Shown here: positions 1-43,066 of the stretch, piece after piece
How the letters are laid out: every line of letters begins with the position of its first letter
Position numbering within the stretch: position 1 is the stretch's first letter
Virus record (IMG/VR): IMGVR_UViG_3300049893_000722
Coordinates: 1-43,066 of that record
DNA length: 43,066 bases
Direction: 5' to 3' (one strand)
Origin: a virus
Position numbers and translations under genes: made by a program
The notes under the pieces: generated by a model
What the model was told of the DNA's origin: nothing
Seen by the model: the letters and a program-made list of their open reading frames with translations, nothing else
Database searches by the model: none

Positions 1-119
1 CCTCCCTTCCGGACCAGGACCCGCAGATTCAAGAGGACCCCGAAAAGGGAGGAAGGGAGGGAGGGAGGATTATCTACGGTTCCCCCCAGCATTTCGGGGA
101 ACGTAGGGAGGAAGGGAGG
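1..119. repeat. Left copy of 119-bp terminal direct repeat
   Basis: Matches 42948-43066 over 119 bp with a single difference (A at 100, G at 43047), which would change Gly to Glu in the primase tail. This is the usual sign of a circular or circularly permuted molecule assembled past its ends. The repeat includes unique coding sequence as well as the GGGAGG tracts, so it is not explained by low complexity alone. Confidence 0.85.
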
Positions 120-335
120 GAGGAGGGTCAGTTTTCGGTGAAAAGTTGGGAAGGCACTTTTTTTTCGGGGGAGGAACCGCAAATAATCCTCCCTCCCTCC
201 CTTCCTCCCTCTCCTGTTGAAGAGGTGTGTGGCTGTGGGGCCTGTCCGAGGCCCCTGGATGCGGACGAAGACTGTGCCGGGGTGCCCTTCGGGACTCCAT
301 CCCACTGCACGGTCTGCCATAACAGAAAGGTATAA
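1..335 (+). CDS. C-terminal end of the primase-helicase (continues from the right end of the window)
   Basis: Open frame with no start in the window, ending in TAA at 333-335. The first 119 bases duplicate the end of the window. The primase-helicase frame there ends on a complete codon at 43066, equivalent to base 119, and continues in frame from 120. The tail adds 71 residues: a Pro/Gly-rich low-complexity stretch coded by G/A and C/T tracts, then a Cys-rich end with CGCGAC and CTVC spacings that looks like a zinc-binding knuckle. A GTG at 138 could start a separate 65-aa protein, but continuity across the junction makes the fusion the better reading. The role of the tail is unknown; DNA or partner binding is a guess. 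Confidence 0.75.
   Translation, partial: SLPDQDPQIQEDPEKGGREGGRIIYGSPQHFGERREEGREEGQFSVKSWEGTFFSGEEPQIILPPSLPPSPVEEVCGCGACPRPLDADEDCAGVPFGTPSHCTVCHNRKV
46..210. repeat. G-tract inverted repeat with three quadruplex-type motifs
   Basis: A 28-base arm at 46-73 is exactly the reverse complement of 183-210, with imperfect pairing continuing inward (74-90 against 165-182). A further direct copy of the purine tract lies at 106-127. Each copy has four runs of three Gs (47-65 and 106-127 on the plus strand, 191-209 on the minus strand), the pattern of a G-quadruplex. All lie in the coding tail of the primase-helicase. Whether it is an origin, a regulatory structure or simple repeat expansion cannot be told from sequence. 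Confidence 0.7.
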
Positions 336-340
336 AACCC

Positions 341-616
341 GTGGATAAGCTTCAGCCTGTTTGGTGGTGCCCGGAGTGCGGTTACGTTCTCCCGGTTCGC
401 AGGGACCGTCATCGCATCAATGGTGGAGTCCGGGAGGACCGTACCGAAATGATTCTCAAGCCAACATCGCATTGCCCCGGTATTCCCATCGACCTCGTGG
501 CCGTGTACGAGGCTACCGTGGCCTTCAATACTGGTGGTGGAGGTGGCGCAGTAGGGAGGCGAGAGCAGAATCGCGAAGCATTGCGAAAGGCTCTTAGGTT
601 AGACATCGATGACTGA
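341..616 (+). CDS. Small cysteine-containing protein, unknown function
   Basis: 91-residue protein starting with GTG six bases after the primase stop, with AGAAAGG upstream as a possible ribosome site. Near the N-terminus WCPEC gives one CxxC pair and a later HCPG may supply further ligands, suggesting a small zinc-binding fold. A run of six glycines interrupted by Ala-Val follows in the second half. The stop overlaps the next start by eight bases, making it the first of a tightly coupled series of genes running to 6485. No family recognised. Confidence 0.6.
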   Translation: MDKLQPVWWCPECGYVLPVRRDRHRINGGVREDRTEMILKPTSHCPGIPIDLVAVYEATVAFNTGGGGGAVGRREQNREALRKALRLDIDD

Positions 617-1082
617 GCCTACCGGCTACCCTGACCTCCGGTCGATGACCAGGGCGCAGAAGGCCAAGGCCAAAGAGTATGCCGGCCTCGTGGAAGGCGA
701 CTGGACCGAACGGCAGCGGACCTACCTGGCCGGCGAGGTGGAGCGTCTGCAAGTGGCGCTCGACAAGAACCTGGGCATACTGACGGACGGGGACGACCCG
801 CGCTGGCGGAAGTGGTTCGAGCAGCGGGCAAAGGCGGTGCATATCAAGGCGATACTGGATGCGGTAGAGAAGCGCGGGCACTGGCTGGCGTGCCCGACGC
901 ATGGCCCGATGGGCATTGAGACGCCACCAGAGGCCGCTGACGGCCTCGCATCATACGGACTGGCACAAGGGGGCGAGTGGTATGAATACACCTTCTACTG
1001 TGAACGATGTGCAGGACTGGCAGCCGAGGTTCAGCGCGAGTGGGAAGTGTGGCAAAAGATGGCGCGGGCCGCTCGGGCATGA
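609..1082 (+). CDS. Hypothetical protein with CPTH/CERC metal-type motif
   Basis: 157 residues. The N-terminal half is charged and helical (about residues 15-85). The C-terminal half holds CPTHGP and, about 35 residues later, CERC, a spacing compatible with one zinc site. ATG at 609 overlaps the previous stop. The 3-prime end overlaps the next gene by about 100 bases. I do not recognise the family. Confidence 0.65.
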   Translation: MTEPTGYPDLRSMTRAQKAKAKEYAGLVEGDWTERQRTYLAGEVERLQVALDKNLGILTDGDDPRWRKWFEQRAKAVHIKAILDAVEKRGHWLACPTHGPMGIETPPEAADGLASYGLAQGGEWYEYTFYCERCAGLAAEVQREWEVWQKMARAARA

Positions 1083-1170
1083 GCATGTGTGCGGCGAGAC
1101 GTTCATCCCGAGCAACCATCACTGCCGCTGCGACCGGTGCGGCCTGACCTGGCTGGAGACGGTGCGATGA
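982..1170 (+). CDS. Small zinc-ribbon-like protein
   Basis: 62 residues in a frame different from its predecessor, overlapping it by 101 bases. The last 30 residues contain HVCGE and CRCDRCG, i.e. paired cysteines with a WLE ending typical of small phage zinc proteins. The start is uncertain: ATG 982 is taken, but GTGs at 1000, 1009 or 1087 are possible. Its stop overlaps the next ATG (ATGA). The cysteine spacing and coupled stop argue that it is translated. Confidence 0.5.
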   Translation: MNTPSTVNDVQDWQPRFSASGKCGKRWRGPLGHEHVCGETFIPSNHHCRCDRCGLTWLETVR

Positions 1171-1409
1171 GCATCATTTGGGAACCGCTGTCTACGTATA
1201 CCGAAGAAGAGCGAGAGGCTTTGGAACACTTCATATATGCGCCTCTCTCACGGGCCACCTGCTTCTATTGTGGGAGGGAGTTTCTTTCGTTGCCTGTCGT
1301 GCAGTGGATGGGGGCTGGTTCAAACGTCTTCCTTCACTGGGATTGCGCCAAAACTTTTGGACGCCATCTCATAAATGATGGGGAGAGAGCGGAAGCAGGC
1401 AGACGATGA
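1167..1409 (+). CDS. Small CxxC protein, unknown function
   Basis: 80 residues starting at an ATGA overlap with the preceding gene. CFYC near residue 31 and HWDC near residue 60 could form a four-ligand zinc site. The same frame is open upstream to 1089, but the ATGA junction makes 1167 the likely start. No family recognised. Confidence 0.6.
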   Translation: MSIIWEPLSTYTEEEREALEHFIYAPLSRATCFYCGREFLSLPVVQWMGAGSNVFLHWDCAKTFGRHLINDGERAEAGRR

Positions 1410-1720
1410 ACGCAACCTATCTTCGCTGCGGTGAGTGTGGCCGTCCGGTGCAGCGTGGTTACCACTGCCAGGACTTCCACGAGGAAGCGCACGTCGAACT
1501 CAGCATGGGCGTCGAACGCGCCTACCTCTATATGGAAGACATGCTGGAGCACTACCGCGGCAAGCTGCCTCCCATCGTGGACAACGCTTACTGGCCTGGG
1601 GTAGAGACGGGCCAGGTGGTGCAGGCGCGGGAACTCTACGAGCGGTGGGGGGCGCCGCCCGAGCGTGCCATCCCCTATGACCGGCCAGCGGGGAACTCTC
1701 TCTTCGGTGGGGGAACATGA
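1406..1720 (+). CDS. Small zinc-ribbon-like protein preceding the methyltransferase
   Basis: 104 residues, ATGA-coupled on both sides. The N-terminus carries CGEC and, about ten residues later, GYHC, a short zinc-ribbon pattern. The rest is acidic and helical without a recognisable catalytic motif. Position directly before the DNA methyltransferase may be operon packing only. Confidence 0.6.
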   Translation: MNATYLRCGECGRPVQRGYHCQDFHEEAHVELSMGVERAYLYMEDMLEHYRGKLPPIVDNAYWPGVETGQVVQARELYERWGAPPERAIPYDRPAGNSLFGGGT

Positions 1721-2682
1721 ATGGCATGGCTCTTTGTGCCGGGGTGGGAGGACTCGAACTCGGACTGCACCGGGCAATCCCCGGATACCGCACCGTCCTC
1801 TGGTGCGAGTACGACCAGCGTGCGGTCGCCACACTCATCTCGAACTTCGGGAAAGGGCTGGATGAGGCTCCTGTCTGGGACGACGTTACAACCCTCGACG
1901 GCCGACGCTGGCGTGGACTCGTGGATATACTCACGGCTGGTTTCCCCTGCCAGCCGTTCTCGCAGGCCGGACTCCAGCGAGGACATGAGGACAAGCAGCA
2001 CCTCTGGCCGCACATCCTCCGGGTTGTCCGAGAGTGCGAACCCGAGTGGGTCATGGTCGAGAACGTCCCCGGCATCCTATCAACCCTCGCTCCTGACGGC
2101 AGACCAGCCGCCATCGTGGTCCGGCACGAACTGGAAGAGTTGGGTTACCGGGTTGAGGAGGGCCTATTCAGCGCGGCAGAAGTCGGGGCGCCGCACCAAC
2201 GGCTTCGATGGTTCCTTGTGGCCGACTACAACCGTAGGAGACAGCACCTCGAGCGGTGTCATGAAGTACCAAAAGACCGCGACACACCACACTGGAACGA
2301 CCCTCTCGGACGCCATGCGCCTCTGGTCCACGTCGAAGGCGATAACAGGTGGCCAGCAGTGGCTCACTCCATCAGCGAACGAGGATGCCGCGGGCACGCT
2401 GGGCGGCAAGATGCAGCGGATGCTTTCCCCCCAAGCCCAGGAGACGCCGCAGGGTGGCGACGATACCTCCGGCGATACCCCGCAGCCGCGCCGGCGGTTG
2501 AATCCAATCTTCGTGGAAGCCCTGATGGGCTGGCCGATGGGTTGGACTTGTGTCTGTGCAGCCGTCGAGAACGCTTGCGCCAGTGTGGAAACGGGGTCGT
2601 GCCAATGACCGCCGCGCTGGCATGGGAGACGCTTATGGTACGGTTTCGTGGCGGGGACTCCCGCATGAGGGTACAGACATGA
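1717..2682 (+). CDS. DNA (cytosine-5) methyltransferase, Dcm-like
   Basis: Transfers a methyl group from S-adenosylmethionine to C5 of cytosine in DNA, probably to protect phage DNA from restriction. Visible motifs in order: I CAGVGGLELGL (residues 7-17), IV GFPCQPFSQ with the catalytic Cys (78), VI ENVPG (115-119), VIII QRLRW (161-165) and X CGNGVVP (290-296). At 321 aa it has the usual phage length. The variable region between VIII and X should set specificity. A second frame (+1) is also open from 1721 to 2608, and between 2216 and 2548 it encodes another recognisable methyltransferase-type C-terminal segment (see findings). The frame containing motif X is annotated because it is continuous. 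No cognate nuclease lies beside it. Confidence 0.88.
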   Translation: MNGMALCAGVGGLELGLHRAIPGYRTVLWCEYDQRAVATLISNFGKGLDEAPVWDDVTTLDGRRWRGLVDILTAGFPCQPFSQAGLQRGHEDKQHLWPHILRVVRECEPEWVMVENVPGILSTLAPDGRPAAIVVRHELEELGYRVEEGLFSAAEVGAPHQRLRWFLVADYNRRRQHLERCHEVPKDRDTPHWNDPLGRHAPLVHVEGDNRWPAVAHSISERGCRGHAGRQDAADAFPPSPGDAAGWRRYLRRYPAAAPAVESNLRGSPDGLADGLDLCLCSRRERLRQCGNGVVPMTAALAWETLMVRFRGGDSRMRVQT

Positions 2683-2698
2683 ACACCCAGAGGGGTGC

Positions 2699-3205
2699 GT
2701 GAATTGGATAGCCCAGACGGTCGTGACGGGTTTGGCCGGCGCAGTCCTGGGCGTACTGGGAGTGACGTTCTCACTCGGCGGCAGCGTTCCACCGCAGCAG
2801 GAGGTCGCGGTGATGTTCATACCAACAGCGGTCAATCTGGAAGGGGTAGATGCGATGATGCGAGTCTTCCTGGAACCTACGCCAACCCCGGCGCCTGCGC
2901 CGGTAGTGTGGCCCGACCAACTCTCAGAGGAGCAGATGCGGGAGGTGCTGACGCTCGCCGGCTGGCCTGAGAGCGTTCATGGCGAGGCAATCATGGTGGC
3001 GTGGTGCGAGTCGCGCTGGTCACCCGGCGCCATCGGTGACCACGGCGCCAGCCTTGGATTGTTCCAGGTCAACCTGCGAACGTGGTTCCCCTACGCCGGG
3101 GAAGACCCGGAGATGTGGGCGGACCCGGTTGTGAATGCGAGGGTGGCCCTTGCCGCCTACCGGTACTCCGACAGCACTTGGCGCCAGTGGACTTGCAAGC
3201 CATGA
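2699..3205 (+). CDS. Lytic transglycosylase (SLT/lysozyme-like) with N-terminal membrane anchor
   Basis: 168 residues, GTG start with AGAGGGG upstream. Residues 7-28 are a hydrophobic Gly/Leu/Val segment, a signal anchor or uncleaved signal. A Pro-Thr linker (60-70) joins it to a goose-lysozyme/SLT-type domain containing AWCESRW (catalytic Glu near 104), SLGLFQVN and a final NARVALAAYR...WTC block. It cleaves peptidoglycan between MurNAc and GlcNAc in this family. It may act in lysis or cell-wall processing. A second, unrelated wall hydrolase lies on the other arm (6861-7640). Its stop overlaps the next ATG. Confidence 0.8.
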   Translation: MNWIAQTVVTGLAGAVLGVLGVTFSLGGSVPPQQEVAVMFIPTAVNLEGVDAMMRVFLEPTPTPAPAPVVWPDQLSEEQMREVLTLAGWPESVHGEAIMVAWCESRWSPGAIGDHGASLGLFQVNLRTWFPYAGEDPEMWADPVVNARVALAAYRYSDSTWRQWTCKP

Positions 3206-3408
3206 AAGCGCCGAAGAACGATGCGGAAGCCTACCACGCGCTGCTGAAGTTGCTGGTGGACGAGTTGGCGTTGGGCATGATTGTGCTGATGCGGATGCCG
3301 GACTGGCTGGCCGAGGACCTGGCGAAGGTTTACTACGCCAGGGACGACGAAGAGGGCAGCCTCGAAGAGTGCTACGAAATCCTGCGGTCGGAGAACCCAA
3401 GGCCATGA
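3202..3408 (+). CDS. Hypothetical small helical protein
   Basis: 68 residues starting at the ATGA overlap with the transglycosylase. Predicted helical throughout, with a hydrophobic middle (LALGMIVLMRMPDWL) and an acidic C-terminal half. That hydrophobic stretch is short for a membrane segment. ATGA overlap with the next gene. Not recognised. Confidence 0.55.
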   Translation: MKAPKNDAEAYHALLKLLVDELALGMIVLMRMPDWLAEDLAKVYYARDDEEGSLEECYEILRSENPRP

Positions 3409-3641
3409 ACTGCTGTGCTTGCAGTGGGTCGTGTAGCCATACTGGGCCGTGTTGGCTGTGTGAGGCTCACTCAGGCTCCACTGTTCCGACTGCCAGTGTG
3501 CGATGGGAGTTCCCTGTAGTTGACCCTTCAGACTCCTTTGTCCGACTAAAGTTGTCAGACGAAGACATCGAGCGTATCGCCCAGCGAGTCATTGAAAAAC
3601 TGGCTGAGCAATACACTTATTCTTTCTCGGTGCGCCTATGA
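3405..3641 (+). CDS. Cys-rich small protein
   Basis: 78 residues. The first 20 residues contain CCACSGSC and CWLC, six or more cysteines able to hold a metal. The second half is an amphipathic helix (DEDIERIAQRVIEKL). It is coupled by four-base overlaps to its neighbours and directly precedes the transporter. Function unknown. Confidence 0.6.
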   Translation: MNCCACSGSCSHTGPCWLCEAHSGSTVPTASVRWEFPVVDPSDSFVRLKLSDEDIERIAQRVIEKLAEQYTYSFSVRL

Positions 3642-4126
3642 CTCTCTTTTGGTGGGCGGCTTACGTTGGGTGCATCTTTGCTGCCAACCTTGCTATCAAG
3701 CACTGGGGGATTGTGCCGGTTGGGCTTGGCGTAGCAGCTCCGGCTGGCGTCTACTTCGCTGGTCTTGCGCTGACAGCGCGGGACCAGGTTAGGGAGCGCA
3801 GCGGATTTCGTGCCGTGGTGGCAGCGGTGCTCGTCGGAGCGGTTCTGTCCTGGTGGCTAGAGGATATAGGACGTATTGCCTTGGCTAGCGGAATTGCGTT
3901 TGGCATATCTGAGACTGCTGATTCGCTGGTGTACGAACCGCTGCGGAAGCGTTGGGCTACGGCTGTGCTGGTATCTGGTGCGGCAGGGCTGATTGTCGAT
4001 TCGGTGCTGTTCTTGTGGATTGCCTTTGGGTCGTTGGCGTTCATTGACGGACAGATTGTCGGCAAGGCTGTTGCTACGCTTGCAGCGGTTGGAATGCTTT
4101 CCGTAGTTAGAGAATGGCGACGGTGA
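3638..4126 (+). CDS. VUT family (YhhQ/DUF165-like) queuosine-precursor transporter
   Basis: 162-residue integral membrane protein with about five or six hydrophobic segments. Family-like features: an early AANLAIKHWGIVPVG, the Gly/Ala-rich PAGVYFAGLALTARD block, ALASGIAFGISETADS with the conserved acidic residue, and GLIVDSVLFLWIAF. In bacteria YhhQ imports preQ0/preQ1 across the inner membrane. Its stop region overlaps the DpdA start by 13 bases, so the two are translationally coupled. The likely job is raising the pool of 7-deazaguanine precursor for DpdA. Family assignment rests on pattern recognition without a search. Confidence 0.78.
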   Translation: MTLFWWAAYVGCIFAANLAIKHWGIVPVGLGVAAPAGVYFAGLALTARDQVRERSGFRAVVAAVLVGAVLSWWLEDIGRIALASGIAFGISETADSLVYEPLRKRWATAVLVSGAAGLIVDSVLFLWIAFGSLAFIDGQIVGKAVATLAAVGMLSVVREWRR

Positions 4127-4740
4127 TTTACTTGAGTGGGGCCATCTTACCAACCTGCTGCCACTCCAATCTAGGGTGGATGATAACGCAGCACATGGGC
4201 AACAGGCTCCCCGCACATGGTGTATGGGCGATGGATAACGGATGTTACTCGCAGCACAAAGAATTCTCTCTAAGTGCCTTTCTGAAGAAGGCATCACAGC
4301 TCATATCTGTACATGGAGATAGATGCCTATTCGTTGTCGCGCCGGATGTGCCGTTCAATGCTGAAGGAACTATTGAGCGATGGAGGCAGACAAGTAGTGC
4401 AGTAAAAGAATTGGGCAGGCCGACTGCCTTTGTAACCCAGGACGGGATGGGTTACGAAGACATCCCGTGGAAAGACTGTGATGCTCTATTCGTGGGAGGC
4501 TCTACTCTTTGGAAACTCGGCCACGAGAGCACCGCTATCATCCACGAAGCCAAACAGCGTGGTCACTGGGTTCACGTTGGCAGAGTGAACAGTCTGTCTC
4601 GGATGAGAGTAGCGGCATCAGCCGGGGCAGATAGCGCAGATGGAACGTACTTGAAGTATGGACCAGACATCAACTGGCCCAAACTGAAGGGGTGGCTCGA
4701 CACGATGAACAGCAACCCGGTGATGAGGCTAACTGGGTGA
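4114..4740 (+). CDS. dpdA: DpdA-like DNA-guanine transglycosylase (7-deazaguanine insertion into DNA)
   Basis: 208 residues. DpdA proteins are relatives of tRNA-guanine transglycosylase that exchange guanine in DNA for a 7-deazaguanine such as preQ0. Matching elements along the barrel: MDNGCYS with Asp41 in the place of the TGT DSGGFQ aspartate, APDVPF (76-81), FVTQDG (106-111), LFVGGS (125-130) and GADSADGT, with Asp173/Asp176 in the usual nucleophile region. The CxCxxC zinc site of bacterial TGT is absent, and the protein is short compared with canonical TGT. Overlap with the transporter gene upstream and, through GTGA, with a nuclease-like gene downstream supports one functional unit. Confidence 0.82.
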   Translation: MATVIYLSGAILPTCCHSNLGWMITQHMGNRLPAHGVWAMDNGCYSQHKEFSLSAFLKKASQLISVHGDRCLFVVAPDVPFNAEGTIERWRQTSSAVKELGRPTAFVTQDGMGYEDIPWKDCDALFVGGSTLWKLGHESTAIIHEAKQRGHWVHVGRVNSLSRMRVAASAGADSADGTYLKYGPDINWPKLKGWLDTMNSNPVMRLTG

Positions 4741-5066
4741 CCCCGGTCACGTCGAAGGCCAACAAGGCCAGGGGCAAGGCAGACGAGCGCGACGTGGCTG
4801 CGCTGCTGGGTGGCAAGCGTCACCCGGCTGACGTTGGCGGGCCGGAGGATGTCTACGTCGAGTCTCTGGGCCTCAGTGTGCAGGTGAAGGGCAGGGCGGC
4901 GGTGCCGGACTACCTGCGGGATGGCATGGAGTCAGCGAGGGTAGCGGCAGCGGCGCGTACAGGGTGGACCGGCGTGCTGGTGCTGGTGGACCGGAGCGGC
5001 ACACGGCTGAGGCGGTACGTCGTCATGGACCTGGAGGACTTCAGGGCAAGGGAGGGGATTCAATGA
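4737..5066 (+). CDS. PD-(D/E)XK nuclease-like protein (Holliday-junction resolvase type)
   Basis: 109 residues from a GTG overlapping the DpdA stop (GTGA). The N-terminal helix ADERDVAALLGG, then PEDVYVE and LSVQVKGR, follow the E...D...xVK layout of small PD-(D/E)XK nucleases, with Gln in place of the second acidic residue. The second half (helix, then GVLVLVDRSG and YVVMDLEDF strands) also fits that fold. It could process replication or recombination intermediates, or be linked to the modification genes beside it. Identity is a pattern-level inference. An upstream in-frame ATG at 4692 is less likely. Confidence 0.5.
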   Translation: MTPVTSKANKARGKADERDVAALLGGKRHPADVGGPEDVYVESLGLSVQVKGRAAVPDYLRDGMESARVAAAARTGWTGVLVLVDRSGTRLRRYVVMDLEDFRAREGIQ

Positions 5067-5269
5067 CGGATGATGACATGCTGGACATCATCAAGCACAT
5101 CTACCACTTCGGGTATCTCAAGCATTTCCACATTGGCGTTGCTTTCGTGTTCAAGAACATGGAGTGGGTTGCGGGATGCGGAACGTGTGGCGGGATTGCG
5201 TCAGGCGATAGCCCGGCAATGGCGATGGAGGTCCTGTTGCTTCATCCTCATTTGGAGGGGATTCAGTGA
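5063..5269 (+). CDS. Hypothetical small protein with CGTC motif
   Basis: 68 residues, ATGA-coupled to the nuclease-like gene. Contains aromatic/His-rich stretches (HIYHFGYLKHFHIG) and a single CGTC. It ends in a GTGA overlap with the following gene. The fold is not recognised. Confidence 0.55.
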   Translation: MTDDDMLDIIKHIYHFGYLKHFHIGVAFVFKNMEWVAGCGTCGGIASGDSPAMAMEVLLLHPHLEGIQ

Positions 5270-5625
5270 CACGCGAGCTTGACATGAAGATTGCCCGGCT
5301 GGACGGATGCGAGCCGTTCCACGTTCCCGAGTTTGGGTGGCATTGCAACTGCGACCGTCACCAAGGCGGGTTAGCACCCCATTACTCCGAAGACCTGAAC
5401 GCGCTGGTGGAACTCATCCGGCGCAGGTGGCCGGGTTACACCGTTGTGCTACGGGGAGAGGAGTGGTCTCCGGGGATGGAGCCTTTCGCAACCTTAATCT
5501 GTCGCCCGTGGACCAAGCAGGAGAGCAGGGACCGTTCCGGGGTATTCGATTGGCACGACGGCGCTACCGATGCTGAGCGGCTGGCCAACGCCGTAGTGCA
5601 AGCACTGGAGGCCGAGCGTGAGTGA
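5266..5625 (+). CDS. Hypothetical protein
   Basis: 119 residues from a GTG overlapping the previous stop. HCNCDRH near residue 26 could bind metal. The rest alternates strands and helices, with an acidic C-terminal helix (DAERLANAVVQALEAE). The spacing to neighbours shows it is part of the same operon. Family unknown. Confidence 0.6.
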   Translation: MTRELDMKIARLDGCEPFHVPEFGWHCNCDRHQGGLAPHYSEDLNALVELIRRRWPGYTVVLRGEEWSPGMEPFATLICRPWTKQESRDRSGVFDWHDGATDAERLANAVVQALEAERE

Positions 5626-5770
5626 GAAGCGGGAGCACATCATCGCTCTCATCGACGCCTACCTGGCGCAAGGCTACGTGTTCCACTCGGTAGGAGGAGG
5701 CGCCGGCGAGGACTGGCGCGAAATCAAGGTCGTTATGCGGAAGGGGAAGGAGTCATGGCAACAAGCGTAG
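5618..5770 (+). CDS. Hypothetical 50-aa protein
   Basis: Short gene from GTG 5618 (overlapping the previous stop by eight bases) to TAG 5768-5770. It reads SEKREHIIALIDAYLAQGY, a helix, followed by GGGAGEDWREIKVVM. The overlaps on both sides and codon use like its neighbours support it. Function unknown. Confidence 0.5.
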   Translation: MSEKREHIIALIDAYLAQGYVFHSVGGGAGEDWREIKVVMRKGKESWQQA

Positions 5771-5991
5771 ACCGGCCCTGCTTTGGGTGGGGGAAGGCGC
5801 CGAGCGCCATTGACGACGATGGCAGGGGGGAATGCCCGTACCACCTTAGTCAATTTGGTCGCTGGCTGCGGCTCCGCAGAGATGGGATGTTGCCCGTCCA
5901 TGAAGCAGCAAGGGCCGCAGGGGTCACGCGCCTCTGGCCTGATGGTGAGGACGATTACGCGGAGGACGGGGAAGATGGAGTATCCGCCTGA
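5755..5991 (+). CDS. Hypothetical protein
   Basis: 78 residues, ATG inside the end of the preceding small gene. AAGGGGAAGGAG just upstream is a good ribosome site. The middle (residues about 27-60) reads ECPYHLSQFGRWLRLRRDG then EAARAAGVTRLW, possibly a short helix-turn-helix. The C-terminus is strongly acidic. No confident family. Confidence 0.55.
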   Translation: MATSVDRPCFGWGKAPSAIDDDGRGECPYHLSQFGRWLRLRRDGMLPVHEAARAAGVTRLWPDGEDDYAEDGEDGVSA

Positions 5992-6214
5992 TACGGGATG
6001 CGAGTACGGGGGGAGTAGCTGCCTGGACTGCCGGCTGGCCGCCTGCATCTGGGACATGACTGGCTACGAGTTCAAGCAACTCCAGCGGAACCGGAAGGGC
6101 ATTGGCCGGTCCATCCTGGAGATGTCGCAACGCAAGAAGACGCCACGGGAGATAGCCCAGCAGTACGGCGTCACCGAACGCACCGTCTGGCGCTGGGTGC
6201 AGGAGTACCAATGA
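5975..6214 (+). CDS. Helix-turn-helix protein with Cys cluster
   Basis: 79 residues. The N-terminus carries four cysteines (CEYGGSSCLDCRLAAC). The C-terminus has a clear homeodomain-like helix-turn-helix, TPREIAQQYGVTERTVWRWV, with the turn at YGVT. This arrangement suggests a small DNA-binding regulator, perhaps for late or anti-host transcription. The start at 5975 overlaps the previous gene. The longer open frame upstream lacks a ribosome site and is disregarded. Confidence 0.7.
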   Translation: MEYPPDTGCEYGGSSCLDCRLAACIWDMTGYEFKQLQRNRKGIGRSILEMSQRKKTPREIAQQYGVTERTVWRWVQEYQ

Positions 6215-6342
6215 CCGCTTACGAGGAGAGCAACTGGTTCCCGGAGCCTCCGCCGCCAGAGAAAGAGCCGAAGAAGGAGCCGGTGAAGTACCATAGGAGT
6301 ACCGGGGTCCGACGCCCCGTTGTCCGACAGGAGGAACCATGA
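6211..6342 (+). CDS. 43-aa Pro/Lys-rich peptide
   Basis: ATGA-coupled start at 6211, stop TGA 6340-6342 overlapping the next ATG. It contains PEPPPPEKEPKKEP, likely disordered. Too short to assign. Kept because both junctions have the four-base overlap that marks the real genes here. Confidence 0.45.
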   Translation: MTAYEESNWFPEPPPPEKEPKKEPVKYHRSTGVRRPVVRQEEP

Positions 6343-6485
6343 GTTTTTGGGAAATCATCAAGTCGATTAACGTCGCATTCTGCGAGGCCGCCGCAAACGC
6401 AACCAACCCCATGTGCATCTACGCTGATGCAGTGTGGGCATGGTTCCTGGGTCTGTTCCCAGGATTCCCCGTCTGGACCTGGTAA
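6339..6485 (+). CDS. 48-aa hydrophobic peptide, last gene of the plus arm
   Basis: Start ATG 6339 follows the strongest ribosome site seen here (ACAGGAGGAACC). The C-terminal 20 residues are rich in Trp/Phe/Leu (VWAWFLGLFPGF), suggesting membrane contact. A strong site directly before the terminator suggests high expression, possibly a small membrane or lysis-related peptide. Unrecognised. Confidence 0.5.
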   Translation: MSFWEIIKSINVAFCEAAANATNPMCIYADAVWAWFLGLFPGFPVWTW

Positions 6486-6501
6486 CACCCAGGTAGCAAG
6501 A

Positions 6502-6546
6502 AGCCCCCGCAAGTCCGGTACGTCGGAACCGGATGTTGCGGGGGCT
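6502..6546. terminator. Bidirectional terminator between the converging arms
   Basis: Perfect 11-base arms (6502-6512 and 6536-6546, AGCCCCCGCAA and its complement) enclose a second small stem (TCCGGT/ACCGGA). TTTCT follows on the plus strand and the mirrored CTTCTTG on the minus side. It lies exactly between the last plus gene and the last minus gene, as expected for a shared terminator. Confidence 0.8.
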
Positions 6547-6548
6547 TT

Positions 6549-6665
6549 CTAGTTTCTGCGGTACTCCATCGCCGTCTTCAGCAGTTCCACCGGAACGTCC
6601 AGCGTGAACATCGCTACCCCGAGCATGTTCCACTCGCACGGGTAGTCGAGGACGATGCTCCCCAT
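6549..6665 (-). CDS. 38-aa hypothetical peptide, last gene of the minus arm
   Basis: Reads MGSIVLDYPCEWNMLG then FTLDVPVELLKTAMEYRRN and stops (TAG 6549-6551) just before the terminator stem. AGGG upstream is a weak ribosome site at 13 bases. The longer open frame upstream is arginine/proline-rich and is not accepted. Existence is moderately likely; function unknown. Confidence 0.4.
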   Translation of the reverse strand: MGSIVLDYPCEWNMLGVAMFTLDVPVELLKTAMEYRRN

Positions 6666-6687
6666 GTAGAACGGCAACCCTGCCGGC

Positions 6688-6864
6688 CTACCCCTGGGCA
6701 GGGGGGGTACTCGTGAGGGCGCGCATCCCGGCCATCGCAATCGAGAGGATGAGGATGGCCCACGAACGCCAATCGTTCGGGTCTTCGATAAGAGCCACGC
6801 CACCAATAGCAGCGCCAAGACCAGCGATGATGAACGTGCGAAAGCCCTTTGCAAAGCTGCTCAT
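6688..6864 (-). CDS. Holin-like small membrane protein
   Basis: 58 residues with two hydrophobic stretches (TFIIAGLGAAIGGVALI and WAILILSIAMAGM) joined by EDPNDWRS and a short polar tail. The start overlaps the endolysin stop (ATGA). Two-helix membrane proteins beside an endolysin are usually holins, which open the inner membrane so that the endolysin reaches the wall. The assignment rests on topology and position only. Confidence 0.6.
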   Translation of the reverse strand: MSSFAKGFRTFIIAGLGAAIGGVALIEDPNDWRSWAILILSIAMAGMRALTSTPPAQG

Positions 6865-7640
6865 TTCTGCTCCTCCAACGTGAGCGTTCCTGTCACATTG
6901 TAAGTGGCGCCGGCTAGCGCGTGATTCTCCAGGTGCTCCATCATGGCGGCCTGGTCGTTGCGGATGGACAGGAGCAAGTCGATACCCTCGGCGCCGGCCT
7001 GTTCCACGCCGGTATCCACAAGCAGCTTCTTGATGCGTGCTATCTCTTCGACAAGCCCCATGTCGTCTTCCTCCCAGATTGCGTTCAGGTCCACGCTCTG
7101 CCCGCAGAGTTCCGTCGTCCCCTGGTACTGCTCAATGGCTGCCGTGGTCCAGCCACCGTAGGGCAGCCCGTCGATGTCCGGGTCGCCGTCGTAGTACGAG
7201 TTCCACAGCTTCTCGTGGGCGAACGCTGTCGAGTTACCGAGGTGCCCCCGCCAATACCACCCCCCGGTATAGATGCCCGTCTCGATGCCGTGCGCCCGGA
7301 CCTCATCGAGTGCCGTCTGGACGTAGGCTTCCCAATCGAGCGGGGGCCGGATGGAGGTGTCCTCGACATCTATCCAGAGGCGGGATGGACGCATGGCGCC
7401 GAACGACCGAATGGCAGAGCGTACCCAGATGTCGGCTACGTAGCCCCATTCGAGGAACGTGTAGCCCTCGACCTTCATGCCGGCCGCGTGTGCCGCAGTC
7501 GCCTGCTGTTCGGTCCACTTCCCGTAGTTGCCGGGGCCGGAGCCGATGATGGCTACTTCGATGCTGTTCTCCACGAGGCAGGCCGCTTCGTCCGCGACGA
7601 GCGGCCCCCCGTGCATCGACATATCGACCCCGAGCTTCAC
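6861..7640 (-). CDS. Endolysin, glycoside hydrolase 25 / DUF1906-like
   Basis: 259 residues. The N-terminal about 195 residues form a lysozyme-like TIM barrel: LGVDMSMHGG at the start, AIIGSGPGNYG, a central LWIDVEDT with the acidic pair expected for catalysis, GIYTGGWYW, and the C-terminal strand with AIEQYQG...VDLN. The remaining 60 residues are helical with an LVEEIARIKKLL segment, perhaps for oligomerisation or wall binding. It cleaves peptidoglycan glycan strands at lysis. Flanked by small membrane proteins in a lysis cassette at the end of the late operon. Confidence 0.82.
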   Translation of the reverse strand: MKLGVDMSMHGGPLVADEAACLVENSIEVAIIGSGPGNYGKWTEQQATAAHAAGMKVEGYTFLEWGYVADIWVRSAIRSFGAMRPSRLWIDVEDTSIRPPLDWEAYVQTALDEVRAHGIETGIYTGGWYWRGHLGNSTAFAHEKLWNSYYDGDPDIDGLPYGGWTTAAIEQYQGTTELCGQSVDLNAIWEEDDMGLVEEIARIKKLLVDTGVEQAGAEGIDLLLSIRNDQAAMMEHLENHALAGATYNVTGTLTLEEQK

Positions 7641-8023
7641 CGCTTGGGCCGCTGCTTCCCAAAGGGATGGGTTTCAAGTTCGACCCCAACTGGCGTTATT
7701 GACCCCAGGCGAGCCTTGTAATTCTTGATTGCTGCGAAGTTGCTCCCTCGATGTCCTGCCGCTTCCGCCCTTTCGGCCTCTCGCTTCTTGGCGGCAGCAG
7801 CCCTTTCGGCGGCCATTGTTCTTGCAGCGTCGGAGCCGACTCCACTTCGTATTCGACGGGAGTCAACAGGACTCTTTGCACTGTTAGCCGCCTTGTTGAG
7901 GTTGGCGATGGCCTGGTCCCAGCCGAGCGGCTTGCCTGTTGCCTTATCAACCGTGTTGGTCTTCTCGCCACGGTCTCGCTTCTTCCGCATTTCGCTCTGC
8001 GCGGTCGGCTTGATGCCAGCCAT
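7637..8023 (-). CDS. Hypothetical basic coiled protein
   Basis: 128 residues starting at ATG 8023. The central part is Ala/Glu/Arg-rich (AAERAAAAKKREAERAEAAG), a likely helix, within an overall basic protein. Four-base overlap with the endolysin start. It has no membrane segment, so it is not an obvious lysis factor. Function unknown. An upstream in-frame ATG at 8080 would overlap the preceding gene and is less likely. Confidence 0.55.
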   Translation of the reverse strand: MAGIKPTAQSEMRKKRDRGEKTNTVDKATGKPLGWDQAIANLNKAANSAKSPVDSRRIRSGVGSDAARTMAAERAAAAKKREAERAEAAGHRGSNFAAIKNYKARLGSITPVGVELETHPFGKQRPKR

Positions 8024-8024
8024 G

Positions 8025-8180
8025 TCAGCGTACCTTGCCGGGCATCGGAACGGGCTTCGTCTTGTTGATGGGCTTCCCAACCTTGCCCATCAGATTGAGA
8101 CGAGTGCCAACGGGATTCTTGGGCTTCGAGGGCAGGTCCAGCCCCGTTAACTTGTCTCCAATCTTGGGTTTGTTAGCCAT
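8025..8180 (-). CDS. 51-aa Lys/Pro-rich peptide
   Basis: ATG 8180 to TGA 8025-8027, one base from the next start. Starts MANKPKIGDKLTGLDLPSKP and continues rich in Lys, Pro and Gly, probably unstructured. AAGGAGGCACTG upstream is a good ribosome site. Not recognised. Confidence 0.5.
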   Translation of the reverse strand: MANKPKIGDKLTGLDLPSKPKNPVGTRLNLMGKVGKPINKTKPVPMPGKVR

Positions 8181-8181
8181 G

Positions 8182-8487
8182 TCAGTGCCTCCTTACCACG
8201 CAGCGTAGCACCCCTACGAGCGCGACCGCTGCAAGAATGGACGTTAGCCGTTGCGTCACGATAGCACCCGTGAGCCGCACTGCTTCATCGTGCGGAAGTG
8301 CCCACGCTGCATCCATGAACGCGCCGGCCTGGATGACGAATAGAATTGCGATGGCGTTCAGCAGCCACAGCAAGGGGTAACGGTGTACGTTGTTGCGCCA
8401 GAGCAGGGGAAGCGCCACGCTCCCGGCGCCCACCCAGCACGCTAACGATAGCGTCGAGATAGCACGGATGAGGTCAATGCTGTCCAC
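8182..8487 (-). CDS. Three-helix membrane protein, possible holin
   Basis: 101 residues from GTG 8487, chosen because it overlaps the previous gene. Upstream residues in this frame are not needed. Three hydrophobic segments are visible: about 10-28 (ISTLSLACWVGAGSVALPL), 36-58 (LLWLLNAIAILFVIQAGAFM) and 78-96 (SILAAVALVGVLRCVV), with a basic C-terminus. Topology resembles class I holins, but other small membrane roles are possible. Confidence 0.5.
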   Translation of the reverse strand: MDSIDLIRAISTLSLACWVGAGSVALPLLWRNNVHRYPLLWLLNAIAILFVIQAGAFMDAAWALPHDEAVRLTGAIVTQRLTSILAAVALVGVLRCVVRRH

Positions 8488-8620
8488 TCTGTATCGCTTT
8501 CTGGTCGCGCTTCGCAGCATCGTTCAGCGCCGCCCGCGCGTCCTCAATCGCTATCATCGCACGTTCTTCGAGGCGCTTGAGTTCCGGCTCCTTGCGCCAC
8601 CAGCACAACCAGTCCATCAT
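8474..8620 (-). CDS. 48-aa charged helical peptide
   Basis: Starts at ATG 8620 overlapping the preceding stop (ATGA). WLCWWRK near the N-terminus is followed by a long charged helix (ELKRLEERAMIAIEDARAAL). It may associate with the membrane through the Trp-rich start. Part of the lysis-region series of tiny genes; role unknown. Confidence 0.5.
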   Translation of the reverse strand: MMDWLCWWRKEPELKRLEERAMIAIEDARAALNDAAKRDQKAIQSGQH

Positions 8621-8811
8621 CGCCGTCTTAGCTCCGCGGTGAGGTCTTCGACGGCCTTTGTGAGGCGGGAGATTATATCCCCGGTCCTCTCCCCCTTCTT
8701 CGCAAGGTCCTTGTAGAGGGTCCGAATAGTAACCCCAAGCGCCCCGAAGGCTACCCCCAACCCGCTCACTACCCACTCGTCCGGTATCACGGCCAGGAAG
8801 GGGTTCCACAT
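8617..8811 (-). CDS. Small membrane-anchored coiled-coil protein
   Basis: 64 residues: a hydrophobic helix (WVVSGLGVAFGALGVTI, about 13-29) followed by a charged coiled coil ending in LTKAVEDLTAELRRR. Phage haemolysin XhlA-type and spanin-like proteins have this kind of build, usually with the helix at the other end. Directly abuts its neighbours. Confidence 0.5.
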   Translation of the reverse strand: MWNPFLAVIPDEWVVSGLGVAFGALGVTIRTLYKDLAKKGERTGDIISRLTKAVEDLTAELRRR

Positions 8812-8895
8812 TCACATTCCCTTCCACGGCCACGCCCAGGCGACCGTCGCTATTACTCCTGCCAGGAGGCCGACCACGAAGGCTTTCCATGCCAT
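8812..8895 (-). CDS. 27-aa transmembrane peptide
   Basis: From ATG 8895, overlapping the upstream stop (TAATG), to TGA 8812-8814 immediately before the next ATG. The sequence is one hydrophobic helix (AFVVGLLAGVIATVAWAWPW) with a lysine at each end. The exact packing between two genes supports translation. It adds to the unusually high number of membrane peptides in this lysis region. Confidence 0.45.
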   Translation of the reverse strand: MAWKAFVVGLLAGVIATVAWAWPWKGM

Positions 8896-9704
8896 TACTC
8901 CTGCTCCCATCCCACGTAGAAATCCACGAGGTCTATCGTGTAGCTGTCGGAGGCGGAGCGGAGACTCAACGCCAGTGGCTCAGTTGGCAGGTTGGTGGTC
9001 TTGGTTACCACTACGGCATCATCGACCAGCAACCGCACCTCTGCCAGGGTCCACCGGATGGTGAAGTAGTGCAGGCTGGCGTCGGCTGTTCCACCGGTAG
9101 TCTGGGAAGCGTTTGTGCCATCCCCGGTCCCGAGTTCCCAGTTCCCGGCGTTGCGTAGCACCTGGATGAAGTGGCGGCCGGCCGTGAACATGTTCGCAGC
9201 CGTAGAGGATTCACTTGTGGCACCTACGCCAGAATCCGTGTAGTCAGCGTTGTCACCGAACGCTCCACGGAACTTGATGTAGACCGTGTTCACGTCCTTC
9301 TGCTTTGGGTTGTAGGTTGTGGCCTTCCCGGCTATCCCTTCCGGGTAAACGATTCTCGTAGCCCCAAAGTCACCGGTCGCCCCAACCGTATTGCTGAATC
9401 GCACATAGAACCGCTTGTCGGTAGCGTCCCACTGGGCCGCATCATACGTCGCAGTTGTTGGATATGGGCACCATGCCGCGGGAGGAGTGCCAATGGCTGT
9501 AGTGTGTGCCCCAAGTGGCATATAGAAGATGTCAGCAGGGATGAGGGCGCTTCCGCCTTCCTGGCAGATGACCGGGACCATCTCCTCGATGGCAAGCGAC
9601 GTATCGTTAGCCGTGGCAGCGTCCTGCAACGACCGGCCATTGAGGCGCTTGAGCGCCTTAGTCGCCTGCTCTATCTCATAGAGAACATCATCAACTTCGC
9701 TCAC
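8895..9704 (-). CDS. Tail or fibre protein with concanavalin-like C-terminal domain
   Basis: 269 residues. A short helical N-terminus (to about residue 35) precedes beta-rich sequence. From about 115 the pattern TVYIKFRGAFGDN...SSTAANMFTAGRHF...WELGTGDGTNAS...LHYFTIRWTLAEVRLLVDDAVV resembles LamG/concanavalin jelly-roll carbohydrate-binding domains. The likely place is the virion surface. It is the last large gene of the structural operon, overlapping its neighbour by four bases. Confidence 0.55.
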   Translation of the reverse strand: MSEVDDVLYEIEQATKALKRLNGRSLQDAATANDTSLAIEEMVPVICQEGGSALIPADIFYMPLGAHTTAIGTPPAAWCPYPTTATYDAAQWDATDKRFYVRFSNTVGATGDFGATRIVYPEGIAGKATTYNPKQKDVNTVYIKFRGAFGDNADYTDSGVGATSESSTAANMFTAGRHFIQVLRNAGNWELGTGDGTNASQTTGGTADASLHYFTIRWTLAEVRLLVDDAVVVTKTTNLPTEPLALSLRSASDSYTIDLVDFYVGWEQE

Positions 9705-11260
9705 CGCGGCTCCACCCCGTCCACCCGCTTATCGTAGACGCGGTAGTGGACGAAGAACTTCCCAACGATGGAAGGCGACGCCGTACTGGCACCAGTCGCG
9801 AACGCTATCGAAGGTTTGATGCGGTGCCCCCGGAACATACCTGGCTGCGCGTACAACCGCTGATAGCCATTCGTGGTCACCGCTCCGCCTATCTGCGAGG
9901 CCGTACCACCGTTCACACTGAGCGACACCGTTATGGTCTGGGTAGCGGAGCACCCCGCACTTTCAAACTCAACGTATTCTACCTCCTTATCCTCCCACGG
10001 ATTGCGCCGGAGTTCGGTCAGGTATAGTGTCCCGCTTGTTGCGAAGCGATAGTTTGAGTCATCAGGCTCACGAGGGATGCGTCCCTGTGTCATGTAGAAC
10101 ATGTTGGAACTGTGCCCGCCAACAAGTGTTGGGTTAGTCCTTGTGCCATTAGCCGTGTCAATATCGAGCAGGAATGCTGATGTCGTGTTGTCGAACGTCG
10201 CCAGCGGGTAGTAGTCGAGTGGCTGCCCGTGCCACGCTCCCGGCTGCCGGGGCTGCACCGCACACAGGTACGTCTCCCCGGTGACCGGGTTGTAGATGTT
10301 CAGCCACGTCCACACCTGGTTGCCGGCGACACCCGTGATGCGCCCCTGGACCGGAGAGGTGTTCCCACGGAATCGCTCCGGCCCGATGCCGCCTTCAGAC
10401 TGCAACCCGTACTGCTGCCGCGCCCCACGGTTCAATGGGACCACCGTCCCCAGGTACGTGATGTTCGTCATCTGCTTGCAGTTGTTGGAGTCCCGGCCAA
10501 TCTCGGGCATCAAGTTGCGGAAGTGGTTCCGCTTCGTGTCCACGTAGTACGGTCCCCGGTTCGTCCCCACCACCCAGTAGTCGAGGTCGAGCGCGAAGCT
10601 GGTGAAGTCCACATCGAGCGGCCCAATAGCATCCACCGTCAGCCAGTTCGGGGTCGCCATCGTAATCGAGCCGCTAAGGATGTTCTTCCTCACCGTGTTC
10701 ATAGCAGAGGAAGCGGCGCCACTGCGGCCCAACCCGGCCACCTGCGGCACCTGCGCCCCCTCGGCGCCGTCACCCAGAATCTTGCAGATGACGCCGGCCG
10801 TGTTCGCAGAGTCCGTATCCGTCGCCCCGGCTCCTACCGCGGTGATAACCCGGTACGCCGTGTTGTCCATTCCGAACGAAATCTCTTCGGTGCCCGCAGA
10901 CGACTTCGTGTACAGCACCGACGTAGCCGCCTCCGCTAGCGCCGTTTCCGAGCCATCCGAAATCAGCGTCATGTCTGAGACTTTGACCTTGGCCCACTTG
11001 GTGCCGCGGATGACGTACATGAACAGGGTCGCGTTCATCGCACCGGATAGCGCAGCGCCGCTGGAATCCGCCGTCGTGCCACCCGCCGACGCCAGCGACA
11101 CAACATTGATGGCCGGCCCCAGCATGGCAGACGGCGCCCAGCGCGTATCCACGTTGTCCGTGTAGTCCACGGTCAGCGCCCCGTTGTCGCCCTCGTAGGA
11201 GTTCAGCGCAGGCCCATACGGCATCCACTCCGCCTGCTTGGTATCACCCTTGGCCGGCAT
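9701..11260 (-). CDS. Virion structural protein, beta-rich (tail or fibre)
   Basis: 519 residues, Gly/Ala/Thr-rich, without signal or membrane segments. Many short strands separated by turns (for example VIRGTKWAKVKVSDMTLIS, YWVVGTNRGPYYVDTKRNHF, VWTWLNIYNPVTGETYL) suggest a beta-propeller or similar fold. A C-terminal EYVEFESAGCSATQTITVSL block looks like a jelly-roll sandwich. One-base overlap (shared A) with the preceding gene. Role inferred from position among tail genes. Confidence 0.5.
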   Translation of the reverse strand: MPAKGDTKQAEWMPYGPALNSYEGDNGALTVDYTDNVDTRWAPSAMLGPAINVVSLASAGGTTADSSGAALSGAMNATLFMYVIRGTKWAKVKVSDMTLISDGSETALAEAATSVLYTKSSAGTEEISFGMDNTAYRVITAVGAGATDTDSANTAGVICKILGDGAEGAQVPQVAGLGRSGAASSAMNTVRKNILSGSITMATPNWLTVDAIGPLDVDFTSFALDLDYWVVGTNRGPYYVDTKRNHFRNLMPEIGRDSNNCKQMTNITYLGTVVPLNRGARQQYGLQSEGGIGPERFRGNTSPVQGRITGVAGNQVWTWLNIYNPVTGETYLCAVQPRQPGAWHGQPLDYYPLATFDNTTSAFLLDIDTANGTRTNPTLVGGHSSNMFYMTQGRIPREPDDSNYRFATSGTLYLTELRRNPWEDKEVEYVEFESAGCSATQTITVSLSVNGGTASQIGGAVTTNGYQRLYAQPGMFRGHRIKPSIAFATGASTASPSIVGKFFVHYRVYDKRVDGVEPR

Positions 11261-12639
11261 CAGCGCGGCCTGGCCGGCGAACTGAATCCACTCGTGGGAA
11301 GCGGTAACCCAAACTCCTGCTTGTCAGTCTTCGCCGTATGACTCAGCGCCATCTGCTCGAAGCGCCGCGTCCACTCTTTCGACATCCGGCCGTACATATC
11401 AGCCTGCACGTCTTCTGTCTGCGCCAGCCCCTCGTACAGCCGCGCGATGGCACCGGTCGCGATAAGCACCGGGGGCGCGTCGGACACGTCAGCATCAGCC
11501 GTCCCGGCTATCACCCGTGCCGAGTCGAACTGCGGGTAGGGCCGGTAGGATTCCAGGATGAGCCGCCCAGGGAATCCCTGCTGCGGCACGTCTATCACAA
11601 TCTCACCGCTCGCCTGCTCGACACGATACGGGATGTCATACTCCCCCCAGACATCCCTCCGGTCCTCGTCGTCCGGCGCCGTAGAGTCCACGAGCAGATA
11701 CATCTCGTGAATGTTGTAGGTGCCATCGGTTGTCTCAATCGAGCACCGGAAGATAAGCGACGTGGCGCCGGCCGGGACCGTAGTCGTGACCGTCAACTCT
11801 TCCGGGTCGTCGCTGCCCGAGTGATATGAGCCGCTGGTAGTCACACCGCCCGTCACCAACTGCAACCGGGCCACCGATGCGGCGCTGGCATCCACTACCG
11901 CAACGCCACAGATGTCTCGGCCACGCAGGCTGTCGCCCCAGACGCCGTTCCCAAGGATGCCGATACCCTGCGACACCAGCACGTTGTTGGTGCTGCGCGT
12001 GACCGCCAGGCGGTAGGTGTTCCGCAGCCTCGACGTGTCCGTACCACGCACCCACGTCGCACTCGTTCCCGAAAGCGTCCAGTCGTCCGGCTCCAGCGCA
12101 CCCGCCGACGATACCGTGTTCCAGTGATCGAAGTACCGGTTGGCTGAAATCTGCTTCGAGCGCGTGAACTTCACCCCGGAGATGTGGGACGGACTGGTCA
12201 CCCACGGCGCGAGCTGCCCAAGGTAGTAGCGGGTCGTGTTCTGCCGCACCGGGATTCCGGTCCGCACGAGCCTGCGCGTCCGCCGCAGCGTCTCCTGGAT
12301 AGCGTAGTCGTAGCGGATTGGCTCATGGAACAGAATCTCCGCAACCTCTGTCCCGGCCGTAGTATCCGCGTAGTTGGTGCCCGCATGGGTAAGGGTGCCG
12401 GTGCTGGAAGCATAGGCGCTGATGAGGCGTTCGCGGTCCGCGGTGTTCGCTGCGTCGGCGCGTACCAGCCACCGTTGCGCGTACTTCTGCGAGGACAGCG
12501 TACCGACCGCGAGCGCGGTGGAAACGCAGGTGGTCGTAGTAAGGGATGCGACCGCTATCTCGCGCCCAAGGCCACCCGTGGCAGCATAAGGCACCATCTG
12601 AAGCATCTGCCGGCGAATAGCTTTGAGCGTCGTAGTCAT
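11260..12639 (-). CDS. Virion structural protein, head-tail or tail component
   Basis: 459 residues. The first 25 residues (LKAIRRQMLQMVPYAATG) are helical. The middle (about 170-330) looks like a carbohydrate-binding-module-type jelly roll (YFDHWNTVSSAGALEPDDWTLSGTSATW... opening). The C-terminal 100 residues turn helical again (VLIATGAIARLYEGLAQTEDV, MYGRMSKEWTRRFEQMA). This mixed organisation recurs in phage virion proteins of unknown detail. No sharper call is possible. Confidence 0.5.
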   Translation of the reverse strand: MTTTLKAIRRQMLQMVPYAATGGLGREIAVASLTTTTCVSTALAVGTLSSQKYAQRWLVRADAANTADRERLISAYASSTGTLTHAGTNYADTTAGTEVAEILFHEPIRYDYAIQETLRRTRRLVRTGIPVRQNTTRYYLGQLAPWVTSPSHISGVKFTRSKQISANRYFDHWNTVSSAGALEPDDWTLSGTSATWVRGTDTSRLRNTYRLAVTRSTNNVLVSQGIGILGNGVWGDSLRGRDICGVAVVDASAASVARLQLVTGGVTTSGSYHSGSDDPEELTVTTTVPAGATSLIFRCSIETTDGTYNIHEMYLLVDSTAPDDEDRRDVWGEYDIPYRVEQASGEIVIDVPQQGFPGRLILESYRPYPQFDSARVIAGTADADVSDAPPVLIATGAIARLYEGLAQTEDVQADMYGRMSKEWTRRFEQMALSHTAKTDKQEFGLPLPTSGFSSPARPR

Positions 12640-12654
12640 CTATCTCATCCTAAC

Positions 12655-14052
12655 TCATCGTACCGGTGCGATGATTCCGAAGCTGATTAGGTCCTTCACG
12701 ACCGAGCCGCCGCCGCCCGAATGCGTGACCGAAAGGATAGGGCGATACCCGGAGGTGGCGTTGTTCTGCGAGGCTAGGTGGACATACTCAAAGTTGGTTG
12801 GAGCACTGTTGTTTACGTCTTCCAGAGAAAGGATAGCGTAGTACGTGTAGCCAGTTTTGCTAACCCATGCCGTAGCTAGCGATGCCGATGCCTCACGAGA
12901 GTTCAACGTCATCCCAGAGGTGTTGCGCCAGCTAGCATCCACGGTGGCAGCCAGTATGCCGTCGTATATAGTCTCCCTGTTTCCAGCCGCTATAGGGTCG
13001 CTGCCACTCCAATCGTACTTGGCTATCTTCACATCAAAGTCGGTAGAAGAACCATCGGTAACAGCGGTTAGTCCCATGGTGACCGCTGAAATTGTGTCGC
13101 CGTCTGGGATACTGCTGGTGTCAAACTTCACGCCGCTGCGGAGTACCTGGTAGTTGAACTCTTCCGGCTTGCCTCCGAGCGACTGGTATAGTTGGCCCAC
13201 GATGAGGTTTCCGGTCGTATCAAAACTGGTAGAAGTAGAGCGAGCGGTGGCATATGAGGGAGTGGTCCCAATAGAGGTCCCTTCAACGTAGAAGTCACCT
13301 GAGTCCGCTGCGTAGTCCGGGTCAATAGTGAGCGGGAAGACCGCTGTCTGGTAGTCGCTCACCAACAGCCCGGTCAGCATGTACCGCTGCCCCGCCACTG
13401 TTACCAGCCGGCGCCGCACCGGTAGGGGATGCCCATTCGGAAATCGCGTCGGGTTGAGCGAGTCGCGGGCGGTTGGCAATGGGTGCCAGTAGCCGCCGTC
13501 CATGTACTCGGTGTCAATCCAGCCGTCAGCCATCGTCGTCGCCGAGATGGCCTCCTCAATCATCACGTAGTCCGTCGGCTGCGTGCCTCCAGGTAGGCTC
13601 TGCAAGGTCGCCATCGTCAGCAGTTCGCGGACGCTCGTCTCGGTAATCGTTATCGAGTACGTGATGTCGCCCCACACCCGCGTCCATGTGTCCCCGACCG
13701 GCGAACCTACATTCGGGATGTTCGAGATGTTTGAAATGGCCCCGTTCGATGGCCGGTAGCGCACTATCCGACTTGGCCGCTGCGTCTTGGTCCCGGACTC
13801 CACGGTGCCGTTCGACTTCCGAATCTTCGCAGGAGTGCCGGCGCCGCCCCAGAACGTGCCATCATCAGTCATCGCGGTGTCCACTGCAGCCATGACTCCA
13901 CCGCCGAGGTCGTAGTGGGCCGGCACACCAACACAGACTGACTGCTTCTGCCCGCCGCCTATGTCGAACGTGAAGCCGCCGCGATTCCGCGTGAACGGCC
14001 TCGCGGCGAGGTCGGGGTTCGCTGCCAGGAAGTCGGCAGCCCAGTTGGTCAT
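12655..14052 (-). CDS. Tail or fibre protein with DNRLRE-like beta domain
   Basis: 465 residues from ATG 14052, five bases after the QueC-like stop. An in-frame start at 14103 would overlap that gene. The N-terminal half carries short repeated strands (SICVG-type, DDGTFWGGAGTPAKIRKSNG). The C-terminal about 200 residues follow the pattern of DNRLRE/lectin-like sandwich domains: SGVKFDTSSIPDGDTISAV, FDVKIAKYDWSG, WRNTSGMTLN and a final RPILSVTHSGGG. The smaller protein at 16625-17185 has the same arrangement. Confidence 0.5.
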   Translation of the reverse strand: MTNWAADFLAANPDLAARPFTRNRGGFTFDIGGGQKQSVCVGVPAHYDLGGGVMAAVDTAMTDDGTFWGGAGTPAKIRKSNGTVESGTKTQRPSRIVRYRPSNGAISNISNIPNVGSPVGDTWTRVWGDITYSITITETSVRELLTMATLQSLPGGTQPTDYVMIEEAISATTMADGWIDTEYMDGGYWHPLPTARDSLNPTRFPNGHPLPVRRRLVTVAGQRYMLTGLLVSDYQTAVFPLTIDPDYAADSGDFYVEGTSIGTTPSYATARSTSTSFDTTGNLIVGQLYQSLGGKPEEFNYQVLRSGVKFDTSSIPDGDTISAVTMGLTAVTDGSSTDFDVKIAKYDWSGSDPIAAGNRETIYDGILAATVDASWRNTSGMTLNSREASASLATAWVSKTGYTYYAILSLEDVNNSAPTNFEYVHLASQNNATSGYRPILSVTHSGGGGSVVKDLISFGIIAPVR

Positions 14053-14054
14053 TG

Positions 14055-14648
14055 CTACTGCACCCGCAGTCCGAGGCGACTCCTGCTCTGGCATCGCCCG
14101 CACGTTCCGTCAGCAGGCGACCGCTGACACGAAACGGTGTGGCCCAGCGGCAAGCCACGCGCAGTAGCTTCGGCCACTACCGCTTCCATGCTTGTGTTCC
14201 ACCCCTCCAACGGGAAGTGAATCAAAGGCCAGGGCAGCCCCTCTTTCCGGTTCTCTTTAGCTCCACCCGAATACAGGACCGTCTTCAACGCTCCCATCCA
14301 CTCTTGCGAGTTGAGGTCTGGCTTCAGCCCGGAGTAGATGACAGCCGCATCGTTCTTCAATGCCCACGACCAGCCAACGCAGAACAGGTGTAGCTGGTTC
14401 AGCGGCAGCACGAGAAACCCATACTTGTTTTCCACCCAGAAGTCCCACATGACTTCGGCCTTGAGTTCGACGTGTTCCAGCCCAAGGATGCGGGCAGACT
14501 CCTGGGCCGCCTTAGCGGCATGGTCACTGCGCTTGTCACGGATATGCAGACTGATGAACTCCCAGCCAGCATCCCCGTGGTCGCGTAGCATCTGGTCGCC
14601 GGCCAGCAGGCTATCGAGTCCACCGCTGTTGAGAAGTACCGCTTTCAA
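14055..14648 (-). CDS. queC: QueC-like 7-cyano-7-deazaguanine synthase (PP-loop ATPase)
   Basis: 197 residues. QueC converts 7-carboxy-7-deazaguanine to preQ0 with ATP and ammonia. The N-terminus KAVLLNSGGLDSLLAG holds the PP-loop SGGLDS (8-13). The C-terminus HTVSCQR...TCGRCQSR (Cys174, 183, 186) corresponds to the QueC zinc site, but the last of the usual four cysteines is absent. The start codon is TTG, overlapping the stop of the fibre gene upstream (TTGA). It sits between tail genes, far from the DpdA/transporter pair with which it would make and use preQ0. Other PP-loop relatives are an alternative. Confidence 0.78.
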   Translation of the reverse strand: MKAVLLNSGGLDSLLAGDQMLRDHGDAGWEFISLHIRDKRSDHAAKAAQESARILGLEHVELKAEVMWDFWVENKYGFLVLPLNQLHLFCVGWSWALKNDAAVIYSGLKPDLNSQEWMGALKTVLYSGGAKENRKEGLPWPLIHFPLEGWNTSMEAVVAEATARGLPLGHTVSCQRSPADGTCGRCQSRSRLGLRVQ

Positions 14649-16402
14649 ATCTCATACCCGGTGACGGTTACGTAGACGTTGCCTGCGCTCGTGGTGATGA
14701 GCAGGTCCGCGGCATCCTCACCCGACGCCAACGGGTACTTGTCCGGGAACGTCAAGAAGCACCCCGAGTTCGCCGCAAACTCTGACTTAAACACCACTTC
14801 ATCCCCACCTGCCTTGTCATCTTCAAGCGTTACCGTGGCTGCCGCGCTCACCTGGATGTACAGCGCGCAGACATGCCACCGTGTATTGGCTGCCGGCGAC
14901 CAGATGATGCCGTCCGTCACTGCCCCGGCGTTGGTGTAGTACTTCTTGGCGTAGTTGGTGTGGATGGTAACGTCCACGTCTGGCGGCTTGTTGCGAGACC
15001 ACAGGGCGCCGGCCGCATCAGTATGGAACGACTCGTAGTCGCCATCGGCGCCCGAGTGCGCCGCAAGTGCATCGTCTCGGACAGCCAGGACATAGACGCC
15101 CGTGTCACCGCTGGTATGACCTGCGTCCTCTGCCTTGCCAAGGTTCGTCGCCCCGGTTCCAGGCACGATGGACGTAACATCTACGTCCCCAATGTCCACG
15201 CCGGAGTTCGCTGTGAGCTTGCCGATTCCATTGGTGCCGGCAGGCAGCGCCACGTCAGTCGCCAGCACAACCCGCTGGGTGCCGGAGTCCGTAGCCCCGG
15301 AACTCACCGATACAATCGAGCCGCCACCCGAGCCGATGCGCTGCATGTTGATGTTCGGCGTCGAGACAGAAGACGAGATGGTAGCGTTCAGCGTGCCGTC
15401 AGTAACGCGCCCGCCGATGAGCACGCACCGGTCCATGATGATGCCGGCCAGCGTGTTCGTCTCTCCCGAGAACTGGACGCCGATAGCTACATAGTCGATG
15501 TCTTCCGTCGTCCATCCGTTTCCCGTCACCGAGGATGGCTGCATGATGTTGGCCCGGAGTGGCAGCCAGCGGGCCGCCGTCAGGTCCGCTACCGCCCACG
15601 TCCACTCCTGGTACGCCGCGGCACTCGTTCCCAGCCGCATCACCACGTTCACGACGTTCGTCAGGGACGGCAGGTATGCGCTGATACCGACGTACCCACC
15701 CTCCGCAATGATGTCGTGGATGCTGATGCTCGAAAGCGTCTTCTGAATCATGGCGTACACGGTGTTGGCCGTGCCGTTCGCCTTGTCAAAGGTCAGCGAG
15801 TTTGTACCGTAGACGTGGTTGGTGCTGGTCGCGAGGTTGACCGCATCATCGTTGAGCGCGGACCAGCCCGTCGTAGCATCCATCCGGTCCAGCACAATGA
15901 CCCGCTGGTCCCTCGTCCGCAGTTCGCGGTACTCGGTCAGCGACAGCCGGTCGTAATCGCCGTCAGCGTTCCCGGTGTGCGAAAGAGCATCTGTGTGCGC
16001 GAGTACCCCGAGCGCAACCACGCCCGTATCGGTGGCTCCCGCCACGTCACCAATCGCCTTCCCTAGGTTGGTCGCGCCAACTCCGGGAATGACCGATAGC
16101 ACATCCACGTCACCGATGTTGTTGGTGCCGGCAGGCAGCGCCGCCACCACGTCCACCTGCATCTCGGTGCCAGCGATGGCGTTGTCGATGAGTTGAAGCG
16201 CCGTTACCGCAGGGTCGTCGGACGCCAGCGTCATTCGCTGCACGCCGCCATCTACGGCGCCGGCACCGGCCGATGCCAACGTGGCGGAGTTCAGCGCACC
16301 AAACGCCTGCTTGTTGATTGGGTAGTGAACGCTGGTAATGTCATCGGTCGCGATTACCGCACCGTCTGCCGTCCCAGCACTGAGTTGGACGTTATCAGCC
16401 AA
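14645..16402 (-). CDS. Tail fibre-like protein with internal duplication
   Basis: 585 residues. Two related blocks frame the protein: ALPAGTNNIGDVDVLSVIPG with GATNLGKA and TGVVALGVLAHTD...GDYDRL near 89-155, and ALPAGTNGIGKL, DIGDVDVTSIVPG, GATNLGKAEDAG, TGVYVLAVRDDALA...GDYESF near 389-470. A short phrase QRMTLASD / QRVVLATD also recurs. Between them lies a beta sandwich (about 175-330). The C-terminal 100 residues form another beta domain. Such repeats are common in fibre or decoration proteins of environmental phages. Overlaps the QueC-like gene by four bases. Confidence 0.55.
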   Translation of the reverse strand: MADNVQLSAGTADGAVIATDDITSVHYPINKQAFGALNSATLASAGAGAVDGGVQRMTLASDDPAVTALQLIDNAIAGTEMQVDVVAALPAGTNNIGDVDVLSVIPGVGATNLGKAIGDVAGATDTGVVALGVLAHTDALSHTGNADGDYDRLSLTEYRELRTRDQRVIVLDRMDATTGWSALNDDAVNLATSTNHVYGTNSLTFDKANGTANTVYAMIQKTLSSISIHDIIAEGGYVGISAYLPSLTNVVNVVMRLGTSAAAYQEWTWAVADLTAARWLPLRANIMQPSSVTGNGWTTEDIDYVAIGVQFSGETNTLAGIIMDRCVLIGGRVTDGTLNATISSSVSTPNINMQRIGSGGGSIVSVSSGATDSGTQRVVLATDVALPAGTNGIGKLTANSGVDIGDVDVTSIVPGTGATNLGKAEDAGHTSGDTGVYVLAVRDDALAAHSGADGDYESFHTDAAGALWSRNKPPDVDVTIHTNYAKKYYTNAGAVTDGIIWSPAANTRWHVCALYIQVSAAATVTLEDDKAGGDEVVFKSEFAANSGCFLTFPDKYPLASGEDAADLLITTSAGNVYVTVTGYEI

Positions 16403-16625
16403 GGCCCTTCACCTTGTTACAGATTCCGCAACGCCACCCCTTCCCGTCTGCGTACATCGTGTTCCAGAGATGGGTATGCGGAGTGCGGTCCTTCCGTTCC
16501 CCATCGATAACCGGGTCCACGCCCATGTCTTCCGGGGCAGATGGCCGGTACAGCCAGCGGCCGGCTATGACGCCGAGTCCACCGGATACCAGGACTGCAA
16601 TGACCACCCCAAAGATAGTATCCAC
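16395..16625 (-). CDS. Single-pass membrane protein with C-terminal zinc-type motif
   Basis: 76 residues. Residues 4-24 (IFGVVIAVLVSGGLGVIAGRW) form a transmembrane helix. The C-terminus has HLWN and CGIC, a possible metal site facing the cytoplasm or periplasm. Its start shares one base with the upstream stop and its end overlaps the downstream fibre gene. Odd among structural genes; function unknown. Confidence 0.55.
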   Translation of the reverse strand: MDTIFGVVIAVLVSGGLGVIAGRWLYRPSAPEDMGVDPVIDGERKDRTPHTHLWNTMYADGKGWRCGICNKVKGLG

Positions 16626-17185
16626 TACCAGCCTCCTCTGCTCCCGGAGAACACGGCTCTGCTACGCCCGGATGGCAGTACGTATTCGATTTCTACGTAT
16701 GGCAGATTGGACCCGCTATCATACGCTGCTGTCTGGATATTGTTAGTTCCTGTAGTCAGTGTCCCGTTCATTCTGAGTGGCAAATAAGCCCCGAAGAACG
16801 TGGCAACATTTGCCGTCAGCAACGTCCAACTTCGGTAAGCAGCAGCGGCCGGATTGGCAACGGTGGACTGGAGAGTCCCAGCGGCCGACCAGTCATTGAC
16901 ATCGAGTGGGTCCCAATCTGCTGATAGACAATACAGGTCGCAGTCTCCAGGCAAACCATTCAACGAGTTGATGTAGACGTTGAAGGTGGCAGTTATGCAG
17001 GTAGAACCTGCCGGTATAGCTGTGAGGTTGAATCTCCAGAAGCCCTTACGCATACTGGCCGTGGAATGCCCCACTTGAATTGCTGCCGACGTAGACAGAA
17101 CACTATCGGCAATATCATCGCCGCTAGTGTCATTGGCGTAACCGTCGTCTCCGCCAGTAGCAATGTAGATGGTGCTTATGGCCAT
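16625..17185 (-). CDS. Small DNRLRE-like beta-sandwich virion protein
   Basis: 186 residues. Pattern: YIATGGDDGYANDTSG at the start, FWRFNLTAIPAGSTCITATF (the IPAG-I turn of these domains), YCLSADWDPLDVNDW and PYVEIEYVLPS at the end. This matches the outline of the C-terminal domain of the 12655-14052 protein, so the two are probably paralogous surface modules. The Arg/Ser/Gly tail may be disordered. Confidence 0.5.
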   Translation of the reverse strand: MAISTIYIATGGDDGYANDTSGDDIADSVLSTSAAIQVGHSTASMRKGFWRFNLTAIPAGSTCITATFNVYINSLNGLPGDCDLYCLSADWDPLDVNDWSAAGTLQSTVANPAAAAYRSWTLLTANVATFFGAYLPLRMNGTLTTGTNNIQTAAYDSGSNLPYVEIEYVLPSGRSRAVFSGSRGGW

Positions 17186-17319
17186 AAATGCATCCAGAGC
17201 ATAAGCACCATCATTCCACGCGCTCCAGCGTAGATGAGCCGGCTCCGGTCACCGCCCACACCAACAGGGGCTACGTAGGTCGTAACCTTGTGCCCCTGTT
17301 GGTGCGCTATCAGTATCAC
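17176..17319 (-). CDS. 47-aa hydrophobic small protein
   Basis: GTG start at 17319 inside the stop of the preceding gene (GTGA). TAA at 17176-17178 overlaps the next gene by ten bases. The C-terminus MMVLMLWMHLWP is very Met/Leu/Trp-rich. The short gene fills what would otherwise be a 130-base gap, and its junctions match the local overlap style. Unknown role. Confidence 0.45.
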   Translation of the reverse strand: MILIAHQQGHKVTTYVAPVGVGGDRSRLIYAGARGMMVLMLWMHLWP

Positions 17320-17759
17320 GAAACCGCCCCGTCCGAACTCAGCGGCATCCAGTACATATCGAACCGGATAGCCCCTGCCGTTGCCGCGTTGGTGGCGTGC
17401 GTGATGATGACGTTATCCGTACACCAGATGTCCTTGAACCCGGACGGGAGCGCGAATGCGTTTGCCTCTGTAGGGGTCGCATCTACCCAGATGTCGCCCG
17501 CGTCGATGTCATCCCCGGTCGTGGCCGCAATGAAGAACGTCGTAGCAGACGTTACCCCAAGCGCAAGCGTGCCCGTACCGCCAGTTGTGGTCAGGTTGAC
17601 CGTGCAGGTTGGCGTCAGCGCCACGATGAGGATTTCTCCGGTCACCGTGAACACGGTCGTAGTGCCAACCGCGCCGGCGCCCGCGGCACCCGTGAAGGTG
17701 ACCGTCTTCTGCGCCTTGCGTAGCATCCCCGCAGTTGAACCCTGGCTTAAAGTGCTCAT
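17316..17759 (-). CDS. Virion structural protein, small beta-rich
   Basis: 147 residues starting at ATG 17759 (ATGA overlap). Thr/Gly/Ala-rich strands (KTVTFTGAAGAGAVGTTTVF, EILIVALTPTCTVNLTT, TSATTFFIAATTGDDID) end in IRFDMYWMPLSSDG, a layout seen in small trimeric decoration or tail-tip proteins. The longer frame upstream is an artefact overlapping the next gene. Confidence 0.5.
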   Translation of the reverse strand: MSTLSQGSTAGMLRKAQKTVTFTGAAGAGAVGTTTVFTVTGEILIVALTPTCTVNLTTTGGTGTLALGVTSATTFFIAATTGDDIDAGDIWVDATPTEANAFALPSGFKDIWCTDNVIITHATNAATAGAIRFDMYWMPLSSDGAVS

Positions 17760-18571
17760 GCGAATCTCCCGGTCTGGCGCGTGGCACAGTTCACAATCAG
17801 GTTCGCCGTGCCGGCATCGGTCAGCGCCGTTACGCTGCTCACTCCGCCCGGTCCCACCGAAACACTGAACTCCTGCGCCGTACCTTCCGGCAGTTCGGCG
17901 TAGGTCGTGTCCCGGTTGATGGCGAGCCACGAGTTCTGCGTGGTAGAGGCGTCGAGCGCCGCAGACACCGCGATACGCACCCAGAACTGCGGATGAGTCA
18001 GGATGCCCAGGTTCTTCTTGGCCGTTGGGACCGCATCCACGAGCGCGGTAGAGGCCCAGCCGGCCGGGACCGTCCAGGTGATGTTCCCGTCCTGCCCAAA
18101 CGTGGCGCCGGCTGCGTCCGTGCCATCGGTCGGCGTGATGTCTGACCACGCCGAGCCATCCCAGTATGTGACCGCAAGCACGGATGCGGTTCCATTGGCA
18201 GCATCCACGTCTACCGCGATGCCGCTGAACGGCACTTCGGCGCCGACGTAGACGGCATCAAGGTTCGCCACCGTATCGAGGCCGGACAACGTGACATCAG
18301 TGGCCGTGCTGCCGTCCTGCGCGTTCACCGAGTAGTCGGTGATATTCGCCTCAGCAGCGAGCAGGTCCGTAGTCTTCAGGATGGTCAACCAGGGGTTGAC
18401 GTTGAACTTCACCACCGCGGCGGTTGCATAGTTGCGCGGGATGAGTTGCACCAGTTTGGTGCCAATGGGCAGCACAATGCGTGCCGCTGTAGATGTCAGC
18501 GCCGTACCACCTGCTGCGGTACTCGCCGCTCGCCACTCCCCGAGTGGCCCGTTGAGAACTTCGGTCGCCAT
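17756..18571 (-). CDS. Virion structural protein
   Basis: 271 residues. The N-terminus (residues 3-60) is rich in small residues with helix then strand. A central block VLAVTYWDGSAWSDITPTDG, ITWTVPAGWASTALVD and PQFWVRIAVSAALD follows a phrase common to many phage tail proteins (a wedge or sheath-like beta domain). GGAGG at 18574 upstream gives a good ribosome site. Confidence 0.5.
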   Translation of the reverse strand: MATEVLNGPLGEWRAASTAAGGTALTSTAARIVLPIGTKLVQLIPRNYATAAVVKFNVNPWLTILKTTDLLAAEANITDYSVNAQDGSTATDVTLSGLDTVANLDAVYVGAEVPFSGIAVDVDAANGTASVLAVTYWDGSAWSDITPTDGTDAAGATFGQDGNITWTVPAGWASTALVDAVPTAKKNLGILTHPQFWVRIAVSAALDASTTQNSWLAINRDTTYAELPEGTAQEFSVSVGPGGVSSVTALTDAGTANLIVNCATRQTGRFA

Positions 18572-18629
18572 CGCTCCTCCAAGCTATCGCTATTCGTCCG
18601 GCTTAGGAGGAAGGGTATAAGCCCTTACT

Positions 18630-18998
18630 CTATACGATTGTACTCCCTCGCCTGGCAACCCAGTCCGCAGAATCGACTACGCCTTTCGACTGCAACTCCG
18701 CGGCTTTCTCTTTCGCAATCCGGGCCAGAGGAGGGACCGGGAGGCTCCGACCGGCCGCCTCCTCCGCCCGAGACTGCTTGTACTCCAGTTCAGCCGTAGC
18801 CTCCCTGAAGTCCTTGAACTCCTGCCTGTAAGTGCGTAGCTCTGGCGGTATTCTCGTCAGTCCAGCCATGCTGAACTTGTAGACTTCCTCGCGCTTCGCT
18901 TCGCACGAGCAAGCGTCGCACTGGATGGTGCGAACATCCATTGCCGTCCGCTTGTCGAACGTGTAACCGCACTCACAGGTGAAGGAGTAGATTGGCAT
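18630..18998 (-). CDS. FmdB-type zinc-ribbon protein
   Basis: 122 residues. MPIYSFTCECG...IQCDACSC at the N-terminus is the FmdB/CxxC_CXXC zinc-ribbon signature (Cys8, 10, 27, 30, 32), unusual in having CEC in place of the first CxxC. The rest is a charged helix. Function of phage FmdB-like proteins is not established; a regulator or assembly factor is possible. Separated by 58 bases from the next gene, with a small AAGGG/CCCTT hairpin near 18611-18626. Confidence 0.6.
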   Translation of the reverse strand: MPIYSFTCECGYTFDKRTAMDVRTIQCDACSCEAKREEVYKFSMAGLTRIPPELRTYRQEFKDFREATAELEYKQSRAEEAAGRSLPVPPLARIAKEKAAELQSKGVVDSADWVARRGSTIV

Positions 18999-19001
18999 CG
19001 G

Positions 19002-19652
19002 CTAGACCCTCAGCGTCGCGGTGCCAAACTCCACCCAGTCCATGTTGGCGAAGTACGAAGGGCCGGTCGTGGTCGCCGCTATCTGGGTGTAGATGCAGCG
19101 GTCGCCTTCGATGAGCGGTGGCCGAAGCGGCTCCCACGTCTGGATGGGCACGTAGGCGCCCATCGCAATCGGCTGCGCGAACGACCAGTGACGCTGCGTG
19201 GTCGTAGCAAGTTCTGCCGTGACTGTTACGCCACCAGCCGCTGCTACCCGGCACGTTGCCGATGCAGCCGCCGCAGTTGTTCCAGCCCGGAGAGGCAATG
19301 CAACGAATGCCGCGCCACCCGTCGAGGCCGTGGCAACCGACTTGATGGCGTACTCGTGGAGTGTACCAGTGCCCAACCGGATGCTGATATTCGAGCAAAG
19401 CGGGATGACCGTCAGGCCGGTCTTTGAGTCCACGCAATACTCAGCCGCCGTGTCGGTGATTACCACGTCGCCAACGAGCGGCGTCGTCACTGTGCCGGCC
19501 CGGACCTGGTATCCCTTGCCATCCATGATGGCTTTGGCGAAGAAGTCGATGACTACGAGCGCCCCGGTTCCGTCGAGCCAGGCCGGTGCGTAGGTGCCCG
19601 CAGAGAACCCCGTAGGGCCAGAGCGAACGGTTCCGATTTCGTTGATAGGCAT
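19002..19652 (-). CDS. Virion structural protein, Ala/Thr-rich beta
   Basis: 216 residues dominated by short strands (GDVVITDTAAEYCVDSKTG, ISIRLGTGTLHEYAIKSVAT, ATCRVAAAGGVTVTAELATT) and a C-terminal YVPIQTWEPL...MDWVEFGTATL. Probably a decoration, tail-tube or fibre-base subunit by position downstream of the capsid. No signature strong enough to name it. Confidence 0.5.
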   Translation of the reverse strand: MPINEIGTVRSGPTGFSAGTYAPAWLDGTGALVVIDFFAKAIMDGKGYQVRAGTVTTPLVGDVVITDTAAEYCVDSKTGLTVIPLCSNISIRLGTGTLHEYAIKSVATASTGGAAFVALPLRAGTTAAAASATCRVAAAGGVTVTAELATTTQRHWSFAQPIAMGAYVPIQTWEPLRPPLIEGDRCIYTQIAATTTGPSYFANMDWVEFGTATLRV

Positions 19653-19662
19653 GTGAATCCTC

Positions 19663-20403
19663 CTACGCGATTGGCCCGGTCATGTACAGCCAGTCGCAAT
19701 CCAGCGTCTTTGACGTTGAAACTGCGCGAGCCTGGCAGAACACCCAGGGTGTAAGGGCGACCGTCGAGGTGAGCGTTCCGGTTCCAACATGGGCGCCGTC
19801 GATGTAGGCGGCAATCATGCTCCCGGACCCAACAAACTCGAAGGTATACGTCGTGCCGCCAACGAGGGTCTTCACGTTCTCGACTGCTGCGGCCGGCGTG
19901 GTCGCTGCAATCTGGAGAAGGTCGAACTCCGCGTTGTCGTCGGTGTCGAGGATGAGCACCACGGCATCGTCTGCCGTAGCGGTAGGCGTTGCCTTGGCGT
20001 TGATGGCGCCGGCATCTGCACTGGAGTCCGTCAGCCCTACCTCAATCTTGAGGTCGGTGACAGCGGCCGGCATGATGAGGGCGCACGCCATGTAGAGGCC
20101 GTTGCCGGCCTTCCAGTGCTGGTAGTACCCCTGTCCGGCATAGCCGTTGTCGTCGGTGCCGCTCACCATGCGGAGAACCGAAGTCGTGGACCCGGCCGTA
20201 CCGGCAACCGAGACAGCAGCCGACGTACCGTTGGTCTTGGCTGCGGGCCACTCGTCCGGGACGACATCGCCCATCCAGTGCGTATAGAGGGTGTGATACC
20301 GCGGGTCGTGCGCGAGCGTCACCGTTCGCAGACCGGTATGCGGCACCGACATCCTCTTGAAGAGTTCCGAGTACCTGCGGGGCAGGAAGTTTCCTACTGC
20401 CAT
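19663..20403 (-). CDS. Virion structural protein with concanavalin-like fold
   Basis: 246 residues. After a helical N-terminus (NFLPRRYSELFKRM) the protein reads as a jelly-roll: HWMGDVVPDEW, GLYMACALIMPAAVTDLKIE VGL-type strands, AVVLILDTDDNAEFDLLQIA, TYTFEFVGSGSMIAAYIDG and a final FCQARAVS...CDWLYM. This strand order is typical of laminin-G-like capsid decoration or tail proteins. It may bind glycans. Confidence 0.5.
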   Translation of the reverse strand: MAVGNFLPRRYSELFKRMSVPHTGLRTVTLAHDPRYHTLYTHWMGDVVPDEWPAAKTNGTSAAVSVAGTAGSTTSVLRMVSGTDDNGYAGQGYYQHWKAGNGLYMACALIMPAAVTDLKIEVGLTDSSADAGAINAKATPTATADDAVVLILDTDDNAEFDLLQIAATTPAAAVENVKTLVGGTTYTFEFVGSGSMIAAYIDGAHVGTGTLTSTVALTPWVFCQARAVSTSKTLDCDWLYMTGPIA

Positions 20404-20443
20404 TTCTTCCTAAGGGCGGCCCTGTCGCGTCCGCCAAAGGCGA

Positions 20444-20980
20444 CTAGATGATGTAGTCCTCGCGCCGCAGACCAGTCTTCTGAAAGAACGCTTCTGCGTG
20501 CTTGAACCCTGTCTCCCACTCCGTCTCTACGTCCTTCGGGTCGTTGTACGGCAACGGGTCTTTCGGCGTCTGTATCCCATGCAACTCTGCGAGCCGGCGT
20601 GCTTCCAGGAAGTTGTCCAGCCCGACGTAGAGCGGTGATACCCGCTTGAACCTGGCCCGGACGAAGTACCACTTGTGGTCCTCGGGGGCCGGTGAGTTAG
20701 CGTCCTCGGTCGGCGGATTGAATGGCCCGCTGACCTTCGGCTTCGTAGTCATCACCCAGCCCTGCTTCCGCTTCCACTCGACCCATCGTTCGATGTTCGA
20801 GTTGATAAGCTGGGTGAACTCGTGACGCTCATTGGAATGAGGGTCGGTGTTGCAGAGCCGGATGGGGACGTTTATCTTCCCATCCGTCCACTCACCGTCA
20901 GCATGGTCCGTCCACAGAGGCACAACGAGGCTACGCCCACCTGGAACGTACCGTCGCGTATCCCCTGTGAAGCTAGTCAT
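20444..20980 (-). CDS. Hypothetical protein of the capsid-proximal region
   Basis: 178 residues, mixed alpha/beta, with LVVPLWTDHADGEWTDGKIN near the start, a central NSNIERWVEWKRKQGW helix and an acidic C-terminal part (NDPKDVETEWETGFKHAEAF). Overlaps the AT-hook gene by eight bases. The position just downstream of capsid could suggest a connector or assembly role, which the sequence does not confirm. Confidence 0.5.
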   Translation of the reverse strand: MTSFTGDTRRYVPGGRSLVVPLWTDHADGEWTDGKINVPIRLCNTDPHSNERHEFTQLINSNIERWVEWKRKQGWVMTTKPKVSGPFNPPTEDANSPAPEDHKWYFVRARFKRVSPLYVGLDNFLEARRLAELHGIQTPKDPLPYNDPKDVETEWETGFKHAEAFFQKTGLRREDYII

Positions 20981-21701
20981 TGTCGATGAATGCCTCTACT
21001 ACAGGTTCCGGCTGGACCTTCCGCGGCCGGCCGCGACCGCGCTTCACTGGCACGTCGCTGTCAACCGTGTCGTTCACAACCGTCTCAGCGGTGGAGAACT
21101 TCTCCATCGCCTTCTGCATGTTCTCGCTGACCTCGCCAATCATCGCCTTCATCACCCGGAGGACAGCCGGGTCCACGTTGGCAAGCTGGTGGGCCTTCGC
21201 GATGTCTGCCAGTTCCTTCGCAAGTTCGTCCGGGTTCAGTTGTTCCCGAAGGTAGTGCAGCCGGCGCTGCCAGGATGCTTTGCGCTGTCGCTGAAGGTCC
21301 CTGATGTCCGGTCGTTCGGAGGCCGCGATGGAAGCATCGCAGAACGCAATCTCCTCCTCGGCTTCCTCGATGGCATCAGCGTTGTTGGCCTTGATGGTTT
21401 CCACGACCTTCGTCATGGCGGCTTCCGTGAGCACCTGCCCAAGGTACTCAAAGCCCTTTCGTGACTGGCGTGCCCGGTAGTATTCGGCGTTCGCTCCATA
21501 CTTCGCGGCAAGCCTGCGGTCGTCCAGGTCCGGTACTCCCCCGTTGGGATAGAGGATGAGAGCGTCCCGAAGCGTCGCCCCCTCCGGTCGCAGATAGTAC
21601 GCCCATGCGCCTGTCACGAGGTCAGGCATGGTCCGAATCTGCTCCAGCGGAGTGAGAATCCGTTCCTGCCTGCGGGACCGGCGGGCTGCTGCTTGAGTCA
21701 T
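20973..21701 (-). CDS. Coiled-coil protein with C-terminal AT-hook
   Basis: 242 residues. The region about 95-200 is a long acidic then mixed coiled coil (ADAIEEAEEEIAFCDASIA, RQRKASWQRRLHYLREQL). Near the end KRGRGRPRK (220-228) is a textbook AT-hook, a minor-groove DNA-binding motif. It is placed between capsid and connector-like genes. Perhaps it contacts packaged DNA or links DNA to assembly. Family not recognised. Confidence 0.55.
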   Translation of the reverse strand: MTQAAARRSRRQERILTPLEQIRTMPDLVTGAWAYYLRPEGATLRDALILYPNGGVPDLDDRRLAAKYGANAEYYRARQSRKGFEYLGQVLTEAAMTKVVETIKANNADAIEEAEEEIAFCDASIAASERPDIRDLQRQRKASWQRRLHYLREQLNPDELAKELADIAKAHQLANVDPAVLRVMKAMIGEVSENMQKAMEKFSTAETVVNDTVDSDVPVKRGRGRPRKVQPEPVVEAFIDND

Positions 21702-21838
21702 TTCTTCCTTTTCACCCTCTCTGGGAGTTTCTTCCCCTTGGACTTCTTGTCGTACTCCTCCACCGTCGAACGCTTGATTTCACCGCGCTTCAGCATCGCG
21801 TGGAACTTGCGGCGTTGAGCGTCGGACTTGTACGGCAT
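21698..21838 (-). CDS. 46-aa basic phage protein
   Basis: ATG 21838 to TGA 21698-21700, ATGA-coupled to the AT-hook gene. Reads MPYKSDAQRRKFHAMLKRGE then IKRSTVEEYDKKSKGKKLPE. Small basic proteins with this exact type of start and KGKKLP ending are widespread in phages next to structural genes. Function unknown. Confidence 0.65.
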   Translation of the reverse strand: MPYKSDAQRRKFHAMLKRGEIKRSTVEEYDKKSKGKKLPERVKRKK

Positions 21839-21840
21839 TG

Positions 21841-22698
21841 CTACGCTCCCTTGACCCACACCCCGTGGTCGTCGCGGGTCTCGACAACGCCCCAGATGGC
21901 GCTGATGGAAACCTGCGTCGAGAGGTTCTGGATGTCCTCGAAACGCCTGGTCTTCGGGGCCATCCGCATACCGAGCGCGAGCGAGTCTGCCTGGTAGATG
22001 CCGTTGTCGTGGCCGGCTGCGTTGCTGCCCTCGACGTTGGTGCTGACCCAGCAGTTGAGGTTGTACACGTTGCCGAAGGCGCCCGTGATGATGTTCCCGC
22101 CGCCGCCCCGGTTGAAGTCCGAAGACACGTACCGGTCAATCGCCATGAGGGCGTTCTTGGTGGCCGGCGCCATCGCGAAGTAACGGCTGTCCTGCGGCGC
22201 GTTCGCATCGTCGAGGTACTGGATGGCTCGCCGGATTTCCTCGTCAGACGTAGGAACCGTGAGGGCGCCGACCGTCTGCGAGAAGTTGTCCACGAGGGCC
22301 GCCAGGGATGCGTCTACCGCAAGGTTCACCGCGTAGGCCGCAGCCCTCGTGTACTCCTTGTTGTAGTCGTTGATTGCCAGGGCCTGCTCAAACTCTTCAA
22401 GCTCAAACGCCTGGTACTTGTGGTTGTTGATGGTCAGGGTGACCGCCGTCTCGGTGTTCACATCGTAGGTGATGTCGTTGCCCGAGTTGCCCTCAGTCTT
22501 GGTCCGGGCCGTGCCGCTGTTGAGCACGGAGAAGACGTTCCATGCGATGGAGACGCCGACCTTGGCCTCGTCCTTGTACTTCGAGGACACCGTTCCGCTG
22601 AAGTCCAGGTTGGCCTCGCGGAACGCGATGACTTCCTTGGAGATGATTGCCGGGTTGGATACCGCGGCAGTCGTGCTGGTCTGGCTAGTCGATGCCAT
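21841..22698 (-). CDS. Major capsid protein (HK97-fold, P22-like group)
   Basis: 285 residues. Placed directly after scaffold, with pattern features of HK97-fold coats: TTLTINNHKYQAFELEEFEQAL (beta-hinge and spine helix region), YTRAAAYAVNLAVDASLAALV, PTSDEEIRRAIQYLDDANAP, RYFAMAPATKNALM and NVYNLNCWVSTNV. It forms the procapsid shell with the scaffold inside. The length is short for P22 coat but within the range for phages with about 43 kb genomes. Its start overlaps the YkgJ-like gene by 14 bases. Confidence 0.78.
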   Translation of the reverse strand: MASTSQTSTTAAVSNPAIISKEVIAFREANLDFSGTVSSKYKDEAKVGVSIAWNVFSVLNSGTARTKTEGNSGNDITYDVNTETAVTLTINNHKYQAFELEEFEQALAINDYNKEYTRAAAYAVNLAVDASLAALVDNFSQTVGALTVPTSDEEIRRAIQYLDDANAPQDSRYFAMAPATKNALMAIDRYVSSDFNRGGGGNIITGAFGNVYNLNCWVSTNVEGSNAAGHDNGIYQADSLALGMRMAPKTRRFEDIQNLSTQVSISAIWGVVETRDDHGVWVKGA

Positions 22699-23044
22699 TG
22701 CCTATTTCCTCTTCGACCCATTTGAAGGTGAACCCGCAGTATGGGTCGTTCAGTAGTTGACTGGGTTCAGTCGGCCACTCTCCACAGAAGGCCGGCCGTT
22801 CCGGTAGTGATGCAGGCGGATTCATCGCAGGATGCAACCTGCACAGCCCCCGCCCGGTGAGGTACTGACACTTCTGCTGGAAGTCGAGAAGGTACATGCC
22901 CGCAGCTTCCTTGACGTTCACCCCGCGAATCGCCAACGACTTCGCGAAATCGTGCCCTTCCTTCGGGAACCAGAGGCCAATGTGCTTGCAGCACCGGCCT
23001 CTGCATCGCTCCGTTGGACAGTCGCCCTCGCGGACCCACGGCAT
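22685..23044 (-). CDS. YkgJ-type cysteine-cluster protein
   Basis: 119 residues from ATG 23044, overlapping the scaffold stop (TAATG). Cys9, 14, 18, 19 (CPTERCRGRCC), Cys59, Cys68 (CQYL...GLCRLH) and Cys87 (PAFCGEWP) follow the YkgJ family pattern, thought to bind zinc or an iron-sulfur cluster. Overlaps the capsid start too. The function of these proteins is unknown. Position between scaffold and capsid is unusual. Confidence 0.65.
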   Translation of the reverse strand: MPWVREGDCPTERCRGRCCKHIGLWFPKEGHDFAKSLAIRGVNVKEAAGMYLLDFQQKCQYLTGRGLCRLHPAMNPPASLPERPAFCGEWPTEPSQLLNDPYCGFTFKWVEEEIGNGID

Positions 23045-23910
23045 TACCCTCGCCTCGCCAGTTCCAGCAGCCTCGACTGCTCCTCTCGCGGAATCCTCAT
23101 CCACTCTGCCATTGGCATAGCGTCGATTTCCTGGAGAGTGAGCCGCTTGGGAACCCCGTTGGTAAGGTTCTGCGTGGGCCGGCCCTGCGTTGACCGCGTG
23201 GCATCAGCGGTGCGAATCTGCTCCGTCTTCTGCCGTGCCGCCTGTCGGGCCTTGATTTCCTTCTCCGCGTCCGCCTTACCCGCCTCGCGGCCGGCCTGCT
23301 CTCCTGCTGCGTAGGCCGCCTTCTGGGCGACCTTGAACAGTTCGGCCGGGTTCCGCTTTATCTTCGCCTCTGACCACTCGATGTTGAGCGGGTCATCATC
23401 AGGGATGCTGGCGAAGAACTTGGGTGCGGTGGACCGGAGGAAGGAGTTGGTCCACGCTTCCATCCCTTCCAACACTTCGATGACGCCACCTGCATTCGTG
23501 GCAGCAACGACCTTCTTGATGGTTTCAAAGTCCGGCTCATCGCCATCTTCTACGGCCTTCTTGACGGTCGCGGCAATCTGCTCGAATGCGCTGGTGGCAC
23601 GGTACGCTTCCGCCTGTTGGCGTGCCTCTTCGTAAGCAGCAATTCGTTGCTGCCGTTGTGAGTGTTCGGCCCGTCGGCGGTAAGACTCGCTGATGCGTGC
23701 TTCGGCGTCCTTGATTTTCGCCTCAAGGATGGCCGCTACGCGCGGGTCTGATTCATCGAGCGGTTCCGTTTCTGGCGACTCTCCCGCTTCCGTTTCCGGT
23801 GCAAGCGATTCACCCTCTGTTTCCGGTTGAACATCGTCAAGCGGTGACAGGGAATCATCTACAGCGGTGTCCAGGTCGAGTTCGGCAGTGTCCGGCATCG
23901 AATCCTCCAT
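23044..23910 (-). CDS. Capsid scaffold protein
   Basis: 288 residues. The first 55 residues are extremely acidic and low complexity (Glu/Asp/Pro/Ser). Residues 60-105 form a coiled coil (AKIKDAEARISESYRRRAEH), the middle is helical, and the C-terminus is basic (RLLELARRG). That charge layout and the place just before the coat gene are typical of phage scaffolds, which bind coat through a basic C-terminal helix and leave the shell on maturation. ATG 23898 is a possible alternative start. Confidence 0.7.
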   Translation of the reverse strand: MEDSMPDTAELDLDTAVDDSLSPLDDVQPETEGESLAPETEAGESPETEPLDESDPRVAAILEAKIKDAEARISESYRRRAEHSQRQQRIAAYEEARQQAEAYRATSAFEQIAATVKKAVEDGDEPDFETIKKVVAATNAGGVIEVLEGMEAWTNSFLRSTAPKFFASIPDDDPLNIEWSEAKIKRNPAELFKVAQKAAYAAGEQAGREAGKADAEKEIKARQAARQKTEQIRTADATRSTQGRPTQNLTNGVPKRLTLQEIDAMPMAEWMRIPREEQSRLLELARRG

Positions 23911-23913
23911 AGT

Positions 23914-26900
23914 CTACGACGCGAGTATACGACTTGTATCCTTCGCGCCGGGGTCCCAGAAGCCCCAATAAGCTAATTCGCCAGCGAGTTTCGTATTTCT
24001 ACGACGCCATACCTGCCGCTGACGGGTAACAAGTGCATTCAAGCGGCGCAATTTCTTGTCCGCATAGGTGTCCGCTCGCTCCCGTGCTGCCCAGAATCCC
24101 TGCCCAGCAGCAACGTACTCATCGAACTTCTTCTGCCAGACTGCCTGTCGCAGCCCTTCCATAGACGTAACGCCTGTCAAGCCCATGTTACGTGCATAGG
24201 CAGTGGCCCGGTCGTCGCCAATCTTCCAGTACCCGGAGTCCCCAATCCGGTTCGCTGCCTTCTTGTACTCGGCCACCGTCGGGGTAAGCGCCTGGCTCTC
24301 GTAACCGTCGATGGCGGCTCGTGCGTCCTCTGGAAGCGATTGCGTCCACCGGTCCACCGCGTCCCAGTTCACCTTCCCATCGAGGCCCTTGTTCTTCGTA
24401 ATCTCGCGGAACCATTCCTCAACGGGACCGGTAGGAGCCTCTTCCTTCATGTCGCCCCAGAGCACTTCCCTGGCACCTACCAACTTGTCCCGGCGCTGGT
24501 AGTAGTCATCGCGCCACGTCTTCATGTCGCGGATGCCGCCCGTTGTGGCCATGCTATCGGACGCATTCTGCTCCGCCCGCATCTTGTCCTCGAACTTGAG
24601 GTAGGAGACGACGCTTTCCGAGTATCCCCACTTCTCGACCTTCTCACGCACGGCCGGGTTGTCGCGAAGAAACTGCGTCTTGCCGCGCTCGATGTCCCAG
24701 TACCCGGACTCCTTGATAGCAGCCTGGTCTTCCCACAACTGCTTCTGGAGCGGCGTGCCTTCGCGAACGTGGTGGTCGAAGTATTCCTGGACGTAGACTT
24801 GCCAGTCCGACGACTTGGCCGCCACCAACTCCTCTACCTTGTCCCAATCAACCCGGCCGCCATTCCCTTCCTTGGTGGACTCAGCCAACGCCCAGTATTC
24901 ATCCAGCGGAGTAACCTGCCGGTCAGCGTATCCCGGCAGGACCGCATAGAGGCCCTTGCCGAATGCCGCCTCTTCCAGCCCGCGCTCCTGAATCCTGCGC
25001 CGGTACTCGGCAGCACCGCCCTTGAGTTCGCCGGCCGCCTGCTTCGCGTCATCTTCAAGTTGGTCCTTGAGTTGCTGCTCCTTGAATGCGTCGTACTCTT
25101 CGCGCCGTTTGTTGACCTCGGGATTCGGGGACTTCGGCTTGCCGAACTTCGCAAGCGCCTCTTCCTGCTCCCATTCCTTCAGCGAGCCGAAGTGCCGCCC
25201 CTCGTAACTCTTGCGGACTTCCTCATCGAAGGATTCCCACGACGACGGCCGGCTGACGTTCGCTCCTCCAAGGCCCGAGAAGAAGTTCTCTATCTGCTCG
25301 CCAAGGCTGGTGCTCACATCGTTGTTGACCATCCGGCGACCGGCCTCGGCCACGTTCCCGATGCTAATCGGGAGCAGCGCCCCTTCGGCCATGTACTCAA
25401 CTGTGCGTAGAACTTGCTCCCATGCCGGCCCATCGCCACGAATCTCGTAGCCAAGGAAGTCCCGGTCCTTGATGAGGTCAACGGTAGTACCAACTACAGG
25501 ATTCAACTTGGACGTGGCCCAGCGCATCGGGTTAGGGGCCTGCCACTCACCATCCCGGTACTGCGGCGCCATCGCTACAACGAATGACCGGAACGGACCG
25601 CCCAGCCCAGCATTACGCCCACCCCAAAGATGCAGCGATAGGAACTCCCGTTTGCCAGGAGTGAGTGACCGCTTCACCGCCTCCTCGGGCGAAAGACCGC
25701 GGTCCTTAGCCGTGAGCACCGCTGATACCGCAGATACAGTTGCAAGCGTTCCTGCCATGTAAGACAGATGAACCAGCGCGACCCTTTCTCGTCCCCTCAG
25801 CGGTTGCCCCGTAACCGCTTTGACAATTCCTGATGCTGCGTCCTTCATCATCGCGGCCGGCGCTGTCGCAAACGAAACCGACGTAATCGGCGCCCGTTCA
25901 ATCGCAGCCCGCGCCGGGGATACGCCACGGTCCACCGATGACATGCCCGGAACGCTCTTCGAGAGTGCATTAGCCGCCTCGTAAGCCGCATCCACCTCGG
26001 AATGCCCGTGCTTCATCAGCATCCCGCGGGTGACCTTCCACGTCTCGTACTCGTACCGGGCCAGCATGTTGAGCATCCATTGCTCTGTAGGCTGAATCGC
26101 CTTCGACCCAAGGCCCGGTATCTTGGCGAACAAGCTGTGCGACGGCTGGAACTCCGGGTCTACCTGCCCAAGCGCACGACCTCGCGCCCGCACAAACTGC
26201 GACACAAGTTCCGGTTCCCGCCGCGCTACATCATCCAACCCCGTAGACCAGTGCTTCGCCATCTTCGCCGAAGTTGTCACGAAGGTTCGCGGCGCCCGCG
26301 CCAGATTCAGAAGCCCCTGGATGAACAGCGGCGACAGGTCCCCGGACAGGACCGTATTCCTCACGGTGTCTACGCCAGACAGAATCCTGTCCGCAGTAGG
26401 GCCGTTGGTTACCTTGCGAATCTCGTCGATGTTCTGCGACACCGAAGCTTCGTACCAGCGGCGCGTCATCTGGTTCTGGACATAGGTTCCGGGGTTCGCG
26501 TTTCGGTATCGCTTCACCAGCGCGTGCCAGTCGTTCTCGGCCTGCTTCAGCGCAGCATCAAGAGACGCCACCTTTTCAGCCGCCACAGTGCCACGCCCTG
26601 CCGTCTTCTGAAGCCGTACCAGTTCAAGGTTGGCTTCGTAGAGTTGACCGGCCAGGTGAGACAGTTCCTCGCCGTACTCGCCCGATGCCACCATCTCATC
26701 GACGCGCTCTTGAATCGGCGCCATGCGAGCCTCAAGCCGCTTCGTCTCTCTCGCCGTTAGGGCATCAGCACCCTTCGCGGCAGCAGTCTGCTTCTGCGCT
26801 GTCGCAATCTTGCCTCGTAGACTGGCGACCTTCTTAGCCGCCTTCTCCTTCGTTTGCCGCAAGCCCGGATGAAGTTCATCCATCACCTCTACCCGCGTCT

Positions 26901-28560
26901 TGCCCGGAACAGCAGCGAGGAACGTCCTCTCGCCGGCCGCCGACGCTAGGGCCTGGTCATGGTGTGCGAGCAAGAGTTCAAGGTCCGTCTCCGGCTTGAA
27001 CTTCGGGTCATGCGCCATACGCTCCCTGGCTGTATCCCAGGAGCGTTCCTTGCCTACCTGTCCCTGCGAAATCGACTTTGAAGTACGGTCGAGCGCAGCA
27101 AGCGTGTCCTCGTTCGTATCGACGTGGGGCGCGTAGATGGCCCCCTCATTCTTGGGGGTATAAGGAAGCACATCAACCGCGTACTCTCCCCGAGTAAGGT
27201 TGATGCCACCGCTGTTGTGAGCGTCAACTGCCTCTAGCGCCGCTCGCTGCGCCGGATTGAGCACGTAGTCCTGCGGATTCTCTGCTATGTCGAGAACGGT
27301 TCCCGCTATCGGATTGTCTGCTGGCCCAACGTACTGCGGGCCATTCACAAGCCGAACGTAGCCATCCGCATCCTTGGTCTTCCCGCCAAAGACCTCATTG
27401 AATCTCTGCACAACCGACCGACGGCTCGTCGCCAATCGCGTGTTTACATCAGCCTTCGCGCTGACCATCGCAGCGTTACCAACAAAGACATCGCGGTCCA
27501 TCCCCTGTCCAGGAGACACCGCGCCGGCTACTCGCTTGTAGCCCGGAACATTCTCGGCAGCTCTGCCGATAGTCCCGGCAGTCCTGAGCGTTTGGTCGCG
27601 CTCAGTGATAGCCTTTCGACTTCCAGCATCGCCAAGTTTCGCAATCGCTCCCTGCTCTTCAAGAGCCTTAGCAGCCGCCTTCCGCCCCGTTGGCAACGTC
27701 ACCTGACCGAGTTCCGGTTGAAGACCCAACCGTGCCTCAAAGGCGGACAGCCGGTCGATGCCTTTCACGCCAGCCTTCGCCAGCGGCTTCGCCGTGTACG
27801 GCGTGCTCCCGGCCAGCACCGCACCGCCAAACTTCAGCGGCTCCTTCACGTACCAGGGAAGGTTGCTGTCCTCCAGCGCGGCGCCGGTCGCTTCATACCC
27901 GATGTTCCCCAGCACGTCTGCCGCAGCGTTCTTGCCGAACGTGAGCGCACCCTTCCCGATGCCACCCGTCATCGTGGTAAGCGCAATTGCGGCCGGAGAG
28001 GTGCTACCCGAGACTCCGCGCCGCAGCCACTCCGGGCCAGGAAGCTCCTCCGGCTTCACTAGCGGCGTATTGGCCGATTGCCATCCCTCTTTGACTGACT
28101 GCCGTACATCCTTGCTGCGAAGCGCCTCGTGCCCCTTGCCGCCCTGAATGGCGGCGCCAAGCATCCCGACTCGCGCTACATCCTTCAGGCCAAAGTCGCC
28201 GCGCTGCTCATCTGCCCGCTTCGCCGCCTTCTCACCGAGTTTCCCCAGCCGGCCAACCTGCCCGCCGATGCCGCCGCCCTTACCCTTACCGAACGGCTCG
28301 TTCCACTTCGTACCCTCACGCGAGACATCCTGGCGCCCAACGACGCCCATGACCGCCTCGCGAGCACGACGCGCCGCCTCTTGGGCAGCCCGCGCCGCTT
28401 CCTGCCGCGCACGTCGCTCCTCTTCCTCGCGGCGCCGGCGCTCCTCCTCTTCCCTCTTGCGACGCTCTATCTCCAGGTCTTCCAGCGTGTCTCGGACGCG
28501 GCCGAGGACACGGTTGAAGGAACCCCCCGAACCCCCGCGCTCATCCGATACAAGCGGCAT
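23914..28560 (-). CDS. Giant internal virion / ejection protein (1548 aa)
   Basis: 1548 residues, the largest gene. Residues 25-68 are a Glu/Arg coiled coil (RRKREEEERRRREEEERRAR); Gly/Ala-rich hydrophobic stretches follow to about 250. The middle has long helices with heptad character (about 560-690). From about 840 there are possible membrane-active segments (VALVHLSYMAGTLATVSAVS), then PVVGTTVDLIKDRDFLGYEI, a phrase seen in large polyvalent phage proteins with the LPD38-type module. The last 450 residues are charged helices. I infer a channel-forming ejection protein carried in the head; no catalytic motif is evident. Confidence 0.6.
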   Translation of the reverse strand: MPLVSDERGGSGGSFNRVLGRVRDTLEDLEIERRKREEEERRRREEEERRARQEAARAAQEAARRAREAVMGVVGRQDVSREGTKWNEPFGKGKGGGIGGQVGRLGKLGEKAAKRADEQRGDFGLKDVARVGMLGAAIQGGKGHEALRSKDVRQSVKEGWQSANTPLVKPEELPGPEWLRRGVSGSTSPAAIALTTMTGGIGKGALTFGKNAAADVLGNIGYEATGAALEDSNLPWYVKEPLKFGGAVLAGSTPYTAKPLAKAGVKGIDRLSAFEARLGLQPELGQVTLPTGRKAAAKALEEQGAIAKLGDAGSRKAITERDQTLRTAGTIGRAAENVPGYKRVAGAVSPGQGMDRDVFVGNAAMVSAKADVNTRLATSRRSVVQRFNEVFGGKTKDADGYVRLVNGPQYVGPADNPIAGTVLDIAENPQDYVLNPAQRAALEAVDAHNSGGINLTRGEYAVDVLPYTPKNEGAIYAPHVDTNEDTLAALDRTSKSISQGQVGKERSWDTARERMAHDPKFKPETDLELLLAHHDQALASAAGERTFLAAVPGKTRVEVMDELHPGLRQTKEKAAKKVASLRGKIATAQKQTAAAKGADALTARETKRLEARMAPIQERVDEMVASGEYGEELSHLAGQLYEANLELVRLQKTAGRGTVAAEKVASLDAALKQAENDWHALVKRYRNANPGTYVQNQMTRRWYEASVSQNIDEIRKVTNGPTADRILSGVDTVRNTVLSGDLSPLFIQGLLNLARAPRTFVTTSAKMAKHWSTGLDDVARREPELVSQFVRARGRALGQVDPEFQPSHSLFAKIPGLGSKAIQPTEQWMLNMLARYEYETWKVTRGMLMKHGHSEVDAAYEAANALSKSVPGMSSVDRGVSPARAAIERAPITSVSFATAPAAMMKDAASGIVKAVTGQPLRGRERVALVHLSYMAGTLATVSAVSAVLTAKDRGLSPEEAVKRSLTPGKREFLSLHLWGGRNAGLGGPFRSFVVAMAPQYRDGEWQAPNPMRWATSKLNPVVGTTVDLIKDRDFLGYEIRGDGPAWEQVLRTVEYMAEGALLPISIGNVAEAGRRMVNNDVSTSLGEQIENFFSGLGGANVSRPSSWESFDEEVRKSYEGRHFGSLKEWEQEEALAKFGKPKSPNPEVNKRREEYDAFKEQQLKDQLEDDAKQAAGELKGGAAEYRRRIQERGLEEAAFGKGLYAVLPGYADRQVTPLDEYWALAESTKEGNGGRVDWDKVEELVAAKSSDWQVYVQEYFDHHVREGTPLQKQLWEDQAAIKESGYWDIERGKTQFLRDNPAVREKVEKWGYSESVVSYLKFEDKMRAEQNASDSMATTGGIRDMKTWRDDYYQRRDKLVGAREVLWGDMKEEAPTGPVEEWFREITKNKGLDGKVNWDAVDRWTQSLPEDARAAIDGYESQALTPTVAEYKKAANRIGDSGYWKIGDDRATAYARNMGLTGVTSMEGLRQAVWQKKFDEYVAAGQGFWAARERADTYADKKLRRLNALVTRQRQVWRRRNTKLAGELAYWGFWDPGAKDTSRILAS

Positions 28561-28561
28561 C

Positions 28562-30493
28562 CTAGTACCTCACGCCAAGTCCTGTCCGTTCTACCCCGCC
28601 AAGCCTGTTGCGCTCGAACTCCGCAGCCCAGTCGTCCGCCGATACCCCGGTCCGCGCCTGCAAGGCAAGCAACTGCGCCCGCTGCATCGTCGGCAACTGA
28701 TTCCACCAGTCCAACTGGAACCCGTAGTTCTTGTCGAGCGGCAACTTCACCTTCTGCCGCAGCGCCCGGACCTTCTCCATGTTGGCCCGGTCCTCAGCGG
28801 TGATGATGGGGTTGCCATCGGCATCAAGAATCTGTCCAGCATTCGGGTCAGCAGGAGCAGTCTTTGGCTTCCCACCAAATCCCCCCAGTAGGTCCCATAT
28901 GCCCCTACCAGCAGCCTCCCATGCCGAAGCATCAACAGGCTTGGTTGTAGGTTGGCTAGTATCTCCAAACCCACTCCAATCGAAATCTGTGCCGAACGCG
29001 AACCGCGGCACCAGGCTGAAGAAGCCCTTGCCCAAGCCACCCTTCATCTGCCCAAGTGGCTTCACGGTAAGTGGCGCCCCGGTAGGATTCATGATGACCT
29101 CTGGGTTCGCCGGTCCACCGAATGGATTCTGGGTCGGCGCGTCACCCACAATCATCTGCGGCGCCGTCGTCATCCCACCCTGCGCCATTCTCGGGACCGC
29201 CTTCGGCCGCATGAAGCCACCACCATAAGGCTGCGATACGTAGAACTCATCCCCTGGGTCCTCCGCATACAACCCACCAGTTGCCCTTGGGGCAACGTCC
29301 CTCAGGCCAAGACCAGACGAAAGCCCTCCCAGCCCACCGAATCCTACCCCTAACCCAGAATCCACCAGCCCATTACCGCCACCATCTTCACCGCCGTCGC
29401 TATAACCCAGCGGCGTATAGCTCGACCGCGCAATCCCCAGCATCTTCGCAGCCGGCAGCAGCGCATTCTCAGTGATAGCGTTCGCCCCGGTAGACTCCGC
29501 ATTGGCAAGGCTGCCGCCACCCAGCGCACCGCCACCCGCCGCAAGGAAGGCCGGAAGCGCCGTCGGGTCTACGCTGTTGACCGCCTCAGAGAACGCCTTG
29601 GCTGCGTCGAGCTTGATTCTCTCGTACTCTCTCTTCCCCCTGGCGTTCTCAATGTCGATGGCCTGGCGCCGGTCCAGTCGATTCTGCTCTGCCTGGAACG
29701 CCCGTTGCGCTGCGTTCTCCTGCGCGTCGAAGGCCCGCTGTGCTGCCGCGTTAGCCGCGTTCGCCTCAATCTGCATCCGGGCGATGTCCATCGCCGTCGT
29801 GTCTTTGGGCGGAGCGTCTGCAATGATGACCCACTCTTTGGCCGTCGGGTCCCACTGGCGCATCGACCCATCAGGAAACTCACGCGGAACAGGCTCCTTG
29901 GGTTCCTCGTAAGGCTTGGCTCCCGTGTCTTTCCAGCCACCAGCACCGCCATTAAGCGTTGAATCCCACTCATCAACATTCCCGGTCCGTTCATTGATAC
30001 GCTGGTCACCATCACGGTGACCACTATCTTTGACAGGCTTCTTGCCAGTGTCGCGCCACCCACCATTGCCACCATTCAGGGTGGAATCCCATACGATAAC
30101 ATTCCCGGTTTGCAGACTTACGTCTTCATCGCCATCGTTATGAGGCTGTTCCTTCTTAGGAGGAGGCCGGTCCGTGTCCACCGTTACCCAGGTGATGTTC
30201 CCATTGCCGTCATCCCGCCAGTAACCCCAACCCCTGCCTTCCACGTACTCGGGATTCGACGCACTTGGTCGAGGCCCTGAAGAGCCACCACTACCAGTAG
30301 ACTTTGGAGGTCCGCCTTCCCACGAGAACGACCCGGAAGGAACCCTGTCACCATCGTCCGAATAGTAGACACCAGGGTTGTTCGAGTATTCGTAGACGGC
30401 AGTCCCATCCGAAAGGTACCCGACAAGCGTCTTGGTAGTCTCCGTTGTCGGAGTCGCGACATCCATTCCTGATTCGCCAGGGTCAAGCGCCAT
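28562..30493 (-). CDS. Large virion-associated protein with tandem WDSTLNGG repeats
   Basis: 643 residues. N-terminal 40 residues contain VGYLSDGTAVYEYSNNPGVY. Two repeats, TGNVIVWDSTLNGGNGGW and TGNVDEWDSTLNGGAGGW, each ending in DTG-KP, lie about 129-200, with a degenerate third (DGSMRQWDPTAKEWV). A coiled coil at about 245-300 is rich in Ala/Gln/Arg. The rest is Gly/Pro-rich, with FVSQPYGGGF-type and NPEVIMNPTGAP phrases. Probably an internal or neck protein delivered with DNA. The repeats may be short beta hairpins. Overlaps the next small gene. Confidence 0.5.
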   Translation of the reverse strand: MALDPGESGMDVATPTTETTKTLVGYLSDGTAVYEYSNNPGVYYSDDGDRVPSGSFSWEGGPPKSTGSGGSSGPRPSASNPEYVEGRGWGYWRDDGNGNITWVTVDTDRPPPKKEQPHNDGDEDVSLQTGNVIVWDSTLNGGNGGWRDTGKKPVKDSGHRDGDQRINERTGNVDEWDSTLNGGAGGWKDTGAKPYEEPKEPVPREFPDGSMRQWDPTAKEWVIIADAPPKDTTAMDIARMQIEANAANAAAQRAFDAQENAAQRAFQAEQNRLDRRQAIDIENARGKREYERIKLDAAKAFSEAVNSVDPTALPAFLAAGGGALGGGSLANAESTGANAITENALLPAAKMLGIARSSYTPLGYSDGGEDGGGNGLVDSGLGVGFGGLGGLSSGLGLRDVAPRATGGLYAEDPGDEFYVSQPYGGGFMRPKAVPRMAQGGMTTAPQMIVGDAPTQNPFGGPANPEVIMNPTGAPLTVKPLGQMKGGLGKGFFSLVPRFAFGTDFDWSGFGDTSQPTTKPVDASAWEAAGRGIWDLLGGFGGKPKTAPADPNAGQILDADGNPIITAEDRANMEKVRALRQKVKLPLDKNYGFQLDWWNQLPTMQRAQLLALQARTGVSADDWAAEFERNRLGGVERTGLGVRY

Positions 30494-30797
30494 CTTCGGC
30501 CTCCTGGAATAGCTTCTTGAACTTCTTCAGCCACTCCCCACCGTTCACCGCCTGCTGCACACACAGCACCCACGGCGACTCGAACACACTCTCACCGGTC
30601 GGCAGTATCATCGGCTGCGGCGGATACTGCGCCATCTTCTCTTGCCACACCTTCTCCATGTCCGCATCCGTGGCCCGCTTCGCCCCCATCGGCAAACCCT
30701 TGCCCTGCACCGCATCACTCTTCAGCACATCCTCAATCATGTCCACGGCTATCGCCACGACATCCCGGATGTACTCCCGCGAGAACTCATCACTCAC
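30483..30797 (-). CDS. Small protein downstream of portal
   Basis: 104 residues, helical at both ends (YIRDVVAIAVDMIEDVL and WLKKFKKLFQEAED) with a proline-rich middle (MAQYPPQPMILPTGE). Four-base overlap with the portal end and overlap with the downstream large gene. Could be a portal-associated adaptor; no family recognised. Confidence 0.55.
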   Translation of the reverse strand: MSDEFSREYIRDVVAIAVDMIEDVLKSDAVQGKGLPMGAKRATDADMEKVWQEKMAQYPPQPMILPTGESVFESPWVLCVQQAVNGGEWLKKFKKLFQEAEDGA

Positions 30798-32773
30798 TGC
30801 GGCATCCCCGGCAAAGACGTAACCTGCCCACTCGGACTCGCCAGCGGCGCCAAATCCCCCGGACCACTCTGCATCACACTACCCGGCGCCGGCCCTCCCG
30901 GCGTAGGCGCCGCCGCGCCCGCGGGACCAAGCTGAATCCCCTGCGACTGCAACATCTGCATCGGGTCCACGACCACACCACCAGGACCCATCAACTCACC
31001 GTTCGGCCCCAGCGTAATCCGCGTCCCGTACCGCTTCGCCAGCTCCTGCTTCAAGAGCGGCGGCAGATACTCCTCCACGATGTTCATCGCGTGACGCCGC
31101 TTGTTCATGGCGTCCGGGTCCTCGGCCTCGTAGTACGACTCGTAGAACTCTATCCAGTCGATGACCCCATCCTTCAACAGACCCTTCCCGTGCTCGACCT
31201 TCGAGATACGCTCCTGCGCGGAGGTGGAGCCAATCGCCCCGGTGATGTCGAGGCTGCCAATGTCCTCTGGCTCTACATACACTGTTGTGGTCCGGTCGAT
31301 GGCCCCACCCCGCACTCGCGCATAGACGGCGACCGGCTCTCCATACCCACCCTGTTCAGCCGGCTTCGCCATCACCATCGCCTTGTTCCGCAGCATCGTC
31401 GTAATCCCCTTCGCTACCTTCTTCACATACGAAGCGGGTACGACATTCTCCTGGGCCTGCTGCAACCTGATAGCCCACGGGTCCGTGTTCTGGTTCACTT
31501 CCGCCTCGCCCGTGGATGGCTGCGCCTCACGCGCCAAATCGCGCATCATCGTCACGCCACTCACGAACGCCGGGTTCATCTGATACTCAAGCTTCTCCAG
31601 CGTGTACCCCGTCGGAGCCTTGTACGACGCTAACGAGTTCTTCGATAGCGCCACGATGTTCCCGTCCTCACCCAACAGCGGCGCCCCACTCTCCACGTTC
31701 CGCCAGTAGAACAGCGGCAACGCAATCTGCTCCGCCAGCGCCAGGTACAACGTCATCAGCCGGTCGAACGCCGGTTTCGCCTTGAACATCCCCTCAAGGG
31801 CCGGAAGGTCACACAAGAGCGGGTCGTCCGTCAGCACCTCATCCCCACTCACCTTCGCGAATGGAGGCATCTCATATGGATGCTTGAACCCCCGCATCAA
31901 CCGCCAGTTCTTCCCACCACCAACCGCTATCTCGTAACACTCGTACCGGGTCCACAACTGGTGGACCGTCATCACCTCGCCCCAGTCACTTCGCGAAGGC
32001 TCATCCTCGCCCGGAGCGTTCCCCTCACCGCCAATCCCCAGGTCCTTCCGCGCCGCATCCTCCTCCTCTTCACTCAACGCAGCAAAGTAGGCCATCGTGC
32101 CTACCTCGCGCGATACCATCACCATCCCCAACCCGTTCGCCAACTTCTTGTCCCGGTAGTACGCCACGTTCGCCCGCGGTATCACCTCGATGAACCACGG
32201 ATACCCCGCCCGCGCTATCGCATGACGCCGCCTCGACTGATACGCCGCATCAGTCTCCCGGTACTTCCCCTTCTCCTCGTCCCACTCCATCCCGTCATCA
32301 ACGTCGTCCGACTCAAGATAGTCGTCCGCGACCGGCCACAGATGGTCCGCCTTGCACCAGTGCAAGTACGCACACCCGTCGATAATCTGCCCATCACTCA
32401 GGTAGCCCTGGATGTCTACCCCGTCCCGCTCCTCCGCATACGCCAACCCATCGTTGAACACGGACTCCAGCCGGCTAGCCTTCTCCCGCCAACTCGCCGT
32501 AGGCTTGGCCGGCTCCGCCCGCGCGATGTAATGGTTCTCCGTCAACCGCGCCCGCAACTTCACCCATATCTGCCGCGGACCATCCCACTGCCACGGAATC
32601 ACATCCTTCATGTGGTCCGGCATAATCGGGTCCCGCTCCGGCAAACAGAACAGGTCCGCTCGGTTCGCTACACACCGCTCCGGCACCCCACGAAACCGCT
32701 TCAGCAAGTCCTCCACAATCTCCGTGACCTGCTGCTCACTCAGCTTCAGACCAGCTTCTACCCTCTTAGACAT
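30794..32773 (-). CDS. Portal protein
   Basis: 659 residues, immediately after the large terminase and overlapping it by eight bases, the canonical place for portal. Features include an early PDHMKDVIPWQWDGPRQIWV, the wing-like acidic region (YLESDDVDDGMEWDEEKGK, about 172-192), IEVIPRANVAYYRDKKL with VMVSREVGTM, a long stem-helix region with PTGYTLEKLEYQMNP then EAQPSTGEAEVNQN, and a Pro/Gly-rich C-terminal tail. Size is near the P22 group. It forms the dodecameric ring through which DNA enters and leaves. Confidence 0.75.
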   Translation of the reverse strand: MSKRVEAGLKLSEQQVTEIVEDLLKRFRGVPERCVANRADLFCLPERDPIMPDHMKDVIPWQWDGPRQIWVKLRARLTENHYIARAEPAKPTASWREKASRLESVFNDGLAYAEERDGVDIQGYLSDGQIIDGCAYLHWCKADHLWPVADDYLESDDVDDGMEWDEEKGKYRETDAAYQSRRRHAIARAGYPWFIEVIPRANVAYYRDKKLANGLGMVMVSREVGTMAYFAALSEEEEDAARKDLGIGGEGNAPGEDEPSRSDWGEVMTVHQLWTRYECYEIAVGGGKNWRLMRGFKHPYEMPPFAKVSGDEVLTDDPLLCDLPALEGMFKAKPAFDRLMTLYLALAEQIALPLFYWRNVESGAPLLGEDGNIVALSKNSLASYKAPTGYTLEKLEYQMNPAFVSGVTMMRDLAREAQPSTGEAEVNQNTDPWAIRLQQAQENVVPASYVKKVAKGITTMLRNKAMVMAKPAEQGGYGEPVAVYARVRGGAIDRTTTVYVEPEDIGSLDITGAIGSTSAQERISKVEHGKGLLKDGVIDWIEFYESYYEAEDPDAMNKRRHAMNIVEEYLPPLLKQELAKRYGTRITLGPNGELMGPGGVVVDPMQMLQSQGIQLGPAGAAAPTPGGPAPGSVMQSGPGDLAPLASPSGQVTSLPGMPQ

Positions 32774-34181
32774 AGACCACCTGCAAAGGCCCGCCTTGAT
32801 GGTCGGCCTGAATGCTCTTCACTATGTGCATAATCGCATACCTGCGGGCATCCATGGCGTCCGCATGATGGTCCACCGGAGTGCTAGTCGCATACCGGTC
32901 CTTACTATGCGGGTCCACATTGTCCCGCCACCTGTACCCCCGAAACTCCCCTATCGAATGGACACACCCAGGGTCCACCGTGAACCGGCCCTCGTCCAAC
33001 AACCACGCCACATTCCCCAAGCCCTGCTGCCGCGCATTGTCCGCCGCATACACCGGCAACCCAAGACTCCGCAAGCTGGCAATCGCTACCCCCTGGCTCG
33101 GGTCTGCCAGTATCGCGTCGAATGGCGCAATCGCCTGCAACCGCCAAAGATACTCAGCAATGTCCGTCACACTCACGGGACCGGTACGGTAGTACTCACC
33201 GTACTGATGGACGTTCTCCCCAGGCTGCACCCCCAATGGCACTATCGCCGTAGGGTCACCACCACCAAAGTCAATCCCCGCCAACCGCCACTTGCAATCC
33301 GCCCACGGAACCGCACTCCGCACTACATGCACCAACTCCGAGAACTGCGGGTACACCAACCCCGTCAAAGCAATGAACGCCGACTCCGCAGTGTCCGGGT
33401 ACTCCTGCGAGAACTCCCCAGGCAACCCGCGGAACGCCCGCCGCTCCCGCTCCAACCACTCCGCATCCCGGCCCGGCCTCACACTCCACGGCAAGAACCA
33501 GTGACGATACCCGTTCTCCCCCCTCACCGCACCCCAATACAACTCGCTGAACCAGCCATACGCCCCATTAGCCGTACTCACCGCAATGAACTGCCCACCA
33601 CCATCCAGCGCCGGCCGATACGCCGCATAGTTGTCCTCCCCATACGGGTGATACGCCGCCTCGTCCGCTACTACCAACGTAGCCGTATACCCACGGCCAG
33701 CCTTCGGAGTAGAGGGCAAGGCCATCACCCGACCCCCACCAATCACCTCCACTATCCCCGCCGTGTCCCGCTCCAACGTGGCCGGAAAGTCCACATGCTC
33801 CACCAAGACCTGCCGAACCTTCCGCAACAACTCGTATGCCTCAGCCTGACCCTGCGACAACAACAACACCACCGAACCAGGCCGCTGCGCTACATACGCC
33901 GCATATACCGCTACCGCCCACGACACCCCAATCTGCCGCGCCTTCAATACCACCCCACTAGCCCCAGCACTCCACTCACTCAAGAGTTCAGTGAGGTGCG
34001 GCCACGCCTCCAATGGCACTAACCCACGGTGCGCGTCCATGAACCGGACCCCTCGGAAGTACACCTCGACCGGTACGGAAGTCACATCCCCTCGCTGGCG
34101 CCGCTCCGCTACCCGCATCGCAGCCAATACCAACGCCTCCTGCAAGGCACTCCCGTCTACCCGGTTCCCCCGTGTCGTCAA
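32766..34181 (-). CDS. terL: Terminase large subunit (packaging ATPase-nuclease)
   Basis: 471 residues. ATPase half: Walker A-like KARQIGVSW (80-88), hydrophobic VVLLLSQ strand, Walker B LVVADEAA (169-176) and coupling motif STANG (202-206). Nuclease half (RNase H-like): GIDFGGGDPTA (Asp304), ILADPSQG (Asp360) and HHADAMDARRYA (Asp441/444). It cuts concatemers and pumps DNA through the portal. ATGA overlap with the small subunit. The coding strand here is strikingly G-rich at third codon positions compared with the tail genes. Confidence 0.92.
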   Translation of the reverse strand: MTTRGNRVDGSALQEALVLAAMRVAERRQRGDVTSVPVEVYFRGVRFMDAHRGLVPLEAWPHLTELLSEWSAGASGVVLKARQIGVSWAVAVYAAYVAQRPGSVVLLLSQGQAEAYELLRKVRQVLVEHVDFPATLERDTAGIVEVIGGGRVMALPSTPKAGRGYTATLVVADEAAYHPYGEDNYAAYRPALDGGGQFIAVSTANGAYGWFSELYWGAVRGENGYRHWFLPWSVRPGRDAEWLERERRAFRGLPGEFSQEYPDTAESAFIALTGLVYPQFSELVHVVRSAVPWADCKWRLAGIDFGGGDPTAIVPLGVQPGENVHQYGEYYRTGPVSVTDIAEYLWRLQAIAPFDAILADPSQGVAIASLRSLGLPVYAADNARQQGLGNVAWLLDEGRFTVDPGCVHSIGEFRGYRWRDNVDPHSKDRYATSTPVDHHADAMDARRYAIMHIVKSIQADHQGGPLQVVYV

Positions 34182-34642
34182 CGACCCTCCCTCACTATCC
34201 GCTCCGCTTCCTTCATAATCTCCTCCGCACTCAACCCCATCCTCTCCGCTATCTCCTTCGCCTTCGCCTGCACACTCTCAATCGCAATCCGGTCCCGCCG
34301 ACCAAATCGCTCCGGCCGCGTCCGCTCCAATAACCACGCCGCCGCCTGCCACGACTTCACCGGGTCCTTCTCCGCCGCCTCCCACAACTTCTCCACTAAC
34401 GCCTGCTCCCCTAACCCATACGCCTCGTCCACCCGCTCCCGTATCGACTCGTCCTCCGCTAACCACCGCTTCAACGTCGCAATACTGATGCCCGCAGCCG
34501 CAGCAGCAGCCACTTGGCTCTGCCCCCTCTTCAACTGCGCGATGATAATCTCCGCCCGCGCCTCAGTCCGCACCGTCGGCCTACCAGGCCGCCTCACCTC
34601 CGGCATCCCTATAGCCCAACTCGCCAATCCGCTGTCTTCCAT
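34178..34642 (-). CDS. terS: Terminase small subunit
   Basis: 154 residues from ATG 34642 (MPEVRRPGRP at 34606 is an alternative start). N-terminal helix-turn-helix: VAAAAAAGISIATLKRWLAE, preceded by RPGRPTVRTEARAEIIIAQL. The middle (residues 65-115) is helical with KSWQAAAWLLERTRPERFGR, a phrase found in many small terminases. It binds the packaging start site and loads the large subunit. First gene of the minus arm, with AGGAG/AGGGGGAG before the start. Confidence 0.8.
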   Translation of the reverse strand: MEDSGLASWAIGMPEVRRPGRPTVRTEARAEIIIAQLKRGQSQVAAAAAAGISIATLKRWLAEDESIRERVDEAYGLGEQALVEKLWEAAEKDPVKSWQAAAWLLERTRPERFGRRDRIAIESVQAKAKEIAERMGLSAEEIMKEAERIVREGR

Positions 34643-34786
34643 CTCCCCCTACTCCTACTTTTCTACCTATCCTACCACTCACTTCAATTCACTAGAGCCT
34701 AACTAATACTCCTCGGACCCTCCCTCGCTGTTGGAATGCGGTCACCGCAAATCTCGATGGGACTCCGGGCGTTGTCCCTCCCCTCG

Positions 34787-34805
34787 AGGCACCCCGGGGG
34801 TGCCT
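34787..34805. repeat. Palindromic hairpin near the minus-arm leader
   Basis: Nine-base arms (AGGCACCCC and its complement) around a single G, followed by TGTTATATAAGG. It could be an operator, a terminator for readthrough, or part of a packaging site. Confidence 0.5.
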
Positions 34806-34936
34806 GTTATATAAGGAACGCGCGCGCGCGAGGGGGCGCCCCCTCCCTGGTCGGCATCGCATGGGCAGGGCACAGCACGGCAGACACGGCATTGTCCCCT
34901 CTTGGTGCGGCCGGAGCAGCTGCTTCCCCTCCATAC

Positions 34937-34960
34937 CGTTATGCTGGCGCCAGCATAACG
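34937..34960. repeat. Perfect 24-bp palindrome
   Basis: CGTTATGCTGGC joined directly to its reverse complement. A perfect two-fold symmetric site of this length in a divergent promoter region is a likely operator or replication/packaging protein site. No matching copy was noticed elsewhere in the window by eye. Confidence 0.6.
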
Positions 34961-35072
34961 CGCGCGTCACCCGTTTTAAAACGCGCGTTCAAAAACGATT
35001 ATTCGAAGTCGCGTGCAGGTTCGTGTCGTGTCCAGATGACCGCAGTAGCGTGAGCGAGAGAGAGGATTGTCC

Positions 35073-35101
35073 TTGACATAACTATATATCGCCTTAGGTA
35101 T
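35073..35101 (+). promoter_or_regulatory. Candidate plus-strand promoter
   Basis: A consensus TTGACA at 35073-35078 is followed by an A+T-rich spacer (CTATATAT). With 17-base spacing the next hexamer is AGGTAT, a poor -10, so the site is only suggestive. It is the best sigma-70-like -35 seen upstream of the plus arm. Confidence 0.3.
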
Positions 35102-35217
35102 GGGTGGATGGATACATTGTTATAGGGAAGTCCCCTATGTGAGGGTTTCCATTCTGGTTACACGCGAAGCCGGCCGGCGCCGATACTTGACGTATCACTA
35201 GCGAGGGGGATTCGGCG

Positions 35218-35376
35218 ATGTGTCGAGAGTGTGGACGGGAACGGGACCTGGTAGACCGGAGGCGATGCATTGAATGCCTGGAAGGGCGCACTCAAGTTGC
35301 ATCGATGGTATGTACCTGCGCCTGGGGTGAAGGGTGCGCCCGATGTGCCACTTCTCACGCGGCTACGTTAGCCTAG
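35218..35376 (+). CDS. 52-aa zinc-knuckle protein, first gene of the plus arm
   Basis: ATG 35218 with GAGGGGG upstream. Two cysteine groups: CREC...CIEC (residues 2-20) and CTCAWGEGCARC (residues 32-43), eight Cys in 52 residues, probably two zinc sites. A small GATAC/GTATC hairpin (35182-35196) precedes it. Its last codons GCC-TAG belong to the repeated intergenic element that follows. Early-expressed regulatory protein is a reasonable guess. Confidence 0.6.
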   Translation: MCRECGRERDLVDRRRCIECLEGRTQVASMVCTCAWGEGCARCATSHAATLA

Positions 35377-35458
35377 TGTTCGGCGCCACGGGAGCGATGC
35401 GTTGGTATCGCTCCTGTACCGCTGGCCACCAGGTCAGACAACGCAAAGGGGAAGCAAC
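35371..35458 (+). repeat. Cassette-boundary repeat, copy 1
   Basis: Starts at the GCCTAG that ends the preceding gene, continues through GGCGCCA, a hairpin (arms GGAGCGAT 35391-35398 and ATCGCTCC 35407-35414), then CGCTGGCCACCAGGTCAGAC and GGGGAAGCAAC before the next start. The stem sequence differs from copies 2 and 3, but pairing is kept. Confidence 0.75.
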
Positions 35459-35827
35459 GTGAAGATTTATCAGAAGTTGGCGCAATCCCAGGCAGCGATG
35501 GAACGCTGCGAAGCTACGGGTAACAACGAATGGGCAGAGCGATGGCGCTCCGAGATTGACGCCATTGTGAGCGATGGCGCTCCAAGTGGCGCAGGTTTCG
35601 ACAACGGAACGACGTTTGACGGCTACACCGGGGGTCGCCTGGTGTTCTCTACGTCGTTCCACCACATGAACGACAACGGCTACTACGATGGATGGACGGA
35701 CCACCAGGTCATCGTGTCGCCCGATTTCGAACTCGACTACACCATCCGCGTAAGCGGACGCAACCGGAACGCTATCAAGGCATACATTGCCGAAACCTTC
35801 TCTTACTGGCTCGATAGCGAAGCCTAG
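35459..35827 (+). CDS. Hypothetical phage protein
   Basis: 122 residues starting with GTG 35459, fixed by the conserved leader (AAGGGGAAGCAAC). Helical N-terminus (KIYQKLAQSQAAMERCEATG, NEWAERWRSEIDAIV), then a beta-rich part with FHHMNDNGYYDGWTDHQ and a final DFELDYTIRVSGRNRNAIKA block, a combination seen in small early phage proteins of unknown role. Ends SEA followed by the repeated element. Confidence 0.65.
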   Translation: MKIYQKLAQSQAAMERCEATGNNEWAERWRSEIDAIVSDGAPSGAGFDNGTTFDGYTGGRLVFSTSFHHMNDNGYYDGWTDHQVIVSPDFELDYTIRVSGRNRNAIKAYIAETFSYWLDSEA

Positions 35828-35914
35828 TCTCCAGCGCCATCGCCGGCGAGCCTCTAGCGGGTTCGCCGGCGCTACGCTGGCCACCAGGTCAGACAACGCA
35901 TGAGGGAAGCAACG
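35822..35914 (+). repeat. Cassette-boundary repeat, copy 2
   Basis: Same layout as copy 1: GCCTAG (stop of the preceding gene), AGCGCCAT, hairpin with arms GCCGGCGA 35842-35849 and TCGCCGGC 35863-35870, CGCTGGCCACCAGGTCAGAC and GAGGGAAGCAACG before ATG 35915. Confidence 0.75.
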
Positions 35915-36535
35915 ATGGATTCTCAACTGGTCCACATCGAAGAGTGGGAGCGCCACGATGGCGCGTGGGACTCGCGCAATCCCGAGATGGGTGAGCGCGC
36001 ATCCTATGGGGACATTCTGTTCCTGGACGCGAGGCATAGTAGCGAACCATGCGGGCAGTGCTACTACATGCCCGAGTTGACCGGAGGGAGCGACTACAGT
36101 GGCGGTAGCGTCACCCTCGCGAACTACAGGTCCATGCTTGAATCCTACAGGGACTACGTTGTGGACCTGTACGGCGGGCATGGCACCTACGCCATCGCCA
36201 TTCCGGTATGGGCATTCGTGTGCAAGCCCGCCATTGCCGAAACGCTCGCGGGCCTTGACGACTACCCGGTCATTGATGAGGAGGCTTTGAGCGACCTTGA
36301 ATCTGAGTGGGAGCAGGAAGCCTGGGAGTCATTCGTGCGCCACGATTTCAAGTGCGCGCTTGAGAATGCCCGTTGCGAGTGCCTGGTAGGCCAACAGTGC
36401 CATTGGTGCACACTCTCAGATGAGGATGCCCGCGCGTTGTTTGAAGCTGCCCGCGAAGCTTCCAATACCTATTGGGAGTATGAACACAGTGGGGCCTGGA
36501 TTGACCTGGACCGCATTCTCCCGCACGTAGCCTAG
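35915..36535 (+). CDS. Widespread phage protein family (DYSG / YGTYA / DYPVIDEE type), unknown function
   Basis: 206 residues. ATG 35915 is used because the ATG at 35900 lies in the conserved ribosome-site region. The central part (about 60-140) carries SDYSGGSVTLANYRSMLE, GGHGTYAIAIPVW, LAGLDDYPVIDEEALSDLE and EAWESFVRHDFKCAL, a signature shared by many uncharacterised early phage proteins. The C-terminal part has CECLVGQQCHWC, a possible metal site, and a helical end. Role unknown. Confidence 0.65.
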   Translation: MDSQLVHIEEWERHDGAWDSRNPEMGERASYGDILFLDARHSSEPCGQCYYMPELTGGSDYSGGSVTLANYRSMLESYRDYVVDLYGGHGTYAIAIPVWAFVCKPAIAETLAGLDDYPVIDEEALSDLESEWEQEAWESFVRHDFKCALENARCECLVGQQCHWCTLSDEDARALFEAAREASNTYWEYEHSGAWIDLDRILPHVA

Positions 36536-36621
36536 TCGTCGGCGCCATCGGAGGCGAGGCTACGGTTTCGCCTCCGCTACGCTGGTCCACTAGGCCAAGC
36601 TAAAGCTAGAGGGATGCAACG
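36530..36621 (+). repeat. Cassette-boundary repeat, copy 3
   Basis: GCCTAG stop of the preceding gene, GGCGCCAT, hairpin arms GGAGGCGA 36550-36557 and TCGCCTCC 36568-36575, then CGCTGGTCCACTAGGCCAAG (diverged from copies 1 and 2) and GAGGGATGCAACG before ATG 36622. Confidence 0.7.
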
Positions 36622-36849
36622 ATGCGGACCGCGGATTTCCATGTCATCTTCGACAACCAAACGGCCACGCCACGCACCTACCATCTACGGGTGGACACGT
36701 TCTGCAACGGTATGTCATGGGCGCGTTGCTCTTGTGGGGCCAAGTCGGCAACGTACCCCTGGCCACTCGAAACAGCCGAATGGGTCGGTCGGCATAAGCG
36801 GGCACACTGTGACGCCAACGATTCACACGCAACTACTTACGCCTGGTAG
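36622..36849 (+). CDS. Small zinc-type protein
   Basis: 75 residues. ARCSCGAK near residue 35 and H...HC near residue 58-63 (RHKRAHCDAN) form a C-x-C...H...C set that suits one zinc ion. N-terminal strands (DFHVIFDNQT, TYHLRVDTF). Ends GCC-TGG-TAG, a variant of the cassette boundary. Unknown role. Confidence 0.6.
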   Translation: MRTADFHVIFDNQTATPRTYHLRVDTFCNGMSWARCSCGAKSATYPWPLETAEWVGRHKRAHCDANDSHATTYAW

Positions 36850-36861
36850 GTTCATCCGCCG

Positions 36862-36936
36862 GCCGGCCGGTATCGGGGTGAATCCCTACCGGCCGGCTTC
36901 CAAACTCGGGGCTCCTGGTACCGCGCGGGCGGTACC
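36862..36936 (+). repeat. Two consecutive intergenic hairpins
   Basis: First hairpin: 11-base arms GCCGGCCGGTA (36862-36872) and complement (36887-36897). Second: GGTACCGC (36917-36924) and GCGGTACC (36929-36936) with a GCGG loop. Neither has a T-run, so they look like mRNA structures or processing sites more than simple terminators. They lie where copies 1-3 have the single hairpin. Confidence 0.6.
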
Positions 36937-36970
36937 GTAACGACAGAAACAGGGAAAGGATAGCAGAACG

Positions 36971-37174
36971 ATGGCAACGACAAAGTTTCAACAACGACAC
37001 TATGAGTTCTTTGCGGAACTCATCCAGGAATGGCGCAGCGAGGGCATCGAAGACGTAAACGAGTTCCAGTTTCGTCTATCGCGCGAGTTCGCCCGCGACA
37101 ATGCCCGCTTCGACAAGGAACGGTTTGCCCGCGCGTGCCAGCCTGGCGCCAATGTCAAGGCTCGAGCGCGATGA
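36971..37174 (+). CDS. Hypothetical helical protein
   Basis: 67 residues, ATG 36971 with CAGGGAAAGGATAG upstream. Entirely helical and charged (QQRHYEFFAELIQEWRSEG, FQFRLSREFARDNARF). Overlaps the next gene by ATGA, beginning a compact five-gene run to 37958. Not recognised. Confidence 0.55.
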   Translation: MATTKFQQRHYEFFAELIQEWRSEGIEDVNEFQFRLSREFARDNARFDKERFARACQPGANVKARAR

Positions 37175-37401
37175 AAACGCGCTGCACCGGTTGCGCCGCG
37201 CTCGCGGAGGTTCACTACTGCGGGCATTACCTTGGGACCGTCTGCGAGACATGCGCCAGCGGTGAAACGTCGGCCCGCTACCTGGAACAGTGCCAGAATT
37301 GCGGGCATCGGCAATCGTTCCACGGCCCGTTCGCGTGCTTCCACTGGGAGCACAGCGAGGAACCGTGCCCCTGCTCGGGATTCAAAGGAGAGTTGTCGTG
37401 A
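37171..37401 (+). CDS. Double zinc-ribbon small protein
   Basis: 76 residues with CTGC, CETC, CQNC and CPCSGF, plus further Cys/His (HYCGH, CFHWEH). The pattern suggests two zinc sites in tandem. The C-terminal CQNCGHRQSFH...C...CPCSGF phrase is common in small actinobacterial and phage zinc-ribbon proteins. Overlaps neighbours on both sides. Function unknown. Confidence 0.6.
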   Translation: MKTRCTGCAALAEVHYCGHYLGTVCETCASGETSARYLEQCQNCGHRQSFHGPFACFHWEHSEEPCPCSGFKGELS

Positions 37402-37526
37402 TTACCGCTGTCTACATCGGCTCGCTGCTCGCGGCGTGCGTCGGCATTGCCGTCGTTCACGTCAGGGACGAAATCCGCGACCGGCGCACCATTCGGCGTC
37501 GGCTTCGAGACTGGGACAGGAGGTAG
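37398..37526 (+). CDS. 42-aa single-pass membrane peptide
   Basis: GTG start overlapping the previous stop (GTGA). Residues 2-20 (ITAVYIGSLLAACVGIAVV) form a membrane helix. The remainder is strongly basic (RDEIRDRRTIRRRLRDWDRR), so it should sit with its C-terminus in the cytoplasm. Possibly acts on host membrane functions. Confidence 0.5.
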   Translation: MITAVYIGSLLAACVGIAVVHVRDEIRDRRTIRRRLRDWDRR

Positions 37527-37530
37527 CAAG

Positions 37531-37764
37531 ATGAAAACGATACACGACCTGGACTTTCGCAACGGCATCGCGCTGCTCTTGCAGTACCGCAACGGGGAGC
37601 GTGCGCTCTGGGTGAGCGACGAGATGTTGGCCGGCAACAGCGATACGCCGTGCTGGACTCTCAATGACATCAACGAGAAAGCACCCATCGCAGAGGACGA
37701 GGACGTTGATGTAGCGCTCGAGCTCTGGAAGGCGGCCGTCGAATGGGAGGAGGACGAGGCATGA
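37531..37764 (+). CDS. Hypothetical acidic protein
   Basis: 77 residues, ATG 37531 preceded by AGGAGG at ideal spacing. N-terminal strands (GIALLLQYRNGERALWVSDE) and a very acidic C-terminus (EDEDVDVALELWKAAVEWEE). Overlaps the next start by four bases. Not recognised. Confidence 0.6.
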   Translation: MKTIHDLDFRNGIALLLQYRNGERALWVSDEMLAGNSDTPCWTLNDINEKAPIAEDEDVDVALELWKAAVEWEEDEA

Positions 37765-37958
37765 GAGAGTACCAGGTCTATATCATCGAGCGGCGCGGGC
37801 GATGGGTGACCGTCGATGCCCGCGACGCGGAGGAAGCGGCAGAGCGAGCCGAAGATGCCGCACGGGATGACCTCGACTACGAACGCCGCAAGATTCCGTT
37901 TGACTGGGACCACATCGAGTTTGAGAACATCCAGGACGACGACATCAAACTCGGATAA
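37761..37958 (+). CDS. Hypothetical acidic protein
   Basis: 65 residues: strand (REYQVYIIERRGRWVTVDA), an acidic Ala/Glu helix (DAEEAAERAEDAARDDLDYE), then a second strand region. This YxVyiie...vdA.daeeA layout recurs in small proteins of unknown function in phages and bacteria. Last of the compact run. Confidence 0.6.
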   Translation: MREYQVYIIERRGRWVTVDARDAEEAAERAEDAARDDLDYERRKIPFDWDHIEFENIQDDDIKLG

Positions 37959-37964
37959 ACAGGC

Positions 37965-37999
37965 GTGGGGCCGGGAGGATGCGGCACTCCCGGCCCCAC
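37965..37999 (+). repeat. Strong intergenic hairpin (13-bp stem)
   Basis: GTGGGGCCGGGAG (37965-37977) pairs perfectly with 37987-37999 around a nine-base loop. No T-run follows. It stands seven bases after a stop codon, like the hairpins of the cassette repeats, and may be a factor-dependent terminator, attenuator or mRNA-end protector. Confidence 0.65.
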
Positions 38000-38036
38000 T
38001 CAGAAGGGGAAACCACGCGCAAGGGGAATCGCTAAC

Positions 38037-38285
38037 GTGGCACTTGCATCATACATCGTAGAGTACGAACCGGGGCTGACTGGCGATGAGTACGCCTGGG
38101 CGTACCATGTCAGCGGCGAAGAACTGGCCGAGGCATTGTGGCTTGGCCTCATCGAAAGGGGAGAATCCAGGGTATGCCAGATTACAGGGACGCGGGCGGT
38201 AACGTATGTCCCCCGCACCACTGGCGCATCGAGCCGCCGAACGGCAGCCCGAGAATCAAAGGCGAGTGCCGCAAGTGTGGTATGA
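38037..38285 (+). CDS. Hypothetical protein
   Basis: 82 residues from GTG 38037 (CAAGGGGAATCGCTAAC upstream). N-terminal strands and an acidic middle (GEELAEALWLGLIERGES). The C-terminal 30 residues are Ser/Arg/Ala-rich and overlap the following zinc-protein gene by 112 bases. That much overlap suggests the end may be dispensable. Confidence 0.5.
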   Translation: MALASYIVEYEPGLTGDEYAWAYHVSGEELAEALWLGLIERGESRVCQITGTRAVTYVPRTTGASSRRTAARESKASAASVV

Positions 38286-38392
38286 CCAGGCTGTACGCTT
38301 CGGGACTGGACGACGGCTGGATGAGGGGAGCGGGGCCGGGATACGGCCTGGGCTGGACCGGCACTCCCCTGAATCCGCGTCATCCAGCATGA
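38174..38392 (+). CDS. Small zinc-ribbon phage protein (CPPHHW / CRKCG)
   Basis: 72 residues from ATG 38174. NVCPPHHWRIEPPNG followed by GECRKCGMTRLY is a clear C-H...CxxC zinc ribbon, of a type found in many small phage proteins with a C.HHW....G...G.C..CG layout. C-terminus Gly/Pro-rich. Overlaps the next gene by ATGA. Confidence 0.65.
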   Translation: MPDYRDAGGNVCPPHHWRIEPPNGSPRIKGECRKCGMTRLYASGLDDGWMRGAGPGYGLGWTGTPLNPRHPA

Positions 38393-38625
38393 ACTGCCGG
38401 CGGTGCGGTAAGCCGATGCTCCGGGTCAACTCCGAAGAGTATTGGTGCATCGCACACGGGACACAGGAAGTAGAGGTGACACGCGAGAGACAGATGACCT
38501 TCTGGTTGATAGTCAAACAGGACGCCAGGCTGCCGGAACCGGCCCCCTGGCCCCCCACGATGCGGGAACGCTGGCACAACTGGCGTTCGGATGAGGATGA
38601 CTGGGATGATTGTTTCGAGGATTGA
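38389..38625 (+). CDS. Zinc-ribbon protein with acidic tail
   Basis: 78 residues. MNCRRCGKPMLRVN...YWCIAHG is a compact zinc finger with the final ligands Cys/His. The rest is Pro/Trp-rich and ends in a very acidic tail (WRSDEDDWDDCFED). ATGA-coupled. May bind nucleic acid or a host protein; unassigned. Confidence 0.6.
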   Translation: MNCRRCGKPMLRVNSEEYWCIAHGTQEVEVTRERQMTFWLIVKQDARLPEPAPWPPTMRERWHNWRSDEDDWDDCFED

Positions 38626-38956
38626 AGAGCAGACCGAGACTCTGCAAAGGCTCCTGCGCGAGGCCGTCGATGCCAACGGGCAGCTAAACGCTGCCAAATC
38701 GGCGCTCGACGTGGCCGAAGCAGAGATTCGACTGCTGCCGGACATCGACGGCAAAAACGCCGAGACGAGAGAAGCACAGTTCACACTGCTCTGCGCTCGG
38801 GACGCCATGGTCCAGAGCGCCCACGACCTGCGGGACGACGCCGAGGCCAACCTCGCGCTCTACCGGGCGGACATCGAGGTGTGCCGCGAGACTATCAAGA
38901 CGCTCCGGCTCCAGGCCGAGTTCGAGTTGGAACAACTCCGGGCCGCTCGGGCGTGA
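38606..38956 (+). CDS. Coiled-coil protein
   Basis: 116 residues from ATG 38606 (GAGG nine bases upstream; ATG 38591 is an alternative). Almost wholly coiled coil: IEEQTETLQRLLREAVDANG, LDVAEAEIRLL, then AMVQSAHDLRDDAEANLALY and a final LRLQAEFELEQLRAARA. Could organise a complex in the replication block that follows. Overlaps the next GTG. Confidence 0.55.
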   Translation: MIVSRIEEQTETLQRLLREAVDANGQLNAAKSALDVAEAEIRLLPDIDGKNAETREAQFTLLCARDAMVQSAHDLRDDAEANLALYRADIEVCRETIKTLRLQAEFELEQLRAARA

Positions 38957-39132
38957 GAGTACATTGGGCGGACAGCACGAACCGGCCCTGGTGCAGAGAG
39001 GCACGGGAGTCGGCTCGCACAATCACGGCAACACGGCACACACGGCTGATTACCTGCCCGTGGTGCCTGGATGCGGCAATGACACAGGAAGGGGAATCCA
39101 ATGGAAACGCTGGTCAAAAGGTACAAGGTTAG
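38953..39132 (+). CDS. 59-aa CPWC zinc-type protein
   Basis: GTG start at 38953 overlapping the previous stop (GTGA). PWCREARES then RLITCPWCLDAA resembles tiny phage zinc proteins with one Cys followed by a CxxC. TAG 39130-39132 lies 32 bases inside the following gene. Function unknown. Confidence 0.5.
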   Translation: MRVHWADSTNRPWCREARESARTITATRHTRLITCPWCLDAAMTQEGESNGNAGQKVQG

Positions 39133-39694
39133 GGTCACGTTCACCGAACCCCTGCTCGGCAGCCAGCCGCAGCGGGACATCGCACAGGAACACGTCATGG
39201 CCGAAGCCATCCGCGCCGGCATCGACGTGGAAGACGAACTGGGCACCCTGCCCGAGGAGCTGGAGAAGGGAACGACCGCGTTCCACAAGGACGAAGAGGG
39301 GAACCCGGTGCTCTGGGACTACCAGGTCAAGGGGTTTCTCAAGGAGTGGGGCCGGCAACTGAATGGCTTCAAGGAAGTGAAGGCGCTCCGGGACAAGATT
39401 GGGAACTTCGTCTACGTGTTCCCAAGGCGCATCCCGCTCCAACTGTCGGGGCCGATTGACTTCCTGACCCGGCCCATCCAGTGCGACACGGCGCGTGGTC
39501 CGAGGATTGCCATCGCACGTTCGGAGATGGCGCCGGCCGGGACTACGATGGAGTACGAGATTCGCAGCCTGAAGGGGGTTATCAGCGAAGCAGTGCTGAC
39601 AGAGATTCTTGACATGGGAGTCTTCAAGGGCCACGGCCAGTGGCGCGGCGGCTCCTACGGGCGGTTCACCTACGAGATTACGGAAGTCCAGTAA
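39101..39694 (+). CDS. Phage protein of the VRVTFTEPLLG / GxGQWRxxxYGRF family, unknown function
   Basis: 197 residues; AGGAAGGGGAATCC gives a ribosome site. Signature phrases: YKVRVTFTEPLLGSQPQRDI, KDEEGNPVLWDYQVKGFLKE, GNFVYVFPRRIPL, ARGPRIAIARSEMAPAGTTM and the C-terminal GVFKGHGQWRGGSYGRFTYE. I have the impression of a recurrent family in phages near replication genes, without assigned function. The glycine-rich end and the KGFLKE segment recall RAMP-type folds of Cas7/Cas5 proteins, at a purely visual level. Confidence 0.6.
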   Translation: METLVKRYKVRVTFTEPLLGSQPQRDIAQEHVMAEAIRAGIDVEDELGTLPEELEKGTTAFHKDEEGNPVLWDYQVKGFLKEWGRQLNGFKEVKALRDKIGNFVYVFPRRIPLQLSGPIDFLTRPIQCDTARGPRIAIARSEMAPAGTTMEYEIRSLKGVISEAVLTEILDMGVFKGHGQWRGGSYGRFTYEITEVQ

Positions 39695-39734
39695 GGTGAC
39701 CTGCCTCACAGCAATTGCATTGCGACGCTACGTG

Positions 39735-39965
39735 CGGCAGTGGCTAAGTTTCGCCGCGAGCGGTCGGGCAATGGCGCGGCTGGGCCGTGCGTGGTGCCGC
39801 ATTGGCTGGGCAAGGTTCTGCATGGAACTGCGGGGGCATGGCCTAGTGCCGTACGGCGAGGGCTATGCGATGCAACGGCACAGCCGGGCAACGAGAGGCT
39901 ATGGCAGGGCGAAGAACAGTCGCGCTATGGCGTGGCTGGGGCTAGTCTCGCGGGGGCGCAGTGAC
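39735..39965 (+). repeat. Quasi-periodic G-rich intergenic region (about 5-base rhythm)
   Basis: Between the stop at 39694 and the start at 40063 there are 368 bases without a convincing gene. Much of it is a degenerate 5-6 base rhythm of units ending in GGC, GGG or TGG (for example GGGCAATGGCGCGGCTGGGC, GGCTATGGCAGGGC, GCTATGGCGTGGCTGG). Open frames across it (GTG 39696-39974 and 39740-39964) are compositionally odd and probably not translated. The last 90 bases hold two purine tracts suitable as ribosome or leader sites. Confidence 0.6.
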
Positions 39966-40062
39966 GTTCAGTAGGGCGGCGGCATAGCACCGCGGAGCCA
40001 AGAAAGGGGGAAAGCAAGAATACAATCGTCAACGCCAACTAGCAGACAGGAAGGATAGGAAG

Positions 40063-40809
40063 ATGACTGTCAAGCAAACCCAACTCACCGTACCGGAACC
40101 AGAAAGCGCACTCGCAGAGTGGAAGGGGTATACGCCGGCCGTGGACGACGGCACCGAGGACGTGGCGCCCTCGTTCCCGAACCTCCGCATCGTCCAGGCC
40201 ACTTCCAAGATGGAAGGCGCCGGCCGCCACGGTGGGGACTTCTGGCGCTCGGACACCGAGGAGTTCATGGGCAGCGTTTCCGTGGTGCCCATCTACCGGA
40301 GGGTCACCCGCGCCATGTTCGCGGAACTGTCCGAAAAGCCGGACTGCTCATCGTCGGATGGGGTTTACCCCAACAGTTGGTCAACCCTGTGGGACGAGAA
40401 GGAGATGGAGTGGCCGTCGTCCTGCGACACCTGCCCCTTCTCCGGCTGGGGCGAGGACAACAGCCCGCCGAAGTGCAAGGAATCCTGGGTGTTCCTGCTC
40501 GACCTCGACGGAGAGTTGGTCCAGTTCCGGGCCACCGGCAAGAACATCAAGCCGTGGAAGGCGCTCATCAGCAGGCGCCTCAAGCCCAAGCACCTTCCCC
40601 TGTACTCGCACCGGGTCACCATGACCAACGTGCGGAAGCAGGACGGACAGAACATCTGGTACGAGACAGAACTGTCTCCCGTCCTGATGGGGATACGCGA
40701 GGCGCAGCGCTACGGGGAACTGCTCAAGTCGTACCGGGACCGGTTCACCGATGCCGTGTCCGCCAACCCGGACGAGGCGCCGGCCCACACCGACGAATGG
40801 GTAGAGTAA
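40063..40809 (+). CDS. Replication-associated protein, possibly single-stranded-DNA binding
   Basis: 248 residues; AGGAAGGATAGGAAG upstream of ATG 40063. Conserved-looking blocks: LRIVQATSKMEGAG, GDFWRSDTEEF, VVPIYRRVTRAMF, CSSSDGVYPNSW, CDTCPFSGWGED...PKC (a four-Cys metal site) and GKNIKPWKALISRRLK, SHRVTMTNV, WYETELSPVL. Beta-rich with a zinc insert, directly before the primase-helicase by seven bases. A single-strand-DNA-binding or accessory replication role is inferred from location and fold type only. Confidence 0.5.
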   Translation: MTVKQTQLTVPEPESALAEWKGYTPAVDDGTEDVAPSFPNLRIVQATSKMEGAGRHGGDFWRSDTEEFMGSVSVVPIYRRVTRAMFAELSEKPDCSSSDGVYPNSWSTLWDEKEMEWPSSCDTCPFSGWGEDNSPPKCKESWVFLLDLDGELVQFRATGKNIKPWKALISRRLKPKHLPLYSHRVTMTNVRKQDGQNIWYETELSPVLMGIREAQRYGELLKSYRDRFTDAVSANPDEAPAHTDEWVE

Positions 40810-40816
40810 CCCGACG

Positions 40817-43066
40817 ATGGCGCTCGCTGACGACGTTCTCCGCGCCGTAGAAGCGCAGGAACTGGGACGCGAGGGGGCAGACGAGCTTCGGCTTGTCTGC
40901 CCCAGCCACCAGGACACTGCGGACTCCCCGAATGCCACGTACAACCCGAGAAAGCAGGTCTGGACGTGCATGTCATGTGGGGCTGGAGGTGGGTATCGAG
41001 ACCTCGCGAAACTCCTGGGCATCCGGGCATCCAAGCAGCCGGCCGGAACCATCGTCACCACGTACCCCTACGTCGATGAACAGGGAGCATTGCTCTTTGA
41101 AGTGGTCCGCATGGACCCCAAGGACTTCCGCCAGCGTCGCCGCTCACCGGCCGGCCGCTGGATATGGAACCTCGAAGGCACCAGGAAGGTACTCTACAGG
41201 TTGCCGCGAGTGCTGGCAGCCGATGAGGTGTGGATTGTCGAAGGGGAGAAGGACGTTCACACCGCGGAAGCGTGGGGACTGACCGCTACCTGCAATCCGG
41301 GCGGTGCCGCCAAGGGACCGGGCAAGTGGCTCACCTCTTTCAGCGACACGCTGAAGGGCAAGCGACTCTACATAATTCCAGATGCAGACAAGGACGGGGA
41401 GGACCACGCGGTTACCGTGGCGAACTCCGTATCTCCGCACGCCAGGGAGGTGCGGGTAGTGCGACTGCCCGGCCTCGACAAGAAGGGCGACCTTACGGAT
41501 TGGGCCGTAGGACGCTCTGTAGAGGCGCTGTTGGCACTGAAGGACGCTGCCCCGATATGGCAGCCGACCGCGCCCCCGGAAGAGGAGCCAGCGGTCTTAG
41601 AGTTTCCGCTCACCGACGCCGGCAACGCCGAGTTGTTTGCCGAGAGATACGGCGACCGGGTGCGGTACGACTGGCAGCGGAACCGGTGGCTGACATGGCA
41701 GGGGCACCGCTGGGGAGTGGACAAGGACGGCTCGTTGTACAAGTGGGCCATCGAGTCGGCCCGGCATCGGCGGGCCGAGGCAGAGAAGATTGAGAGCTCA
41801 AGCCAGAGGGAGAAGGCGCTCGGATTCGCAAGAGGCAGCGAGAACGCCGGCCGGGTGGAGAACTGCTTGAAGCTGGCGCGGGCCGTGGACCCGGTAGCCG
41901 ACTCGGGGCTGGGGTGGGATGAGCAGCCGTGGCTGCTGGCCTGCGAGAACGGCGTCATCAACCTGGCGACCGGTGAGTTAGAGAAGGGGAGACCGGAGCA
42001 GCGGTTGACGCAGAGCGTGGGCTATGCCTATGACCCAAGGGCGACCGCACCAGTGTGGGAGGGGTTCGTAGCGGACCTGTTCCCGGACAATCCTGAGTTG
42101 GTGCCGTGGTTCCAGAAGGTGCTGGGATACACGCTGACCGGAAGCGTAAGGGAGCAAGTGGTATTTCTGTTGCATGGCCGGGGAGCCAACGGGAAGTCTA
42201 CCTTCCTCGATGTTCTTACTGCGGTCATGGGGGAGTACTCCGGAACTATAGCGTTCCGAACGATTGAACAGGGTTACGACAAGAGTATCCCATCAGACAT
42301 GGCTGCGCTAGTGGGGAAGCGTGCGGTCTACGCCAGTGAGACGAAGGAGGGGAGCGTCCTCAACGAAGCCAGGGTGAAGAGCCTGTCAGGTGGGGACAGA
42401 ATCACGGCCCGATTCCTGAGGGAGAACGAGTTCTCCTTCAGTCCGGTCCTGAAACTGTTCATCGCGGTGAACCACCGGCCGACCATCAAGGATGACAGCG
42501 AGGGGATGTGGCGCCGGATACGGCTGGTGCCGTTCAATGCCACGTTCGACTCAGCGCGGCGTGACCTGGAGATGAAAGGCAAGCTGCTGCAAGAGTTGCC
42601 GGGCATCCTGCGGTGGATGGTTGCCGGCGCCCTGCGATACCGGGAGGAGGGGCTTGGCTGTCCGGCCGTGGTAGCGGTGGCGACCGCGGACTACCGGGAG
42701 CAGAGCGACCCGATGGCCGACTGGTTGGCCGCTTGCACAATTGCAAAAGACGATACCCGAACCAAGGGTTCCAGCCTTTATCGAAGCTACAAAACGTGGG
42801 CTGAGGAGCAAGGTTTATCACAGCGCGAAACCCTCTCGGTGAAGCTGTTCGGAAGGCGGTTAGGGGAGGATTGGAACCGGGTAAAAGTGGATGGAATCGT
42901 CTACTACCGCAACATTGTGTTGCGAAGGGAGGATTCGGACCCTCAATCCTCCCTTCCGGACCAGGACCCGCAGATTCAAGAGGACCCCGAAAAGGGAGGA
43001 AGGGAGGGAGGGAGGATTATCTACGGTTCCCCCCAGCATTTCGGGGGACGTAGGGAGGAAGGGAGG
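40817..43066 (+). CDS. Primase-helicase, D5-like (CHC2 zinc finger, TOPRIM, SF3 helicase)
   Basis: 750 codons in the window, open at the right edge, and completed by 120-335 on the circle to 821 aa. Domains: CHC2-type zinc finger (Cys28, His31, Cys51, Cys54); TOPRIM with EGEKD (142-146) and DADKDG (189-194), which synthesises primers; a linker; a D5-N-like region (about 270-430) with LLACENGVINLATGEL; and an SF3 helicase with Walker A GRGANGKS (454-461), Walker B-like AVYASETKEG, sensor-type LKLFIAVNHRP and the arginine pair MWRRI. The C-terminal winged-helix-like region (about 640-690) precedes the low-complexity zinc tail. No DNA polymerase is seen, so host polymerase is presumably recruited. 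Confidence 0.9.
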   Translation, partial: MALADDVLRAVEAQELGREGADELRLVCPSHQDTADSPNATYNPRKQVWTCMSCGAGGGYRDLAKLLGIRASKQPAGTIVTTYPYVDEQGALLFEVVRMDPKDFRQRRRSPAGRWIWNLEGTRKVLYRLPRVLAADEVWIVEGEKDVHTAEAWGLTATCNPGGAAKGPGKWLTSFSDTLKGKRLYIIPDADKDGEDHAVTVANSVSPHAREVRVVRLPGLDKKGDLTDWAVGRSVEALLALKDAAPIWQPTAPPEEEPAVLEFPLTDAGNAELFAERYGDRVRYDWQRNRWLTWQGHRWGVDKDGSLYKWAIESARHRRAEAEKIESSSQREKALGFARGSENAGRVENCLKLARAVDPVADSGLGWDEQPWLLACENGVINLATGELEKGRPEQRLTQSVGYAYDPRATAPVWEGFVADLFPDNPELVPWFQKVLGYTLTGSVREQVVFLLHGRGANGKSTFLDVLTAVMGEYSGTIAFRTIEQGYDKSIPSDMAALVGKRAVYASETKEGSVLNEARVKSLSGGDRITARFLRENEFSFSPVLKLFIAVNHRPTIKDDSEGMWRRIRLVPFNATFDSARRDLEMKGKLLQELPGILRWMVAGALRYREEGLGCPAVVAVATADYREQSDPMADWLAACTIAKDDTRTKGSSLYRSYKTWAEEQGLSQRETLSVKLFGRRLGEDWNRVKVDGIVYYRNIVLRREDSDPQSSLPDQDPQIQEDPEKGGREGGRIIYGSPQHFGGRREEGR
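42948..43066. repeat. Right copy of 119-bp terminal direct repeat
   Basis: Second copy of bases 1-119, inside the open primase-helicase frame. Removing one copy gives a unit of 42,947 bp in which the primase-helicase gene is intact. Confidence 0.85.

Follow-up and report, generated by a model that had tools for sequence, protein, structure and literature searches.

A predicted queuosine-precursor importer and a compact DpdA-like transglycosylase encoded as an overlapping gene pair in a viral genome

Overlapping genes for a VUT/QPTR-family membrane protein and a DpdA-like transglycosylase are found in the viral record IMGVR_UViG_3300049893_000722, and the same pair is carried by hundreds of other viruses and by some plasmids. 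We consider it probable that the two proteins make up a two-gene salvage unit, in which a 7-deazaguanine is imported by one and exchanged into DNA by the other.

The gene pair and its genome

The window analysed here, the whole 43,066 bases of the IMG/VR record, encodes a terminase large subunit, a major head protein, a GH25 endolysin, a primase and a C5-cytosine methyltransferase. Because a near-identical 119-base repeat, with one mismatch, stands at both ends (positions 1-119 and 42948-43066), the genome is probably complete and circularly permuted, although the record is listed as linear. The pair lies as follows, in window coordinates:

3638-4126, plus strand: VUT/QPTR (COG1738, YhhQ-family) membrane protein of 162 residues, a predicted queuosine-precursor importer, assigned from PF02592, phrog_4899, hydropathy and its TGT-like neighbours
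4114-4740, plus strand: DpdA-like compact transglycosylase of 208 residues (phrog_15826), a single (β/α)8 barrel with the zinc domain absent, assigned from a structure model and profile links
4114-4126, plus strand: overlap of the two frames over 13 bases, read from the sequence

These are exactly the coordinates given in the first-pass annotation, which had described a VUT gene overlapping a DpdA-like gene by 13 bases. Judged from the sequence, the overlap suggests that the translation of the two frames may be coupled, but taken alone it is weak evidence, because small overlaps, of about 4 bases, are found at other gene boundaries of the cluster too: the start of the VUT gene shares ATGA (3638-3641) with the end of the preceding frame, and the end of the enzyme gene shares GTGA (4737-4740) with the next gene. 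It is the conserved pairing in other genomes, described below, that places the link between importer and enzyme above chance. The gene that follows (4737-5066, plus strand) has a weak match to the RusA-like resolvase phrog_244 (E = 3e-4), and the methyltransferase (321 residues; 1717-2682, plus strand), upstream of the pair, is a second potential DNA-protection gene. Searches found no preQ1 riboswitch or any other Rfam match within the window and no sigma-70-like promoter near the pair, and the pair matches no defence system in PADLOC.

The earlier assignment of the first gene to the VUT/YhhQ family is borne out by the Pfam profile Vut_1 (PF02592), which the 162-residue protein matches with 42.6 bits (E = 1.1e-10), above the curated cut-off of 27.2 bits, over profile positions 65-130 of 152. 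It also matches phrog_4899 (5e-31), and annotated phage VUT/DUF165 proteins align along its length at 30-47% identity. Its hydropathy profile has five strong peaks and a possible sixth segment near residues 77-95, six being the family criterion. A search by sequence for a solved structure found none for this protein or for the enzyme. E. coli YhhQ, a member of the VUT/QPTR family, is involved in the salvage of preQ0 and preQ1, and other members take queuine (PMC5372724; PMC10723273); by analogy, the viral protein probably imports a queuosine-type precursor.

A compact barrel with TGT-type motifs

The 208-residue enzyme has no significant match in Pfam or NCBIfam. It matches phrog_15826 (4.5e-53), a PHROG of unknown function, and its relatives in SEA-PHAGES carry the annotation 'DpdA-like tRNA-guanine transglycosylase'. 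With 68 viral-contig relatives added to the protein as input, AlphaFold gave a model with a mean pLDDT of 94.3 and a pTM of 0.90, in which eight strands form a complete barrel. The top PDB match of this model in Foldseek is TGT and, after re-alignment with VIA-align, the best 50 rows are all TGTs (Z about 15.3-15.6, rmsd 2.8-3.4 Å, 196-200 residues), led by one with a Z of 15.6 and an rmsd of 2.8 Å over 197 residues and including the preQ0-bound TGT 2pwv. Near the top of the structure matches in BFVD are phage proteins named queuine tRNA-ribosyltransferase.

Profile comparisons place the family closer to phage DpdA than to canonical TGT. In the six frames of the record there is no match to PF01702, the canonical TGT profile, and the 208-residue protein has none of the cysteines of the zinc-binding CxCx2C...H that follows the nucleophile in TGT, the zinc domain being missing because the chain stops about 32 residues past D176. 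The enzyme family is linked to Seuratvirus DpdA directly with moderate strength (profile-profile E = 4e-4) and, through a second VUT-linked subfamily (A5), with E-values of 1e-6 and 1.3e-8; for the relation between A5 and DpdA1 we used non-iterated E-values only, because the iterated profiles of the two merge. With hhalign, the enzyme family gave no significant match to a two-sequence TGT profile, a test that DpdA1 also fails. Because of the profile links to phage DpdA, the lack of a PF01702 match and the missing zinc domain, we call the enzyme DpdA-like rather than a TGT of the canonical kind.

The counterparts of the TGT active-site residues are given below, with conservation counted over 69 sequences of the enzyme family; the correspondence comes from motif spacing and profile alignment, not from superposed coordinates, and the TGT numbers are those of Z. 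mobilis:

4234-4248, plus strand: DNGCY (D41-Y45), counterpart of TGT DSGGF/Y (D102...Y106); D41 in 69/69, F/Y45 in 68/69
4345-4347, plus strand: codon of D78, counterpart of TGT D156 (base recognition); 69/69
4438-4440, plus strand: codon of Q109, counterpart of TGT Q203; 69/69
4480-4500, plus strand: D123-xxx-V-G128-G129, counterpart of TGT DGYAVGG (G230); G129 in 69/69, G128 in 67/69
4624-4641, plus strand: G171-x-D-S-x-D176, counterpart of TGT GIDMFD; D176 in 69/69, D173 in 60/69

In E. coli TGT the equivalents are D89-S-G-G-F93 for D41-N-G-C-Y45, D143 for D78, Q187 for Q109, D208-x3-V-G213-G214 for D123-x3-V-G128-G129 and G259-I-D-M-F-D264 for G171-x-D-S-x-D176, and the spacing from D123 to G129 is identical to that from D208 to G214. 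The offsets between the E. coli and Z. mobilis numbering were checked on the alignment; for D102, Y106, D156, Q203, G230 and D280 we take the residue roles to be those familiar from the TGT literature. D176 is the candidate counterpart of the TGT nucleophile D280, because it is invariant and D173 is not, and D176 is likely, from this conservation, to be the catalytic nucleophile of the enzyme. Of the residues that the first-pass annotation had singled out for checking, Asp41 and Asp173/Asp176, it is thus D176 and not D173 that is the nucleophile candidate.

The same annotation had called the second gene DpdA-like, and the TGT barrel predicted by the model, together with TGT-like motifs at the right spacing, upholds that identity. 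Both gene assignments hold up under the checks proposed with it: structure prediction returned the TGT barrel, and in the HMM searches the VUT profile was matched; the enzyme had no match in Pfam, NCBIfam or PF01702 and was connected to DpdA by profile-profile comparison. As model and sequence present it, the 208-residue protein is a minimal barrel of the DpdA/TGT type that retains the positions for base binding and for the nucleophile. It shares with Seuratvirus DpdA1 (phiG7 type), to which it is homologous by profile, the order of the TGT-type motifs (DSG, D, GG, HxFG, SxDSS), whereas DpdA1 is about 307-317 residues long, has a C-terminal extension and is encoded with preQ0-pathway genes and no importer. 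With cellular TGTs it shares the barrel fold and the positions listed above, and it differs from them in length, TGT having about 380 residues and carrying the zinc site C-x-C-x2-C...H.

The invariance of the base-binding and nucleophile positions across the 69 sequences also bears on whether the enzyme still exchanges bases. A protein that has become DNA-binding, base-excising or a decoy, with VUT retained for host metabolism, seems very improbable in view of this invariance and of the VUT or QueE/QueC neighbours, which point to the use of 7-deazaguanines; in its favour, the family has members in phages already equipped with a DpdA and preQ0 genes, namely phiG7 (L008 3884-4476) and R29Z (L006 3929-4513), where the member is a second, compact DpdA-like gene, and the phiG7 copy is split into two frames. 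Since these relatives accompany a separate DpdA in phages of the Queuovirinae, some of them may have another role.

Pairing across viruses and plasmids

Scanned against viral contigs, the alignment of the enzyme family matched at least 570 coding stretches and the single protein matched none; for the importer a tighter alignment was used, the full VUT alignment being too variable. Starting from the enzyme only, a VUT gene is adjacent in 43 of 62 dereplicated clusters (VUT first in 36, enzyme first in 7) and, starting from VUT only, a TGT-like gene lies at most 1.5 kb away in 57 of 60 dereplicated viral clusters. These 57 partners fall into three families, each of which is found in both gene orders: 25 belong to the family of the enzyme described here, 19 to the Pam5/N3_2 family, seen in Pseudanabaena phage Pam5 and Rhizobium phage N3_2, and 13 to that of Sinorhizobium phage phiLM21, whose enzyme type is linked to DpdA by profile (E = 1.4e-6). 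Among the neighbours at 122 dereplicated loci, VUT is the most frequent family (102 loci), followed among biological families by a DNA methylase (16), and the enzyme tree implies at least 17 changes in VUT presence. The two genes are functionally coupled, and the support for this link goes far beyond what had been claimed for it from the single locus.

The closest genomic relatives of the enzyme come from Actinomycetota and Chloroflexota. Genome contigs with the pair are found in Actinomycetota, Chloroflexia and Rhizobium, and relatives of the enzyme in Paraburkholderia and Caballeronia occur without VUT. Two Streptomyces plasmids (NZ_CP122459 and NZ_CP109056) bear VUT with this enzyme, and a third (NZ_CP046906) bears VUT with the phiLM21 type. 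In the plasmid pairs of VUT and a TGT-like gene (L186 3470-4621, L187 3417-4585, L190 2968-4361) the enzyme is annotated as 'hypothetical protein'. MT837598.1 (L016), a VUT match labelled 'Bacteriophage sp.', has genes for glutamine synthetase adenylyltransferase, ferrochelatase, GrpE and DnaK; it looks like a bacterial contig and was left out of the counts as phage evidence.

In actinobacteriophages, genes of the same family (Aoka 40, StevieRay 54, Bhagsy 55 and ReqiPine5 gp03) have about 40% identity to the enzyme and a VUT gene adjacent or one gene away, but they are annotated by similarity only, and their VUT partner is named 'membrane protein' or 'hypothetical'. In Rhodococcus phage ReqiPine5 (L003 4655-5572), the next gene after the pair is PAPS-reductase-like. 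Close to the compact DpdA of Arthrobacter phage Sonali lie a QueC-like gene (88) and another TGT-like gene (87).

A previous survey distinguished a group 3 of 'DpdA-only' phages, some with YhhQ, and reported that YhhQ did not correlate with any phage group (Hutinet et al., 2019; PMC6884629). The genome described here resembles this group in having a DpdA-type gene without FolE, QueD and QueE, with possible preQ0 import by a YhhQ homologue, and differs in that viral VUT in our set almost always adjoins a TGT-like gene and in that the 208-residue family is distinct from DpdA1 in sequence. Group 3 is defined by the lack of FolE, QueD, QueE and QueC; the first three are absent here and a divergent QueC-like gene is present.

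Import, synthesis and the proposed function

Genes for synthesis of the base tend to be found where the importer is not. Of the 19 clusters that lack VUT, 6 have QueE or QueC next to the enzyme, against 0 of the 43 that contain VUT (Fisher p = 4e-4), a difference that is not significant when shared ancestry is allowed for, because the independent pairs are too few and the test lacks power. The VUT-less cases comprise L036 with both QueE and QueC, L047, L086 and L089 with QueE, which in L047 directly abuts the enzyme gene, and L072 and L090 with QueC; FolE and QueD lie nearby in the VUT-less R29Z and phiG7. When 50 whole records were compared, among them 38 with an adjacent pair and 10 with the enzyme but no VUT anywhere, QueD was present in none of the 38 and two of the 10, and QueC in one of the 38 and three of the 10. 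In L105, VUT sits within a FolE-QueD-QueC cluster beside a DpdA1-type gene, and we therefore regard the exclusion as a tendency and not a law.

In the record itself, a six-frame search found no FolE, QueD or radical-SAM (QueE-type) gene, which confirms the first-pass annotation on each of the genes it had named (folE, queD and queE). The broader notion that preQ0-type genes are absent from the genome holds for these three and not beyond them, because a QueC-like gene had been missed:

14055-14648, minus strand: divergent QueC-like protein of 197 residues, a possible accessory, matching Pfam QueC (PF06508) with 27.4 bits (cut-off 22 bits) and the QueC-like phrog_1550

This protein keeps SGGLDS, but its zinc motif reads C(x)8CGxCxxR in place of C(x)8CxxCxxC, the fourth cysteine being lost, and because of this incomplete motif we class it as QueC-like only, although its Pfam score is above the cut-off. 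A QatC-type variant, C(x)19CGxCxxRR, has been described, and QatC makes no preQ0 (PMC13329287). Its C-terminus is weakly similar to Cap9 of CBASS, and an AlphaFold run with no relatives as input gave an unusable model (pLDDT 41.5).

The gene raises the question of a mixed, three-gene pathway, in which VUT or the host would supply an earlier base (e.g., CDG) and the QueC-like protein would turn this into ADG or preQ0 for insertion. Its Pfam score, and the occurrence of QueC-like or QueE genes next to enzymes of this type in L036, L047, L072, L086, L089, L090 and Sonali, are consistent with such a route, to which we nevertheless attach a low probability: the gene lies 9 kb off, on the opposite strand and among late structural genes, its product shares the lost fourth cysteine with QatC, no relative of it was found among phages or viral contigs, and QueC is present in just the one of the 38 VUT-bearing relatives.

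The other matter to be weighed is the nucleic acid acted upon. In bacteria such as Chlamydia and Bartonella, QPTR/YhhQ and TGT form a two-gene salvage route for tRNA (PMC10723273), which resembles the pair described here in placing an importer and a base-exchange enzyme where a synthesis pathway would otherwise stand, but which is cellular and tRNA-acting, whereas the present pair is found on phages and plasmids, its most likely target being DNA. Because the bacterial pairs act on tRNA, and because the enzyme has the fold of TGT, we retain as an alternative that imported preQ1 or queuine is inserted into the tRNA of the infected cell, tuning translation. This appears unlikely, given that the enzyme ends soon after the nucleophile, without the zinc domain of tRNA-acting TGTs, that its closest characterised profile is phage DpdA, that it is found mainly on phages, and also on plasmids, and that the 43,066-base window holds no tRNA genes.

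We thus favour insertion into DNA, by a mechanism drawn from YhhQ, TGT and DpdA. The VUT protein would raise the pool of free 7-deazaguanine base in the infected cell by import from the medium, the base being most likely preQ0, with preQ1 or queuine possible. The enzyme would cleave the N-glycosidic bond of selected guanines in the phage DNA through a covalent intermediate on D176 and put the imported base in the place of guanine, and DNA modified in this way would be hidden from restriction enzymes. The unit would then substitute for the FolE-QueD-QueE-QueC pathway that other phages carry on board. In favour of this mechanism, dpdA of phage CAjan is required for dPreQ0 in DNA, all of which is lost without it; against it, no modified bases were found in mycobacteriophage Orion, which has DpdA only, in M. 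smegmatis (PMC6884629).

A wider claim, towards which we lean less than away but which we find worth stating, is that the pair represents a widespread, modular 'import and insert' unit for disguising DNA on phages and plasmids, assembled repeatedly from three enzyme subfamilies and replacing a whole biosynthesis, with some lineages inserting a base other than preQ0 (e.g., queuine or preQ1). What may be new here, part of it perhaps already in print, is the near-obligate adjacency, the repeated assembly from three subfamilies, the tendency of importer and synthesis genes to replace each other, the occurrence on plasmids and the zinc-less barrel with its putative D176 nucleophile.

The 2019 survey left open which base is used, and from where, in phages with DpdA-type genes but no preQ0 genes (PMC6884629), and the near-fixed pairing with an importer, together with the complementary pattern of QueE and QueC, offers a testable answer as to the source of the base in DpdA-only phages. 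StevieRay and Bhagsy, two Mycobacterium phages with the pair, can be grown on M. smegmatis and, since this host is without a preQ0 pathway (PMC6884629), the supply of base in the medium should switch the modification of their DNA on and off. A single-domain, zinc-less transglycosylase of 208 residues would, moreover, offer a handy small tool with which to introduce modified bases into DNA.
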